NCBI GenBank assembly: GCA_000720535.1
Contig: JOAZ01000006.1
Span: forward strand, 1-64,000
Length of the DNA stretch: 64,000 nucleotides
Direction of reading: 5' to 3'
Source of the DNA: Streptomyces halstedii
GTDB lineage: Bacteria; Actinomycetota; Actinomycetes; Streptomycetales; Streptomycetaceae
Shown here: piece by piece, positions 1 through 64,000 of the stretch
Position numbering within the stretch: the first letter of the stretch is position 1
Layout of the letters: the number at the start of each line of letters is the position of its first letter
The notes under the pieces: model-generated
What the model was told of the DNA's origin: nothing
The model's input: only the letters and a program-made list of their open reading frames with translations
Databases searched by the model: none
Made by a program: the position numbers and the translations under genes

Positions 1-402
1 CTCGCCCGAGGCATCCACCCCGCCGTCCTCACCGACCGCGGCCTCGACGCCGCACTCTCCTCCATCGCCTCCCGCTGCACCGTCCCCGTCACCGTCGAGG
101 TGGATCTGGACTCCAGGCCCGCCCAGGCGATCGAGGGCATCGCGTACTTCACGGTGTCGGAGCTGCTCCAGAACGTCAGCAAGCACTCCCGGGCCACCCG
201 GGCCACCGTGGACGTGTGGCGTGCGGCGGACCGGCTGATGCTCCAGGTCAGCGACAACGGCCGGGGCGGGGCCGACGCCTCCACGGGCAGCGGTCTGGCC
301 GGGCTCGCCGAGCGGCTGGACGCGGTGGACGGCGTACTCGTCGTCGAGTCCCCGGCCGGCGGCCCGACGACGGTCACCGCCGAACTGCCCTGGCGCGGCT
401 GA
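1..402 (+). CDS. Sensor histidine kinase, C-terminal part (NarL/DesK type)
   Basis: The reading frame is open from the first base, so the gene begins upstream of the window; 133 residues are visible. They begin with the stretch ARGIHPAVLTDRGL, which follows the dimerisation/phosphoacceptor region in NarL-type kinases, and then show a complete ATP-binding fold: N box ELLQNVSKHS, G1 box DNGRGG and G2 box GSGLAGLAERL. The family autophosphorylates a histidine and passes phosphate to a LuxR-type response regulator, and such a regulator follows 230 bp downstream. The sensing domain is outside the window, so the signal cannot be inferred. Kinase identity is secure. Confidence 0.93.
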   Translation, partial: LARGIHPAVLTDRGLDAALSSIASRCTVPVTVEVDLDSRPAQAIEGIAYFTVSELLQNVSKHSRATRATVDVWRAADRLMLQVSDNGRGGADASTGSGLAGLAERLDAVDGVLVVESPAGGPTTVTAELPWRG

Positions 403-422
403 CCGGCGGCCCGGCCGCGACC

Positions 423-464
423 CGTGGTGCCCCGACCGCCGTCCTGGCGGGCCGGGGCACCACG
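423..464. terminator. Hairpin after the kinase gene
   Basis: A perfect 12-bp inverted repeat (CGTGGTGCCCCG at 423-434, complement at 453-464) with an 18-nt loop lies 21 bp after the kinase stop. There is no T-tract, as is usual for Streptomyces hairpin terminators. It implies that kinase and regulator are not simply one uninterrupted transcript. Confidence 0.6.
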
Positions 465-632
465 CGCTGCCGCCGGGCGGAAGGATCCTCGGTACGTACC
501 GTTCGGGCGCGGATCCTGGGATGCTGGACGTCCCCGGGGCGGGCCCCGGCGGCGTCCGAGGCGCCGCCGTGTGCGGGCCGGCCACCGACACACCGGGGGC
601 GAATCGATCTCAACAGTGGGGGACACAGCGTC

Positions 633-1304
633 GTGGAGGACAGGGTGCGGGTCGTGATCGCCGAGGATTCGGTACTGCTCCGGGAGGGACTCACCCGGCT
701 GCTGACCGATCTCGGGCACGACGTCGTGGCGGGGGTGGGGGACGGCGAGGCGCTGATCAAGACGGTGGGCGACCTGGCGGGGCGGGGTGAGCTGCCGGAC
801 GTGGTGGTCGCCGACGTACGGATGCCGCCGACCCACACCGACGAGGGCGTGCGGGCCGCGGTGCGGCTGCGGAAGGACTATCCGCAGATCGGGGTCCTGG
901 TCCTCTCCCAGTACGTGGAGGAGCGGTACGCCACCGAGCTGCTGGCCGGCAGCAGTCGGGGGGTGGGCTACCTGCTGAAGGACCGGGTGGCCGAGGTCCG
1001 GGAGTTCGTGGACGCCGTGGTGCGGGTCGCCCAGGGCGGGACGGCCCTGGACCCCGAGGTGGTGGCGCAGCTTCTGGGCCGCAGCCGCAAGCAGGACGTG
1101 CTGGCGGGGCTCACGCCGCGCGAGCGGGAGGTCCTCGGTCTGATGGCCGAGGGGCGGACGAATTCGGCGGTCGCCAAACAGCTGGTGGTGAGCGACGGGG
1201 CCGTGGAGAAGCACGTCAGCAACATCTTCCTGAAACTGGGCCTGTCACCGAGCGTGGGTGATCACCGGCGCGTTCTCGCGGTCCTCACCTATCTGAACTC
1301 CTAG
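633..1304 (+). CDS. LuxR-family two-component response regulator
   Basis: The 223-residue protein has an N-terminal receiver domain with acidic pocket ED at residues 11-12, probable phosphoacceptor D61 in VADVRMP, and the conserved lysine in LLKD. A C-terminal LuxR helix-turn-helix follows (LTPREREVLGLMAEG, then the recognition helix in VVSDGAVEKHVSNIF). The GTG at 633 was chosen because a G-rich ribosome site (617-622) precedes it and because the receiver beta-1 strand RVRVVIAED begins four residues in; GTG 645 is an alternative. It is the likely partner of the kinase upstream. Target genes are unknown; the korAB pair downstream is one candidate by position only. Confidence 0.92.
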   Translation: MEDRVRVVIAEDSVLLREGLTRLLTDLGHDVVAGVGDGEALIKTVGDLAGRGELPDVVVADVRMPPTHTDEGVRAAVRLRKDYPQIGVLVLSQYVEERYATELLAGSSRGVGYLLKDRVAEVREFVDAVVRVAQGGTALDPEVVAQLLGRSRKQDVLAGLTPREREVLGLMAEGRTNSAVAKQLVVSDGAVEKHVSNIFLKLGLSPSVGDHRRVLAVLTYLNS

Positions 1305-1546
1305 GGGAGAACCGGAAGCCGGGATTCCAGGGCGGGACCTAGGTCGAAAGACCGAGAAGCCGATGTTTATCCCGAAGGCGGCGGCGCCGGTGACATGCGA
1401 CGGAACCCGAAAGAATCTCTGTCTCAAAAGCACATCGGCCATATGATCGATCCGAGGAAGGCGACCCTTACAGAAGTAGGGTGGAGCCTTGGACCGCCGG
1501 CGGGCCGGACGGTCCCGAGCCGCCGCCCCGAGGGAGGTCCAGTTCA

Positions 1547-4553
<3,007 letters not shown>

Positions 4554-4599
4554 CCCCGCCCCACCCGGCGCCCCGGCCGGACCGGCGCCGCCTCTCCAG

Positions 4600-4632
4600 C
4601 GCCGGACGGGCAGACTTTCCGCCCGCCCGGCG
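4600..4632 (+). terminator. Terminator of korAB
   Basis: CGCCGGACGGGC at 4600-4611 pairs with GCCCGCCCGGCG at 4621-4632 with one A-C mismatch, a 9-nt loop and a short TTT tail. The core resembles a palindrome common between streptomycete genes and related to the one after nuoN. A second weaker hairpin, CGGCGCC at 4566-4572 with 4584-4590, lies just before it. Confidence 0.65.
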
Positions 4633-4675
4633 TTTGGCCGCCCCGGCCCCGTGCCGGGCGGCCCATCATGACGCC

Positions 4676-6634
4676 ATGGCCCTGGACAGCGGCCCGGGGT
4701 ACCGGGTCAAGAACCACCTGCTCGGCAAAGCGCTCACCAGCAGCCGGCTCGGCGGGGAGAAGCTGAGCAACCGTACGGCCCTCGGCGTCCTGGCCTCGGA
4801 CTGCATCAGCTCCTCGGCGTACGGCTCGGAGCAGATGCTCCGGGTCCTGGTGCCGGCCGCCGGGGTGGCGGCCTTCACCCTGCTCATGCCGGTGACCGGG
4901 GCGATCCTGCTCGTCCTGCTGCTGCTGACGCTCTGCTACAGCGACGTCGTCATGATCTACACGCGGGCGGGCGGCTCGTACGTCGTGGCGCGGGAGAACT
5001 TCGGGCCGGACATCGCCCAGGTCGCCGCCGTCGCCCTGCTCGTCGACTACGTGGTCACCGTCGCCGTGCAGGTGTCGGCGGGCACCAACGCGCTGATCTC
5101 GCTCGCCCATCTGACCGGGATCGGCTGGAGCGGCATGGACCGCTTCCAGCTCCCCATCTCCGTCCTCGCCATCGCGGTGCTGGCGTACGGGAACCTCAGG
5201 GGCGTCCGCGAGGCCGGGCGGCTCTTCGCCCTCCCCGCCTACCTCTTCATGACGGCGATCGGGCTGGTCATCGTCGTCGCGGCCGTACGCGGTCTCGCCG
5301 GGGACCTTCCGCACGCCGATCTGCACGCCCCGGGGGTGGTGCACATCGGCACCGAGGGGAGCGGCTGGCTGTACGGGGCCTCGCTCTTCATCGTGCTGCG
5401 GGCGTTCGCCAACGGCGGCTCCTCGCTGACCGGGCTGGAGGCCATCTCGAACGGCATCTCCGCGTTCCGCGAGCCGCAGGGCCGCAACGCCCGCCGCACG
5501 ATGATCACCATGAGCTGTGTGCTGGGGTTCCTCGTCCTCGGCGTCTCCACGCTGGCGCACTTCACCCATGCCGTGCCGTACAAGGACGGCACGCCGACCG
5601 TCATCGCGCAGGAGGCCCATCTCGCGTTCGGGGGCGGGCCGGTGGGCACGGTGGGGCTGGTGTTCGTCCAGCTGGCGACGGCTCTGGTGCTGTACACCGG
5701 GGCCAACACCCCGTTCACCGGCTTCCCGTTCCTGGCGAGCTTCGTCGCCCAGGACCGGTTCCTGCCCCGGGTGCTGACCCGGCGCGGGCACCGGCTGGCG
5801 TTCTCCAACGGCATCATCTGCCTCGCCGTCATCTCGCTGGCCCTGCTGCTGGTGACCGGGGCCAGCGTGGACAAGCTGGTGGCCCTGTACGCGATCGGCG
5901 TGTTCACGGCCTTCACCATGGCCGGTGCCGGCCTCACCGCGTACCACCTCAGGCGCCGCGAGCCCCACCGCCGTACCAAGATCACGGTGAACGCCCTCGC
6001 CTCGGCCAGCTCGGCCGCCGTGGTGGTGATCTTCGCGATCACCAAGTTCACCGAGGGCGCGTGGCTCGTCGTCGTGGTCTTCCCGATCGGTGTGTGGGCG
6101 CTGATCCGCATCAATCGCGAGTACCGGAGCGAGGCCGCCGCCCTGGAGGGCATCCAGCCGCCCGGGGCCGACCGCCCGCTCACCCGCCACCATCTGGTGT
6201 TCATCCTCGTCGAACGGCTCGACCTCGCGACCCTGAAGTGCCTGCGGTACGCCCATGAGCTGCACCCCGACGGGATCAGGGCGGTGCACTTCGCGATCGA
6301 CGAGGCGTACGCGGAGCGGCTGGCGGCCCGGTGGGAGGACACCTCCGCGACCTCCGTGCCGCTGGACGTCGTGGCCTGCCCGGACCGGCGGCTGCACCAC
6401 GCCATGGCCGAACTCGCGGCCCGCACGACCGCCGACGGGGACACCTCGCTGACGGTCCTGGTGCCCCGGCGGCTGTACCGCCATGTGCTGGGGAAGCTGT
6501 TGCACCGGGGTACGGGCGAGGGGGTGGCGAAGACGCTGAGCACCCTGCCGCACGTGGCGGTGACGATCCTGCCCTTCGACGTGTCGCGGGCCCTGCACGT
6601 CATGAAGGAGGGCCGGGCACCTCAGCCGGACTGA
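4676..6634 (+). CDS. APC-superfamily permease, KimA-like (putative potassium or amino acid uptake)
   Basis: The 652-residue protein has about 12 hydrophobic segments between residues 50 and 490 and a soluble C-terminal domain of some 150 residues. The first helix region (VLASDCISSSAYGSEQML) and the next (YSDVVMIYTRAGGSYVVARENFG) resemble the KimA/YdaO potassium transporter group of the APC superfamily. ATG 4676 is chosen because the preceding codons from 4634 are low-complexity intergenic sequence. No c-di-AMP riboswitch was recognised upstream, although KimA genes often have one in Firmicutes. Substrate is inferred; amino acid transport cannot be excluded. Confidence 0.82.
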   Translation: MALDSGPGYRVKNHLLGKALTSSRLGGEKLSNRTALGVLASDCISSSAYGSEQMLRVLVPAAGVAAFTLLMPVTGAILLVLLLLTLCYSDVVMIYTRAGGSYVVARENFGPDIAQVAAVALLVDYVVTVAVQVSAGTNALISLAHLTGIGWSGMDRFQLPISVLAIAVLAYGNLRGVREAGRLFALPAYLFMTAIGLVIVVAAVRGLAGDLPHADLHAPGVVHIGTEGSGWLYGASLFIVLRAFANGGSSLTGLEAISNGISAFREPQGRNARRTMITMSCVLGFLVLGVSTLAHFTHAVPYKDGTPTVIAQEAHLAFGGGPVGTVGLVFVQLATALVLYTGANTPFTGFPFLASFVAQDRFLPRVLTRRGHRLAFSNGIICLAVISLALLLVTGASVDKLVALYAIGVFTAFTMAGAGLTAYHLRRREPHRRTKITVNALASASSAAVVVIFAITKFTEGAWLVVVVFPIGVWALIRINREYRSEAAALEGIQPPGADRPLTRHHLVFILVERLDLATLKCLRYAHELHPDGIRAVHFAIDEAYAERLAARWEDTSATSVPLDVVACPDRRLHHAMAELAARTTADGDTSLTVLVPRRLYRHVLGKLLHRGTGEGVAKTLSTLPHVAVTILPFDVSRALHVMKEGRAPQPD

Positions 6635-6688
6635 CGGCCGGGGGCCCGGGGGCCTCAGACGGACCGACGGCCGGGGGCCCGGGGGCCT
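6633..6688. repeat. Direct repeat between convergent genes
   Basis: A 23-bp G/C-rich unit at 6633-6655 recurs exactly at 6666-6688 (period 33 bp) between the stops of the permease and the HxlR-type regulator. The unit itself contains GGGCCC palindromes and may help termination from both sides. No coding role is seen. Confidence 0.6.
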
Positions 6689-6695
6689 GGGCGCC

Positions 6696-7097
6696 TCAGA
6701 CGGTCCGGCCGCGCCGGGCGTCGTACGCCTCGCGGGCCGACTCCACCGCGTCCAGCCGCTGTTCGGACCAGCGGGCCAGCTCCCAGACCCGCTCGGCCGC
6801 CTCCCGGCCGAGCGGCGTCAGCGAGTAGTCCACGCGGGGCGGGATGACCGGCTTGGCGTCACGGTGGACGAAGCCGTCGCGCTCCAGCGTCTGGAGGGTC
6901 TGCGCGAGCATCTTCTCGCTGACGCCGCCGACCGTCCGCCGCAGCTCGCTGAAGCGGTACGAGCGCGCCAGCAGGGCGCCCAGCACGAGCACGCCCCACC
7001 GGCTGGTGACGTGTTCGAGGACCAGTCGCGAGGGGCAGTTCTGCTGGTTGACGTCGGGGCGCCGTCCGCCCACCTCGTCCAGGATGCTTACCGTCAT
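6696..7097 (-). CDS. HxlR-family redox-type regulator, QorR-like
   Basis: This 133-residue winged-helix protein has the HxlR layout. A conserved cysteine (NCPSRLVLEHV) sits at the N-terminal dimer helix, the recognition core is FSELRRTVGGVSEKMLAQTLQTLERDG, and the wing ends in DYSLTPLGREA. It is divergent from a qorB-like gene, matching the qorR/ytfH-qorB arrangement known in other bacteria, in which QorR represses the reductase and responds through cysteine oxidation. That role is inferred from arrangement and family. The 104-bp intergenic region contains three AGTACC half-sites. Confidence 0.85.
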   Translation of the reverse strand: MTVSILDEVGGRRPDVNQQNCPSRLVLEHVTSRWGVLVLGALLARSYRFSELRRTVGGVSEKMLAQTLQTLERDGFVHRDAKPVIPPRVDYSLTPLGREAAERVWELARWSEQRLDAVESAREAYDARRGRTV

Positions 7098-7100
7098 GCC

Positions 7101-7142
7101 AGTACCTTACTCCAAAGTGGGTACTTTCCCCAGGTTAGTACC
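7101..7142. promoter_or_regulatory. Putative QorR/HxlR operator
   Basis: Three half-sites AGTACC lie at 7101-7106, 7120-7125 (inverted, GGTACT) and 7137-7142 in the divergent promoter region. Centre-to-centre distances are 19 and 17 bp. The first pair forms an inverted repeat, as expected for a dimeric winged-helix repressor controlling both genes. Confidence 0.55.
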
Positions 7143-7201
7143 CCCCGTAGGGTGAGTGAGTCCCTTCCCGCAGGATCAGCGCACCCCAGGAGAGAACCCC
7201 C

Positions 7202-8062
7202 ATGAGCATCGTCGTCACCGGAGCCACCGGCGCACTCGGCCGCCTCGTCGTCGAGCACCTGCTCGCCACGGTCCCGGCGGAGCGGATCACCGCCGTCGTC
7301 CGGGACAAGGAGAAGGCCGCCGAGGTGGCCGCCCGGGGCGTCGAGATCCGGGTCGCCGACTACGACAGGCCCGAGACCCTCGCCGACGCCTTCCGCGCCG
7401 GTGACCGCGTCCTGCTGATCTCGGGCAGCGAGGTCGGCCGGCGCGTGGCCCAGCACACCGCCGTGATCGACGCGGCGAAGGCGGCCGGGGTGGCGCAGCT
7501 CGCGTACACCGGGATACTCGGCGGACCGGACGCCGACTTCCTGCTGGCCGCCGAGCACAAGGAGACCGAGCGGCTGATCCTCGCCTCGGGGCTGCCCCAC
7601 ACCTTCCTGCGTAACGGCTGGTACACCGAGAACTACACGGCGAACCTGGCCCCGGTCCTGGCCCACGGCGCCGTCGTCGGCAACGCGGGCGACGGCCGGA
7701 TCGCCTCCGCGAGCCGGGCGGACTTCGCGGCGGCCGCCGTCGCGGTGCTGACCGGCGAGGGCCACCTCGGCGCGGCGTACGAGCTGAGCGGCGACACCGC
7801 CTGGTCGCTGGACGAGTACGCGGCCCAGGTCGCCGTCGCCACCGGCAAGGAGATCACCTACAACCGGGTCCCGGCCGCCGCGCACCAGGAGATCCTGGTC
7901 GGCGCCGGGGTGCCCGAGGCTTTCGCCGCCATCCTGGTCGACGTGGACGAGGCGATCGGGCGCGGGCTGCTCGCGGGTACGAGCGGCGACCTGGCCCGGC
8001 TCATCGGCCGGCCGACGACACCGCTGGCCGACACGGTGGCCTCGGCGGTGGCCGCCCTCTGA
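7202..8062 (+). CDS. qorB: NAD(P)H:quinone oxidoreductase, QorB type (NmrA-like SDR)
   Basis: At 286 residues the protein has the length I recall for E. coli QorB and very similar motifs: Rossmann motif GATGALG at residues 7-13, LLISGSEVG, FLRNGWYTENY, and the C-terminal LIGRPTTPLADTV. It should reduce quinones or similar electrophiles with NADPH in the cytoplasm as a protective reaction. ATG 7202 follows GGAGAG at a suitable distance. The adjacent divergent HxlR regulator supports redox-stress induction. The assignment is strong by motif and context; substrate is inferred. Confidence 0.87.
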   Translation: MSIVVTGATGALGRLVVEHLLATVPAERITAVVRDKEKAAEVAARGVEIRVADYDRPETLADAFRAGDRVLLISGSEVGRRVAQHTAVIDAAKAAGVAQLAYTGILGGPDADFLLAAEHKETERLILASGLPHTFLRNGWYTENYTANLAPVLAHGAVVGNAGDGRIASASRADFAAAAVAVLTGEGHLGAAYELSGDTAWSLDEYAAQVAVATGKEITYNRVPAAAHQEILVGAGVPEAFAAILVDVDEAIGRGLLAGTSGDLARLIGRPTTPLADTVASAVAAL

Positions 8063-8154
8063 GCGGTTCCCCGGGCTCCGGGACGGGCCCCGTGAGCGGA
8101 TTTCCGGCCCCCTGAGCGGCCCGCCGGTCCTCCGGGGGGTCCCCCGTGGCCCGT

Positions 8155-8189
8155 CTGTCATGACCGTATGCGGGAGACGGCTATGACAG
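8155..8189. promoter_or_regulatory. Inverted repeat upstream of the RarD-like gene
   Basis: CTGTCAT at 8155-8161 and ATGACAG at 8183-8189 form a perfect 7-bp inverted repeat with 21 bp between the arms, 67 bp before the rarD-like start. The spacing suits binding of a dimer on one DNA face, but no regulator is known. The rest of 8063-8255 shows nothing else recognisable. Confidence 0.35.
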
Positions 8190-8255
8190 GCGGGCCGCGC
8201 GGCGCTACCGTCGTGCAGTCGGACGTTCGCCGACCCAGGAACGCCGGGAGGGCCC

Positions 8256-9263
8256 GTGGCAGGGAAGAACGAGCAGCGGGCAGGTCTGCTGTACGGAATC
8301 GGCGCGTACGGGATATGGGGCGTGGTCCCCCTCTTCTGGCCCCTGCTGGAGCCGTCGGGGGCGGTGGAGATCCTCGCCCACCGGATGGTCTGGTCGCTGG
8401 GCGTGGTGGGCATCGCCCTGCTGGCCCTGCGCCGCTGGTCCTGGATACGCGAGCTGCTCGGGCAGCCCCGGAGGCTGGGGCTGATAGCGGTCGCCGCGAC
8501 CGTCATCTCCGTCAACTGGGGCCTGTACATCTGGTCCGTCAACCACGGCCATGTCGTCGAGGCGTCACTCGGATACTTCATCAACCCGCTGGTGACCATC
8601 GCCATGGGTGTGCTGCTGCTCGGTGAACGGCTGCGGCCCGCGCAGTGGGCGGCGGTCGCGACGGGCTTCGCCGCGGTGCTCGTGCTGGCCATCGGCTACG
8701 GGCAGCCGCCGTGGATCTCCCTGGCGCTGGCGTTCTCGTTCGCCACGTACGGTCTGGCGAAGAAGAAGGTGGGCATGGGCGGCCTGGAGTCGCTGGCCGC
8801 CGAGACCGCCGTCCTGTTCCTGCCCGCGCTCGGGTTCCTGCTGTGGCAGGGGGCACGTGGCGAGTCCACGTTCGCCTCCTCGGGCGCGGGACACGGAGCG
8901 CTGCTCGCCGCCACGGGGCTCGTCACCGCGATCCCGCTCATCCTCTTCGGCGCGGCGGCGATCCGGGTGCCGCTCTCCGTACTGGGCCTGCTCCAGTACC
9001 TGGCACCGGTCTTCCAGCTCGCGCTGGGCATCCTGTACTTCCACGAGGCGATGCCGCCCGAGCGCTGGGCCGGCTTCGCGCTGGTCTGGGTGGCGCTGAT
9101 CCTGCTGACCTGGGACGCGCTGCGCACGGCACGGCGGACAAGGGCCGAGGCCCTGCGCCTCGCGGTCCTGGCCGGAGCCCCGGAGGGGGCGGGCCCCGCC
9201 CCGGCCGTCACCGACCCGGAGGCGGGCGGACCGGCGACGCAGGAGCGTACGCCCGCGCCCTGA
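8256..9263 (+). CDS. rarD: EamA-family exporter, RarD type
   Basis: The 335-residue inner membrane protein has about ten helices in two EamA repeats. The start of the first helix, GLLYGIGAYGIWGVVPLFWPLL, and INWG/NHGHVVEASLGYFINPL segments are characteristic of the RarD subgroup. The start is GTG 8256, preceded by GGGAGG. A 40-residue hydrophilic tail rich in Ala, Glu and Pro follows the last helix. RarD proteins are linked to chloramphenicol sensitivity in gamma-proteobacteria, but the transported compound is unknown, so drug or metabolite export is only inferred. Confidence 0.88.
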   Translation: MAGKNEQRAGLLYGIGAYGIWGVVPLFWPLLEPSGAVEILAHRMVWSLGVVGIALLALRRWSWIRELLGQPRRLGLIAVAATVISVNWGLYIWSVNHGHVVEASLGYFINPLVTIAMGVLLLGERLRPAQWAAVATGFAAVLVLAIGYGQPPWISLALAFSFATYGLAKKKVGMGGLESLAAETAVLFLPALGFLLWQGARGESTFASSGAGHGALLAATGLVTAIPLILFGAAAIRVPLSVLGLLQYLAPVFQLALGILYFHEAMPPERWAGFALVWVALILLTWDALRTARRTRAEALRLAVLAGAPEGAGPAPAVTDPEAGGPATQERTPAP

Positions 9264-9298
9264 CCCGAAGGGGACCGGTACGGTCCGGGCGGCCCGGC

Positions 9299-9688
9299 TC
9301 AGCTCAGCGCGGCCTCGATCCGGTCCATCACGCCCCGCCAGTGGGCACGCCGCTCCTCGCGCTCCTCGGCGCTGCCCAGGTGCTCCTGGTGCAGGCGGAG
9401 CACCGCACTGCCGTCCGTACGACCGGGGGACACCGTGACCTGGACCGTCGTCGGCCCGTAGGTCAGGCGCACCCGTTCGCCGGAACGGTAACCGCGGATC
9501 TCCCCCTCGACGCCGTCGGCCGTGCGGAAGCCGTCGCCCTTCCCGGTGGGCAGCCGGACGCCGGGGCCGAGCCAGAGGGCCACCCCCTCCTCGCCGGTGA
9601 CGAACTCCCAGAGTGCCGGGACGGGCCGGGGCAGGGTCCGGGAGACCCCGATCTCCCATCCCGCGTCCTGTGTCAGTCCGGTAGGCAT
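9299..9688 (-). CDS. SRPBCC/AHSA1-like protein
   Basis: The 129-residue protein has features of the START-like hydrophobic-ligand fold: VSRTLPRPVPALWEFVTGEEGVALWLG near the N-terminus and a C-terminal helix HWRGVMDRIEAAL. ATG 9688 follows GGAGAG and overlaps the TGA of the upstream CGNR gene by one base, so the two are coupled. AHSA1-like domains often bind small hydrophobic ligands; a substrate cannot be deduced. Confidence 0.8.
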   Translation of the reverse strand: MPTGLTQDAGWEIGVSRTLPRPVPALWEFVTGEEGVALWLGPGVRLPTGKGDGFRTADGVEGEIRGYRSGERVRLTYGPTTVQVTVSPGRTDGSAVLRLHQEHLGSAEEREERRAHWRGVMDRIEAALS

Positions 9689-10341
9689 CACGCCTCTCCT
9701 TCCGCTCGTCCGGCGTCCCCGCCGGGAGGGGCTGTACGGGCACGGTGGGCCCGCACCTTGTGGCGGTTCCCGCAGCGGCCCATGGCGCACCAGCGCCGTC
9801 TGCCGGGACGGGAGGTGTCGACGAAGTGCAGGGCGCACTCCAGGGCTTCGCACTCCCGGACGCGCCGGGCGTGCGGGCCGGTGAACAGGTCCACCGCGTC
9901 GCGGGCGACCGTCGAGAGCAGGGCCGTGCCGGTCGCGGCCGGCGCCCAGGCCCGGTGACCGGTGGGTGTCATCACGGCCAGCAGCGGGGGTGCCGCGGCG
10001 GCCTCGTTCACCACGTCCGTGTCGGCCGGTGCGAGGTCCTCGCCCCGGGCGCGGGCCCTGGTCATGCGCCAGAGCGCACCGCGCAGCACACGGGCCCGCT
10101 CCAGCTCCTCGCCACCGACGACGAGCGGCAGCCCGTCCGGCAGCCGGCTCTCCCCGGCCCAGCGGACCAGGTCGGCGGGTTCGCGCAGGGCCTCCAGGTG
10201 CCAGGGCACTCCCCCGGGGTCGCTGGTGAGCAGCAGCTCCAGACAGAGCGCGCCGGGGTCGAAGCGGAACGCGCGACCCCGTGGCGTCCGCAGGACCAGA
10301 CCCGGCCCCGGCTCCGGCGTTTCTGTTGCCCCTTCGGTCAT
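9688..10341 (-). CDS. CGNR zinc-finger protein (ABATE domain regulator)
   Basis: This 217-residue protein ends in a treble-clef zinc finger of CGNR type: cysteines in CEALECALHFVD and then WCAMGRCGNRHKVRAHRAR. The N-terminal 150 residues fit the ABATE stress-associated ligand domain that normally precedes it. It is presumed to bind DNA. ATG 10341 (GATE start) lies only six bases after a TATAGT -10 element on the minus strand, so the transcript may be leaderless. It is translationally coupled to the SRPBCC gene and divergent from the VOC gene. Confidence 0.83.
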   Translation of the reverse strand: MTEGATETPEPGPGLVLRTPRGRAFRFDPGALCLELLLTSDPGGVPWHLEALREPADLVRWAGESRLPDGLPLVVGGEELERARVLRGALWRMTRARARGEDLAPADTDVVNEAAAAPPLLAVMTPTGHRAWAPAATGTALLSTVARDAVDLFTGPHARRVRECEALECALHFVDTSRPGRRRWCAMGRCGNRHKVRAHRARTAPPGGDAGRAEGEA

Positions 10342-10355
10342 GTAACCACTATAAA
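10326..10355. promoter_or_regulatory. Overlapping divergent promoters between CGNR and VOC genes
   Basis: Plus strand: TTGCCC at 10326-10331, 18-bp spacer, TATAAA at 10350-10355, then ATG at 10364. Minus strand: TATAGT at 10353-10348, then ATG at 10341. The two -10 elements share four base pairs and both predicted transcripts start at or near their ATG. Only 22 bp separate the two start codons. Confidence 0.55.
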
Positions 10356-10363
10356 CGGTTTCC

Positions 10364-10813
10364 ATGACACTGCACTGGAAACTCGTCATCGACGCGGGCG
10401 ATCCGCACCGGCAGGCCGACTTCTGGGCCGAGGCCCTCGGCTATCTCGTCGAGGACAACAGCCCCCTCATCGACGAGTTGCTGAGCGCCGGGCAGGTGCC
10501 CGAGGCCGCCACGGTCGAGGTCCACGGCCGTCGCGCCTGGCGCGGCCTGGCCGCGGTCCGGCACCCGGACGACCCGCACGACCCCCGGAGCGGGACGGGC
10601 CTGGGCCGCCGTCTGCTCTTCCAGCAGGTGGTGGAGCCGAAGACGGTGAAGAACCGCCTCCACATCGACGTCCACACCGAGCCCGGACAGCGCGAGGAGG
10701 AGGTGGCCCGGCTGGTGGGGCTCGGAGCGAGCGTGCTGGACACGATCGAGGAGCCAGGGGGCTCGTGGCAGGTACTCCTCGACCCGGAGGGCAACGAATT
10801 CTGCGTCCACTGA
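10364..10813 (+). CDS. VOC (glyoxalase-like) family protein
   Basis: The 149-residue protein has the glyoxalase-like domain layout: an opening LHWKLVIDAGDPHRQADFWAEALGY, a central KNRLHIDVHTEP and an end SWQVLLDPEGNEFCVH. These are the usual metal-ligand positions of vicinal oxygen chelate enzymes (H in LHIDVHTE, E in GNEFCVH). Function in the cell is unknown; it may act on a small electrophile. It is divergently transcribed from the CGNR regulator across a shared promoter, suggesting joint control. Confidence 0.85.
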   Translation: MTLHWKLVIDAGDPHRQADFWAEALGYLVEDNSPLIDELLSAGQVPEAATVEVHGRRAWRGLAAVRHPDDPHDPRSGTGLGRRLLFQQVVEPKTVKNRLHIDVHTEPGQREEEVARLVGLGASVLDTIEEPGGSWQVLLDPEGNEFCVH

Positions 10814-10845
10814 CCGCCCCGCCCGCACGCCACGTGGGCGACCCG

Positions 10846-11005
10846 GTGAGAACGTGAAGTCAGGCGCCTGTCCCCACTTGCGGAAGGCCATGGCCACGCA
10901 CTTCTCGTCAAGCCACTTGAGCCGCGCGGCCACCGTGCTCGCGTCCAGCCACAGCCGTCGGTCCGGCTCGCCCCACGCGGCGCGGTACGCCTGGTGCGGG
11001 CGGGG
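10846..11005 (-). other. In-frame coding-like stretch after the stop of the next gene
   Basis: Immediately downstream of, and in the same frame as, the TGA of the 11006-11377 gene, about 53 codons continue open and read like real protein, with hydrophobic and charged alternation (AYRAAWGEPDRRLWLDAS, then KWLDEKCVAMAFRKWG). It may be an old C-terminal part cut off by a nonsense mutation, or chance. No family was recognised. Confidence 0.25.
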
Positions 11006-11377
11006 TCACGGCTCGGGCCTGTCCCCTTCGGGGAACAGATGCGGATGGCCCCGCTCGGCAAGTTCCCACAGGACGGCACTCGTCGGGTCGATGACGTCCC
11101 AGCTGTGCCCGGCGGAGTGTTCGGCGAACAGTTCGCACGCGTTCCCCTCGGCGTCCACGTCCCCACACCAGGCGAACGGAACCAGCCGGGCGCGCTGTTC
11201 GCCCCAGCGGGCCCATACGCCACCGCTGTCGCCGTCCAGGTCCCACAGCAGCGTGGCGTGATCGGCGTCGTGGCCCTCACCCAGCTCGCACAGGACGTAC
11301 CCCGGTTCCGGGTCCTCCAGCAGTGCCACGAGGTGGGGCGGCGGGCTCAGCAGGACGAAGGCGGTGCACTGGTTCAC
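11006..11377 (-). CDS. Hypothetical protein, 123 aa
   Basis: No domain was recognised. The protein is acidic and rich in Trp, His and Cys (GYVLCELGEGHDADHATLLWDL, WCGDVDAEGNACELFAEHSAGHSWDV), with pairs of Cys and His that might bind a metal, although spacing does not match a known finger. ATG 11377 follows a GGAGGGATGAACC ribosome site. Its TGA at 11006 is followed in frame by more coding-like sequence, so the C-terminus may be truncated. It lies beside an XRE/DUF397 group but on the opposite strand. Confidence 0.6.
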   Translation of the reverse strand: MNQCTAFVLLSPPPHLVALLEDPEPGYVLCELGEGHDADHATLLWDLDGDSGGVWARWGEQRARLVPFAWCGDVDAEGNACELFAEHSAGHSWDVIDPTSAVLWELAERGHPHLFPEGDRPEP

Positions 11378-11430
11378 GGTTCATCCCTCCGGGTCATGAC
11401 GCGGCCTGCGGAACGGAAGGCGGCGGCGCC

Positions 11431-11691
11431 TCACAGCCGCTCCCCCGCGCTCCGCCGGTTCGCGATGGCCGTCGCCGCGTGCAGGTGCTCCCTGGCGTCG
11501 GCGGGCCGTACGTGCGCGGGGTCGGCCTCCCACTCGGCCCCGCCCCGCACCGGGCGCAGCGACCAGTACGGGCCGGCGACCCCACGGAACTCGCCCACCA
11601 GATCCCCGCGTCGGGTGTCCACCACGAGCGTGCCGGGGGCGGGGACGGGCGGGGGTGCGGGGCGGTCGGACAGTTCACGCTCGACGGACAT
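11431..11691 (-). CDS. Hypothetical protein divergent from the XRE gene, 86 aa
   Basis: The small protein contains a beta-rich core (GTLVVDTRRGDLVGEFRGVAGPYWSLRPV) and a helical end (HLHAATAIANRRSA). It belongs to a type often found divergent from XRE/DUF397 genes in streptomycetes; no function is established. ATG 11691 was preferred to the frame opening at 11736 because GGAAC precedes it and the earlier codons fall in the promoter region of the XRE gene. Confidence 0.65.
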   Translation of the reverse strand: MSVERELSDRPAPPPVPAPGTLVVDTRRGDLVGEFRGVAGPYWSLRPVRGGAEWEADPAHVRPADAREHLHAATAIANRRSAGERL

Positions 11692-11780
11692 GGCCGTTCC
11701 TCTCCGTAGTCGTTCCACTACCAAGAGGCTCAGCATTGACCTAGAGTCAGGGGTGCTTCAACGTTCTGGATGCGGAGGAA

Positions 11781-12623
11781 GTGTTGGTAAACCGCAAGGA
11801 GTTGAACCCGGACGCGGGCCCGGCGGCGGCGTTCGGCGCGCGTTTGCGCAGCGCACGTGAGGCGCGCGGCTGGAATCAGGACGAGTTCGGCGTACGCATC
11901 GGGTACTCGGGACGCCATGTCTCGGGCGTGGAAACCGGTCACAAACCGCCGACCCGCAGGTTTTCGCTCGCCACTGACACAGCGTTAGGACTGGAGGGAA
12001 CCGATGACTCGTTCGAGCGAGCGTGGCGGGATCTGCGGCACGGCGTACTTCTCCAGGGCTTTCCCGAGTACGTGAGACTCGAAGGCCGGGCGGTGGAGAT
12101 CAAGTTCTTCGAGGTGGGAGTGATTCCCGGCCTGCTTCAGACGTCGGCCTATGCCCAGGCTCTGGACGCCAGTGCGGTCGCGCGGGGCGCCATCACGCCC
12201 GATCAGGCCGAGGAACGGCTCTCGCTCCTCCTGGACCGCCAGGCCGCGCTGATGCGCCCCGTACCACCTCTGGTCGTCGCGGTGCTGGACGAAAGCTGCG
12301 TCCGGAGGCCCGTTGGAGGGGCCACCGCCATGGACGCGCAGCTGCAACACCTCGTCGACTTCGCCGAGCGGCCGAACACCATGCTTCAGCTCGCCCCCTA
12401 CAGCATGGGTGAACACCGGCCCTTCAACCGAGCGGTGAACCTGTTGACCCTCGCGGACCGGTCGGTGGTCTCCTATGTCGAGTCCCAGACCCGAGGGCAT
12501 CTGGACCGTGAACTGGCCTCAGCCGTACCGCTGATGAGGGACTACCATCAGCTCCAGGCCATGTCTCTGTCGCAGACGGCCTCCGTGGACATGATCCACC
12601 AGCTACGAAAGGGCACCTCGTGA
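11781..12623 (+). CDS. XRE-family regulator with DUF5753 (Scr1/BldB-partner type)
   Basis: The 280-residue protein has an N-terminal helix-turn-helix (about residues 18-75: LRSAREARGWNQDEFGVRIGYSGRHVSGVETG) and a C-terminal DUF5753 domain (FFEVGVIPGLLQTSAYAQAL to RELASAVPLMRDY). This architecture is abundant in Streptomyces and is paired with small DUF397 proteins; some pairs influence development and antibiotic production, and the pairing resembles toxin-antitoxin regulation. GTG 11781 has GGAGGAA just upstream. The stop overlaps the DUF397 start (GTGA), showing coupling. Confidence 0.9.
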   Translation: MLVNRKELNPDAGPAAAFGARLRSAREARGWNQDEFGVRIGYSGRHVSGVETGHKPPTRRFSLATDTALGLEGTDDSFERAWRDLRHGVLLQGFPEYVRLEGRAVEIKFFEVGVIPGLLQTSAYAQALDASAVARGAITPDQAEERLSLLLDRQAALMRPVPPLVVAVLDESCVRRPVGGATAMDAQLQHLVDFAERPNTMLQLAPYSMGEHRPFNRAVNLLTLADRSVVSYVESQTRGHLDRELASAVPLMRDYHQLQAMSLSQTASVDMIHQLRKGTS

Positions 12624-12941
12624 CGACCGACTCCGCGACCCCCGCCTGGGTCAAATCCTCCTACAGCGGCAACGGCGGCACCTGCGTCGAGTGGGCCCCC
12701 GGCCACGCGGCCACCACCGGCGCGGTCCCCGTCCGCGACTCCAAGAACCCCGGCGGCCCCGTCCTCACAGGGCACCCCGTGACGAACGATTCCCTCCGCT
12801 GGTACAAGTCCTCCTACAGCAACAACGGCGGCACCTGCGTCGAGTGGGCCCCCGGCCACGCGGCCACCACCGGCGCGGTCCCCGTCCGCGACTCCAAGAA
12901 CCCCGGCGGCCCCGTCCTCACGAGAGTTCGACACCGTCTGA
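12620..12941 (+). pseudogene. Two DUF397 copies fused in frame, each lacking its C-terminal half
   Basis: GTG 12620 overlaps the XRE stop. The frame encodes a DUF397 start (WVKSSYSGNGGTCVEWAPG to RDSKNPGGPVLT) and, after ten residues, a second nearly identical copy whose own GTG lies at 12779 within the same frame. DUF397 proteins normally continue after GPVL with a conserved F-P-x-W-x-x-F-x-x-x-V-x-x-G-E-F segment; both copies lack it. After the second copy, the frame runs on to a stop at 13081, inside the HAD gene, but a different frame reads GAG TTC GAC ACC GTC TGA (EFDTV, stop at 12939-12941), the kind of ending expected for DUF397. This points to an internal deletion with a frameshift. 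A shortened fused protein may still be made. Confidence 0.7.
12653..12921 (+). repeat. 116-bp tandem duplication inside the DUF397 gene
   Basis: 12653-12768 and 12806-12921 differ at three positions only, with a period of 153 bp (51 codons). The spacers also resemble the start region of the first copy (GGGCACCTCGTGACG at 12611, GGGCACCCCGTGACG at 12770), so the unit includes the start codon. Confidence 0.9.
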
Positions 12942-13005
12942 GCGGTGAGTACGGCCGGAGCCCCGTCCGCGTGACGGGGCTCCGGGCGTCCCTAGGCTGG
13001 CCTCC

Positions 13006-13812
13006 ATGGCCACGCCACCCGCCCCCGCCCTCGTCGCCACCGACCTGGACGGCACCCTGCTGCGGTCCGACGACACGGTGAGCCGTCGCACCCGCGCCGC
13101 CCTGGCCCGTGCCACGGCGGCCGGGACGCGCCATCTCGTCGTGACGGGCAGGCCGGTACCGAACGTCCGGGCCCTCCTCACCGGCCTCGGCTACGACGGT
13201 GTCGCCGTCTGCGGGCAGGGCACCCAGGTCTACGACGCCGGCTCGGCCCGGATACTGCGCTCGGTGACGCTCGACCGGGAGCTGGCCGCGACCGCGCTCG
13301 GCAAGATAGAGGCCGGGGCCGGACCGGTCTTCGCGGCGGTGGACCAGGACGGCCCGGACGGCCTCACCCTGATCGAGCGCGGCTACCGCATGCCGCACAC
13401 GTCGCTGCCCGCCCGGCCCGTGGCACGGCGGAGCGAACTCTTCGCGGCCCCGGTCATCAAGGTCCTGGTGCGCCACCCGGAGCTGACGGACGACGCGCTG
13501 ACCGCCCTGGCCCGCGCGGCCGTGGGCACGCTCGCCTCGGTGACGATGGCGGGCCCCGGCACGGTGGAGCTGGCGCCGTACGGGGTGGACAAGGGCACCG
13601 GCCTCCTCCTGGCCGCCGCCGGGCTGGGCCTCGACCCCGCCGGGGCGGTCGCCTTCGGGGACATGCCCAACGATCTGCCGATGTTCCGGCTCTGCGGGCG
13701 GGGCGTGGCGATGGCCGACGCGCACCCCGAACTCCTCGCGGAGGCGGACGAGATCACCCTGTCGAACGACGACGACGGGGTCGCCGTGGTGCTGGAGCGG
13801 CTGTTCGGCTGA
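13006..13812 (+). CDS. HAD-superfamily hydrolase, Cof type
   Basis: The 268-residue cytoplasmic phosphatase shows HAD motif I DLDGTLLRSDD (D14 nucleophile region), motif II TGRP, a type IIB cap, motif III lysine near GVDKGTGL and motif IV GDMPNDLPM, followed by VAMADAHPEL. Family members remove phosphate from sugar phosphates, flavin or pyridoxal phosphate; the substrate is not predictable. The downstream TetR gene is convergent. ATG 13006 agrees with the usual N-terminus. Confidence 0.9.
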   Translation: MATPPAPALVATDLDGTLLRSDDTVSRRTRAALARATAAGTRHLVVTGRPVPNVRALLTGLGYDGVAVCGQGTQVYDAGSARILRSVTLDRELAATALGKIEAGAGPVFAAVDQDGPDGLTLIERGYRMPHTSLPARPVARRSELFAAPVIKVLVRHPELTDDALTALARAAVGTLASVTMAGPGTVELAPYGVDKGTGLLLAAAGLGLDPAGAVAFGDMPNDLPMFRLCGRGVAMADAHPELLAEADEITLSNDDDGVAVVLERLFG

Positions 13813-13838
13813 GCCCTCGGGCCGGGCCCTGCCTCGCC

Positions 13839-14438
13839 TCAGCCGGGGCTCCCGGGCTCGGCGCCCAGGGAGCGCAGGACGTGGTCCACCAGGGAGGCCA
13901 CCGTCGCCTCGTCCTGGGGCGGCTTGCGCAGGACGTGGCGGTAGTAGACCGGGCCGTACAGCATCTCCACGGCCAGCGGCAGGTCCGCGTCCGCCGGTAT
14001 CTGGCCCTGCTCCCGCGCCTTTCGCAACCGGTCCTCGGCCGCGGCGAAGCGCGGGCCGACAAGCTGCTCCTGTACGGCCTCGGCCAGGGCGTCGTCGTAG
14101 TGCATCTCGGAGAGGATTCCGGCGTACGCCGGTCCGTACGGTGTCGTGGACGTCAGCCGCACCGCGCTGTTGATGTGCGTGCGCAGGTCGAGCGCGATGT
14201 CCCCGGTGTCGACGAACGGCGTCGCACCGACGAACGCGTCGGTGAAGGCCTCCAGCAGCACCGCGCCCTTTGACGTCCACCACCGGTAGATCGTCTTCTT
14301 GCTCACCCCGGCGCGGGCCGCGATGGCCTCCACCGTGACCCGGCCGTACCCCTTCTCCGTGCACAGTTCCAGAGCGGCGTCCAGCGTGGCCCGTCGTGAC
14401 CGCTCGCTGCGGCGCAAGGAACTCTGCGGTGTGATCAT
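13839..14438 (-). CDS. TetR/AcrR-family transcriptional regulator
   Basis: The 199-residue protein has a TetR N-terminal helix-turn-helix (ALELCTEKGYGRVTVEAIAARAGVSKKTIYRWW, about residues 20-55) and a C-terminal TetR_C-type ligand domain including ADADLPLAVEMLYGPVYYRHVL. It probably represses its own promoter and a transporter; the ABC exporter on the same strand beyond 14697 is a candidate target. A TATGCT -10 about eight bases before ATG 14438 suggests a short or absent leader. Confidence 0.9.
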   Translation of the reverse strand: MITPQSSLRRSERSRRATLDAALELCTEKGYGRVTVEAIAARAGVSKKTIYRWWTSKGAVLLEAFTDAFVGATPFVDTGDIALDLRTHINSAVRLTSTTPYGPAYAGILSEMHYDDALAEAVQEQLVGPRFAAAEDRLRKAREQGQIPADADLPLAVEMLYGPVYYRHVLRKPPQDEATVASLVDHVLRSLGAEPGSPG

Positions 14439-14515
14439 TCGGTGAGCATAGGGGGATACCGACCACCGCTTGTTGACAGTTCGTCGTCAGAAGTCGAACA
14501 ATGACCTGGCAGAAA

Positions 14516-14542
14516 CGGAACGTACCGTGTCGTGACGTTCCG
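14516..14542. promoter_or_regulatory. Inverted repeat upstream of the TetR gene
   Basis: CGGAACGT at 14516-14523 and ACGTTCCG at 14535-14542 form a perfect 8-bp inverted repeat with an 11-bp centre, a plausible TetR-type operator 78 bp upstream of the TetR start. A TTGACA-like hexamer also lies at 14473-14478. The rest of 14439-14696 holds only short C-rich repeats. Confidence 0.4.
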
Positions 14543-14696
14543 CCTCACCGTTCGTGCCGTTCGTGCCGCGACGAGCCGATCGGGGGACGGCTCGACCGGC
14601 CGGCGGCGCGGGCGGACGGACTCCGGTAGTGACCGCGGCGGGCGGATTCCGGTGGGCGCTCCCCCTCAGACCCCTCGGACCCCTCGGACCGTGCCC

Positions 14697-15572
14697 TCAG
14701 ACCGTGATGTCCTTCGTCGTGAAACGGGCCCAGGCGGCCGAGCCGAACACCGCGACGTACACCGCCTGCACACCCAGGTTCCGGACGATCTCGTCCCAGT
14801 AGACGGGCGCGCGGAGCAGATCCGTGAACGACATCCACAGATGCGGGAAGAGATACGGCCCGACCGCGTCCAACTGCGGGATGCCGTCCACGATCTGCGC
14901 CGTGATGAGCACGCCCACGGTGGCCGCCATCGCCGCGATCCCGCTGTCGGTGAGCGTCGAGACGAACAGCCCCAGCGCCGCGAAACCGGACAGCGACACC
15001 GCCACCACCAGCGCGATCAGCCCGGCCCGCAGCAGCCCCTCGCCGAAACCGATCCGGGTCCCGGAGATCGTCGTGACCTCCCCGACCGGGAAGAGCAGCG
15101 CACCCGCCACCAGCCCGGACACCGCCACGACCAGGGTCGCGACCAGGCAGAAGACCAGCACGGACGTGTACTTGGTGAGCAGCAGCCTGCTCCGGCCCGC
15201 CGGGGCGACCAGCAGATAGCGCAGGGTCCCGGCGTTCGCCTCCCCCGCGACGCTGTCCCCCGCGACCACACCGACCGTCATCGGCAGGAAGACGGGGAGC
15301 GTCGCGGAGAGGGCCGCGAAGACCAGGAAGAGGCCGTTGTGGCTGACCTGGGAGAGGAAGGCGGGGCCGCCTCCGCCGCCGGGGCCGGCCGGGGAGCCGT
15401 CGCCGGTCTCGATCCGCACGGCGATCCCGATGAGGACGGGGACGGCCGCGAGCACGCCGAGCAGCGCGAGGGTACGGCCACGGCGGAGCACGGTGGTCAG
15501 CTCGGAGCCCAGGAGCCCGAACGTCCACAGCGCACTCCGTTCCGGGGCGGCGGTGAGGTCAGCCCGCGACAT
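14697..15572 (-). CDS. ABC-2 type transporter permease
   Basis: The 291-residue protein has six hydrophobic segments in the ABC-2 arrangement and a periplasm-facing Gly-rich loop after the first. It contains AGEANAGTLRYLLVAPAGRSRLLLTKY, the cytoplasmic coupling motif of this class. ATG 15572 overlaps the end of the ATPase gene by 14 bp, so the proteins are made together. It would form the membrane part of an exporter; the substrate is unknown. Anything from an antimicrobial peptide to a lipid is possible. Confidence 0.88.
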   Translation of the reverse strand: MSRADLTAAPERSALWTFGLLGSELTTVLRRGRTLALLGVLAAVPVLIGIAVRIETGDGSPAGPGGGGGPAFLSQVSHNGLFLVFAALSATLPVFLPMTVGVVAGDSVAGEANAGTLRYLLVAPAGRSRLLLTKYTSVLVFCLVATLVVAVSGLVAGALLFPVGEVTTISGTRIGFGEGLLRAGLIALVVAVSLSGFAALGLFVSTLTDSGIAAMAATVGVLITAQIVDGIPQLDAVGPYLFPHLWMSFTDLLRAPVYWDEIVRNLGVQAVYVAVFGSAAWARFTTKDITV

Positions 15573-16563
15573 CGAATCCCTCTCCGGTGAGGGCGACGAA
15601 CGCGTCCTCCAGCGTGCCGCGTTCGACGCCGAAGGAACGTACGCGCACCCCGGCGCGCACCAACGCGGTGTTGAGGTCCGCCAACTCGGTGTCCGGGGGC
15701 GGGGCGTCCGCGCCGACGCGTTCCCCGTCGACGGCGAGCCCGCCCGTCCCGTGCTCGCGCAGGACGCGGGCGGCGGTGTCCGGGTCGGGGGTGGTGACGA
15801 CGAGCCGGCCACGGGCGCGGGCGGCGAGCGCGGCCACCGGGCCCTGGACGAGGAGGCGGCCCCTGGCCATGACGGCGGCGTGGTCGCAGACCTGCTCGAT
15901 CTCGTCCAGCAGGTGGGAGGAGAGGAAGACGGTGGTGCCCTCGGACGCCAGCTCCCGTACCAGGGCGCGGATCTCCCGCATGCCCTGCGGGTCGAGGCCG
16001 TTGGTCGGCTCGTCCAGGACGAGCAGTCTGCGGGGCCTGAGCAGGGCGCCGGCGAGCCCGAGGCGCTGTTTCATGCCGAGCGAGTACGCCTTGGCCTTCT
16101 TCCCGGCCGCCGCCGCGAGGCCGACCCGCTCCAGGGCGCCCTCCACTCGCGCGCGGCGGGTGCGGGGATCGGCGGTGGGGTCGGCGCGGTCGAGCCGGAG
16201 GAGGTTGTCGCGGCCGGTCAGGAAGCCGTACGGCGCGGGCCCCTCGATCAGCGCGCCGACGTGCGGCAGGACCGTGCGGACGGCGGCCGGGACGGGGCTG
16301 CCCAGCACCCGGGCGGTGCCCGAGGTCGGTTCGACCAGGCCCATCAGCATGCGGATCGTCGTGGTCTTGCCGGAGCCGTTGGGCCCGAGGAAACCGAAGA
16401 CGCTGCCGCCGGGCACCCGCAGGTCGAGCCCGTCGACGGCCAACTGGCCGCCCCGGTAGCGCTTGGTGAGGTCCCGGGTCTCGATCACCGTGCCCGAGCC
16501 CATGCCCGAGCCTGTGTCCGTGTCCGGGCCCGTGTCCGCCGCCCGGTCCGCCGTACGGTCCAT
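15559..16563 (-). CDS. ABC transporter ATP-binding protein
   Basis: The 334-residue ATPase has Walker A GPNGSGKTTT, signature LGMKQRLGLAGALL, Walker B LLVLDEPTNGLD and the H-loop SSHLLDE, all of the DrrA/CcmA-type exporter class. The first 26 residues are rich in Asp, Thr and Gly and may not be translated; GTG/ATG alternatives occur just before VIETRDLTKRYRG. ATG 16563 is kept because GGGAG precedes it. It couples to the permease and lies after a terminator that separates it from the LolA-like gene. Confidence 0.9.
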   Translation of the reverse strand: MDRTADRAADTGPDTDTGSGMGSGTVIETRDLTKRYRGGQLAVDGLDLRVPGGSVFGFLGPNGSGKTTTIRMLMGLVEPTSGTARVLGSPVPAAVRTVLPHVGALIEGPAPYGFLTGRDNLLRLDRADPTADPRTRRARVEGALERVGLAAAAGKKAKAYSLGMKQRLGLAGALLRPRRLLVLDEPTNGLDPQGMREIRALVRELASEGTTVFLSSHLLDEIEQVCDHAAVMARGRLLVQGPVAALAARARGRLVVTTPDPDTAARVLREHGTGGLAVDGERVGADAPPPDTELADLNTALVRAGVRVRSFGVERGTLEDAFVALTGEGFDVAG

Positions 16564-16642
16564 ACGCTCCCGCGCTCCCTTCCCGCCGTGCCCGGCCCCG
16601 CCGTACGCGACGCCCCGCCGTGCCCAGGCCGCCCTACGCGAG

Positions 16643-16673
16643 CGCCCCGCCGTACGGAGCGTACGGCGGGGCG
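16643..16673 (-). terminator. Terminator of the LolA-like gene
   Basis: CGCCCCGCCGTACG at 16643-16656 and its exact complement at 16660-16673 form a 14-bp perfect stem with a 3-nt loop, 17 bp after the stop of the minus-strand gene at 16691. It should end that transcript before the ABC genes. Confidence 0.8.
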
Positions 16674-16690
16674 TTCGTGCGGGACCGGTC

Positions 16691-17917
16691 CTACCGGGCG
16701 GTGTCGGCCGCCTTCACCAGGGCGTCCTTGGTGACGGCACCGACGTAGACCGAGCCGTCGTCGGTCAGCAGGGCGTTGACCAGGCGGGTCTTGAAGACCG
16801 TGCCCGAGCCGAAGTCGCCGCTGACCTTGTCGCCGAACGCGCCCAGGAGGCCCTGCGCCTCGGCGGGCATCCCGGAGAGGTCCCCGGCGGCGGCCTCGCC
16901 CGCCTTGATCTCGGCGATCGCCGTCCAGCCCTCGCCGATGACGTTCACCGCGCCGAGGTCGCCCAGCCCGGACAGCTCCTTCTGGAAGGCGCCCAGCTCG
17001 TCGGCCTTCTCGTCCGTGCGCTCCGCCGGCTCGTCGGCCTCGGTCACCCGGGCGCCCTTCGGCGGGGTGAAGGAGAAGGACGAGGCGTCCGGCTTCGCGA
17101 AGTCGACCTGGGTGAAGCCCGCGTCGACCACCCCCTTGCCGCCGCCGCTCGGGGCCAGGGTGAACTTCAGCGGCACGCCGTTCGCGGCGTCCACCGCGAC
17201 CCTGATGGCCCCGATCGTGGAACCGGACTGCTTGGGCTTGATCAGCAGCCGGTACGCGTCGCGTCCCGCCACCCGCGTGGTGCCGTCGACCGTGACGGAG
17301 GTGGTCTTGTCCGCCGCGGCGAGCGCCTCCTCGGCCATCTCCTTGGGGGTGCCGGGCACACCCTTCGGAGCCGGGTGGTCCTTGTCCCCGCCCTCGGCCC
17401 GCTGGTGGTACACCTCGTCGCTCGCGCTGTCGTACGCCCAGACGTCGGCGCCGTTGTGGACGACGCTGTACTCGGAGCCCTTGCCGAGGACCGAAAGGCG
17501 CTGCCGGTCGGGGCCGTCGGCCGCCAGCCGGAGCGTGTGCGTGCCGGAGGCCAGCTCCGTCAGCTTGGCCTCGGGCGCGGCGCTCGACGTGTCCGCGCCC
17601 CCCTGGCCGCCCGGCAGGAGGGAGTCCGTGAGCCCGCCCAAGGACGGCAGACCCAGGTCGGTGCTGATCTTCAGGGTGCCGGAGAGCTGCTGCTCGTCCG
17701 ACGCGGCGATCTTCTCGACGAGTTCCTGTGCCGTGATCGCGGGCAGGTCCGGGTCGCCGGAGTCGGCGAGGGCCGGGACGAGTCCGATGGTCGCCGCCGC
17801 CACTCCCGCCACGGCGACGGGGACGATGTAGCGCGCCGCCTTCCGGCGGCCCACGGACCCGCCCGTGACCTCGCCCGTGGCCTCGCCCGTGGTCTCGGCG
17901 CTGTCGTTCGGTGCCAT
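16691..17917 (-). CDS. LolA-like/DUF2092 exported protein
   Basis: The 408-residue protein begins with a short cytoplasmic part, one membrane segment or uncleaved signal (residues ~27-47, YIVPVAVAGVAAATIGLVPALA) and a large exported domain that resembles LolA/LprG/RseB-type lipid or polypeptide binding folds (LRLAADGPDRQRLSVL, VWAYDSASDEVYHQRA, GRDAYRLLIKPKQ). ATG 17917 is preferred to a frame opening at 17968 because AGGAGG-like GGAGG lies upstream. Such proteins may carry lipids or sense envelope state; partner unknown. Confidence 0.75.
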   Translation of the reverse strand: MAPNDSAETTGEATGEVTGGSVGRRKAARYIVPVAVAGVAAATIGLVPALADSGDPDLPAITAQELVEKIAASDEQQLSGTLKISTDLGLPSLGGLTDSLLPGGQGGADTSSAAPEAKLTELASGTHTLRLAADGPDRQRLSVLGKGSEYSVVHNGADVWAYDSASDEVYHQRAEGGDKDHPAPKGVPGTPKEMAEEALAAADKTTSVTVDGTTRVAGRDAYRLLIKPKQSGSTIGAIRVAVDAANGVPLKFTLAPSGGGKGVVDAGFTQVDFAKPDASSFSFTPPKGARVTEADEPAERTDEKADELGAFQKELSGLGDLGAVNVIGEGWTAIAEIKAGEAAAGDLSGMPAEAQGLLGAFGDKVSGDFGSGTVFKTRLVNALLTDDGSVYVGAVTKDALVKAADTAR

Positions 17918-18106
17918 GTGTGCCCTACCTCCGTGATCGGCGGCTGTCATCCCTCTGCGCTCATCCACTTCCCGCCGCGCTTCTCACCCGATGTGGTCGG
18001 AAGTGGTGTACTCCATCTGACCAAATCGGGCGGCGGCAGGCGTCAGCCCCCGGGAGCAACTCCGCCTACCCCTGCGGTATGACGTCCGGGGGACGGAACC
18101 CTAGGG

Positions 18107-19117
18107 TCAGCCCGCGCGGTGCACCACGGCGTCGCACAGCTCTTCGAGGGCGGACTTGGCGTAGCACTCGGGCAGCGGGGTCAGGGCGGCCCGTGCCTCC
18201 TGCGCGTACCGGACGGTGTCGCGGCGGGCCTGCTCCAGCGCCGGGTGGGCGCGCAGCCCGTGCAGCGCCTCGGCGAGCCGGGCGTCGTCGTTCAGGTCGC
18301 CGTCGAGCAGCTCCACCAGCTTGAGGTCCTCGGGCCTGCCCTCGGCCGCGGCCCGTGCGCGCAGGTGGAGGACGGGGAGGGTGGAGATGCCCTCCCGGAG
18401 GTCGGTGCCGGGGGTCTTCCCGGACTCGTGGGAGTCGGAGGCGATGTCCAGGACGTCGTCGGCGAGCTGGAAGGCGACGCCGAGCCGCTCCCCGTACTGG
18501 GTGAGGATGTCCACGACCGACTCGTCGGCGCCCGCCATCAGGGCGCCGAAGCGTCCGGCCACGGCGACCAGGGAGCCGGTCTTGCCGGCGAGCACGTCCA
18601 TGTAGTGGTCGACCGGGTCGCAGCCGTCGCGCGGGCCGGCGGTCTCCAGGATCTGGCCGGTGACCAGCCGTTCGAACGCCTCGGCCTGGATGCGTACGGC
18701 CTCGGGGCCGAGGTCGGCCAGGATGTGCGAGGCGCGGGCGAAGAGGAAGTCGCCCGTCAGGACGGCCACGGAGTTGCCCCAGCGGGTGTTGGCGCTCTCC
18801 ACCCCGCGGCGTACGTCGGCCTCGTCCATCACGTCGTCGTGGTACAGCGTCGCCAGGTGCGTCAGCTCGACGACCACGGCCGCGGGCACGACCCCGAGGG
18901 CCTCGGGATCGCCGAACTGCGACGCGAGCATCACCAGCAGCGGGCGGAACCGTTTGCCCCCGGCGCTGACGAGGTGCTGGGCCGCCTCCGTGATGAACGG
19001 GACGTCGCTCTTGGTGGCGTCCAGCAGCCCGGCCTCGACAGCGGCCAAACCGGCCTGGACATCGGCCTCAAGGGCCTGGTCCCGCACGCGCAGCCCGAAC
19101 GGCCCGACGACGGTCAC
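18107..19117 (-). CDS. Polyprenyl diphosphate synthase (menaquinone side chain)
   Basis: The 336-residue trans-prenyltransferase shows both aspartate-rich motifs: DDVMD at residues 94-98 and DDVLD at 220-224, together with GGKRFRPLL. It condenses isopentenyl diphosphate units onto an allylic primer; a chain length suited to menaquinone (C40-C45) is inferred from class and from the other menaquinone genes in this window. Start is GTG 19117. It is divergent from the peptide transporter. Confidence 0.9.
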   Translation of the reverse strand: MTVVGPFGLRVRDQALEADVQAGLAAVEAGLLDATKSDVPFITEAAQHLVSAGGKRFRPLLVMLASQFGDPEALGVVPAAVVVELTHLATLYHDDVMDEADVRRGVESANTRWGNSVAVLTGDFLFARASHILADLGPEAVRIQAEAFERLVTGQILETAGPRDGCDPVDHYMDVLAGKTGSLVAVAGRFGALMAGADESVVDILTQYGERLGVAFQLADDVLDIASDSHESGKTPGTDLREGISTLPVLHLRARAAAEGRPEDLKLVELLDGDLNDDARLAEALHGLRAHPALEQARRDTVRYAQEARAALTPLPECYAKSALEELCDAVVHRAG

Positions 19118-19273
19118 GAGGGGATCTCCTGTCTGCTGACGATCACAGGGAATGTCGATGTGTCGCTGTCTTCACTCAAGTCAGCGTATCCGGTCCTGTT
19201 TGGATCACCGTGGGCGCCTTCCCGCCGCCGCCGGTATGTTCGGGATCAGCTCATACGATCAGGAGTTGCCGCT

Positions 19274-20773
19274 TTGTCCCACGCCACCCCCACCACCGAG
19301 CCGGAAGGCCCCGCACCCGAGGACGACCACGCGTTCTTCGGCCAGCCACGGGGTCTGATGACGCTGTCCGGGCTGGAGGTCTGGGAGCGTTTCTCCTTCC
19401 TCGGCATGCAGGCGATCCTCGTCCTCTTCTTCGCGGACTCGGTCGCGAACGAGGGCCTGGGCATGGACCCGGGCACCGCCGCCTCGGTCTCCGCCGCCTA
19501 CGGCACGCTCGTCTACCTGGTCTCCGTCGCGGGCGGCTGGCTGGCCGACCGGATCCTCGGCTCCTACCGCGCCGTCCTGTACGGCGGCATCCTCATCGCC
19601 TGCGGCCACTACTCGATGGCCGTGCCGACCGCCACCATGACCTGGGTGGGCCTCGGCCTGATCAGCGCGGGCACCGGCCTGCTCAAGCCCAACGTGGCGT
19701 CCATGGTCGGCAAGCTCTACCGCACCGAGGACGAGCGCCGGGACGCCGGCTTCGCCCTCTACTACATGGGCATCAACATCGGCGCCTTCGCCGGTCCGCT
19801 GATCACCGGCTGGCTCGGCGACCACGTGGGATGGCACTGGGGGTTCTCGGCCGCCGCCGTCGGCATGACGCTCGGTCTGATCCAGTACGTGGCGGGCCGC
19901 CGTCACCTGGCCGGGCGAAAGCACGCGGCGGAATACGCGCTGGCACCGGGCCCGATGCGCCGGGCCGTGCTGCTGATCGCGCTCGGGATCGTCGTGGTGG
20001 CCGCCGTGGCGACCGCGCTGGCCCTGGCCGGCTGGCTCACCATGGACCGGTTCGTGGACGTGCTCACCCTGGTCTCGGTGATCGCCCCGGTCGTGTACTT
20101 CGTGGTGATGTTCCGGAGCCCGCGGGTGTCCCCGGAGGAACGCGGCAGGCTGCGGCCGTACGTCGTGCTCTTCCTCGCCTCGGTCGTCTTCAACTTCATC
20201 CTCTTCCAGGCGTACTCGACGATGATGCTGCTCGCCTCGACGAACGCGCGGACGGAGATCTTCGGCTACCACTTCCCGGCCAGCTGGTACGCCTCCGCGC
20301 TGGGGGCCTTCGAGGTGGCGCTGGCCCCCGTGGTGGCCGCCGTCTGGGCCCGGATGGGGCCGAGGCAGCCGCACGCCTCGAACAAGATCGCGATCGGGGT
20401 GATCCTCGGCGGCCTGTCCTTCCTGCTGATGGTCTTGCCGACCTCCGGCCACGCCGACGACACGTACAAGATGGCCGCCTGGTGGATCGTCGGCTCCTAC
20501 CTGCTGCTCGGGCTCGGCGACATCCTGCTGGAGACCTCGGGCATGTCCGCCACGACCAAGCTCGCGCCCCGGGCGTTCGCGAGCCAGACGATGGCCCTGT
20601 GGTTCCTGTCGCTCGCCCTCGCCAACGGCATTCAGGCACAGATCGTGAAGCTCTACGGCGAGGTGTCCAACCCCGCCTACTTCGGTGTCAATGGCGCCGT
20701 CGCGGTGCTGGCCGGTGTGGCCGTCATCGCCGCCGCTCCCTGGCTCAAGCGCACCATGCACCCCGTCCACTGA
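19274..20773 (+). CDS. POT/PTR-family proton-dependent oligopeptide transporter
   Basis: The 499-residue membrane protein has the POT pattern: first helix GLEVWERFSFLGMQAILVLFF with the ExxER-type signature, GGWLADRILGSYRAVLYGG, and FALYYMGINIGAFAGPLI. It should import di- and tripeptides with protons. The start is TTG 19274, chosen because AGGAG lies eight bases upstream and no ATG or GTG occurs before the first helix. Ten bases separate it from the CocE-type hydrolase, so uptake and hydrolysis may be linked. Confidence 0.9.
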   Translation: MSHATPTTEPEGPAPEDDHAFFGQPRGLMTLSGLEVWERFSFLGMQAILVLFFADSVANEGLGMDPGTAASVSAAYGTLVYLVSVAGGWLADRILGSYRAVLYGGILIACGHYSMAVPTATMTWVGLGLISAGTGLLKPNVASMVGKLYRTEDERRDAGFALYYMGINIGAFAGPLITGWLGDHVGWHWGFSAAAVGMTLGLIQYVAGRRHLAGRKHAAEYALAPGPMRRAVLLIALGIVVVAAVATALALAGWLTMDRFVDVLTLVSVIAPVVYFVVMFRSPRVSPEERGRLRPYVVLFLASVVFNFILFQAYSTMMLLASTNARTEIFGYHFPASWYASALGAFEVALAPVVAAVWARMGPRQPHASNKIAIGVILGGLSFLLMVLPTSGHADDTYKMAAWWIVGSYLLLGLGDILLETSGMSATTKLAPRAFASQTMALWFLSLALANGIQAQIVKLYGEVSNPAYFGVNGAVAVLAGVAVIAAAPWLKRTMHPVH

Positions 20774-20782
20774 GGTACCACC

Positions 20783-22807
20783 ATGCAGATCCGCACCGCG
20801 TTCCCGTACGAGACCACCTACGAGGACCTCTACATCCCCCTGCCCGGGGACACCTCCCAGGCCGGAGGATCCACGTCGGGCCCCCAGCTCTACGCCCGGA
20901 TCTGGCGGCCGGTCACCGACGAGCCCGTGCCCGCGCTGCTGGAGTACCTGCCCTACCGGCTGAGCGACTGGACCGCCCCGCGCGACTGGCAGCGCCACCC
21001 CTGGTACGCGGGCCACGGCTACGCCTCCGTACGCGTGGACGTGCGCGGGCACGGCAACAGCGAGGGGATGCCGGGCGACGAGTACGACGCGACGGAGCTG
21101 GCCGACGGGGTGGCCGTCGTGGAGTGGCTGGCGCGGCAGGAGTGGTGCTCGGGCAAGGTCGGCATGTTCGGCATCTCCTGGGGCGGCTTCAACTCGCTCC
21201 AGATCGCCGCGCTCGCCCCCGAACCGCTGAAGGCGATCGTCACCGTCTGCTCGGCCGACGACCGCTACGACAACGACGTCCACTACATGGGCGGCTCCGT
21301 CCTCGGTGTGGACATGCACGCCTGGGCGGCGACCATGCTCGCCTTCGTCTGCCGCCCACCGGACCCGGCGGACGTCGGGGACGACTGGCGGCAGATGTGG
21401 GTGGACCGCCTGGAGGCCGTCGAACCCCTCATCCACACCTGGCTGGCCCACCAGAGCCGCGACGCCTACTGGAAGCACGGAAGCGTCTGCGAGGACTACG
21501 GGGCGATCAAGGCGAAGGTCCTGGCGGTCGGCGGCTGGCACGACCCGTACCGCGACACCGTCCTGCGGCTCGTGGAGCACCTGGACCCCGGGCAGGTACG
21601 CGGGATCATCGGCCCCTGGTCGCACCAGTACCCGGACCGGGGACTGCCGCCGGGACCGGCGATCGGCTTCCTCCAGGAGACGCTGCGCTGGTGGGACCAG
21701 CATCTCAAGGGCGAGGACACCGGGGTGATGAACGAGCCCCTGCTGCGGTCCTGGATCAGCGGTTCGCACCGCCCGGCCACCGTCTACGAGACCCTGCCGG
21801 GCCGCTGGGTGGGCGACGCGGCCTGGCCCTCCTCCAACGTCACCCCGGTGGAGTACGCCCTGACGGGCGGCTCGCGGATCGTCCGCTCACCGCAGCAGAC
21901 CGGGCTGGACGCCGGCCGCTTCTTCCCGTTCGGCAACGCCGCCGACCTGCCGCCCGACCAGCGTGACGAGGACGCCAAGTCGGTGTGCTTCGAGTTCCCC
22001 GTCGAGGACGGCCCCGTCGAGATCCTGGGCCGCCCCCGGGTACGGCTGCGGATCCGGATGGACGTGCCGCGCGGGCAGGTCGTCGCCCGGCTCTGCGACG
22101 TGGCCCCGGACGGCGCCTCCACCCTGGTGACCCGGGGAGCCCTGAACCTGGCGGCCCGGCACGGACGCGACCGTACGGAGGACTGGCCCGTCGGGGAGAC
22201 CGAGGACGTGACGTTCGAGCTGAACGGCATCGGCCACACCTTCCCGCGCGGCAACCGCATCCGGATCGCCGTCTCCTCCTCCTACTGGCCGTGGATCTGG
22301 CCGCAGGCGGGCTCGGCGGGCTTCACCCTGGAGGCCGACGGCAGCCTCGTCGAACTCCCCGTACGCCGGTACACCGAGGACCCGGGCATCACCTTCGGCG
22401 AACCGGAGCAGGCCGAGCCGCTGAACGTCGTGTACCCGGCCACCCTGGACGAACAGCGCCCGGAGCGGCTGGTGGTCCGGGACGTGGCCAAGGGCGAATG
22501 GCGCCTGGAGGTGGACCCGCGCTACGGCGGCACCCGGGTCTACCCGGACGGGCTGGAGTTCACCGAGGACGCCGCCGAGGCGTACACCGTCCAGGAGGAC
22601 GACCCCCTGTCGGCGCGGGCGCGCTCCGACTGGACGGTCCGGCTGCACCGCCCGGAGATGGGCTGGGACGTGCGGGTCGAGACACGGTCGGAGACCTCCG
22701 CCGACGCGCACGACTTCCTCACCTCCAACGAGGTCGTGTGCCGGGACGGTGACGAGGTGGTGTTCCACCGGACCTGGGAGAAGAGGATCCCCCGGACCGC
22801 GGGCTGA
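20783..22807 (+). CDS. CocE/NonD-family hydrolase (X-Pro dipeptidyl-peptidase-like)
   Basis: The 674-residue protein has the S15/CocE layout: alpha/beta hydrolase domain with nucleophile serine in GMFGISWGGFNS, catalytic Asp in GGWHDPYRDT and His in GPWSHQYPDRG, then a C-terminal jelly-roll domain. Members cleave X-Pro peptides or esters. No signal peptide is seen, so it probably works in the cytoplasm. With the peptide transporter just upstream, peptide use is a reasonable inference; the substrate remains unproven. Confidence 0.85.
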   Translation: MQIRTAFPYETTYEDLYIPLPGDTSQAGGSTSGPQLYARIWRPVTDEPVPALLEYLPYRLSDWTAPRDWQRHPWYAGHGYASVRVDVRGHGNSEGMPGDEYDATELADGVAVVEWLARQEWCSGKVGMFGISWGGFNSLQIAALAPEPLKAIVTVCSADDRYDNDVHYMGGSVLGVDMHAWAATMLAFVCRPPDPADVGDDWRQMWVDRLEAVEPLIHTWLAHQSRDAYWKHGSVCEDYGAIKAKVLAVGGWHDPYRDTVLRLVEHLDPGQVRGIIGPWSHQYPDRGLPPGPAIGFLQETLRWWDQHLKGEDTGVMNEPLLRSWISGSHRPATVYETLPGRWVGDAAWPSSNVTPVEYALTGGSRIVRSPQQTGLDAGRFFPFGNAADLPPDQRDEDAKSVCFEFPVEDGPVEILGRPRVRLRIRMDVPRGQVVARLCDVAPDGASTLVTRGALNLAARHGRDRTEDWPVGETEDVTFELNGIGHTFPRGNRIRIAVSSSYWPWIWPQAGSAGFTLEADGSLVELPVRRYTEDPGITFGEPEQAEPLNVVYPATLDEQRPERLVVRDVAKGEWRLEVDPRYGGTRVYPDGLEFTEDAAEAYTVQEDDPLSARARSDWTVRLHRPEMGWDVRVETRSETSADAHDFLTSNEVVCRDGDEVVFHRTWEKRIPRTAG

Positions 22808-22922
22808 ACGGCGGTTACCGCCCGGCTTCGCGGGAATGACGCGTCCTTGAGGCGGTGCCGCCGGTCGGCGGCCCCGACGTAACGTGTGTCCTCAAGCGAC
22901 CTGGAAAGCGAGGCAGCGACAG

Positions 22923-24152
22923 ATGCCCGAGCAGAGCAGTCCGCTCGATCTGGCCGAGGGCGATCCCTTCGGTCCGCACAACCTTCCGTACGGCGTGTTC
23001 TCCACCCCCGGACACCCGGCGGACCGCAGGGTCGGCGTCCGCGTCGGCGGCCACGTGCTGGACGCCGGCGCTGCCGCGCACGCGCTCGGTTCGCCCTACG
23101 CCCGGCTCCTGGCGCAGCCGAGCCTGATGCCGCTGCTGGCCGCCGGGCGCACCGCCTGGCGCGACGTCCGGCGGGCGCTGACCGCCTGGGTGACCGTCCC
23201 GGCACACCGAGCGGACATGGAACCGCTGCTGTACCCGGTCGACTCGGTGACGCTGCACCTGCCGTACGAGGTCGCCGACTACGTCGACTTCTACGCCAGC
23301 GAGCACCACGCCACCAACGTGGGGAAGATCTTCCGGCCGGACGGCGCGGCTCTCACCCCCAACTGGAAGCACCTGCCGATCGGTTACCACGGCCGGGCCG
23401 GCACGGTCGTCGTCTCGGGCACCGACGTGGTGCGCCCCTCGGGCCAGCGCAAGGCGCCCACGGACCCGGCTCCGGTGTTCGGGCCGTCGATGAAGCTGGA
23501 CATCGAGGCGGAGGTCGGCTTCGTCGTCGGCGTCCCCTCCGCGCAGGGCTCGCCCGTCGCGCTGGGCGACTTCCGGGAGCACGTCTTCGGGCTCTGTCTG
23601 CTCAACGACTGGTCGGCCCGGGACATCCAGGCGTGGGAGTACGTGCCGCTGGGCCCCTTCCTCGGCAAGTCCTTCGCCACCTCCGTGTCGGCGTGGGTGA
23701 CGCCGCTGGAGGCCCTGGACGCGGCCCGCACGGCCCCTCCGGCCCGGGACGTCCCGCTGCTGCCGTACCTGGAGGACGCGGACGAGGAGGAGCCGGGCGG
23801 CTTCGACATCCGGATCTCGGTCGCGGTCAACGGACAGACCGTCGCGGAGCCTCCGTTCGCCTCCATGTACTGGACGGCGGCCCAGCAGCTGGCGCAGATG
23901 ACGGTGAACGGCGCCTCGCTGCGCACCGGTGACCTCTACGGCTCCGGCACGGTCAGCGGTGCGGAGCCCGGCCGGCGCGGCTCCCTGCTCGAACTCACCT
24001 GGAACGGGCGCGATCCGCTGGACCTGCCGGACGGCAAGCGGACGTTCCTGGAGGACGGCGACACGGTCACCCTGACCGCCTGGGCCCCGGGACCGCACGG
24101 GACGCGGGTGGGTCTGGGCGAGGTGACCGGGCGGATCGTTCCGGCGGGGTGA
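22923..24152 (+). CDS. fahA: Fumarylacetoacetase (FahA)
   Basis: The 409-residue enzyme hydrolyses fumarylacetoacetate to fumarate and acetoacetate, the last step of tyrosine breakdown. The sequence shows the small N-terminal domain and the FAH metal-binding core: DYVDFYASEHHATNVGKIFRP, NWKHLPIGYHGRA, EVGFVVG and LLNDWSARDIQAWEY. ATG 22923 is preceded by GAGG. Length and motifs match the full-length eukaryotic-like type rather than short FAH-domain proteins. It stands alone, away from other tyrosine catabolism genes. Confidence 0.94.
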   Translation: MPEQSSPLDLAEGDPFGPHNLPYGVFSTPGHPADRRVGVRVGGHVLDAGAAAHALGSPYARLLAQPSLMPLLAAGRTAWRDVRRALTAWVTVPAHRADMEPLLYPVDSVTLHLPYEVADYVDFYASEHHATNVGKIFRPDGAALTPNWKHLPIGYHGRAGTVVVSGTDVVRPSGQRKAPTDPAPVFGPSMKLDIEAEVGFVVGVPSAQGSPVALGDFREHVFGLCLLNDWSARDIQAWEYVPLGPFLGKSFATSVSAWVTPLEALDAARTAPPARDVPLLPYLEDADEEEPGGFDIRISVAVNGQTVAEPPFASMYWTAAQQLAQMTVNGASLRTGDLYGSGTVSGAEPGRRGSLLELTWNGRDPLDLPDGKRTFLEDGDTVTLTAWAPGPHGTRVGLGEVTGRIVPAG

Positions 24153-24317
24153 GCGCGCTCCGGGCGCGGCTGCCCGGCCCTCGGGGTGACCGGGACCCGG
24201 CCGCCGTCCGGGCCTGGTCAACGACGCGTGACTCGTGCACACGTGCGGGTGGGCCTGATCCGGTTCCCGGCGGATACGCTGGACGAACCCGCGAGACTCC
24301 TTCCTATGGGAGCACTG

Positions 24318-24935
24318 ATGAGCGTCGAACCCGAGGCACCCGAGCCGCGGTGGGCGGTTCCGCCCGTGGGCGGCTGGACCGCCGATGACCTGGACACACT
24401 CCCGAATCTGCCTCCGCACACGGAGCTGATCGACGGGAGCCTCGTCTTCATGAGTCCGCAGACCCTGTTCCATTCACGGGCAGTCGACTTCTTCACCTGG
24501 CAGTTGCAGTCGCTGGCGCCGCCCGAGCTGGAGACCGTCCGCGAGTTCACCATCGACATCGATTTCCAGAACCGGCCCGAACCCGATGTCGTCGTCGTTC
24601 GCGCGGACGCGGTCGAGAGCCTGCGGCAGACGCGGTTCCCCGCCGAGAGCGTGCTGCTGGCCGTCGAGGTGGTGTCCGACGAATCCGTCACCCGGGACCG
24701 GGAGACCAAGCCCGTGAAGTACGCGCGGGCGAAGATCCCGCACTACTGGCGGGTGGAGAACCAGGACGGCCGGGCCGTGGTCTACGTCTTCGAGCTGGAG
24801 CCCGCCACCGGTGCCTACACCTCCACCGGGATCTTCCACGACCGGATGAAGGTCTCCACCCCCTTCACCGTCGATCTCGATCTGACCGCGATCGTCTCCC
24901 GCCGCCGGGCGGCCGCCCCGGAGTCCCCGCGGTAG
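24318..24935 (+). CDS. Uma2-family (PD-(D/E)XK nuclease-like) protein
   Basis: The 205-residue protein matches the Uma2/DUF820 family, with TELIDGSLVFMSPQ, the acidic core EPDVVVVRAD and LLAVEVVSDESVTRDRETKPVKYARA containing the E-x-V...D...K pattern of the restriction-like fold. It is numerous in Streptomyces; biological role is unknown and nuclease activity is inferred from fold. ATG 24318 is chosen since GGGAG is six bases upstream; ATG 24306 is in frame too. Convergent with recQ. Confidence 0.88.
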   Translation: MSVEPEAPEPRWAVPPVGGWTADDLDTLPNLPPHTELIDGSLVFMSPQTLFHSRAVDFFTWQLQSLAPPELETVREFTIDIDFQNRPEPDVVVVRADAVESLRQTRFPAESVLLAVEVVSDESVTRDRETKPVKYARAKIPHYWRVENQDGRAVVYVFELEPATGAYTSTGIFHDRMKVSTPFTVDLDLTAIVSRRRAAAPESPR

Positions 24936-24953
24936 GGGGCGGCCGGGCCCGGA

Positions 24954-26990
24954 TCAGTCGAACTCGGGCGGCTCCTCGTCCCAGCCGAAGTGCTGGTCCG
25001 GGTCGGCCGCCGCACGAGGCGTCTGGGCCGGGCGGGGCGGTTCCGGTGCCGCCGGAGCCGGTTCCGGGGCCTGGTCCCGCGCGGCGGCCCGGTCCTGCAC
25101 GGCGGCCGGGGCCTGGTGCGGGACCGGGGCGGGGGCCGGGGCCGGGGCGTCGTCCAGCCCGGCCAGGACCTCCAGGACCCCCTCGCCGTACGTCGCGAGC
25201 TTCTTCTCGCCCAGGCCGCTGACCCCGCCCAGCTCCGCCAGGGAACTCGGGCGCAGGGCGGCGATCTCCCGCAGGGTCGCGTCGTGGAAGATCACATACG
25301 CCGGGAGGCCCAGCTCCTTCGCCTGGGCCGCGCGCCAGGCGCGCAGCGCCTCGAAGACCGGGACGGCCTCGGCCGGCAGGTCCACGGGGGCCTGCTTCGC
25401 CTTGCGGTCGCCCCTGGCCGAGGTCCGGGACGTCGGCTGCTTCGGCTCCTTGCGGAGCAGCACCTCGCGCTCCCGGCCGAGCACCGTGGCGCTCGCCTCG
25501 GTCAGCACCAGCGTGCCGTACTCCCCCTCGACCGCGAGCAGCCCCTGCGCCAGCAGTTGGCGCACCACGCCCCGCCACTCCGCCTCGGCCAGTTCCTCGC
25601 CGATGCCGAAGACCGAGAGCTGGTCGTGGTCGAACTGGATGACCTTGGCGGTCTTGCGGCCCAGCAGGATGTCGATGATCTGCCCGGCCCCGAACTTCTG
25701 GTTCCGCTCCCGCTTCAGCCGGACGACGGTGGACAGCGTCTTCTGGGCGGCCACCGTGCCGTCCCAGGTCTCCGGCGGGGTGAGGCAGGTGTCACAGTTG
25801 CCGCAGGACTGCTCGCCGGGCTCCTGGCCGAAGTAGGTGAGGAGCTGGGCCCGGCGGCACCGCACCGTCTCGCAGAGCGCCAGCATCGAGTCGAGGTGCG
25901 CGGCCGCCCTGCGGCGGAACGCCTCGTCGCCCTCGCCGCCCTGGATCAGCTTGCGCTGCTGGACGACGTCCTGGAGGCCGTACGCCATCCAGGCCGTGGA
26001 CGGCGCCCCGTCACGGCCGGCGCGGCCGGTCTCCTGGTAGTACCCCTCGACGGACTTGGGCAGGTCGAGGTGGGCGACGAAGCGGACGTCCGGCTTGTCG
26101 ATGCCCATGCCGAAGGCGATCGTCGCGACGACGACCAGGCCCTCCTCGCGCAGGAAACGCGACTGGTGAGCGGCGCGCGTCCCGGCGTCCAGACCCGCGT
26201 GGTACGGGACGGCCTCGATGCCGTTGCGGCAGAGGTACTCGGCGGTCTTCTCCGTCGCGTTGCGCGAGAGGCAGTAGACGATGCCCGCGTCCCCGGTGTG
26301 CTCCTCCTTGAGGAAGGTGAGCAGCTGCTTCCTGGGGTCGGCCTTGCCCACGATCCGGTACTGGATGTTCGGCCGGTCGAAGCTGGCGACGAAGTGCTTC
26401 GCCTCGGGCATCCCGAGACGCTGGGTGATCTCCTGGTGCGTGGCGTCGGTCGCGGTGGCCGTCAGCGCGATGCGCGGGACGTCCGGCCAGCGCTCCCCCA
26501 GCACCGACAGGGCCAGGTAGTCGGGGCGGAAGTCGTGGCCCCACTGGGCGACGCAGTGCGCCTCGTCGATGGCGAACACGGAGATCTCGCCCCGGGCGAG
26601 CAGGGCGAGGGTGGAGTCCAGGCGCAGCCGCTCGGGGGCCAGGTACAGCAGGTCCAGCTCGCCCGCCAGGAACTGGGCCTCCATCGAGCGGCGCTCGTCG
26701 AAGTCCTGCGTGGAGTTCATGAAGCCGGCGCGGACGCCGAGCGCCCGCAGGGCGTCCACCTGGTCCTGCATGAGGGCGATCAGCGGGGAGATCACGATGC
26801 CGGTGCCGGGCCTGACCAGGGCCGGGATCTGGTAGCACAGGGACTTGCCGCCGCCGGTGGGCATGAGCACGACCGCGTCGCCGCCGGCGACCACATGGTC
26901 GATCACCGCGCCCTGCTCGCCGCGGAACGCCTCGTACCCGAACACCCGGTGCAGCGTCTGCCGCGCAGCGCTCTCGGTCGTCACACTCAT
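24954..26990 (-). CDS. recQ: ATP-dependent DNA helicase RecQ
   Basis: The 678-residue 3'-5' helicase has Walker A TGGGKS (K49), the DEAH box with the following aromatic-rich loop ([14 protein letters not shown], 142-155), motif [12 protein letters not shown], a zinc-binding RQC region with CGNCDTC, a winged helix and an HRDC domain ([16 protein letters not shown]). A 70-residue low-complexity Ala/Pro tail ends in FD. ATG 26990 matches family starts. It repairs stalled forks and processes recombination intermediates. It follows the nuo operon on the same strand but is separated by its terminator. Confidence 0.94.
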
Positions 26991-27050
26991 GGTCGCGCCC
27001 GTCCGTCCGTCTTCACCCGTCACCGGCAACCATAGGCGCCCGGTACGACA

Positions 27051-27090
27051 ACGCCGGACGGGCTTGACTTCCGTCAGGCCCGTCCGGCGT
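27051..27090 (-). terminator. Terminator of the nuo operon
   Basis: A 13-bp perfect stem (27051-27063 with 27078-27090) has a further inner TGAC/GTCA helix around a 4-nt loop. It starts 19 bp beyond the nuoN stop. The core CGCCGGACGGGC is the same as in the korAB terminator and is a recurrent streptomycete intergenic palindrome. Confidence 0.8.
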
Positions 27091-27108
27091 CCAGGAGTGC
27101 TCCCGTCG

Positions 27109-28773
27109 TTACCGCACGAACACACCGGCCTGGCTCGCCAGGTCCAGGAAGTACTGCGGGGCCAGGCCCAGCACCAGGGTGACGGCGACGCCGACCGCGA
27201 TCGTGGTCATCGTCAGCGGGGACGGGACGGCGACCGTGGGGCCGTCCGCCTTCGGCTCGCTGAAGAACATCAGGACGATGACCCGGATGTAGAAGAACGC
27301 GGCGATGGCCGACGAGATCACACCGACCACGACCAGTCCGGCCGCCCCGCCGTCCGCCGCCGCCTTGAAGACGGCGAACTTTCCGGAGAAGCCCGAGGTG
27401 AGCGGGATGCCCGCGAAGGACAGCAGGAAGACCGCGAAGACCGCGGCGGTCAGCGGGGAGCGGCGGCCGAGCCCGGCCCACTTCGACAGATGGGTCGCCT
27501 CCCCGCCCGCGTCGCGCACCAGCGTCACGACGGCGAAGGCGCCGACGGTCACGAAGGAGTACACGCCCAGGTAGAAGAGGACCGACGAGATGCCCTCCGG
27601 GCTGGCCGCGATGACACCGGCCAGGATGAACCCGGCGTGCGCGATCGAGGAGTAGGCCAGCAGCCGCTTGATGTCGGTCTGGGTGATCGCGACGACCGCC
27701 CCGCCCACCATCGTGACGATCGCGACGCCCCACATGACCGGGCGCAGGTCCCAGGTGAGGCCCGGCAGCACCACGTACAGCAGACGCAGCAGCGCGCCGA
27801 ACGCGGCGACCTTGGTGGCCGCGGCCATGAAGCCGGTGACCGGGGTGGGGGCGCCCTGGTAGACGTCCGGGGTCCACATGTGGAACGGCACGGCGCCGAC
27901 CTTGAAGAGCAGGCCCATGAGGACCAGCGCGCCGCCGATGAGCAGCAGCGCGTCGTTGCCCATGGTGTCGGCGAGCGCCGGGTCGATGTCCTGGACCCCG
28001 CCGTCGACCACGGCGGCGATGCCCGCGTACGAGACGGTGCCGGCGTATCCGTAGAGCAGGGCGATCCCGAAGAGGAGGAACGCCGAGGAGAAGGAGCCGA
28101 GCAGGAAGTACTTCACCGCGGACTCCTGCGACATCAGCCGCTTGCGGCGGGCGACGGCGCACAGGAGGTAGAGCGGGAGGGAGAAGACCTCCAGCGCGAC
28201 GAAGAGGGTCAGCAGGTCGTTGGCCGCCGGGAAGACCAGCATCCCGGCCACCGAGAACAGCACCAGCGGGAAGACCTCGGTGGTGGTGAACCCGGCCTTG
28301 ACCGCGGCCTTCTCACCGTCGCTGCCCGGGACCGAACCGGCCTGGGCGGCGAAGGAGTCCACCCGGTTGCCGTGCGAGGCCGGGTCGAGCCGCCGCTCGG
28401 CGAAGGTGAAGACGGACACCATCGAGACCAGCAGGATGGTGCCTTGCAGGAAGAGCGCCGGACCGTCGACGGCGATGGCCCCCATGGCGGCGATGTGCGC
28501 GCTCTTGGTGGCGTACCCGTCGGCCGCGAGCCCGATGACCGCCGCGAACGAGGCCGCGAGGGCGACGACCGTCAGGAACACCTGGGTGGTGTACCGGTGG
28601 CGGCGCGGCACGAAGGCCTCGACCAGGACGCCGAGGACGGCGACGCCCACCACGATCAGGACGGGCGCCAGTTGGGCGTACTCGATGGTCGGAGCGGTGA
28701 AGCGGTCTCCCGGCGCCGCCGACGTCACCTCGCCCGCCGTCGTCCACAGGCTGTGGACAGCTGTTGCGCTCAC
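27109..28773 (-). CDS. nuoN: NADH-quinone oxidoreductase subunit N
   Basis: The 554-residue antiporter-like subunit of complex I has about 14 membrane helices, the conserved lysine-bearing helix segments ([29 protein letters not shown] is the hallmark, read here in pieces such as [16 protein letters not shown]) and [16 protein letters not shown]. It forms one of the proton channels. GTG 28773 overlaps the nuoM stop (GTGA). It is the last gene of the nuoA-N operon and a strong terminator follows. Confidence 0.96.
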
Positions 28774-30380
28774 TTGGCGGCCTCCACCTCGGGCTGGGGG
28801 TCCTTCTTCTGTACGTCCTGCATGGTGTGCTGCACCGCCGGGTTGACGACGTCGGCCACCGGCTTCGGGAAGACGCCCAGGAAGAGCAGCAGCGCGATCA
28901 GCGGCACGACCACCGCCAGCTCACGCACCCGGAGGTCGGGCATGGCCCGCACGCTCTCCTTGACGGGTCCGGTCATGGTCCGCTGGTAGAGGACCAGGAC
29001 GTAGAGCGCGGCGAGCACGATGCCGACGGTGGCGATGATCCCGGCCGCCGGGTAGGCGCTGAACGCGCCGACCAGGACCAGGAACTCGCTGACGAACGGG
29101 GCGAGACCGGGCAGCGAGAGCGTGGCCAGGCCGCCGATCAGGAAGGTCCCCGCCAGCACCGGTGCCACCTTCTGCACCCCGCCGTAGTCGGCGATCAGAC
29201 GCGATCCCCGACGGGTGATCAGGAACCCGGCGACGAGCATCAGCGCGGCCGTCGAGATCCCGTGGTTGACCATGTAGAGCGTGGCGCCCGACTGGCCCTG
29301 GCTGGTCATCGCGAAGATGCCGAGCACGATGAAGCCGAAGTGCGAGATCGACGCGTAGGCGATGAGCCGCTTGATGTCGCGCTGGCCCACCGCGAGCAGC
29401 GCCCCGTAGATGATGGAGACCAGGGCCAGCACCACGATCACCGGCGTCGCCCACTTGCTGGCGTCCGGGAAGAGCTGGAGGCAGTAGCGGAGCATCGCGA
29501 AGGTGCCGACCTTGTCGACGATCGCGGTGATCAGGACGGCGACCGGGGCGGTCGCCTCACCCATGGCGTTGGGCAGCCAGGTGTGCAGCGGCCAGAGCGG
29601 GGCCTTCACCGCGAAGGCGAAGAAGAAACCGAGGAACAGCCACTTCTCCGTGGAGCCCGCCATCTCCAGCGAGCCGTTGGCCCGCGCCTCGGCGATCTCC
29701 GCGAGCGAGAAGCTGCCCGCGACCACGTAGAGGCCGATGACGGCGGCCAGCATGATGAGCCCGCCGGCCAGGTTGTAGAGGAGGAACTTGACGGCCGCGT
29801 AGCTGCGCTGGGCCGCCGCGTTGTCGTCGGTGCCCGCGTGGGCCCGGTCCCCGAAGCCGCCGATGAGGAAGTACATCGGGATGAGCATGGCTTCGAAGAG
29901 GATGTAGAAGAGGAAGACGTCGGTGGCCTCGAAGGAGAGGATCACCATCGCCTCCACCATCAGGATCAGCGCGAAGAAGCCCTGGGTGGGGCGCCAGCGG
30001 TACGGCCTGGCTCCCCCGGTGTCTCCCCCGCCCGATTCGGGCCGGGAGTCCGGGGAGGGGTCGGCGTCGTGCCAGCCGGCCAGCAGGATGAAAGGCATCA
30101 GCAGCGCGGTGAGCCCGAGGAGCGCCACCCCGATGCCGTCGACCCCCAGGTCGTACCGGACGCCGAAGTCCTTGATCCAGGCGTGGGACTCGGTGAGCTG
30201 GTAGCGGTCACCGCCCGGTTCGAAGCGGGCGAAGACGAGGCCCGCCAGGACGAGGGTGCCCAGCGAGAAGAACAGCGCCGTCCATTTCGCGGCCGTGCGG
30301 CGCCCGGCCGGAACGGCGGCGGTGACGACCGCGCCGATCGCCGGGAGGGCCGCCGTCGCTGTCAGGAGGGGAAAGGACAT
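28770..30380 (-). CDS. nuoM: NADH-quinone oxidoreductase subunit M
   Basis: The 536-residue membrane subunit has roughly 14 helices, the antiporter core APLWPLHTWLPNAMGEATAP and RDIKRLIAYASISHFGF, and the conserved Glu helix VEAMVILSFEATDVFLF. It pumps protons within complex I. ATG 30380 lies four bases beyond the nuoL stop, and its own stop overlaps nuoN. A 20-residue Gly/Pro/Asp-rich loop interrupts the region before RWRPTQGFF, as usual for actinobacteria. Confidence 0.96.
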   Translation of the reverse strand: MSFPLLTATAALPAIGAVVTAAVPAGRRTAAKWTALFFSLGTLVLAGLVFARFEPGGDRYQLTESHAWIKDFGVRYDLGVDGIGVALLGLTALLMPFILLAGWHDADPSPDSRPESGGGDTGGARPYRWRPTQGFFALILMVEAMVILSFEATDVFLFYILFEAMLIPMYFLIGGFGDRAHAGTDDNAAAQRSYAAVKFLLYNLAGGLIMLAAVIGLYVVAGSFSLAEIAEARANGSLEMAGSTEKWLFLGFFFAFAVKAPLWPLHTWLPNAMGEATAPVAVLITAIVDKVGTFAMLRYCLQLFPDASKWATPVIVVLALVSIIYGALLAVGQRDIKRLIAYASISHFGFIVLGIFAMTSQGQSGATLYMVNHGISTAALMLVAGFLITRRGSRLIADYGGVQKVAPVLAGTFLIGGLATLSLPGLAPFVSEFLVLVGAFSAYPAAGIIATVGIVLAALYVLVLYQRTMTGPVKESVRAMPDLRVRELAVVVPLIALLLFLGVFPKPVADVVNPAVQHTMQDVQKKDPQPEVEAAK

Positions 30381-30384
30381 GGGA

Positions 30385-32280
30385 TCAGACCGCCCTCATC
30401 AGCAGGGTCGCGGCGATGAGTACCGCCGTACCGCCGAACATCGAGACCGCGTAGGTGCGGGCGTAGCCGTTCTGCAGCTTGCGCAGCCGGCCGGAGAGCC
30501 CGCCCATCGAGGCGGCCGTACCGTTGACGACGCCGTCGACCAGGGTGTGGTCCACGTAGACCAGGGACCGGGTGAGGTGTTCGCCGCCCCGGACCAGGAC
30601 CACGTGGTTGAAGTCGTCCTGGAGCAGGTCGCGGCGGGCCGCCCGGGTGAGCAGGGAACCGCGCGGGGCGACGGCCGGGACCGGCTTGCGCCCGTACACG
30701 GACCAGGCGACGGCGACCCCGATGACGAGGACCACCATGGTGGCCGCCGTGACCGTGGTCGCGCTGATCGGCGCGTCGCCGTGGTCGTGTCCGGTGACGG
30801 GCTCCAGCCAGTGCAGGAACCGGTCGCCGATGGAGAAGAACCCTCCGGCGAAGACTGATCCGAAGGCGAGCACGATCATGGGGATCGTCATCGACTTGGG
30901 TGACTCGTGCGGGTGCGGCTCACGGCCCTCGGCGTCCGGCTGCCAGCGCTTCTGGCCGAAGAACGTCATCAGCATCACGCGTGTCATGTAGAACGCGGTG
31001 ATCGCGGCGCCCAGCAGGGCCACGGAGCCGAGGATCCAGCCCTCGGTGCCGCCCTTGGCGAACGCCGCCTCGATGATCTTGTCCTTGGAGAAGAAGCCGG
31101 ACAGGCCGGGGAAGCCGATGATCGCGAGGTAGCCGAGGCCGAAGGTGACGAAGGTGACCGGCATGTACGTCCGCAGGCCGCCGTACCTCCGCATGTCCAC
31201 CTCGTCGTTCATGCCGTGCATGACCGAACCGGCTCCGAGGAAGAGCCCGGCCTTGAAGAAGCCGTGCGTCACCAGGTGCATGATCGCGAAGACGTAGCCG
31301 ATGGGACCGAGACCGGCGGCGAGGACCATGTAGCCGATCTGCGACATCGTCGAACCGGCCAGCGCCTTCTTGATGTCGTCCTTGGCGCAACCGACGATCG
31401 CACCGAAGAGCAGTGTGACCGCGCCGACGATCGCGACGACCAGCTGGGCGTCCGGGGCGGCGTTGAAGATCACGCCGGAGCGGACGATCAGATAGACGCC
31501 CGCGGTCACCATGGTGGCGGCGTGGATGAGGGCCGAGACCGGGGTCGGGCCCTCCATCGCGTCACCCAGCCAGGACTGCAACGGCACCTGGGCGGACTTG
31601 CCGCAGGCCGCGAGCAGCAGCATCAGGCCGATCGCCGTGAGCTTGCCCTCGCTCGCGTCCCCGGTCGCCCCGAGCACCGGCCCGAAGGCGAAGGTGCCGA
31701 AGGTGGTGAACATCAGCATGATCGCGATGGACAGCCCGATGTCACCGACCCGGTTGACCAGGAAGGCCTTCTTCGCGGCGGTGGCCGCGCTGGGCTTGTG
31801 CTGCCAGAAGCCGATGAGCAGGTACGACGCCAGACCGACGCCCTCCCACCCGGCGTACAGCAGCAGGTAGTTGTCGGCGAGGACCAGGAGGAGCATCGCC
31901 GCGAGGAACAGGTTCAGGAAGCCGAAGAAGCGGCGGCGGCGTTCGTCGTGCTCCATGTAGCCGATGGAGTAGATGTGGATCAGGGTGCCCACACCCGTGA
32001 TCAGCAGGACGAACGTCATCGACAGCTGGTCGAGCTGGAAGGCCACGTCGGCCTGGAAGCCCTCGACGGGGATCCAGCTGAACAGCTTCTGGTGCAGGGC
32101 GCGGTCGTCGGCGCCCTTGCCCAGCATGTCGGTGAAGAGCACGGCGCCGATGACGAAGGACGCGGCGGCGAGCAGCGTACCGATCCAGTGTCCGGACCGG
32201 TCGAGCCGGCGGCCGCCGCAGAGCAGGACCGCCGCTCCGAGCAGGGGCGCCGCGACCAGCAGCGCGATCAGGTTTTCCAC
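30385..32280 (-). CDS. nuoL: NADH-quinone oxidoreductase subunit L
   Basis: The 631-residue subunit has about 16 helices including the antiporter core ([35 protein letters not shown]) and a C-terminal lateral helix extending along the membrane arm, with [17 protein letters not shown]. It carries the distal proton path of complex I. Start is GTG 32280, 12 bp after the nuoK stop. Sequence is intact and collinear with neighbouring nuo genes. Confidence 0.96.
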
Positions 32281-32292
32281 GACAGCGACCCC

Positions 32293-32592
32293 TTACAGCT
32301 TCATCAGGCTGGCGTCGTCGACCGAGGCCGAGTGGCGGGAGCGGAACAGCGACACGATGATCGCGAGCCCGACCACGACCTCCGCGGCGGCGACGACCAT
32401 CGTGAAGAAGGCGAGGATCTGGCCGTCGAGGTTGCCGTGCATCCGGGAGAACGTGACGAGCGTGAGATTGCAGGCGTTCAGCATCAGCTCGATGCACATG
32501 AACACCACGATCGCGTTCCGCCTGATCAGCACCCCGGAGGCGCCGATCGTGAACAAAAGGGCCGCGAGGTAGAGGTAGTTGACCGGATTCAC
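32293..32592 (-). CDS. nuoK: NADH-quinone oxidoreductase subunit K
   Basis: The 99-residue subunit has three helices; two conserved glutamates in the helices [12 protein letters not shown] and [13 protein letters not shown] form part of the proton path near NuoJ and NuoA. It begins with GTG 32592, overlapping the nuoJ stop by four bases (GTGA), a typical coupled arrangement. Length is that of the family. Confidence 0.96.
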
Positions 32593-33470
32593 TTGGCGAC
32601 CTCCTCCCCTTCTTCCGCGTGGTTCTTCGGAGCGCCGCCCTCGGACGCCTCGGCCCGGTCCGCGGGGGCGCGGCCCAGCCGCTCGCCGGACCGCTGCTCC
32701 AGCGCCTTGAGGTCGGCGAGCGCCTCGTCGGAGACGTCGCGGATCTGGCCGCGGCGGCGCAGCGTCTGCATGACGGTCAGCTCGGACGGGGTGCCGTCCG
32801 GGAGCAGTCCGGCGATGTCCACGGCGTTGTGCCGGGCGTAGACACCGGGGGCCGGCAGCGGCGGTACCTGACCGCTGCGCACCCGCTCCTGGGACAGCTC
32901 CCGCTGGGTCTTGGCGCGCTCGGTGCGCTCCCGGTGGGTGAGCAGCATCGCGCCGACGGTCGCCGTGATCAGCAGGGCGCCGGTGATCTCGAACGCGAAG
33001 ACGTACCTGGTGAAGATGAGGTTGGCCAGGCCCTCGACGTTCCCGCCGTGCAGGGCGTTGGCCGCGCCGAGACCGTTGAAGCTGCGCAGCGAGGCCTGGC
33101 CGATGCCGGCGATCAGGAGGACGCCGAAGCCGAGCCCGCAGCCGGCGGCCAGCCAGCGCTGGCCCTTGATGGTCTCCTTCAGGGAGTCCGCCGCCGTCAC
33201 GCCGACGAGCATGACGACGAAGAGGAACAGCATCATGATCGCGCCGGTGTAGACGACGATCTGGACGATGCCCAGGAAATAGGCGCCGTTGGCGAGGTAG
33301 AAGACCGCCAGCACGATCATCGTGGCGGCGAGCGACAGCGCGCTGTGCACCGCCCTCTTCATCAGGATCGTGGAGAACGCCCCGATGACGGCGACGGTGC
33401 CCAGCAGCCAGAACTGGACGGCCTCGCCGGTCGAGGTGGCGGAGGCGGCCGCGGCCAGTGCGGAGGTCAT
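32589..33470 (-). CDS. nuoJ: NADH-quinone oxidoreductase subunit J
   Basis: The 293-residue membrane subunit has five helices in its first 180 residues ([20 protein letters not shown]-like first helix; [25 protein letters not shown]) followed by a long hydrophilic C-terminal extension of about 110 residues, absent from the E. coli protein (184 aa) but known in actinobacteria. ATG 33470 overlaps the nuoI stop (ATGA). It contributes to the membrane arm near the quinone-linked E-channel. Confidence 0.95.
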
Positions 33471-34063
33471 ACGTCCACCTCCTTGTCGGCCTCGCCCTTG
33501 GAGACGGCCCTCTGGCGCTCGGTCCCGGGGGCGGCCTCGCTCACCAGGCCCCGGTAGTAGTCCTGTTCGTCCATGCCGGGGAAGATCGCGTGCGGGCTGT
33601 CGACCATGCCCTCCTCCAGTCCCGCGAGGAGTTCGTCCTTGGTGTAGATGAGGCTCGCCCGGGTGGTGTTGGCGAGCTCGAAGTCGTTGGTCATGGTCAG
33701 CGCCCGGGTCGGGCACGCCTCGATGCACAGCCCGCACAGGATGCAGCGGGCGTAGTTGATCTGGTAGACGCGGCCGTAGCGCTCGCCCGGGGAGTAGCGC
33801 TCCTCGTCGGTGTTGTCCGCGCCCTCCACGTAGATCGCGTCGGCGGGACAGGCCCAGGCGCACAGCTCGCAGCCGATGCACTTCTCCAGGCCGTCGGGGT
33901 GCCGGTTGAGCTGGTGCCGGCCGTGGAAGCGCGGCGCCGTCACCTTCGGCGTCTCCGGGTACTGCTCGGTCAGCCGCTTCTTGAACATGGCCTTGAAGGT
34001 CACGCTGAAGCCGGCGACCGGATTCATGAACATGTCCCCTGAGGGCTCCGATGGCTCAGACAC
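33467..34063 (-). CDS. nuoI: NADH-quinone oxidoreductase subunit I
   Basis: The 198-residue peripheral-arm subunit carries the two [4Fe-4S] clusters N6a and N6b: [12 protein letters not shown] and [12 protein letters not shown], each with the fourth ligand in the other motif. GTG 34063 is preferred over openings further upstream because GGAGG lies about seven bases before it and the nuoH stop overlaps by eight bases. Clusters pass electrons from NuoG towards N2 in NuoB. Confidence 0.95.
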
Positions 34064-35459
34064 CGTCGGCCTCCTTTCCGTTACCGGCGAGATCGTCACT
34101 CTGAGTATCCGGTCCGCCACTGACAACGAGCTGCCGCTCATGTCGCGGCCTGCGGCGCGGCACCGGCGGCAGGGTCTGGCCGGGCAGCGGCGGCACCGGG
34201 AACCCGCCCGCCATCGGGTCGAACGCCGGCTCCGGCCCGGCCGCCTCCTCGGCGGCCTTGGCCTTGCGGTCGCGGAAGACGTCGGCGACGAAGGAGATCA
34301 GCAGGACCGCGATGACGGCCCCGACGACGTACAGCACGATCCTGGAGAAGTCGTAGCCCTCGTTGCTCAGGGCCCTGACGGTGGCGACCATCATCAGCCA
34401 GACCACGGCGACCGGGATCAGGACCTTCCAGCCGAGCTTCATCAGCTGGTCGTAGCGGACGCGTGGCAGGGTGCCGCGCAGCCAGATGAAGAAGAAGAGG
34501 AGCAGCTGCACCTTGAGGACGAACCAGAGCATCGGCCACCAGCCGTGGTTCGCGCCCTCCCAGAAGGTGCTGACCGGGTACGGGGCCCGCCAGCCGCCGA
34601 GGAACAGCGTCACGGAGACCGCCGAGACGGTGACCATGTTGACGTACTCGGCGAGCATGAACATCGCGAACTTGATGGAGGAGTACTCGGTGTTGAAGCC
34701 GCCGACGAGGTCGCCCTCGGACTCGGGCATGTCGAACGGGGCGCGGTTGGTCTCCCCGACCATGGTGACGATGTAGATGATGAAGGAGACCGGCAGCAGG
34801 ATGACGAACCAGCGGTCCTGCTGCGCCTCGACGATCTGCGAGGTGGACATGGACCCGGAGTAGAGGAACACCGAGGCGAACGCGGCGCCCATGGCGATCT
34901 CGTAGCTGATCATCTGGGCGCACGAGCGCAGTCCGCCGAGCAGCGGGTACGTCGATCCGGAGGACCAGCCGGCCAGCACGATGCCGTAGATGCCGACGGA
35001 GGCGACCGCGAGGATGTACAGCATCGCGATCGGCAGGTCGGTCAGCTGCATCGTCGTACGGTGGCCGAAGATCGACACCTCGTTGCCGGACGGGCCGAAC
35101 GGGATGACCGCGATCGCCATGAACGCCGGTGCGGCGGCCACGATCGGGGCCAGGACGTAGACGACCTTGTCGGCGCGCTTGACGACGACGTCTTCCTTCA
35201 GCATCAGCTTCACCCCGTCGGCCAGCGACTGGAGCAAGCCCCAGGGGCCGTGCCGGTTGGGTCCGATGCGCAGTTGCATCCAGGCGACGACCTTGCGCTC
35301 CCACACGATGGCGAAGAGCACCGTCACCATCAGGAACGCGAAGCAGAACACCGCCTTGACGACGACGAGCCACCACGGGTCCGTGCCGAACAGCGAGAGG
35401 TCCTCGGCGGCCAGGACGGCGTCCTGGGGTGCCGCGGCGAGTCGGGCGAGGCCGGTCAC
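34056..35459 (-). CDS. nuoH: NADH-quinone oxidoreductase subunit H
   Basis: The 467-residue subunit has about eight helices and the quinone-chamber motifs [28 protein letters not shown] and [24 protein letters not shown]. It connects the peripheral arm to the membrane arm and shapes the menaquinone site. The C-terminal 60-70 residues form a low-complexity tail rich in Pro and Arg that is longer than in E. coli. GTG 35459 overlaps the nuoG stop. Confidence 0.96.
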
Positions 35460-37984
35460 TCTCCTACCTCCGATGTCACGGCATCCTCCGGGGTCACGGC
35501 GCGGGAAGCGGGGGCGGCGGCCGGATGGATCCGGACCAGTCCGCCCGGCTGCGCGCCGGTGTCGGCCGGAACGCCCCGGCCGACGGAGTCGAGCGGCACC
35601 CAGACGACCCGGTCCGGCATCTCGGTGACCACCAGCGGGAGTTCGGTGGTGCCCGCGGGGCCGGTGACGGCGAGCAGGTCGCCGTCCTTCACCCCGGTCT
35701 CGGCGGCGGTGGCGGCGGAGAGCCGGGCGACGGCCGCGTGCCGCGTCCCGGCCAGGGCCTCGTCGCCCTCCTGGAGCCGGCCCCGGTCGAGCAGCATCCG
35801 GTGGCCCGCGAGGACCGCCTCGCCGTCGCCGGGCCGGGGCAGCGGCCGGGAGGACTCCCGGGGGTCCTCCGCACGGGAGCCCTGCCAGCCGGCGAGCCGG
35901 TCCAGCTCGCGCCGGGCGGCCCGCAGGTCGGGCAGGGCCAGGTGGACGTCGAGGGCGTCGGCCAGCATGTGCAGCACCCGGGCGTCGGACGGGCAGAGTG
36001 TCCGGGGCAGTTGCTCCGGCTTGAGCGCGGCCTCGAACATCCGTGCCCTGCCCTCCCAGTTGAGGAAGGTCCCGGCCTTCTCCGCGACGGCCGCGACGGG
36101 CAGCACCACGTCGGCGCGCTCGGTGACCGCGCCCGGCCGCAGCTCCAGCGAGACCAGGAAGCCGACCTCGTCCAGCGCCCGCAGGGCGCGTGCCGGGTCG
36201 GGCAGGTCCTCCGGGTCGACGCCCGCGACCAGCAGCGCCGCCAGCTCGCCGGTGGCCGCGGCCTCCACGATCTGACCGGTGTCACGGCCGTGGCCGGTGG
36301 GGAGCTGGGCGACGCCCCAGAGCGCCGCCACCTCCGCGCGGGCCCGCGGGTCGGTGGCCGGACGGCCTCCGGGCAGCAGCGACGGAATGGCTCCCGCCTC
36401 CAGCGCACCGCGCTCACCGGCCCGCCGCGGGATCCACACGGGTGTGGCACCGGTGGCCGCCGCGGTGCGCAGTACGGCGGTCAGCGCGCCGGGCACGGTG
36501 GCGAGCCGCTCCCCGATCACGATCACGGCGCCTTCCCCGCGCAGCGCCTCGGCGGCGGCGGTGCCGTCGGCCTCCAGGCCGACCCCGCCCGCGAGCGCGT
36601 CCAGCCATTCGGTCTCGGTGCCCGGCGCGGCGGCGAGCAGGGTGCCGCCCGCCTTGGTGAGGCCGCGGCTGGCGTGCGAGGCGAGCGCGAACGTCCGCTG
36701 GCCGCGCTTGCGGTGGGCCTTGCGCAGCCGCAGGAAGACGCCGGGCGCCTCCTCCTCGGACTCGAAGCCCACCAGCAGGACCGCCGGGGCCTTCTCCAGC
36801 GCGGTGTAGGTGACCCCGCCGCCGTCCAGGTCGCGTCCGCGTCCGGCCACCCGGGCGGCGAGGAAGTCGGCCTCCTCGGCGCTGTGTGTCCGGGCCCGGA
36901 AGTCGATGTCGTTGGTGCCGAGGGCGACGCGGGCGAACTTGCTGTACGCGTAGGCGTCCTCGACGGTCAGCCGGCCGCCGGTGAGGACACCGGCCCGGCC
37001 GTGTGCGGCCGCCAGTCCGGCCGCCGCCACCTGGAGCGCCTCGGGCCAGCTCGCCTTCTCCAGCACGCCGTCCGCGTTGCGGACCAGCGGGGTGGTGAGC
37101 CGGTCGCGCTGCTGGGCGTAGCGGAAGCCGAAGCGGCCCTTGTCGCAGAGCCACTCCTCGTTGACCTCGGGCTCGTTGGCGGCGAGCCGCCGCATGACCT
37201 TGCCGCGCCGGTGGTCGGTGCGGGTGGCGCAGCCGCCCGCGCAGTGCTCGCAGACCGAGGGCGTGGAGACCAGGTCGAAGGGGCGGGAGCGGAACCGGTA
37301 CGCGGCCGAGGTGAGTGCCCCGACCGGGCAGATCTGGATGGTGTTGCCGGAGAAGTACGACTCGAAGGGGTCGCCCTCGCCCGTACCGACCTGCTGGAGC
37401 GCCCCGCGTTCGATCAGCTCGATCATCGGGTCGCCGGCCACCTGGTTGGAGAAGCGGGTGCAGCGCGCGCAGAGCACGCAGCGCTCGCGGTCCAGCAGCA
37501 CCTGGGTGGAGACCGGCACCGGCTTCTCGAAGGTGCGCTTCTTGCCGTCGAAGCGGGAGTCGGTCCCGCCGTGCGACATCGCCTGGTTCTGGAGGGGGCA
37601 TTCGCCGCCCTTGTCGCAGACCGGGCAGTCCAGGGGGTGGTTGATGAGCAGGAGCTCCATCACCCCCTTCTGGGCCTTCTCCGCGACGGGTGAGGTGATC
37701 TGCGACTTGACGACCATGCCGTCGGTGCAGGTGATGGTGCAGGAGGCCATCGGCTTGCGCTGGCCCTCCACCTCCACGATGCACTGCCGGCAGGCACCGG
37801 CCGGGTCGAGCAGCGGATGGTCGCAGAAGCGCGGGATCTCGATGCCGAGGAGTTCGGCGGCCCGGATGACCAGGGTCCCCTTGGGGACACTGATCTCGAT
37901 GCCGTCGATGGTCAGCGTGACGAGGTCCTCGGGCGGGACGGCCGCCTCGCCGCCCCCGGAGGGCGCACTCGTGGTGACTGTCAT
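35456..37984 (-). CDS. nuoG: NADH-quinone oxidoreductase subunit G
   Basis: The 842-residue subunit is the molybdopterin-fold scaffold of complex I. Its N-terminal 250 residues carry the [2Fe-2S] N1b ligands ([16 protein letters not shown]), the N5 and N4 cysteine sets ([25 protein letters not shown] with later CPVGAL), and the extra CEHCAGGC plus WLCDKGRF set that forms cluster N7. ATG 37984 overlaps the nuoF stop. N7 is present in E. coli and Thermus but absent from mitochondria. Confidence 0.95.
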
Positions 37985-39354
37985 GCGTTCACCCCCCGGT
38001 GAGCGGTCGTGTCGTCGGTGTCGTCGGCCCAGAGGGTCGACCTGGCCGGATCGAAGGGGCAGCCCTTGCCGGTGATGTGCTGCTCGTACTCCTCGCGGAA
38101 GTACTTCAGCGAGGAGAAGATCGGTGAGGCGGCGCCGTCGCCGAGGGCGCAGAACGACTTGCCGTTTATGTTGTCGGCGATGTCGTTCAGCTTGTCGAGG
38201 TCGGCCGCCTCTCCCTTGCCGGCCTCGATGTCGCGGAGCAACTGGACGAGCCAGTAGGTGCCTTCGCGGCAGGGTGTGCACTTGCCGCAGGACTCGTGGG
38301 CGTAGAACTCGGTCCACCGGGTGACGGCCCGGACCACACAGGTGGTCTCGTCGAAGCACTGGAGGGCCTTGGTGCCGAGCATGGACCCGGCGGCGCCGAC
38401 GCCCTCGTAGTCCAGCGGGACGTCGAGGTGTTCGTCGGTGAACATCGGGGTGGAGGAGCCGCCCGGGGTCCAGAACTTCAGCCGGTGCCCGGCGCGCATC
38501 CCGCCGCTCATGTCGAGCAGTTGGCGCAGGGTGATGCCGAGCGGGGCCTCGTACTGGCCGGGGCTGGTGACGTGGCCGCTGAGCGAGTAGAGCGTGAAGC
38601 CCGGGGACTTCTCGCTGCCCATCGACTTGAACCAGTCCTTGCCCCGGTTCAGGATCGCGGGAACCGAGGCGATGGACTCGACGTTGTTCACCACGGTGGG
38701 GCAGGCGTACAGACCGGCGACCGCGGGGAAGGGGGGACGCAGCCGGGGCTGGCCGCGCCGTCCTTCGAGCGAGTCGAGCAGCGCGGTCTCCTCTCCGCAG
38801 ATGTAGGCGCCCGCGCCCGCGTGGACGGTGAGTTCGAGATCGAGTCCCGAGCCCATGATGTCCGAGCCGAGGTAGCCCGCCGCGTACGCCTCGCGGACCG
38901 CCTCGTGCAGCCGCCGCAGTACGGGGACGACCTCACCCCGCAGGTAGATGAAGGCGTGCGAGGAGCGGATCGCGTAGCAGGCGATCACGATGCCCTCGAT
39001 GAGGCTGTGCGGGTTGGCGAAGAGGAGCGGGATGTCCTTGCAGGTCCCGGGCTCCGACTCGTCGGCGTTGACCACCAGGTAGTGCGGCTTGCCGTCGCCC
39101 TGCGGGATGAACTGCCACTTCATCCCGGTGGGGAAGCCGGCACCGCCGCGTCCGCGCAGACCGGAGTCCTTGACGTACGCGATGAGGTCGTCGGGCGGCA
39201 TGGCCAGGGCCTTGCGCAGGCCCTCGTAGCCGTCGTGGCGCCGGTAGGTCTCCAGCGTCCAGGGCTCCGGCTCGTCCCAGAAGGCGGACAGGACCGGGGA
39301 CAGGAGCTTCTCGGGGCTGGTCCCGTTCTTGTCGATCTCGGCGGCCAAGGTCAT
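37981..39354 (-). CDS. nuoF: NADH-quinone oxidoreductase subunit F
   Basis: The 457-residue subunit binds NADH, FMN and [4Fe-4S] N3. Visible are the flavin/NADH loop [46 protein letters not shown], and the N3 ligands [13 protein letters not shown] with the distant FCALGD cysteine. ATG 39354 shares one base with the nuoE stop (TGATG). It is the electron entry site. Confidence 0.97.
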
Positions 39355-40211
39355 CACTCCCCCTCCTCGGCTGCGGGCCCGGCCGGGTTCGCCGGGTCGG
39401 AGGCCGATGTCTGCTGCGGTGCGTCGTGCGAGCTGAGGTGCTCGGTCGGCGACGGGTCGTGCGCCGGGGTGTCGCGGGGCGCCTCGCCCCGCGGGCCGAC
39501 GACCCGCGCCTGCGGTACGGCCTCGCCCTTGGCGAGCTTCAGCCCGACCAGCGAGGCGGGGCCCGCACCACCGGTCGCCTCGACGGCGCCGGGGCGGGTG
39601 TCGGGGAAGCCGGCCAGGATCCGGGCCGTCTCCTTGTAGGTGCACAGGGGGGCGCCGCGGGTGGGTTCGACGGTCCGCCCGGCGATCAGGTCGTCGACGA
39701 GCCGGGTGGCGCTCTCCGGGGTCTGGTTGTCGAAGAACTCCCAGTTGACCATCACCACGGGCGCGAAGTCGCAGGCCGCGTTGCACTCGATGTTCTCCAG
39801 GGTGACCTTGCCGTCCTCGGTGGTCTCGTCCTTGCCGACGCCGAGGTGCTCCTTGAGCCGGTCGTAGATGGCGTCGCCGCCCATGACCGCGCACAGGGTG
39901 TTGGTGCAGACCCCCACCTGGTAGTCACCGCTCGGCTTGCGCCGGTACATCGAGTAGAAGGTGGCGACGGCGGTCACCTCGGCGGCCGTGAGGCCGAGCT
40001 GCTCGGCGCAGAAGGCCATGCCCGTACGGGAGACGAAGCCCTCCTCGGACTGCGTCAGGTGGAGCAGGGGCAGCAGGGCCGAGCGGCTGTCGGGGTAGCG
40101 GGCGATCACCTCCTTCGCGTCCGCTTCGAGCCGGGCCCGCACGTCGGCCGGGTAGGCGGGGGCGGGGAGCTGCGGCATCCCCAGACTGACTTCTCGCTCG
40201 GACGCGGTCAC
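39354..40211 (-). CDS. nuoE: NADH-quinone oxidoreductase subunit E
   Basis: The 285-residue subunit holds the [2Fe-2S] N1a ligands in [13 protein letters not shown] and [14 protein letters not shown]. coli NuoE is about 166 residues; the last ~90 residues here are a Pro/Ala/Thr-rich tail ending in [10 protein letters not shown] with no recognisable fold. GTG 40211 overlaps nuoD by four bases. Together with NuoF and NuoG it forms the NADH dehydrogenase module. Confidence 0.95.
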
Positions 40212-41530
40212 CGGTCGACGCCTCCCATCACGGGGTCGATGGACGCGACGGCGACGATGACGTCGGCCACCTGGCCGCCCTCGCACATCGCCGCCATGGC
40301 CTGGAGGTTGGTGAAGGACGGGTCGCGGAAGTGGACCCGGAAGGGGCGGGTGCCGCCGTCCGAGACGACGTGCACGCCCAGTTCGCCCTTGGGGGACTCC
40401 ATGGCGGTGTACGTCTGCCCGGCCGGGACCCGGAAGCCCTCGGTCACCAGCTTGAAGTGGTGGATCAGGGCCTCCATGGAGGTGCCCATGATGTTCTTGA
40501 TGTGGTCGAGCGAGTTCCCGAGGCCGTCGGGGCCGAGCGCGAGCTGCGCGGGCCAGGCGATCTTCTTGTCGGCGACCATGACCGGGCCGGGCTCCAGCCG
40601 GTCCAGGCACTGCTCGACGATCCGGAGCGACTGCCGCATCTCCTCCAGCCGGATGAGGAAGCGGCCGTAGGCGTCGCAGGTGTCCGCGGTGGGCACCTCG
40701 AAGTCGTACGTCTCGTAGCCGCAGTACGGGTCGGTCCTGCGCAGGTCGTGCGGGAGGCCGGCGGACCTGAGTACCGGGCCGGTGGCACCGAGCGCCATGC
40801 AGCCGGCCAGGTCGAGGTAACCGACGTCGCGCATCCGGGCCTTGAAGATGGGGTTGCCGGTGGCGAGCTTGTCGTACTCCGGCAGGTTCTTCTTCAGGGT
40901 CCTGACGGTCTCGCGGATCCGGTCGACCGCGCCGGGCGGGAGGTCCTGGGCCAGGCCGCCGGGCCGGATGAACGCGTGGTTCATCCGCAGGCCGGTGATC
41001 AGCTCGAAGAGGTCGAGGACGAGTTCACGGTCGCGGAAGCCGTAGATCATGATCGTCGTGGCGCCCAGCTCCATGCCGCCGGTGGCGACGCACACCAGGT
41101 GCGAGGAGATCCGGTTGAGCTCCATCAGCAGCACGCGCAGGACGGTGGCCCGGTCGGGGACCTGGTCCTCGATGCCGAGGAGCTTCTCGACCCCGAGGCA
41201 GTAGGCCGCCTCGTTGAAGAAGGGGGTGAGGTAGTCCATGCGGGTGACGAAGGTGGTGCCCTGGGTCCAGCTGCGGAATTCGAGGTTCTTCTCGATCCCG
41301 GTGTGGAGGTAGCCGATACCGCAGCGGGCCTCCTGGACCGTCTCGCCGTCGATCTCCAGGATCAGCCGCAGCACGCCGTGCGTGGAGGGGTGCTGGGGGC
41401 CCATGTTGACGATGATGCGTTCGTCGTCGGCCTTGGCGGCCGACTCGACGACCTCGTCCCAGTCGCCGCCGGTGACCGTGTACACGGTCCCCTCGGTGGT
41501 GGTGCGGGGCGTTGCTCGGGGAGTGGTCAT
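40208..41530 (-). CDS. nuoD: NADH-quinone oxidoreductase subunit D
   Basis: The 440-residue 49-kDa subunit contains [24 protein letters not shown]-like [12 protein letters not shown] and VDRIRETV, the quinone-site residues that derive from the hydrogenase large subunit. It is separate from NuoC, unlike the fused NuoCD of E. coli. A short N-terminal extension (about 30 residues, [13 protein letters not shown]) precedes the core. ATG 41530 shares a base with the nuoC stop. Confidence 0.96.
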
Positions 41531-42246
41531 CAGCTGTACGACCTCCGCTGGTCCGGAGCCGGGATCTTGGCGCCCTTGTACTCGACGGCGATGCCGCCGA
41601 GCGGGTAGTCCTTGCGCTGCGGGAAGCCCTGCCAGTCGTCCGGCATCATGATCCGGGTGAGGGCGGGGTGCCCGTCGAAGACCAGCCCGAAGAAGTCGTA
41701 GGTCTCGCGCTCGTGCCAGTCGTTGGTCGGGTAGACCTCGACCAGGGACGGGATGTGCGGGTCGCTGTCCGGGGCGGACACCTCCAGGCGGATCAGCCGC
41801 CCGTGGGTCAGCGACCGCAGGTGGTAGACCGCGTGCAGCTCGCGGCCCGTGTCCCCCAGGTAGTGCACGCCGCTCACCCCGGTGCAGAGCTCGAAGCGCA
41901 GGGCGGGGTCGTCGCGCAGGGTGCGGGCGACCTGGAGCAGGTGCTCGCGGGCGATGTGGAAGGTGAGTTCGGCCCGGTCGACGACGGTCTTCCCGATGAC
42001 CTCGGCGGGGACCAGGCCCTGTTCCTCCAGGGCTCCCTCCAGCTCGTCGGCCACCTCGTCGAACCAGCCGCCGTACGGCCGGGAGGCGGCGCCCGGCAGG
42101 GTCACGCTCCGGACGAGGCCGCCGTAGCCGGAGGTGTCGCCGCCGTTGTTCGCGCCGAACATGCCCTTGCGTACGCCGATGACCTCGCCGGAGCGGTCGT
42201 TGGGCGCGGGCACCTGGCCGCTGTTGGTGTTGAGTTCGTCGCTCAC
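41530..42246 (-). CDS. nuoC: NADH-quinone oxidoreductase subunit C
   Basis: The 238-residue 30-kDa subunit has the signature [37 protein letters not shown] (seen here at its C-terminal third), which contacts NuoD. The first 50 residues are a variable extension (Asn/Gly/Ser rich). GTG 42246 overlaps the nuoB stop by four bases. Standard component of the peripheral arm. Confidence 0.96.
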
Positions 42247-42797
42247 CGCAGCAGCCCCTTCATCTCGATCAGGGGGAGCGCCTTGAGGGCCGCCTCCTCC
42301 GCCTCGCGGGCGGCCTCCTCCGCGTTGACCCCGAGCTTGGTGCCCTGGATCTTCTGGTGGAGCTTGAGGATGGCGTCCATCAGCATCTCGGGACGCGGCG
42401 GACAGCCGGGCAGATAGATATCGACCGGGACAATATGATCAACACCCTGAACAATGGCGTAATTATTGAACATTCCGCCCGATGACGCGCAAACGCCCAT
42501 GGAGATGACCCACTTGGGGCTCGGCATCTGGTCGTAGACCTGCCTCAGGACGGGGGCCATCTTCTGGCTCACCCGCCCCGCGACGATCATCAGGTCCGCC
42601 TGCCGCGGCGAGCCGCGGAAGACCTCCATGCCGAAGCGGGCCAGGTCGTAGCGCCCGGCCCCCGTGGTCATCATCTCGATGGCGCAACAGGCGAGGCCGA
42701 AGGTGGCGGGGAAGACGGAGGACTTCCGCACCCACCCGGCGGCCTGTTCGACAGTGGTCAGCACGAAGCCGCTCGGCAGCTTCTCTTCGAGTCCCAT
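42243..42797 (-). CDS. nuoB: NADH-quinone oxidoreductase subunit B
   Basis: The 184-residue PSST subunit binds cluster N2, the final electron carrier before menaquinone. The ligands are in [11 protein letters not shown] (the adjacent cysteine pair), [12 protein letters not shown] and [10 protein letters not shown]. It begins 18 bp after nuoA. A 30-residue acidic C-terminal helix ([15 protein letters not shown]) is an actinobacterial addition. No oddities. Confidence 0.97.
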
Positions 42798-42815
42798 GGT
42801 GTGCCCCTCAGCCCC

Positions 42816-43175
42816 TCAGTCCCATTCCAGGCCGCCCCGGCGCCACACATACGCGTAGGCGACGAAGACGGTGAGCACGAAGAGCAGCATCTCCACGAGC
42901 CCGAAGATCCCCAGGGCGTCGAAGGTGACCGCCCAGGGATAGAGGAAGACGATCTCGATGTCGAAGACGATGAACAGCATCGCCGTCAGGTAGTACTTGA
43001 TGGGGAAGCGGCCGCCTCCGGCCGGCGTGGGTGTGGGTTCGATACCGCACTCGTACGCTTCGAGCTTTGCCCGGTTGTACCGCTTGGGGCCGATAAGCGT
43101 GGCCATGACCACGGAGAAGATCGCAAACCCTGCCCCCAGGGCGCCGAGCACGAGGATGGGCGCGTAGGCATTCAC
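42816..43175 (-). CDS. nuoA: NADH-quinone oxidoreductase subunit A
   Basis: The 119-residue subunit has three helices and the motif KLEAYECGIEPTPTPAGG in the loop that changes between active and resting forms in complex I, then RFPIKYYLTAMLFIVFDIEIVFLYPWAV. GTG 43175 has AGGAGCGAGGAGC immediately upstream and opens the operon. Frames opening further upstream pass through the promoter. A Rex-like operator lies 81-96 bp upstream. Confidence 0.96.
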   Translation of the reverse strand: MNAYAPILVLGALGAGFAIFSVVMATLIGPKRYNRAKLEAYECGIEPTPTPAGGGRFPIKYYLTAMLFIVFDIEIVFLYPWAVTFDALGIFGLVEMLLFVLTVFVAYAYVWRRGGLEWD

Positions 43176-43255
43176 GCTCCTCGCTCCTTCCAGTCGTCCT
43201 TGACCGTTGGACCGCATCGGGCGACCGGCTCGCCACCTCATCAAGATCGTGCACA

Positions 43256-43271
43256 TGTGAGGCAGTTCACA
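43256..43271. promoter_or_regulatory. Rex-like operator of the nuo operon
   Basis: TGTGAGGCAGTTCACA matches 12 of 16 positions of the Rex consensus TGTGAACGCGTTCACA, including the outer TGTGA/TTCACA. It lies ten bases downstream of the predicted nuoA transcription start. Rex is the NADH/NAD-sensing repressor described in Streptomyces coelicolor, and nuo is among its reported targets. Confidence 0.65.
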
Positions 43272-43287
43272 AGCCCGACTGCCCCGC

Positions 43288-43293
43288 ATCCTA
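43288..43293 (-). promoter_or_regulatory. Predicted -10 element for nuoA
   Basis: On the minus strand TAGGAT lies 113 bp before the nuoA start. A start point near 43281 would place the Rex-like site inside the early transcribed region. No convincing -35 is visible, which could mean an activator (the Crp-like box at 43307-43320) is needed. Confidence 0.4.
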
Positions 43294-43306
43294 TGCCCGC
43301 CGTCCT

Positions 43307-43320
43307 GTGATCTGCGACAC
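43307..43320. promoter_or_regulatory. Crp-like box near the nuo -35 region
   Basis: GTGATCTGCGACAC fits GTG-N6-G-N-CAC, the reported Streptomyces Crp motif. It overlaps the expected -35 of nuoA on the minus strand. Confidence 0.4.
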
Positions 43321-43747
43321 GGGGTGCGCCAACGTCTTTGTGATCTCCACCACCTGACGAACGATCATGAAGTCGGATGAGCGGTGATCTTCGTACGCGA
43401 AGCGGCCGAGTGATCACGAGACGTGACATTCGAGCGCGTCATGGCAGGTCAAGGGCCTTGCGCTCTATCAATCGACGGACGGTACAAGCAAATTGGTGCT
43501 GGACGCGCACGGGGTGATATATGAAGCGGCCGCAGTCCTCGACCACCCGGACGAGGGGGGCCGGGGTACCGATGTGGACAATGCGCGCGAATTCACGAGC
43601 TCCCGGACAGGGCCGCGCGGCGACGGCCGACGACCCGCCCAGGAAACGGACATGACTCACCAACAGGGCATGCCGTGACAAGTGGGCACCCCACCCGGAG
43701 GCCCCCGGGGCGCGGGCGCGAGGACGCCTCCCGGGCGCGCATCACCC

Positions 43748-43763
43748 TGTGACCTGCGTCACA
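43748..43763. promoter_or_regulatory. Crp-like palindrome upstream of the NlpC/P60 gene
   Basis: TGTGACCTGCGTCACA is a near-perfect palindrome with perfect outer arms TGTGA-N6-TCACA and fits GTG-N6-G-N-CAC. It lies about 240 bp before the NlpC/P60 start and 470 bp before nuoA on the other strand. Crp in S. coelicolor is linked to germination and cell wall remodelling. Confidence 0.6.
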
Positions 43764-43963
43764 AGCCGAGCGGTTCCCCGGAAAGAGGGCTTGGCCAACC
43801 ACGCGAACGGATGGTAAGTGGCGGGCAATTCGGGCGTATTGCCGAAAACCCGTGATCACGGCCATGATCACCGACGCCCGGTATGCCCCTTACGGCGTCA
43901 ATAAGGGCCCCGGACAAGCGGATTCACAGATTCCGTACGTAACTGTGTCGCAGCACACGTTTC

Positions 43964-43993
43964 TTGATGGGACCCCTACAGCCCTGATAGCGC
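43964..43993 (+). promoter_or_regulatory. Predicted promoter of the NlpC/P60 gene
   Basis: TTGATG at 43964-43969 and TAGCGC at 43988-43993 with an 18-bp spacer predict a start near 44000, two bases before ATG 44002. No Shine-Dalgarno sequence is present there, so a nearly leaderless mRNA is implied. Confidence 0.4.
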
Positions 43994-44001
43994 TAGTACC
44001 C

Positions 44002-44847
44002 ATGTCCCACACCGCTCACATACCCAGCCACCGGAAACCCCGCCAGAGCGCCTCGAAGACGGCCCTGCGGGCAGGAGTTGCCGGTGGCGTCCTCAGCACC
44101 ATCGCGGTCGCGGGTGCCGCCGGCCCGGCCCAGGCCGAGCCGGTGACCCAGACCATCGAGATGCCCACCATCACCGCCGGGCTCTCCACCACCGTCGCCG
44201 CGTCCGCCCAGGCGACGCAGCAGGTCGCCCTGGACCTGGAGACCCGGGCGAACGAGGAGGCCGCGGCGACCGACGCGGCCAAGAAGGCCAAGAAGGCCAA
44301 GGCGGAGGCCGTCCGCAAGGCGGAGGCGAAGAAGAAGGCGGAGGCCGAGGCCAAGGCCAAGGCGGAGGCCGCCGAGCGCGCCTCCCGTACCGCCGCGCGC
44401 ACCACGCTCAGCGCCCCCTCCGGCTCGTCCTCGTCCTCGTCCGGCTCGACGGCGGCGTCCGCCTCGACGGTGTCGTACTCCTCCAGCGCCACGGGCTCCG
44501 CGGCCTCCGTCGTCGCGTTCGTCCAGTCCCACGTCGGTGACGCGTACGTCTCCGGCGGCACCGGCCCCAACTCGTGGGACTGCTCCGGGCTCGTCCAGGC
44601 CGCGTTCCGCACGGTGGGCGTCGACCTGCCGCGTGTCTCGCAGAGCCAGTCGACGGCCGGCACGCAGGTCTCGCTGAGCAACCTCCAGCCGGGCGACATC
44701 CTGTACTGGGGTGGCGCGGGCAGCGCGTACCACGTGGGCGTCTACGTGGGCGGCGGCCAGTTCGTCGGCGCGCAGAACTCCAGCACCGGTGTGGTGCAGC
44801 GGTCCCTGGACTACGACCCGCCGTCGGGCGCGGTCCGCGTTCTCTGA
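44002..44847 (+). CDS. Secreted NlpC/P60 cell-wall peptidase
   Basis: The 281-residue protein has a twin-charged signal peptide (HRKPRQ then TALRAGVAGGVLSTIAVAGA, cleavage after AQA near residue 44), a coiled-coil-like Ala/Lys/Glu segment (about residues 85-130), a Ser-rich linker and a C-terminal NlpC/P60 domain (about 170-281). The catalytic Cys is C194 in WDCSGLVQAAF and His is H244 in YHVGVYVG. It should cleave stem peptides in peptidoglycan outside the cell. The frame is open upstream to 43852 but only ATG 44002 gives a proper signal peptide. It is convergent with, and overlaps by 37 bp, the mannosyltransferase-like gene. Confidence 0.9.
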   Translation: MSHTAHIPSHRKPRQSASKTALRAGVAGGVLSTIAVAGAAGPAQAEPVTQTIEMPTITAGLSTTVAASAQATQQVALDLETRANEEAAATDAAKKAKKAKAEAVRKAEAKKKAEAEAKAKAEAAERASRTAARTTLSAPSGSSSSSSGSTAASASTVSYSSSATGSAASVVAFVQSHVGDAYVSGGTGPNSWDCSGLVQAAFRTVGVDLPRVSQSQSTAGTQVSLSNLQPGDILYWGGAGSAYHVGVYVGGGQFVGAQNSSTGVVQRSLDYDPPSGAVRVL

Positions 44848-46376
44848 TTCACAAGCGGTCGCGCACCGCTTCGGGCCGTCGCGTCCGGGGCCGTGGTGTC
44901 CCTGACCGCCGTGGGACCGTCACTTCCGGGCCGGTCGTCCCCGGAGACCTCCCGCGCCGGCCCGCGCCCCTCCCCGGCCGCGTCACGGCGTACGAGCAGC
45001 ACGCCCAGCGCGCAGGTGAGCCCGGCCAGCACGAACCCGTAGGCCGGGGTGGACCCCGAGGGCTGCGTCTCGTAGACCAGCGCCGCCGACAGCACCGCGA
45101 CCGTGGCGCGGGTCCGGCCCGTGCCCGCGGTGGCGGCGAGCACCACCGTGCCCCACAGCAGGTACCACGGCTGCACCATCGGGGACAGGGCCACCAGCGC
45201 CACCAGTGCGAGCCCCAGCGCGTGGACCGGCCGCGTACGGCCGACGGCGGAGCGGTGGGCCAGCACGGCGATCAGCACCACGGCCGCCGCCAGACCGGCG
45301 TTCTGCACGGCGGACTTGACCGGGTCCGGGTCGGTGCCGAACAGCAGCCGCCCCAGCTCCCCGAGGCCGAGTCCGAGGTCGCTGCTGGCCGAGAGCGCGG
45401 TGTGGATGCGGCCCGCGACGCCCTGGGTGCCCAGCCAGCCGAAGCCGGTGCCGCCCAGCAGCGTCACCGCGACCACGACCGCCCCGGCGACCGCTCCGGG
45501 GCCCAGCAGCCCCTTGGCGACCCGGCGGACGAGCGGACCGGCGGCCGCCCTGCCCACCACGACGCCGACGAACAGCAGCGCCACCGCGGCGGGCGACTTG
45601 ACCATCATGGCGAGCCCGACGAGCGCCGAGCCGGTGACCCACCTCCCGCGCAGCGCGAACACCGCGCCCGCCAGCATGAGTCCGGCCATCAGCCCGTCGT
45701 TGTGCAGCCCGCCCACCACGTGCATGAGCAGCAGCGGGTTCAGGGCGCCCAGCCAGAGCGCGGCGCCGCCGTCGCGGCCGTGCTCGCGGGCCAGCCGCAG
45801 CAGCGCCCAGACGGTCAGGGCCAGGGCCCCGAGGGCGATGAGCCGCATCAGCAGGACGCCCGGGACGATCGTGCCGCCGGTCAGCCAGGCGGTGCCCCGC
45901 GCGAGGATCAGGAAGAACGGGCCGTACGGCGCCGGGGTGTCGGTCCAGTGCCCGCCGACGCTCGCCGCCGCGTCGCCGCCCGGCCCCGCGGGGTCCAGGA
46001 CGGACGGGCCCACGCTGTAGACGTCGTGCCCTTCGAGGACCATCGTGCCCTGGGCGAGATAGCTGTAGACGTCGGCGCTGTAGAGCGGCGGTGCCAGGAC
46101 GAACGGCGCGGTCCACCAGACCAGGGTGAGCAGGGTGTGGCGGACACCGGCGCCCGTCCTGCCGTACAGCCACCAGGCGACGACGAGCGCGGTCAGTCCG
46201 GCGTAGGCCAGCGCGTATCCCGCCGCCCTCACCGCCGTGCCGTGCGGGACCCACAGGCCCCACGGATCGTGGGCCGGCAGGGCTCCGACCGCCCAGCCGC
46301 CCAGGACGGCAGCCGCCGCGCCCACCGCACCCAGCCGACGGCAGCCGCCGGCGCTCCACGCCCCCATTGCCCGCAT
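44811..46376 (-). CDS. MptB-like polyprenol-phosphate-mannose alpha-1,6-mannosyltransferase
   Basis: The 521-residue integral membrane GT-C-fold protein has about 12 helices, an acidic first luminal loop (APPLYSADVYSYLAQGTMVLEGHDVY) and NPLLLMHVVGGLHNDGLMAGL, both characteristic of the GT87/MptB family. It would move mannose from a lipid donor to an extracellular glycan or lipoglycan. ATG 46376 and ATG 46367 are both possible. The last 60 residues are hydrophilic and end inside the NlpC/P60 coding sequence. The acceptor in Streptomyces is not known. Confidence 0.8.
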   Translation of the reverse strand: MRAMGAWSAGGCRRLGAVGAAAAVLGGWAVGALPAHDPWGLWVPHGTAVRAAGYALAYAGLTALVVAWWLYGRTGAGVRHTLLTLVWWTAPFVLAPPLYSADVYSYLAQGTMVLEGHDVYSVGPSVLDPAGPGGDAAASVGGHWTDTPAPYGPFFLILARGTAWLTGGTIVPGVLLMRLIALGALALTVWALLRLAREHGRDGGAALWLGALNPLLLMHVVGGLHNDGLMAGLMLAGAVFALRGRWVTGSALVGLAMMVKSPAAVALLFVGVVVGRAAAGPLVRRVAKGLLGPGAVAGAVVVAVTLLGGTGFGWLGTQGVAGRIHTALSASSDLGLGLGELGRLLFGTDPDPVKSAVQNAGLAAAVVLIAVLAHRSAVGRTRPVHALGLALVALVALSPMVQPWYLLWGTVVLAATAGTGRTRATVAVLSAALVYETQPSGSTPAYGFVLAGLTCALGVLLVRRDAAGEGRGPAREVSGDDRPGSDGPTAVRDTTAPDATARSGARPLVNQRTRTAPDGGS

Positions 46377-46424
46377 GGTCCGCAAACCTACCGCAGGGGC
46401 GGCCGACGCCCCCGGCGGCTTCGC

Positions 46425-47711
46425 TCAGGCCTTCGGGGCGACCTTGGAGAGCCCGTTGATGACACGGTCCATGGCGTCGCCGCCCGTGGGGTCGGTCAGG
46501 TTGGCGAGCATCTTCAGCGTGAACTTCATCAGCAGCGGGTGGGTCAGGCCCCGTTGCGTCGCGATCTTCATGACCTTGGGGTTGCCGATCATCTTCACGA
46601 AGGCGCGGCCCAGCGTGTAGTAACCGCCGTAGGTGTCCTTGAGGACCTTCGGGTAGTGCTGGAGGGCCAGTTCGCGCTGGGCCGCCGTCGCGCGGGCCTG
46701 GGCCTGCGTGATGACGTCGGCGGCGAGCTGCCCCGACTCCATGGCGTACGCGATGCCCTCGCCGTTGAACGGGTTGACGAGGCCGCCCGCGTCACCGACC
46801 AGCAGCAGTCCCTTGGTGTAGTGCGGCTGCCGGTTGAAGGCCATGGGCAGCGCGGCGCCCCGGATCGGCATCGTCATGTTCTCCGGGGTGAACCCCCAGT
46901 CCTCGGGCATCGAGGCGCACCAGGCCTTCAGCACCTCGCGCCAGTCCAGCTCGCGGAAGGCGGACGAGGAGTTGAGGATGCCGAGGCCGACGTTGGAGGT
47001 GCCGTCGCCCATGCCGAAGATCCAGCCGTAGCCCGGCAGCAGCCGGTCCTCGGCACCGCGCCGGTCCCACAGCTCCAGCCAGGATTCGAGGTAGTCGTCG
47101 TCGTGCCGGGGCGAGGTGAAGTACGTCCGCACCGCGACGCCCATCGGACGGTCCTCGCGGCGGTGCAGCCCCATGGCCAGGGAGAGCCGGGTGGAGTTGC
47201 CGTCGGCGGCGACGACCAGCGGGGCGTGGAAGGTGACCGGGGTCTTCTCCTCGCCGAGCTTGGCGTGCACGCCGGTGATGCGGCCGGTGCGGGCGTCGAC
47301 GACCGGGGCGCCGACGTTGCACCGCTCGTGGAGCCGGGCGCCGGCCTTCTGCGCCTGCCGGGCCAGCTGCTCGTCGAAGTCGTCGCGCTTGCGGACCAGT
47401 CCGTAGTCCGGGTACGAGGCCAGCTCGGGCCAGTCCAGCTGGAGGCGGACACCGCCGCCGATGATGCGCAGGCCCTTGTTGCGCAGCCAGCCGGCCTTTT
47501 CGGAGATGTCGATGCCCATGGAGACGAGCTGCTTGGTGGCACGGGGGGTGAGGCCGTCGCCGCAGACCTTCTCCCGGGGGAAGGCGGTCTTCTCCAGGAG
47601 GAGGACGTCGAGCCCGGACTTGGCGAGGTAGTAGGCGGTCGTGGAGCCGGCGGGGCCCGCACCGACGACGATGACGTCCGCGCTGTGTTCGGACAAGGGC
47701 TGCTCGGTCAC
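46425..47711 (-). CDS. Geranylgeranyl-reductase-family flavoprotein (MenJ-like)
   Basis: The 428-residue FAD enzyme begins with VIVVGAGPAGSTTAYYLAKSG, followed by FPREKVCGDGLTPRATKQL, WIFGMGDGTSNVGLG and GLLLVGDAGGLVNPFNGEGIAYA, all typical of the GGR family that saturates isoprenoid double bonds. Next to menaquinone genes, reduction of the menaquinone side chain (as by mycobacterial MenJ) is a likely role, but archaeal-type lipid reduction cannot be ruled out. Start is GTG 47711. Membrane anchoring is not obvious. Confidence 0.83.
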   Translation of the reverse strand: MTEQPLSEHSADVIVVGAGPAGSTTAYYLAKSGLDVLLLEKTAFPREKVCGDGLTPRATKQLVSMGIDISEKAGWLRNKGLRIIGGGVRLQLDWPELASYPDYGLVRKRDDFDEQLARQAQKAGARLHERCNVGAPVVDARTGRITGVHAKLGEEKTPVTFHAPLVVAADGNSTRLSLAMGLHRREDRPMGVAVRTYFTSPRHDDDYLESWLELWDRRGAEDRLLPGYGWIFGMGDGTSNVGLGILNSSSAFRELDWREVLKAWCASMPEDWGFTPENMTMPIRGAALPMAFNRQPHYTKGLLLVGDAGGLVNPFNGEGIAYAMESGQLAADVITQAQARATAAQRELALQHYPKVLKDTYGGYYTLGRAFVKMIGNPKVMKIATQRGLTHPLLMKFTLKMLANLTDPTGGDAMDRVINGLSKVAPKA

Positions 47712-47807
47712 GTCCGGATCTCCCGAAGACTCGAAATCGCGTGCCGCGCGGCACCTGTCGCGTGCAGTCTATGGGGGCTTGCCGTTCCGACTCCGAAGGG
47801 CTCCCAG

Positions 47808-48326
47808 ATGTCGCTCGCGCCTCCCGCCGCCCCCTTGGTCCGCCTTCGCGTCCCCACCGACGAGGACGCCCTCGCCTGGCACCGGGTCTTCGACGACCCG
47901 GAAGTGATGGAATTCCACGGCGGCCGGGCGGCGGAGCTCTCGGTCTACGAGGAGCTGACCGCCCGCCAGCGGCGGCACGACGCGGAGCACGGGCTGTGCC
48001 TGTGGACCCTGCTGGACGACACCGGTCAGGTGCTCGGGTTCACGGGCGCCCAGCCGTGGCCGCACCCGTCGTTCGGCCCGGTCGGCGAGATCGAGATCGG
48101 CTGGCGGCTGGCCCGCCCGGCGTGGGGGCGCGGTTACGCGACCGCCGCGGCCCGCACCACGCTGGAGCGGGCACGCGCGAGGGGCGTGTCCGAGGTCGTG
48201 GCGATGGTGAACGCGCGCAACGAGCGCTCGATCGCGGTCGCCCGGCGGCTCGGCATGCGGCAGGCCGAGACGTACACGACGCCGGTGTCCCAGCAGGAGG
48301 CGTACTGCTTCCGGCTGGAGCTCTGA
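47808..48326 (+). CDS. GNAT-family N-acetyltransferase
   Basis: The 172-residue protein has the RimJ/RimL-type acetyltransferase pattern: LVRLRVPTDEDALAWHRVFDDPEVMEF, EIEIGWRLARPAWGRGYATAAA with acetyl-CoA loop RGYAT, and NERSIAVARRLGMR. Substrate is unknown. ATG 47808 is kept. It is divergent from the GGR gene and convergent with menG across a tandem repeat. Confidence 0.88.
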   Translation: MSLAPPAAPLVRLRVPTDEDALAWHRVFDDPEVMEFHGGRAAELSVYEELTARQRRHDAEHGLCLWTLLDDTGQVLGFTGAQPWPHPSFGPVGEIEIGWRLARPAWGRGYATAAARTTLERARARGVSEVVAMVNARNERSIAVARRLGMRQAETYTTPVSQQEAYCFRLEL

Positions 48327-48430
48327 CCGGGACCTGAGACCTCGGGCCCGTACCTGGCAGCTCGGGCCCGTACCTGGCACCTCCCGGGCGGGTCCGGCAC
48401 CCCCCGGGCGGGTCCGGGCACCTCGGGCCC

Positions 48431-48515
48431 CCGGCGGTCCGGGGCCCCCGGCGGTCCGGGGCCCCCGGCGGTCCGGGGCCCCCGGCGGTCCGGGGCCCCC
48501 GGCGGTCCGGGGCCC
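48431..48515. repeat. Five perfect copies of a 17-bp tandem repeat
   Basis: The unit CCGGCGGTCCGGGGCCC is repeated exactly five times with no spacer between two convergent genes. Upstream, 48340-48420 contains further imperfect tandem units of about 18-19 bp (CTCGGGCCCGTACCTGGCA twice). The array is GC only and contains GGGCCC palindromes; it may act as a bidirectional terminator or be a variable minisatellite. Confidence 0.9.
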
Positions 48516-48560
48516 CGCCCGCCGGGCGCGGCGGCGGGCCGGGCCGCCGCCGTCCCGGTC

Positions 48561-49253
48561 TCAGGCGCGGACGCCCCGGTGCAGGGCGACGACCCCGCCC
48601 GTGAGGTCGCGCCAGGCGACCTGCGACCAGCCCGCCTTCTTCAGCAGCCCGGCCAGGCCCGCCTGGTCGGGCCAGGCGCGGATCGACTCGGCGAGGTAGA
48701 CGTAGGCGTCCGGGTTGCTGCACACCGTGCGGGCGACCGGCGGCAGCGCGCGCATCAGGTACTCGGTGTAGACCCGGCGGAACGGCGCCCAGGTCGGCTG
48801 GGAGAACTCACAGATCACGACCCGCCCGCCGGGCTTCGTCACCCGGTACAGCTCACGCAGCGCCTGGTCGGTGTCCTGGATGTTGCGCAGCCCGAAGGAG
48901 ATGGTGACCGCGTCGAACGTCTCGTCCTTGAACGGGAGCTTCGTGCCGTCGCCCGCCGTGAACGGCATCCACGGGTGGCGCCGCTTGCCGACCCTCAGCA
49001 TGCCGATCGAGAAGTCGCAGGGCACCACATAGGCACCGGCCCGCGCGAAGGGCTGCGAGGAGGTCGCCGTACCGGCCGCCAGGTCGAGGATCTTCTGCGC
49101 CGGGCGGGCGTCCACCGCCCTGGCGACCTCCTTGCGCCAGCGCCTTGCCTGCCCGAGGGAGATCACATCGTTGGTCAGGTCGTAGTTCGCCGCCACGTCG
49201 TCGAACATCGAGGCGACTTCGTGCGGCTGCTTTTCCAGGGATGCTCGGGTCAC
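48561..49253 (-). CDS. menG: Demethylmenaquinone methyltransferase (MenG/UbiE)
   Basis: The 230-residue SAM-dependent methyltransferase has [20 protein letters not shown], motif [13 protein letters not shown], and the UbiE signatures [14 protein letters not shown] and [15 protein letters not shown]. It methylates demethylmenaquinone at the final step of menaquinone synthesis. GTG 49253 follows GGGAGG with almost no spacing, which is unusual but matches family starts. Menaquinone genes elsewhere in this window support the role. Confidence 0.93.
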
Positions 49254-49401
49254 CCTCCCATTCAAGCAGCCCGCCCCCCTCCCGCCCTCGCCGGTGTGGA
49301 ACGGCCTTCAACCTTTTGATGCCGACAGCACTCATACAGGGGGGAGAACCACCGGGGACCGGCGGAAGAGCCGGAAGAAATGCCGGAAGAAGAGGGGGCC
49401 G

Positions 49402-49623
49402 ATGCACATCACTCAGGGGGTCGCGGCCGTCGGCGCACGCGGGGCCCGCCCCACGCCGACCGCCTTCCGGTACGGGACGGACTCCGTCCCGCCGACGGTC
49501 TCCCCGGACGAGGGGACGGGCGTGGCCGCGTCGGTGACGTCGGATCAACTCCCCGCCCTGGCAAGGGAGACGGGCCCCGGGGAGGTGGTACGGGAAGCAC
49601 ACGGGCACCCGGCCCCGGCCTGA
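49402..49623 (+). CDS. Possible small protein, 73 aa
   Basis: ATG 49402 is preceded by GAGGGGG at a suitable distance and the codon bias agrees with translation, but no family was recognised. The product is hydrophilic (MHITQGVAAVGARGARPTP...) without signal peptide or membrane segment. The 49254-49695 interval otherwise holds promoters for menG (minus) and the DUF3152 gene (plus), including an inverted repeat GTTGA/TCAAC at 49643-49655. Confidence 0.3.
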   Translation: MHITQGVAAVGARGARPTPTAFRYGTDSVPPTVSPDEGTGVAASVTSDQLPALARETGPGEVVREAHGHPAPA

Positions 49624-49695
49624 GGGCCGACCCGCACCCCTGGTTGACGATCAACTTTGGACGATCACATCGACACCACGGATACTCACCAGAAC

Positions 49696-50625
49696 ATGCA
49701 CAGTGAAAGCACACGTCGAATACGCGGCGCCTCCGGCGCGCGCCGGAGGCGGGGGGCGGCGACTCCCGGGGGGCGCGGCCCCTCGCGCGCGCAGACGAGG
49801 AAGCGGTCCGCACAGCGCCGGAAACAGCGGCAGAGACGCCGGGCGGTCTTCGCCGGGGCGGTCGTCGCGGTCGCCGCCGCCGCCGCGTTCCTCCTCGTCG
49901 ATCCTCCCTGGCAGCACGACGACGACGCGGTCGCCGCCGACCGGGTGCCCACCGGCCCGGCCTCGACCGCCGCGTCGCCTCCGTCCCCGACGGCGTCGGC
50001 GAGCCCGAAGGCCCCGGCCTCCCCCGAGGCCTCACCCGGCGAGACGGAGGTGGACCCGGACTCCGTACCCGAGAAGGGGTCCGGCACCTTCACGGTGGCC
50101 CGCGCGGCCGTCACCACCTCCGGCGGCGGCAACGCCTACCGCGTCGAGGTGGAGGACGGCATCGGCGTGGACCCGGACAGCGCCGCCGAGGACGTGGCAG
50201 CGATACTCGACGACCCGCGGGGCTGGAACGAGCAGGGCACCCGCAGCTTCCGCCAGGTCGCCGACGACTCCGCCGGGCTGGTGATCCGCATCGGGACCCC
50301 GGCGACCACCGACAAGCTGTGCGGGCAGTACGACCTGGACACGGGCGGCGAGGTGAACTGCCGCGGCGGGAAGAACGTCATGGTCAACCTCCGCCGCTGG
50401 CAGCTGGGTTCACCGACGTTCGACGGCTCCCCGGCCGAGTACCGGGCACTGATCATCAACCACGAGGTCGGCCACTGGCTGGGCCACGGCCACGAGACCT
50501 GCCCCGGTCCGGGCAAGCCCGCCCCCGCGATGATGCAGCAGATCAAGGGCCTGAAGGGCTGCGTGTCCAACGCCTGGCCGTACACCGCGGACGGCACCTA
50601 CCTGGGAGGCCCGGCGGTGCCGTGA
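49696..50625 (+). CDS. DUF3152 secreted protein with a metzincin zinc motif
   Basis: The 309-residue protein has a strongly basic N-terminus (RRRR, KRSAQRRKQRQRRR), one membrane segment (about residues 52-68), a Pro/Ser/Ala-rich linker and an exported domain. The latter holds HEVGHWLGHGH (H256, E257, H260, G263, H266), which satisfies HExxHxxGxxH, the metzincin zinc-binding pattern, and a following PAMMQ (M279-M280) that could be the Met-turn. Two cysteine pairs may form disulfides. DUF3152 is a family of unknown function; peptidase activity is inferred. ATG 49696 is preferred to TTG 49657. Confidence 0.85.
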   Translation: MHSESTRRIRGASGARRRRGAATPGGRGPSRAQTRKRSAQRRKQRQRRRAVFAGAVVAVAAAAAFLLVDPPWQHDDDAVAADRVPTGPASTAASPPSPTASASPKAPASPEASPGETEVDPDSVPEKGSGTFTVARAAVTTSGGGNAYRVEVEDGIGVDPDSAAEDVAAILDDPRGWNEQGTRSFRQVADDSAGLVIRIGTPATTDKLCGQYDLDTGGEVNCRGGKNVMVNLRRWQLGSPTFDGSPAEYRALIINHEVGHWLGHGHETCPGPGKPAPAMMQQIKGLKGCVSNAWPYTADGTYLGGPAVP

Positions 50626-50711
50626 GCGTTCGGGGCCCGCACGCTCCGGAGTGCACTGCTCTCCTGAAACGGGAGTCGCAGGAGTCCGGACTCTGCCGGG
50701 ATCACAGGAAG

Positions 50712-50749
50712 AGGGCCAGCTCCGGAGGGTTTCCTCCCAGGCTGGCCCT
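50712..50749. terminator. Nested hairpin after the DUF3152 gene
   Basis: AGGGCCAGC (50712-50720) pairs with GCTGGCCCT (50741-50749), and an inner GGAGG/CCTCC helix (50724-50728, 50733-50737) forms inside the loop. The structure is 87 bp beyond the DUF3152 stop. It may be a terminator. The rest of 50626-50971 shows no gene. Confidence 0.65.
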
Positions 50750-50971
50750 TGGTCGCGTTCGGGGTGGGTGAGGCGTGAGCCAAGCAGCGACTTCGAGATG
50801 ACGCCTCCGGAGGGGCGCTCAGACTCCGGGACGGCAACAGGGGTGAGCCGTAGGCCGGGGTCTCGGGTGCACAGGACGTGCGACCACCTGTACGTGCACT
50901 ACGACCACACCAGTCGCAACGCATGCGACGGCGATGCCTCAAGAAGACGGGCCACGCGACCCCGGGGATGG

Positions 50972-50986
50972 CATACTTGAAGTATG
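50972..50986. promoter_or_regulatory. Palindromic operator overlapping the antitoxin start codon
   Basis: CATACTTGAAGTATG is a perfect 7-1-7 palindrome; its last three bases are the ATG of the antitoxin. CATACT also works as a -10 element seven bases before that ATG, which suggests a leaderless transcript repressed by the antitoxin. Confidence 0.6.
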
Positions 50987-51250
50987 GCAACCCGGAAGAT
51001 CACCATCACCGTGCCGGACGAGCTCCTCGCGTCGATCAAGGAGCGTGTCGACGCACGAGGGGTGTCCGGCTACATCGCCGCCGCCGCCGCTCACCAGGAC
51101 GCCATGGACCGGCTGCGCGAGCTGGCCGGACGTCTCCAGGAGGAGTACGGGCCCGTGACGGACGACGAGCAGCAAGAAGCGCTGGACCGTATCGCCGCCA
51201 TCGACCGCTGGCACGACGAGCAGCAATCCCACTCGGACGAGGCCGCGTGA
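50984..51250 (+). CDS. Ribbon-helix-helix antitoxin-like protein
   Basis: The 88-residue protein starts with RKITITVPDELLASIKERVDARGVSGYIAAAA, a typical ribbon-helix-helix DNA-binding N-terminus, and continues in an acidic helical tail (EEYGPVTDDEQQEALDRIAAIDRW) that would wrap the toxin. It should bind the palindrome at 50972-50986 and neutralise the PIN toxin. There is no Shine-Dalgarno sequence. Stop overlaps the toxin GTG, as in other vapBC-type pairs. Confidence 0.85.
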   Translation: MATRKITITVPDELLASIKERVDARGVSGYIAAAAAHQDAMDRLRELAGRLQEEYGPVTDDEQQEALDRIAAIDRWHDEQQSHSDEAA

Positions 51251-51693
51251 GCCGTACGCGCCACGCGCCGCTGCGCCAGTCGCGACGGCGCGTCTTCGTG
51301 TTCGACTCCGAGGCCCTTTCCAAGGCGGTGCGGGGCGATCGGGAGATGGCCGCGCTGATCAGAGCGGCTCCACGGCTCGACATCCCGATCATCACCTCGG
51401 CGCTCACCACCTTGGAGGCGTGGAACCCACGCGAAGCATCGAGGCAGGCACTGTGGGACTGGACGCTGTCCCGGATTCGCGTCACCCACACGGACGAGCA
51501 GGTGATCTCCACGGCGCGCGACATGCTGAGAACCGCCGGCCTGCACGGACACAAGTACGCCATCGACGCCGTCCTGGCGGCGCTGGCCGCCCGGGAAGCT
51601 GCCCAGGGAGCCCAGGTAACCGTCTTCACCTGCGACACCGATGACCTCAGGCAGCTCCTCGCGGGTCACTCCGTGTTCGTCGAGAAGGTCTGA
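51247..51693 (+). CDS. PIN-domain ribonuclease toxin (VapC-like)
   Basis: The 148-residue protein has the PIN acidic set: D20 in FVFDSEALSKAV, E57 in ITSALTTLEAWN, D107 in HKYAIDAVLAALA and D130/D132 in FTCDTDD. GTG 51247 overlaps the antitoxin stop by four bases. VapC-type enzymes cleave tRNA or rRNA and stop growth when free of antitoxin. The active site appears intact, so the module is probably functional. Confidence 0.87.
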   Translation: MSRTRHAPLRQSRRRVFVFDSEALSKAVRGDREMAALIRAAPRLDIPIITSALTTLEAWNPREASRQALWDWTLSRIRVTHTDEQVISTARDMLRTAGLHGHKYAIDAVLAALAAREAAQGAQVTVFTCDTDDLRQLLAGHSVFVEKV

Positions 51694-51830
51694 CGCGGCG
51701 TGCGCACACCTCCATTTCGGCCGCCTGCCTGACTCCGCAGCGAGGTCCCGGCGCTCCTCCTCGGTCGAGCCGGGGCCTGCGTGTGAGGTGTTCGCGTCCG
51801 TGGGTGCCGTGAGACCGGCCCCGCCGGGGA

Positions 51831-52451
51831 TCAGCTCGCGCGGAACAGGAGGCGCCCGCCGAGCACGGTGGCGACGCAACTGCCCGCGCCCCGCGCGGCC
51901 AGCTCCGCGGCGTCCCGTACGTCGAACACCGCCAGGTCCGCCGGGCCCTCGACGACCGGCGGGCCGACCGGGGCACCGGGGCCGGCCAGCGGGTCGAGGG
52001 AGACCGGCGGCCACGCCTCCCGGTCCACCGGTGGCAGGAGGCGCAGGCCCGAACGGGCCACCGCCGTACGCACGGTGGGCCGGGTGAAGGCCCCGGCGAC
52101 GGCGGTCGTGCCGTGCCGCAGCATCCGTTGCAGCCCGCGCCGGGCGCTGGCGCCCCACCGGGCGTCGTCCAGGGCGAGCGGGTCCAGCGCCGCGCCGGAC
52201 AGCGGTTCGGTGCCGAGCGTGCCGGCCTCGCGCGGGTCGGGGTGGTAGACCGCCTCCAGCAGCTCCGGCGCCGTGACGTTCACCAGCCCCCGGCCGATCA
52301 GCCCGGACCAGCGGCGCACCCGGGCCGCCGGAAAGGCCGCCGACACCCGCTCGTACGGGCCGACCGCGACGACGATCCCGCCGTCCACGGCCACGGAGTC
52401 CGCCCCGTCGGGGGCGCCGAGGACCGCGTCGGCGGTGTGGATCGTCAGCAC
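51831..52451 (-). CDS. Amidohydrolase-like protein lacking the catalytic barrel
   Basis: The 206-residue protein begins and ends like an amidohydrolase (N-terminal strand AVDGGIVVAVG, later GPADLAVFDVRDAAE and TVLGGRLLFRA), and contains RHGTTAVAG, but is half the usual length. At the position where active enzymes have the metal-binding HxH (after the VN of LVN), it has LVNVTAPELL. No other metal histidine pattern is visible. It sits eight bases beyond mqnC on the same strand. In some bacteria aminodeoxyfutalosine deaminase is an amidohydrolase; this one appears inactive as an enzyme and may be structural. Confidence 0.75.
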   Translation of the reverse strand: MLTIHTADAVLGAPDGADSVAVDGGIVVAVGPYERVSAAFPAARVRRWSGLIGRGLVNVTAPELLEAVYHPDPREAGTLGTEPLSGAALDPLALDDARWGASARRGLQRMLRHGTTAVAGAFTRPTVRTAVARSGLRLLPPVDREAWPPVSLDPLAGPGAPVGPPVVEGPADLAVFDVRDAAELAARGAGSCVATVLGGRLLFRAS

Positions 52452-52458
52452 GGGGACG

Positions 52459-53658
52459 TCAGTTGGCGTCGAGGAGCTTCAGCTCCGGGTGCGCGGTGCC
52501 GCCCGCGATCGCGGTGGACGAGATGTGCGAGACCACACGCTCGTCGACCGGGTCCAGCGCCGGGTCCTCGTGGACGACGAGGTGCTCGTACGTGGTGGCA
52601 CGCTGCGCGGGGACCCGGCCCGCCTTGCGGATCAGGTCGATGATCTCCAGCCGGTTGGAGCGGTGCTTGGCCCCGGCCGAGGAGACGACGTTCTCCTCCA
52701 GCATGATCGAGCCGAGGTCGTCCGCGCCGTAGTGCAGGGAGAGCTGGCCGACCTCCTTGCCGGTGGTCAGCCACGAGCCCTGGATGTGGGCGACGTTGTC
52801 GAGGAAGAGCCGGGCGATGGCGATCATCCGCAGGTACTCGAAGAGGGTGGCCTGCGTCCGGCCCTTGAGGTGGTTGTTCTCCGGCTGGTAGGTGTACGGG
52901 ATGAAGGCCCGGAAGCCACCCGTCCGGTCCTGCACGTCACGGATCATCCGCAGGTGCTCGATGCGCTCGGCGTTGGTCTCGCCGGTGCCCATCAGCATGG
53001 TGGAGGTGGACTCGACCCCCAGCTTGTGGGCGATCTCCATGATCTCCAGCCAGCGTTCGCCGCTCTCCTTGAGCGGGGCGATGGCCTTGCGCGGCCGGGC
53101 CGGCAGCAGCTCGGCACCGGCACCGGCGAAGGAGTCCAGGCCCGCGGCGTGGATCCGGGAGATCGCCTCCTCGGCCGGGACACCGGAGATACGGGCCATG
53201 TGCTCGATCTCGGAGGCGCCCAGCGAGTGGATGACCAGCTGCGGGAACGCCTTCTTGATCGCGGAGAAGTGCTCCTCGTAGTACTCCACGCCGTAGTCCG
53301 GGTGGTGTCCGCCCTGGAACATGATCTGCGTGCCGCCCAGCTCGACCGTCTCCGCGCAGCGGCGCAGGATGTCGTCGAGGTCGCGGGACCAGCCCTTGGC
53401 GGTGTCCTTCGGCGCGGCGTAGAAGGCGCAGAACCGGCAGGCGGTCACACAGACGTTGGTGTAGTTGATGTTGCGCTCGATGATGTACGTCGCGATGTGC
53501 TCCGTACCGGCGTACCGGCGGCGGCGCACGGCGTCGGCGGCCGCCCCCAGCGCGTGCAGCGGGGCCGACCGGTAGAGGTCGAGCGCCTCCTGCGGGGTGA
53601 TCCTCCCGCCTGCGGCGGCACGGTCGAGGACGGGCTGAAGGTCGGCCTTCTCGGTCAC
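52459..53658 (-). CDS. mqnC: Cyclic dehypoxanthinyl futalosine synthase (MqnC)
   Basis: The 399-residue radical-SAM enzyme closes the ring of dehypoxanthine futalosine in the futalosine route to menaquinone. The [4Fe-4S] motif is C70-x3-C74-x2-C77 within CVTACRFCAFYA, followed by FQGGHHPDYGVEYYE and LGVESTSTMLMGTGET. Start is GTG 53658. The chain length matches family. It is the first of two linked minus-strand genes, the second being the degenerate amidohydrolase. Confidence 0.95.
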   Translation of the reverse strand: MTEKADLQPVLDRAAAGGRITPQEALDLYRSAPLHALGAAADAVRRRRYAGTEHIATYIIERNINYTNVCVTACRFCAFYAAPKDTAKGWSRDLDDILRRCAETVELGGTQIMFQGGHHPDYGVEYYEEHFSAIKKAFPQLVIHSLGASEIEHMARISGVPAEEAISRIHAAGLDSFAGAGAELLPARPRKAIAPLKESGERWLEIMEIAHKLGVESTSTMLMGTGETNAERIEHLRMIRDVQDRTGGFRAFIPYTYQPENNHLKGRTQATLFEYLRMIAIARLFLDNVAHIQGSWLTTGKEVGQLSLHYGADDLGSIMLEENVVSSAGAKHRSNRLEIIDLIRKAGRVPAQRATTYEHLVVHEDPALDPVDERVVSHISSTAIAGGTAHPELKLLDAN

Positions 53659-53730
53659 CGGGCTGTCACCTTTCGGCGGTTTTTCTACGGATCCGCGGAC
53701 CGATCCAGCCTACGCCAGCCATGTGCCGCC

Positions 53731-55464
53731 TCAGCGGCCGGACCGGGTGAGCGTGCCCTTCGGCGTGCCCGCGGCCTCCTCGTGGGAGCGGTAGCGGAGG
53801 GTGCCGTCGCCGTCGAGGGTGAAGTCGAGGTCCGCGTCGCCGCCGGTGCACAGGGCGCCGTCCGTCTTCTCCGGGTCGGTACGTTCGCGGATCTTCAGCT
53901 CGGTGGCCGTACCGGAGACGAGCCTGCCGACGCTCTCGCAGACGACGCTCGTCCCCAGCACGTCGAGGCGGTGCGTCAGCCGGACCACGTCCTCGCCCTT
54001 GGCTCCCTCGGTGAACACGGCGGTGACCGTGCCGTGCGGCAGTCCGGTGCGCTCGGTGGCGGCGCCCTGCCAGGTACCGACGAACGTCTCGGGCAGCGCG
54101 CTCACCGGCGCCGCGGCGTCGGACGCCCCCGGCGCCTCGGACCCGGTGGCCGAGGGCCGCGCCGCTCCCTCGTTCCCGTGCCGGTCGTCGTCGCCGAACG
54201 GGATCAGGTCGCCCAGCAGCGCCGCCCCGACCGTGACGGCGGCGAGCGCCCCGGCCACGGCGAGCGCGACGGTGCAGCTGACCCGGCGCCCGCGCCGTAC
54301 CCCGCCGGTGCCCCGGGCGCCGGTGGCCGGCTCCCCGGAACCCTCGGGCCCCCAGGGACCGGAGTGACCCCGCAGGCCCGACCGGCCTGGCTCCCCCGGG
54401 CCTCCGGGCCCCCAGGGACCGGTCGCCCCCGACGACGGACCGGGCCCCGGTCCCACGGGCGGCGGCGCGGACGGCGGCTGGGGCGGCGGCGGGCCGAACA
54501 CGCCGAGCGGCCCGCTCTCCAGCGAGGCGTCGCTGAACGGCACCGGTCCCGACCGCGCCGGGTCGTCCTGCGGCTCCAGGTCCAGCAGCGCCACCGCCGT
54601 ACGGCTGACCTGACGCACCATCGGGTCCGGCAGCCACCCCGCGCCCACCAGGGCGGCGGCCCCGTCCGGCGCCAGCCGCCGGGCCAGCTCGGCGGGGGCG
54701 GGCCGGTCCTCGGGCCGCTTGGCGAGGCAGGCCGCGATCAGCTCCCGCAGTTCGCCCTCCAGATCGCCCAGTTCGGGTTCCTCGTGCACCACCTTGTAGA
54801 GGAGTACGGCGGAGGAGTCGCCCAGGAAGGGGGCGCTGCCGCACGCCGCGTACGCCAGGACCGCGCCCAGCGAGAAGACGTCGGCCGCTCCCGAGACGTC
54901 CAGCCCCCGGATCTGCTCCGGCGCCATGTAGCCGGGGGAGCCGACGGAGACCCCGGTGGAGGTGAGGGAGACGGTCGCGCCCAGCGCACGGGCGATGCCG
55001 AAGTCGATCAGCCGGGGGCCGTCGAGGGCCAGCAGGACGTTGGACGGCTTCACGTCGCGGTGGACGAGCCCGTAGGCGTGGACGGCGTCGAGCGCCTCAC
55101 CGAGGCCGGCGCCGAGCACCCGCACCGCGTGCTCGGGCAGCGGCCCGTGCTCGGTGACCGCGTCGGAGAGCGGCGGCCCGGCGACGTATCCCGTCGCCAC
55201 CCAGGGCACCGGGGCGTCCGGATCGGCGTCCAGGACGGGGGCGGTCCACCGTGCGCCGACCCGGCGCGCGGCCTCCACCTCGCGGCGGAAGCGGGCGCGG
55301 AACTGCTCGTCGAGGGCGAAGTGGGGGTGGACGACCTTGACCGCGACGGTGCGCCCGCCCGCGCTGCGGCCCAGATAGACACGGCCCATCCCGCCCACGC
55401 CGAGCCGGCCGATCAGCCGGTAGCCGCCGATCGCGCGTGGTTCGCCGGCTTCCATCGGCCGCAT
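53731..55464 (-). CDS. Membrane serine/threonine protein kinase (Hanks type)
   Basis: The 577-residue protein has an N-terminal kinase domain (Gly loop LGVGGMGRVYLG, K43, HRDVKPSNVLL, DFG, APEQ), then a Pro/Gly-rich juxtamembrane linker (about residues 290-395), one helix (about 397-418) and an external domain of roughly 155 residues that lacks PASTA repeats. The exported part is probably beta-rich (ETFVGTWQGAATERTGLPHGTVTAVF). The signal and targets are unknown. ATG 55464 is supported by GGGGGAG. It lies between mqnA and mqnC but has its own promoter. Confidence 0.9.
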   Translation of the reverse strand: MRPMEAGEPRAIGGYRLIGRLGVGGMGRVYLGRSAGGRTVAVKVVHPHFALDEQFRARFRREVEAARRVGARWTAPVLDADPDAPVPWVATGYVAGPPLSDAVTEHGPLPEHAVRVLGAGLGEALDAVHAYGLVHRDVKPSNVLLALDGPRLIDFGIARALGATVSLTSTGVSVGSPGYMAPEQIRGLDVSGAADVFSLGAVLAYAACGSAPFLGDSSAVLLYKVVHEEPELGDLEGELRELIAACLAKRPEDRPAPAELARRLAPDGAAALVGAGWLPDPMVRQVSRTAVALLDLEPQDDPARSGPVPFSDASLESGPLGVFGPPPPQPPSAPPPVGPGPGPSSGATGPWGPGGPGEPGRSGLRGHSGPWGPEGSGEPATGARGTGGVRRGRRVSCTVALAVAGALAAVTVGAALLGDLIPFGDDDRHGNEGAARPSATGSEAPGASDAAAPVSALPETFVGTWQGAATERTGLPHGTVTAVFTEGAKGEDVVRLTHRLDVLGTSVVCESVGRLVSGTATELKIRERTDPEKTDGALCTGGDADLDFTLDGDGTLRYRSHEEAAGTPKGTLTRSGR

Positions 55465-55501
55465 ATGGTCTCCCCCTGTGAACCCCAAGACCTCCGCCCG
55501 C

Positions 55502-55538
55502 AGCCTAGGCGGCCGGGGTCCCCGGTCACAGGGACCCC
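55502..55538 (-). promoter_or_regulatory. Predicted promoter and operator of the kinase gene
   Basis: On the minus strand TGTGAC (55530-55525) and TAGGCT (55507-55502) with a 17-bp spacer form a good promoter 38 bp before the kinase start. An 8-bp inverted repeat GGGGTCCC/GGGACCCC (55515-55522, 55531-55538) flanks the -35 and could be an operator. Confidence 0.5.
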
Positions 55539-55846
55539 TTCCGCCGATTTCGGCCCCTAAGGGAACGAAGCCAGGGATTTCGCCACGGCGAAAGGCGCGA
55601 ATACGCCGTTCACCGAACGCCCGCGCCGGCGTTCACCGGCGCGATACCGAACGGCACACCGGGAGTGTTCCCCCGTAGGCCCGCTATTCAGCTCCCCCCT
55701 CTGTGCGACATACGTCCGTACGGGGAGGGCCCGGCCATTCCCGGGCATTCCCGGGAACGAAATGGAGCCCTCCGGCGTCCGGGGTAAAGGGACGGACGAG
55801 AAGGTACGGGATTCATCCACTTCCCCGCCTTTCCCGTCCGCCCGTG
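55539..55846. other. Gene-free stretch between the kinase and mqnA
   Basis: No coding region or terminator was identified with confidence. It contains a 10-bp perfect direct repeat CATTCCCGGG at 55736-55745 and 55746-55755 with the palindrome TTCCCGGGAA at 55748-55757. Base composition is lower in GC than surrounding genes. Confidence 0.5.
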
Positions 55847-56737
<891 letters not shown>

Positions 56738-56874
56738 GACCCGTACCCGTGGGCAGGTGTCATCGGGGCGCCCCGGCGCCTCCCGGGAGGGCCTGTCCGT
56801 CAGCCGTTCGGCGGCTCAATCAAACATCCGGGTGAAGTGATCTTTCCCTCTACCGCTCCCCGCGGACTGCGTGC

Positions 56875-56880
56875 TAGGCT
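56875..56880 (+). promoter_or_regulatory. Predicted -10 element of the cold shock gene
   Basis: TAGGCT lies 131 bp before the cold shock start. A start near 56887 would give an untranslated leader of about 124 nt. A -35 is not clear. Confidence 0.4.
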
Positions 56881-56917
56881 CGCCGCAAGTTGCAGTTTGG
56901 TTTCCCTTGCAGTACAG

Positions 56918-56956
56918 AGCCTGCGGAGCATGTAACCCGCAGGCTTTTGTAGTTTT
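56918..56956 (+). promoter_or_regulatory. Terminator-like hairpin in the cold shock mRNA leader
   Basis: AGCCTGCGG (56918-56926) pairs perfectly with CCGCAGGCT (56937-56945) around a 10-nt loop, and is followed by a T-rich run (TTTTGTAGTTTT). It has the form of an intrinsic terminator inside the leader, suggesting attenuation or a temperature-dependent structure. The ribosome site AAGGAGG lies 44 nt further on. Confidence 0.6.
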
Positions 56957-57010
56957 CAGACTTGTTTGCAGGTTCTGGAGCAGGGCAACCCTTTGGCCCA
57001 AGGAGGGCTT

Positions 57011-57214
57011 ATGGCTACCGGAACCGTCAAGTGGTTCAACGCTGAAAAGGGCTTCGGCTTCATCGCCCAGGACGGCGGCGGCCCGGATGTCTTCGTCCAC
57101 TATTCCGCGATCAACGCGTCCGGGTTCCGCTCCCTTGAGGAGAACCAGGTCGTGAACTTCGACGTCACTCAGGGCCCGAAGGGCCCGCAGGCTGAGAACG
57201 TCACCCCGGCCTAG
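57011..57214 (+). CDS. Cold shock protein, CspA family
   Basis: The 67-residue single OB-fold RNA chaperone has RNP1 KGFGFI (residues 13-18) and RNP2 VFVHY (27-31), with [15 protein letters not shown] at the start. It should destabilise RNA structure in the cold or in fast growth. ATG 57011 is preceded by AAGGAGG at the right distance; the frame is open further upstream but lacks a start with a ribosome site. The leader hairpin before it is the likely regulatory element. Confidence 0.95.
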
Positions 57215-57416
57215 GTCGTTCGTCCGGATCGGGCCGGATCAGGGAGCGGGGCCCGGCGCCGTGCGTCGCAAGGCGGAGGAGGGAGTCATGGCGGAGCCAT
57301 GGCGACCGACGACAACGCCGCGAGGTGCGGTGCCAGGCCCCGTGAGCCCGGTCTGATCCGAACGAAGGGCCTTGTGTTGCCCGGGTCGGCCGATCGCGGC
57401 CGGCACGCAGTACCCA

Positions 57417-57458
57417 AGGAGCCCCGCTCCTCCGCCTCGGCGGAGGAGCGGGGCTCCT
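57417..57458. terminator. 18-bp perfect hairpin
   Basis: AGGAGCCCCGCTCCTCCG (57417-57434) is exactly complementary to 57441-57458 with a 6-nt loop. It lies about 200 bp after the cold shock gene and 100 bp before the MerR gene. Most likely a terminator; 57215-57416 and 57459-57558 hold no gene. Confidence 0.75.
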
Positions 57459-57558
57459 GCCTTGCGCGGGCCTTCGGAGAGCTTCGCGGCACGCCCCGAA
57501 GGCCCCGCCCCTCGGCCCTTGACCTTCACACCGTGTGAGGCCGTGCACTGGGAGCATC

Positions 57559-58383
57559 ATGTTCACCATCGGAGACTTCGCCCGGTACGGCCGGGTATCG
57601 GCCCGGATGCTGCGCCACTACGACGCCCTCGGCCTGCTGCGCCCGGACCGCACCGACCCCGTCACCGGCTACCGCTACTACGGCGCCGCCCAGCTCGCCC
57701 GCCTCAACCGCGTCATCGCGCTCAAGGACCTCGGCTTCACGCTCCAGCAGGTGCGGGCCGTCCTCGACGAGCGGGTGGACACGGAGGAGCTGCGAGGAAT
57801 GCTGCGGCTGCGCCGGGCGGAGCTGGAAGAGGCCATGAACGCGGCGGCCTCCCGGCTGACGCGGGTCGAGGCGAGGCTCCGGTCCATCGAGAGCGAGGGG
57901 CACATGCCCGACAACGACGTCGTCACCAAGCGCGTCCCGGCGGTACGGGTCGCCGAGCTGACCGGCACGTCCGCCGGCTACCAGCCGCAGGAGATCGGCC
58001 CGGTCATCGGCCCCCTGTACGACCGGCTGTTCCCGCTGCTGGCCGAGGCGGGCGTCAGCCCGTCCGGGCCGGGCATCGCGCGGTACGAGGACGCCCCGGA
58101 CGGCGACGGAGCGATCACCGTGCACGCCGGAGTGGCCGTCGAGGCCCCGGCCGGGCCGCTCGGCGGCACCGGCGTCACGGTCGTGGAGCTGCCCGCCTTC
58201 GAGGCGGCGACCATCGTCCACCGGGGCTCCATGGACGGGGTGCTGGCCACCGAGCAGATCCTCGGCCGGTGGCTCGACGCCCACGGGCGCCGGCCCGCGG
58301 GGTACACCCGCGAGGTCACGCTGGAGTGCCCGCCCGACCACGCCGGGTGGGTGACGGAACTCCAGCAACCGCTTGCCGACTGA
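57559..58383 (+). CDS. MerR-family regulator with GyrI-like effector domain
   Basis: The 274-residue protein has a MerR winged helix-turn-helix (FTIGDFARYGRVSARMLRHYDALGLLRP, with TGYRYYGAAQLARL), a dimerisation helix (about 80-120) and a GyrI-like/BmrR-like ligand domain (TVVELPAFEAATIVHRGSMDG). Members bind organic cations or peptides and reorganise promoters. ATG 57559 follows GGAG. The regulated gene is not obvious; the SARP gene follows on the same strand. Confidence 0.9.
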   Translation: MFTIGDFARYGRVSARMLRHYDALGLLRPDRTDPVTGYRYYGAAQLARLNRVIALKDLGFTLQQVRAVLDERVDTEELRGMLRLRRAELEEAMNAAASRLTRVEARLRSIESEGHMPDNDVVTKRVPAVRVAELTGTSAGYQPQEIGPVIGPLYDRLFPLLAEAGVSPSGPGIARYEDAPDGDGAITVHAGVAVEAPAGPLGGTGVTVVELPAFEAATIVHRGSMDGVLATEQILGRWLDAHGRRPAGYTREVTLECPPDHAGWVTELQQPLAD

Positions 58384-58562
58384 CACCGCGTCACCTCCTT
58401 CGCGCGGGACCGGCCCCCTGACACCGTCACGGTCCTGTGCGGAGCACCACCTGATGCTGACGAGTCCGCCCACGACAAGGCAGACTGTTGAGCGCGATAC
58501 GAGCGGTACGGAGCAGAGCGGCACCAGCGGGACCGGCGGGGCGAGCAGGACAGGGGGCATCG

Positions 58563-61517
58563 ATGGATCGCGACAACGGACCTGGTGTGCAGGTTCCGGA
58601 GCAGGGCGCTCCGCGAGAGCGGGCAGTGGAGACCACCCTGCGCTTCGCGGTGCTCGGCCCCGTGCGTTCCTGGCGTGACGGCGAGCCCCTGCCGCCCGGT
58701 TCCCCGCAGCAACGGGCCCTGCTGGCCGCCCTGCTCCTGCGCGACGGCCGCACGGCCACCGCGTCCGAACTCATCGACGCCCTCTGGGGCGAGGATCCGC
58801 CGTCGCAGGCGCTCGCGACCGTACGGACCTACGCCTCCCGGCTCCGCAAGTCCCTCGGCCAGGACACCCTGGTCAGCGAGTCCGGGGGCTACGCGGTCCG
58901 GATACCGCGCGACACCCTCGACCTCACGCTCGCCCAGGACCGCGCGGCCGAGGCGGAGAAGGCCCGCTCCGCCGGGGACCGCGGCCAGGCCCGCGCGCTG
59001 CTCCGCGAACTCCTCGGCCTGTGGGACGGCGAGGCGCTCGCCTCGCTGCCCGGCCCCTACGCGGAGAACCAGCGCGCCCGGCTGGAGGAGTGGCGCCTCC
59101 AGCTCACCGAGACCCGGCTCGACCTGGACCTGGAGGCCGGCTGCCACGCGGAGGCCGTCTCCGAACTGACGGCGCTCACCGCGGCCCACCCGCTGCGCGA
59201 ACGGCTGCGCGAGCTGCTGATGCTCGCCCTCTACCGCAGCGGCCGGCAGGCCGAGGCCCTCGCGGTGTACGCCGACACCCGGCGGCTGCTCGCGGAGGAG
59301 CTGGGCGTCGATCCGCGCCCCGAGCTGGCCCGGCTCCAGCAGCGCATCCTCCAGGCCGACGAGGACCTGGCCCGCCCGGCCGACGACCCGTCACCGGCCC
59401 CCGCCCCCATCCGCCCCGCCCAGCTCCCCGCCACCGTCCCGGACTTCACGGGGCGCGCCGCGTTCGTACGCGAGCTGGGTGACCGGCTCGTCACCGCCGA
59501 GGGCTCGGTGATGGCGGTCTCCGCGCTGGCCGGAATCGGCGGGGTCGGCAAGACGACGCTGGCGGTGCACGTCGCCCACCAGGCCCGCCCGCACTTCCCG
59601 GACGGCCAGCTGTACGTGGATCTCCAGGGCGCGGGCGCCAGGGCCGCCGAACCCGAGACCGTGCTCGGTTCGTTCCTGCGCGCCCTGGGGACGCCCGACT
59701 CCGCGATACCCGACTCCCTGGACGAGCGGGCCGCCCTCTACCGCTCGACGCTCGACGGCCGCCGCATCCTGGTCCTGCTGGACAACGCCCACGACGCGGC
59801 CCAGATCCGGCCCCTGATCCCCGGCACCACCGGCTGCGCGACGCTGGTCACCAGCCGGGTCCGGATGCTCGACCTGGCCGGGGCGCATCTGGTGGACCTC
59901 GACGTGATGTCCCCCGAGGAAGCGCTCCAGCTGTTCACCCGCATCGTCGGCGAGGAGCGCGTCACCTCCGAACGCGAGGCCGCCCTGGACGTGGTGGCCG
60001 CGTGCGGCTTCCTGCCGCTGGCCATCCGTATCGCCGCCTCCCGGCTGGCCGCCCGCCGCACCTGGACGGTCTCGGTGCTGGCCGCGAAGCTCGCCGACGA
60101 GCGCCGCAGGCTGGACGAACTCCAGGCGGGCGACCTCGCGGTGAAGGCCACGTTCGAGCTGGGCTACGGCCAGTTGGAACCCGCCCAGGCGCGCGCCTTC
60201 CGTCTCCTGGGTCTCGCGGACGGCCCGGACATCTCCCTCGCGGCGGCCGCCGCCGTGCTGGACCTGGAGAGCCACACGACGGAGGACCTCCTGGAGTCCC
60301 TGGTGGACACCAGCCTCCTGGAGTCGGCGGCCCCCGGCCGCTACCGCTACCACGACCTGGTCCGGCTGTACGCGCGCGCCTGCGCCGAACGCGACGAAGA
60401 GCCCGCCCGGGAGCGGGAGATGGCGCTGTCGCGGCTGCTGGACTTCTATCTGGCGACCGCGGCGGAGGTGTACGCGCTGGAGCGGCCCGGCGACCGGCTG
60501 GTCGCCCACCTCCAGACGACGCGGTATCCGGGGCTCACCTTCGGCGACCGCCACGCGGCCCTGGACTGGCTCTACTCCGAGGCCAACTGCCTCCTGGCCT
60601 GCGCACAGCAGTCGACGGGTCCGCAGATGCTCCGCAGGGCGGTCGACCTCCTGTGGGCGTCGAAGGACCTGGCGGAGTCGGGCGCCAACTCGAAGCAGTA
60701 CGAATCGGCGGCGCTGACGACGCGGGACGCCGCCCAGGCGTGCGGCGACGCCCACGCGGAGGGGCGCGCCCGGACCACCATCACCAACGTCCACATCGTG
60801 GCGGGCCGGTTCGACGAGGCGGACGCCGAGGCGCAGCGGGCGATGCAGCTGGCGCGGTCGGCCGACGATCCGGTCCCCAACTGCTGGGCGCCCAACGACC
60901 GGGGCGTCATCGCCATCTACCAGGGGCGCCACGAGGAGGGCGAGCAGTACCTCCTCCAGGCCATCGAGAACTTCCGGGCCGACAGCAACGACGTCGGCCA
61001 GGCGAGCGCCCTGTGCAACCTCTCCCGGATCCATGTCTCCCTCGGCCGGATCTCCAGCGCGATCGAGCTCGCGCAGCAGGGCATCGACATCTACGACCGG
61101 ATGGGCCTCAGCCTCCGGCTGGCGAACGGCCGGTACGCCCTGGGTATCGCCCTGACCCGGGCGGGCCGGCTGCCCGAGGCGCTGAACCAGCTCACCGAGG
61201 CCCTGGCGCTCTTCCAGGACAACCGCCAGCCGCTGTGGGAGGGCGTCACGCACTTCCGGCTGGCGGAGGCCCATCTCGCCGCGCAGCGCCCCACCCTGGC
61301 CGCCGCCCACGCGGAACAGGCGATCGCGCTGCGCGGTATCGGCGGGGAGTGGCGCCGGGGGACGGTGCTGACGGTGCTCGGCAAGGCGCTCGACAGCATC
61401 GGCCAGCCCGACCGCGCGCGGGCCTGCTGGCACGAAGCCCTGTCCATCTACGACCGGTTGGGCGCGCCCGAGGCCGAGGAGGCCCGTCTGCTGCTGGCGC
61501 CGATGGCGGCGGCCTGA
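58563..61517 (+). CDS. AfsR/SARP-family transcriptional regulator
   Basis: The 984-residue regulator has an OmpR-like DNA-binding domain (about 20-110; RFAVLGPVRSWRDGEPL, then QQRALLAALLL), a bacterial transcriptional activation domain (about 115-260), a STAND/NB-ARC ATPase with P-loop GIGGVGKTT (from residue 324) and about seven TPR-like repeats (about 690-980). AfsR homologues integrate phosphorylation and activate secondary metabolism. ATG 58563 has GGGGG upstream; GTG 58626 is an alternative giving a shorter N-terminus. No biosynthetic cluster is adjacent, so its targets may lie elsewhere. A DNHAS-repeat peptide gene follows. Confidence 0.92.
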   Translation: MDRDNGPGVQVPEQGAPRERAVETTLRFAVLGPVRSWRDGEPLPPGSPQQRALLAALLLRDGRTATASELIDALWGEDPPSQALATVRTYASRLRKSLGQDTLVSESGGYAVRIPRDTLDLTLAQDRAAEAEKARSAGDRGQARALLRELLGLWDGEALASLPGPYAENQRARLEEWRLQLTETRLDLDLEAGCHAEAVSELTALTAAHPLRERLRELLMLALYRSGRQAEALAVYADTRRLLAEELGVDPRPELARLQQRILQADEDLARPADDPSPAPAPIRPAQLPATVPDFTGRAAFVRELGDRLVTAEGSVMAVSALAGIGGVGKTTLAVHVAHQARPHFPDGQLYVDLQGAGARAAEPETVLGSFLRALGTPDSAIPDSLDERAALYRSTLDGRRILVLLDNAHDAAQIRPLIPGTTGCATLVTSRVRMLDLAGAHLVDLDVMSPEEALQLFTRIVGEERVTSEREAALDVVAACGFLPLAIRIAASRLAARRTWTVSVLAAKLADERRRLDELQAGDLAVKATFELGYGQLEPAQARAFRLLGLADGPDISLAAAAAVLDLESHTTEDLLESLVDTSLLESAAPGRYRYHDLVRLYARACAERDEEPAREREMALSRLLDFYLATAAEVYALERPGDRLVAHLQTTRYPGLTFGDRHAALDWLYSEANCLLACAQQSTGPQMLRRAVDLLWASKDLAESGANSKQYESAALTTRDAAQACGDAHAEGRARTTITNVHIVAGRFDEADAEAQRAMQLARSADDPVPNCWAPNDRGVIAIYQGRHEEGEQYLLQAIENFRADSNDVGQASALCNLSRIHVSLGRISSAIELAQQGIDIYDRMGLSLRLANGRYALGIALTRAGRLPEALNQLTEALALFQDNRQPLWEGVTHFRLAEAHLAAQRPTLAAAHAEQAIALRGIGGEWRRGTVLTVLGKALDSIGQPDRARACWHEALSIYDRLGAPEAEEARLLLAPMAAA

Positions 61518-61647
61518 GCGCTGTCCGGCACCCGGCGGGCAGGGTCCGCTCGGGCCGTTCATCGTTCGTTTATCGCGGGGCGCGAGTCTGTACGTCATCG
61601 AGCCGTCGCGTCGGGGGGCAGGCGGATCGAGGGTGCGGCCGTCCCAG

Positions 61648-61709
61648 TAGGCTGAACGGCCCTGAGATGCCCGCTCGGAGATCCACGGGGGAATCGCCGG
61701 GCGGGCATC
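61648..61709 (+). promoter_or_regulatory. Promoter and structured leader of the DNHAS peptide gene
   Basis: TAGGCT at 61648-61653 serves as -10. The predicted transcript would contain GATGCCCGC (61666-61674) paired with GCGGGCATC (61701-61709), a perfect 9-bp stem with a 26-nt loop, ending 26 nt before the ribosome site. Confidence 0.45.
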
Positions 61710-61745
61710 GCCGACCTTGCACGGATTGACGAACGGGAGCTGACG

Positions 61746-61940
61746 ATGAGTGACAAGAAGAAGGTCAAGGACGACCTGCTCAAGCCGCAGGACAACCACG
61801 CGTCCGGCGCCGACACGGGTACCGCCACCACGCAGGACAACCACGCCTCCGGCGGCGGCGTCACGACCCTGGACAACCACGCGTCGGGTGAAGAGATCAC
61901 GACGATGGACAACCACGCGTCGGCTCCGACGCCCAAGTAG
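61746..61940 (+). CDS. 64-residue peptide with four DNHAS repeats
   Basis: ATG 61746 has GGGAG six bases upstream, and the frame is bounded by strong structures on both sides. The peptide has a charged start (SDKKKVKDDLLK) and four DNHAS units beginning at residues 16, 31, 43 and 55 (periods 15, 12, 12); the last two are preceded by TTL and TTM. No hydrophobic segment, cysteine or signal is present. Small DNHAS-like proteins occur in Streptomyces, some named sigma-like in databases as I recall, without known function. The array resembles multi-core precursor peptides, but no modifying enzyme lies nearby. Confidence 0.8.
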   Translation: MSDKKKVKDDLLKPQDNHASGADTGTATTQDNHASGGGVTTLDNHASGEEITTMDNHASAPTPK

Positions 61941-62000
61941 ACCTCACTCGACGGGGAACGGCCGCGGCGGCGCGGAGGGGGAGCCGTCGCGGCCGCCGCG

Positions 62001-62031
62001 TGTCCGCGTACGGCACTGCCGTACGCGGACA
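62001..62031. terminator. Bidirectional terminator
   Basis: TGTCCGCGTACGGC (62001-62014) is exactly complementary to 62018-62031 with a 3-nt loop. It lies between the DNHAS gene and the convergent secreted-protein gene. Confidence 0.8.
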
Positions 62032-62060
62032 TCCGCGTTCCCGCCGCCCCGTCCGCCGGG

Positions 62061-62579
62061 TCAGTAGCGCTGTTCCGCCCTGACCAGGCAGCGCTCCACC
62101 CGGGAGACCGCCTGGGGGTCGTCCATGCGGACCGACACGGTCCTGGACGCGCCGGCGGCGAGGGTGACCGCGGCCCTTCCGGTGTCCACCGTCGTGCCGG
62201 CGGCGTCGGTGAACGTCACGGACACGGCGTACGTGTGCGAGGTGGTCGCGGTCGAGCGGATCTGGACCGTGGCCGCCGTCACGGCCTTGCGTTCGCCCCG
62301 CGCGGGCTCGGCGCAGCGCAGGACCCGGACTTCCGGAGACCGGGAACCGGTCGAGGCGGTCGCCGTGGAGCCCGACGAGCGGTTGCCGCTGTTGCCGGAG
62401 TGGTTACTGTAACCGCCATTGCTCTTCTTGGAGTTGGAGCACCCACCGCCACTGGATCCGCTGCTTCCGCCACGGCTCTTCCCTCCGCTCGTGCCACCGT
62501 GGCCGGAGGTCTGGAAGCCGGTGAGCGCGAGCACCACCACGGCCAGTACCGCCGCGAACCTGATCCGTCGCCCCATCAT
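62061..62579 (-). CDS. Secreted Ser/Gly-rich protein
   Basis: The 172-residue protein has a signal peptide or anchor (MMGRRIRFAAVLAVVVLALTGF), then a Ser/Gly/Asn-rich stretch with a short Cys-containing part (GGGCSNSKKSNGGYSNH) and an Ig-like C-terminal half (VQIRSTATTSHTYAVSVTFTDAAGTTV). The latter resembles FxLYD-like extracellular beta domains. Start ATG 62579 is chosen for the signal peptide. Function unknown. Confidence 0.75.
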   Translation of the reverse strand: MMGRRIRFAAVLAVVVLALTGFQTSGHGGTSGGKSRGGSSGSSGGGCSNSKKSNGGYSNHSGNSGNRSSGSTATASTGSRSPEVRVLRCAEPARGERKAVTAATVQIRSTATTSHTYAVSVTFTDAAGTTVDTGRAAVTLAAGASRTVSVRMDDPQAVSRVERCLVRAEQRY

Positions 62580-62817
62580 CGATGCGGCCCCCCTTGCTGT
62601 CGTGAGCCGGCCCGGTGCCGGCTGCCCTGCGGTCGCGCAGCCGCGCGCGACCGCACCGCACAGCTTTCCTCGCCGGTCCCACGACTCGGTCATCCTCCTG
62701 TCACGGTCTGGTCATGGTCGGGTCATAAATTCCGGATGGCGGGACGAACGGGTCCGGCGTAGCGTCGGGCGAAGGGGTGTCGTGCAGTTCCGTGCGCGCA
62801 GGCCCGGGAGGCCGTCC

Positions 62818-63624
62818 ATGATTCGCAACGTACTCGGCTCGGTCCTCGCCCTTGTCGGAGCGGCCGCGGCCGTCCAGAGCCCCTTCAACAGCTGGTACAA
62901 CCACCGGCTGGGCCGCGACTACCGCGTCCAGGACCTGTTCGGCGGCATCACCGGCACCTCGTCCGCCGTGATGCTCTCGATCCTGCTGCCGTTCCTCTTC
63001 GCCGCGCTGGTGACCCTGGCCGGGGTCGTCCTGCGGTCGCGCTGGCTGGTGACGGCGGCCGGCCTGATCGTGCTGGCCTTCACCGTGCTGTGGATGGTCC
63101 GGCAGGGGCTGGCGGCGGGCAGTCTGAGCGTCGGCGGCGGGACGGGACTGCGGTACGGCGTCGCCGAGGCCCTGGGCGGCGGTGTGCTGCTCCTGCTGGG
63201 CGCGCTGTTGATGTCGGGGCGGACAGGGGGCGTACGGCGGCGGCGCGCCGCCGACCCGTATCCCGCGCCGGCGGACGACCGGCCCGACACCTGGCCCCCG
63301 ACACGCGAGCCCGGCCCCTCCGTACAGACCTCGCCGGGCCCCGAGCCGGAGGCGGACCCCTACACCGGACCGGGCCGGCACCGGGGACCTTCGGGCGACC
63401 AGGACACGGCCGGATTCCCCGCCCGGGAGGCCCAGGGGACGTACGGGACCGAAGGGGCCCCGGAGACGCAGGAGCCGCACGAGGTGCCGGGAAGCCAGGA
63501 GACGCGGGAAACGCAGGAGATACGGGGAACGCAGGATCCCCAGGGGGCGCACGGGGCTCACGAGGCCCGGGGCGAGGACGGCCCGGACGAGGACCCCGGC
63601 AGCTACCGCCCTCCGCACCCCTGA
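62818..63624 (+). CDS. Small membrane protein with a long hydrophilic tail
   Basis: The 268-residue protein has four helices in residues 1-140 and a 130-residue hydrophilic tail rich in Pro, Glu, Gly and Thr with repeated short units (QETRETQEIRGTQ). ATG 62818 follows GGGAGG at seven bases. No family was recognised beyond membrane proteins common in Streptomyces; the tail could be an interaction arm or have low constraint. Confidence 0.75.
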   Translation: MIRNVLGSVLALVGAAAAVQSPFNSWYNHRLGRDYRVQDLFGGITGTSSAVMLSILLPFLFAALVTLAGVVLRSRWLVTAAGLIVLAFTVLWMVRQGLAAGSLSVGGGTGLRYGVAEALGGGVLLLLGALLMSGRTGGVRRRRAADPYPAPADDRPDTWPPTREPGPSVQTSPGPEPEADPYTGPGRHRGPSGDQDTAGFPAREAQGTYGTEGAPETQEPHEVPGSQETRETQEIRGTQDPQGAHGAHEARGEDGPDEDPGSYRPPHP

Positions 63625-63665
63625 CACACGGCACGCACAGCACGCCGGGCGGGCGGGCGCCGGGG

Positions 63666-64000
63666 TCAGGTCCGCGCCCTGCTCCCCGTGCCCGTGCCCT
63701 TCAGGGCGTCCAGCGCGTACACACAGCGGTCCTTGCTGCACGCGTACACCACACCCGCCTGAGCCACCGGTGAGCCGGTGATCTCGCCGCCGGTGGCCAG
63801 CTTCCAGCGGAGCTGGCCACCGGCGGCGTCCAGCGTGTAGAGCACATGGTCCGCCGAACCGAAGTGGACCCGGCCGTCCGCGACCACCGGGGCCCCCACC
63901 ACCTCGCCGCCCGCCGCGAACCGCCACTTCGGCGTCCCGGTCACCGCGTCCAGGGTGTACAGCGCGCTGCCGCTGCCCACATGCACGTTCCCGCCGGTGA
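63666..64000 (-). CDS. PQQ-binding-like beta-propeller protein, C-terminal part
   Basis: The gene continues past the window edge; about 111 C-terminal residues are seen. They hold three repeats of the type LYTLDAVTGTPKWRF, LYTLDAAGGQLRWKL and VYALDALKG, each with the DA-x-G-x-x-x-W signature of PQQ-like propellers. Streptomyces Ser/Thr kinases and secreted dehydrogenase-like proteins often carry such domains. A catalytic domain cannot be judged from the fragment. Confidence 0.88.
   Translation of the reverse strand, partial: TGGNVHVGSGSALYTLDAVTGTPKWRFAAGGEVVGAPVVADGRVHFGSADHVLYTLDAAGGQLRWKLATGGEITGSPVAQAGVVYACSKDRCVYALDALKGTGTGSRART

Follow-up and report, generated by a model that had tools for sequence, protein, structure and literature searches.

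What is the 64-residue frame that stands directly behind an AfsR-type regulator and spells the pentapeptide DNHAS four times, and what could such a peptide do in the cell? The question arises from a window of 64,000 nucleotides of Streptomyces halstedii, meaning the whole stretch of DNA that was analysed. The initial annotation of this window hesitated between a multi-core precursor and a polyvalent binding peptide of a conserved but uncharacterised class. Our comparison of this locus with its relatives identifies the gene, and it points to the binding peptide, with the neighbouring regulator itself as the probable partner.

The locus and its small repeat gene

The features needed for the argument are given below, with AfsR residue numbers counted from the ATG at 58563.

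58563..61517, + strand: afsR, 984 aa, with SARP, NB-ARC (NOD) and TPR domains (NF053617, 1813 bits, cut-off 1430)
60600..61514, + strand: AfsR C-terminal region, modelled as helical repeats, the proposed core receptor (co-change, structure model)
60897..60899, + strand: AfsR D779, co-changing with core residue 2 (co-change analysis)
61245..61247, + strand: AfsR V895, co-changing with core residue 5 (co-change analysis)
61557..61578, + strand: afs box, two 11-bp direct repeats, GTTCATCGTTC / GTTTATCGCGG (matches published consensus)
61603..61621, + strand: conserved leader element CCGTCGCGTCGGGGGGCAG (leader comparison)
61666..61709, + strand: conserved, covarying leader hairpin (leader comparison)
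61735..61739, + strand: ribosome-binding site GGGAG (sequence)
61746..61940, + strand: afsS positional orthologue, 64 aa, four DNHAS cores (frame and translation, NCBIfam, own-genome match, locus comparison)
61791..61805, + strand: first DNHAS copy (translation)
61836..61850, + strand: second DNHAS copy (translation)
61872..61886, + strand: third DNHAS copy (translation)
61908..61922, + strand: fourth DNHAS copy (translation)
63666..63998, - strand: C-terminal end of afsK, at the window edge (NF053615 positions 705-808 of 809, E=5.3e-61)

The translated product of 61746-61940 (+) is MSDKKKVKDDLLKPQDNHASGADTGTATTQDNHASGGGVTTLDNHASGEEITTMDNHASAPTPK. Its DNHAS units begin at residues 16, 31, 43 and 55, with the spacings of 15, 12 and 12 already noted, and inspection of the sequence by eye agrees that membrane stretch, signal peptide and Cys are absent. 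An AfsS protein is expected directly 3' of afsR with afsK near, at about 63 aa and with short repeats; the window frame has this position and, with 64 aa and four repeats, this build. Since afsR lies upstream and afsK at the right edge, the locus reads afsR-afsS-afsK, with two unassigned ORFs in the interval from afsS to afsK. The afsK piece is a fragment, and the NF053615 cut-off of 1300 bits is hence out of its reach. Against the NCBIfam AfsS model NF053616 the window protein scores 40.3 bits (E=3.5e-10), and because the cut-off is 60 bits we call it a positional orthologue and not a member of that family. Judged by position, the frame represents afsS in this Streptomyces, a known gene in a guise so far unrecognised; the class is conserved, as had been supposed, and already has a name. 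The S. lividans counterpart of the afsS of Streptomyces coelicolor is called afsR2. For the S. coelicolor protein, PMC2267785 gives a length of 63 aa and three repeats of 12.

Regarding its reality as a gene, afsR is followed by an AfsS-like repeat protein in 221 of the 228 loci compared, and this conservation rules out a chance frame. The 228 loci comprise 80 named ones plus sets of 30 and 118, some species being present in more than one set. The seven outside the core set are three at contig ends (L044, L073, L221), two in which no AfsS was found (L069, L239) and two whose automatic pick was a secreted sibling (L206, L222), a type of protein described below. The analysis used 203 distinct AfsS and 205 distinct AfsR of 930 aa or more, with cores set by eye in 14 loci of the main set. 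Among the 203 proteins, length ranges from 42 to 168 aa (median 62) and repeat number from 2 to 8, with three repeats in 101 and four in 71; homologues of varying repeat number, the proposed check on a chance frame, therefore exist, and the core varies as well. The closest named relatives of the window locus are Streptomyces. AfsR proteins 91-92% identical to that of the window occur in S. atroolivaceus, [Kitasatospora] papulosa, Streptomyces sp. HB132 and S. mutomycini, and the AfsS of these closest relatives likewise carries DNHAS in three or four repeats.

Of 199 genomes of all kinships searched, 18 hold a protein above the NF053616 cut-off, and all 17 cores read among these 18 end in P, so the model seems limited to one sub-branch. 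Set beside the 221 of 228 loci with AfsS behind afsR, the 18 of 199 suggest that many afsS genes are likely unnamed. In genomes with several copies, a pattern search found AfsS behind 9 of 40 extra AfsR-like loci and none behind the other 31, which indicates that the partner accompanies the true AfsR and not every paralogue. AfsR paralogues or relatives without AfsS behind them, by pattern, are L279, L280, L288-L292 and L294-L317, some of them in tandem. The pattern likewise found no AfsS within 900 nt in three extra-genus relatives (L326-L328, 46% identical) or in six deeper ones (L331, L332, L335-L338). One further locus, L339, has an AfsS-like protein 3' of afsR with two ERNQT cores, which recall the Phr pentapeptides of Bacillus, possibly by coincidence.

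The flanking signals proposed for the gene fared unevenly. GGGAG stands 6 nt before the ATG as ribosome site. A scan for sigma-70 patterns was empty where a promoter of its own had been proposed, but upstream of the frame lie the two 11-bp afs-box repeats, for which PMC10972967 gives the consensus CGTT(T/C)ATCGNN. The box is present in all 205 leaders compared (score of at least 11 of 16), with 8 of 205 letter-shuffled leaders reaching 11, and regulated expression behind an AfsR/SARP regulator is in keeping with a conserved gene under an AfsR-type box. The structured leader was also borne out by the covarying hairpin, in which one pair is C-G in 28, U-A in 25 and U-G in 7 of 60 leaders; among the 60 afsS leaders compared, the upstream element is kept as CCGTCGCGTCGGGGGGCA. 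Element and hairpin are possibly a riboregulator of afsS translation; the three Rfam matches of the leader (E 0.25-0.35) are far under gathering scores and none is credible. The announced terminator is unsupported by the scan, which gave no site on the + strand; 3' of afsS, at 61941-62045, there are only two strong GC-rich hairpins (z -4.28) that lack a T-run. Between afsS and afsK, a Ser/Gly-rich protein with a hydrophobic start is encoded at 62061-62576 (-), with no family at cut-off.

Uniform cores that change together with AfsR

Majority cores number 72 among the 203 AfsS proteins: 186 proteins follow the form [DNE]-x-H-x-x, and the other 17 replace H by A, G, N, S, P or Q. Within a protein the copies are nearly always the same: under a site definition blind to the majority core, all [DEN]xHxx sites are identical in 178 of the 186 His-type proteins, against a mean of 0.6 and a maximum of 4 uniform proteins when sites were shuffled among proteins in 1000 trials. 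The residues around the cores are much less uniform, with a within-protein identity of 0.20-0.54. Neither a recent tandem duplication nor gene conversion was accepted as the source of the identical cores, since synonymous identity is hardly higher within than between proteins: Ala codons at core residue 4 are the same in 0.554 of within-protein and 0.491 of between-protein pairs, and agreement over all core codons tested is 0.783 and 0.758, respectively. Codons being scattered almost equally within and between proteins, selection at the peptide level keeps the copies equal, and each copy must then fit one same target, which differs between species.

To locate this target, the 205 distinct AfsR were aligned, a tree was built, and changes of AfsR columns and of core residues were matched branch by branch under parsimony, with branches weighted by total AfsR changes; all p values are nominal. 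Core residues co-change with residues of the AfsR C-terminal TPR region. On the full tree, core residue 2 is paired with AfsR 779 (17 co-changes against 4.0 expected, p=3.3e-8), core residue 4 with 793, 785 and 823 (p=6.5e-7, 6.9e-7 and 7.4e-7) and core residue 5 with 895 (p=1.1e-6), and these first five pairs stay below 0.003 after a Bonferroni factor of 2565. Core residue 1 follows with 852 (p=5.8e-5), while core residue 3, with only 7 changes on this tree, has no column below 8e-4. When changes of the whole core are counted, every one of the 18 top columns is located beyond residue 700, home of 227 of the 513 tested columns. Three of them, 738, 741 and 742, fall in the arm domain as named by PMC10936776 (alignment offset 9); our TPR region is everything after residue 700 and so includes the end of that domain. 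The signals gather on one helix face, {3,6,10,13,16,17}, which was picked after the top columns were known. Pseudo-traits made from SARP/NOD columns never reach 1e-5 against the post-700 region on the full tree (0/105).

On a tree built from SARP+NOD only, the same region answers: core residue 1 with 852 (p=1.9e-13), core residue 3 with 844 and 794 (1.8e-9 and 1.3e-7), core residue 5 with 887 and 895 (4.4e-9 and 1.2e-8), core residue 2 with 779 (3.5e-6) and core residue 4 with 823 (1.2e-5), with 0 of 104 pseudo-traits reaching 1e-5.

The paired residues can be read as a code, here given as raw counts among AfsS/AfsR pairs with kinship ignored. Core residue 1 is Asp or Glu with Arg852 (167/167) and Asn with Lys852 (29/38). 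At core residue 2, Asn goes with Asp779 (62/72) and His also with Asp (6/6), Ser with Glu779 (21/26) and Gly with Glu (4/4), Ala with the larger Gln779 (8/9) and Val with Ile (11/11), and the larger Met, Leu and Gln with Ala779 (11/11, 7/9 and 12/17). His as core residue 3 accompanies Glu794 (177/188) and Tyr844 (182/188), and non-His residues accompany Lys794 (17/17). Finally, Thr as core residue 5 is found with Met895 (115/117) and Ser887 (109/117), and Ser with Val895 (28/31) and Asn887 (27/31). The window, with DNHAS opposite AfsR R852, D779, E794, Y844, I785, G793, I823, V895 and N887, agrees with this table.

Two of the pairs, core residue 2 with AfsR 779 and core residue 5 with AfsR 895, recur in both halves of the tree and in 37 held-out loci. 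When the tree was divided into halves of 103 and 102 sequences, one half placed columns 779, 823 and 895 first for core residues 2, 4 and 5, and in the other half they ranked 2nd, 3rd and 3rd of 478. In the reverse direction, the columns strongest for core residue 4 in the second half, 785 and 793, came 34th and 15th of 403 in the first half; core residues 1 and 3 either did not replicate or were unsuited to this split-half test. The hold-out comprised 47 further loci, 38 of them with AfsS (14 of the 38 cores set by eye) and 37 not near-identical to the training set, and its rules, one AfsR residue per core position, were fixed beforehand. The rule was right in 22 of 37 cases for core residue 2 (majority guess 15) and in 32 of 37 for core residue 5 (majority guess 23), each time the best of 273 single columns. 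For core residue 4, column 823 was right in 25 of 37, equal to the majority guess, where column 785 would give 29, and the rules for core residues 1 and 3 fared no better than their majority guesses. Taking over the nearest relative's core was right in 27 of 37 (core residue 2) and 32 of 37 (core residue 5), so that between close relatives shared history is a predictor at least as good as the rule. For the 14 hold-outs below 85% identity, rule, nearest relative and majority were right in 6, 4 and 3 cases for core residue 2, and in 9, 10 and 9 for core residue 5. Parts of the code are broken by the distant orthologues L282, L287 and L293.

AfsS as a probable ligand of AfsR, and other readings

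Because the variation of the core matches residues of AfsR, the core looks like a binding motif rather than a product, and of the first proposals the polyvalent binding peptide is where the evidence points. In the reading that we consider probable, AfsS is a cytosolic ligand of the AfsR TPR sensor, a multivalent peptide that acts as an inducer in a positive feedback. AfsR, a SARP of the STAND type, would switch on afsS via the afs box; AfsS, predicted to be mostly disordered and cytosolic and bearing 2-8 nearly always identical copies of a species-specific pentapeptide, would then bind back to AfsR, each core copy serving as a ligand for a groove of the C-terminal TPR sensor domain. Multivalency could bridge or activate several AfsR protomers, and through the resulting loop the cell would become committed to making antibiotics and to nutrient-stress expression. 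AfsS would thus be an inducer encoded by the very gene that AfsR targets, with several keys on one string. We infer physical binding, bridging and activation from comparative data, and hold the sign of the effect less firmly than the binding.

Published work bears on this reading from both sides. AfsR is reported to bind the phoRP, pstS and glnR promoters (PMC10936776), and disruption of afsS to disturb phoRP and pstS late in growth (PMC2267785). Counting against a ligand, PMC10936776 reports that AfsR without its TPR domain activates afsS in vitro with AfsS not required. In an AlphaFold model of a read-through TPR-AfsS chain, the TPR domain folds well and the AfsS part has pLDDT 22-55, with no confident docking.

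The strongest competitor keeps the partner and inverts the sign: AfsS would be a decoy or anti-activator on the AfsR TPR domain, limiting AfsR by negative feedback. The co-change data carry no sign, and STAND regulators may, according to PMC10936776, also be kept inactive by a bound inhibitor. A simple inhibitor, however, predicts the reverse of what PMC2267785 describes, namely that actinorhodin is abolished on afsS disruption and increased on overexpression, and we regard the inverted sign as unlikely.

Less likely still is another target altogether, with AfsS acting as the sigma-like or DNA-binding protein seen in print and its match to AfsR arising indirectly, for example through a common third protein. 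PMC2267785 terms AfsS sigma-like from residues of sigma domain 3, and AfsS is said in PMC6988585 to bind upstream of the act/red regulators. Against this, the pairing is core residue by core residue with one region of AfsR, and SARP and NOD are nearly silent (1/231 columns below 0.01). Moreover, no sigma-family domain was found in the window AfsS, with 0 Pfam families at E<=1, and its single-chain fold, computed without an alignment, has a mean pLDDT of 56 and low confidence except for one short helix at 3-11.

Linkage would have the 3' end of afsR and afsS transferred jointly, with shared descent mimicking co-change, and we find this very improbable. Core changes do fit more easily on the full AfsR tree than on the one from SARP+NOD, with 10 changes of core residue 1 on the former and 31 on the latter. 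The SARP+NOD tree also has a column below 1e-4 for 4 of 10 linker residues, the best at 2.6e-6, a hint of shared 3' recombination that makes this tree the weaker control and leaves room for such exchange. On the full tree, in contrast, ten non-core (linker) AfsS residues are silent, as is repeat number, none falling below 1e-4; the core signals lie on one helix face, and the residue pairings are chemically sensible. Finally, a RiPP, with AfsS as multi-core precursor of a modified peptide, would suit identical cores between variable linkers and is hardly credible, as no export signal is visible and, as first observed, no modifying enzyme is adjacent, the neighbours tested being a MerR regulator, afsR, two unassigned ORFs and afsK.

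Secreted siblings and known systems

Of 265 loci with AfsS, 40 have a further small gene, 0.5-1.3 kb behind afsR, for a secreted sibling of AfsS (51 automatic candidates, less 11 judged false by eye and 2 near-duplicates, plus 2 added by hand). The protein has a signal-peptide-like start followed by cores resembling those of AfsS, which in 24 of 40 come right after an A-x-A-type motif (simple pattern) and in 22 of 40 stand at the C-terminus. Sibling-bearing loci include L051, L053, L061, L092, L110, L134, L138, L197 and L198, and further L287, L329, L330 and L354. Three siblings compared with Pfam and NCBIfam gave no family above cut-off. The commonest sibling core is one residue off the AfsS core of the same locus in 26 of 40 cases, two off in 9, three off in 4 and the same in 1, and sibling sites lie at a mean distance of 1.48 from the AfsS core of their own locus, much less than the 2.75 from AfsS cores drawn at random. 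Unlike AfsS, siblings have all sites identical in only 14 of 32 multi-site proteins; those of L053 and L138 hold differing cores in one protein (DQHAT, DAHAT, DSHAS), which other loci use in their AfsS. Where the cores differ at residues 2, 4 or 5, 35 of 49 comparisons show the AfsS residue as the better match to the locus's own AfsR, with one tie among the other 14. A sibling profile matched at E<=0.01 in 19 of 61 genomes; by coordinates, the two strongest matches (E below 1e-17) adjoin afsR, as do several weaker ones. In the genome of the window itself no sibling was found (pattern search; tblastn, best E 0.64; profile at E<=0.01).

Two bold options are that the sibling signals to neighbours with its near-cognate cores or that it modulates the AfsR of its own cell. 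Taken together with the feedback proposed above, they lead to a picture that is conceivable though doubtful, in which antibiotic onset is a peptide lock and key: AfsS would be a multivalent, pheromone-like inducer of AfsR inside the cell, in a minority of species the near-cognate pentapeptides released from secreted siblings would act on the AfsR of neighbours or tune that of the producing cell, and AfsR would be a species-specific peptide receptor of actinobacteria.

The AfsS mode of action was stated as unknown in 2024 (PMC10972967), and whether anything binds the AfsR sensor domain was stated as open in the same year (PMC10936776). The co-change data suggest one answer to both questions and name the residues involved, so that the AfsS mechanism is now directly testable. 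If the ligand reading is true, the global antibiotic switch of Streptomyces is a species-specific peptide lock, a foreign afsS would work only where the code fits, silent clusters would gain a designable peptide handle, and TPR-peptide signalling would extend to a large actinobacterial group. The analysis also brings to light an unnamed secreted peptide family beside afsS. A full-text search of the open-access literature returned neither the AfsS-AfsR match nor the secreted sibling in titles or abstracts; the keeping of core identity at the peptide level and the co-change of the core with AfsR TPR residues both look new.

Among known systems, the AfsS of S. coelicolor is the nearest: it too is a small protein behind afsR, with an afs box and afsK nearby, and its gene is transcribed from the AfsR-dependent box (PMC10936776). 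The window protein differs in its DNHAS core, its four copies and its score below the NCBIfam cut-off. For the AfsR TPR domain, the TPR of LGN (GPSM2) is the best sequence match (AfsR aside) and has the best Foldseek E-value, and LGN structures with several peptide partners display short linear motifs; LGN is, however, a eukaryotic scaffold, and a common fold proves no common function. The RRNPPA systems of Bacillota (Rap-Phr, NprR-NprX) likewise combine a TPR sensor with an adjacent small gene that encodes a short peptide, AfsR has a similar TPR fold, and tandem pheromone copies exist among them (PMC11343458). The differences are that AfsS shows no signal peptide and lacks the form of an exported propeptide, that a secreted sibling occurs in a minority of loci, and that AfsR is a SARP-STAND ATPase of actinomycetes. 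AfsR also resembles the STAND activators MalT and GutR, which combine a NOD and a sensor and respond to inducer and ATP (PMC10936776); where those regulators take a small molecule, the inducer proposed for AfsR would be a protein motif supplied by its own target gene.
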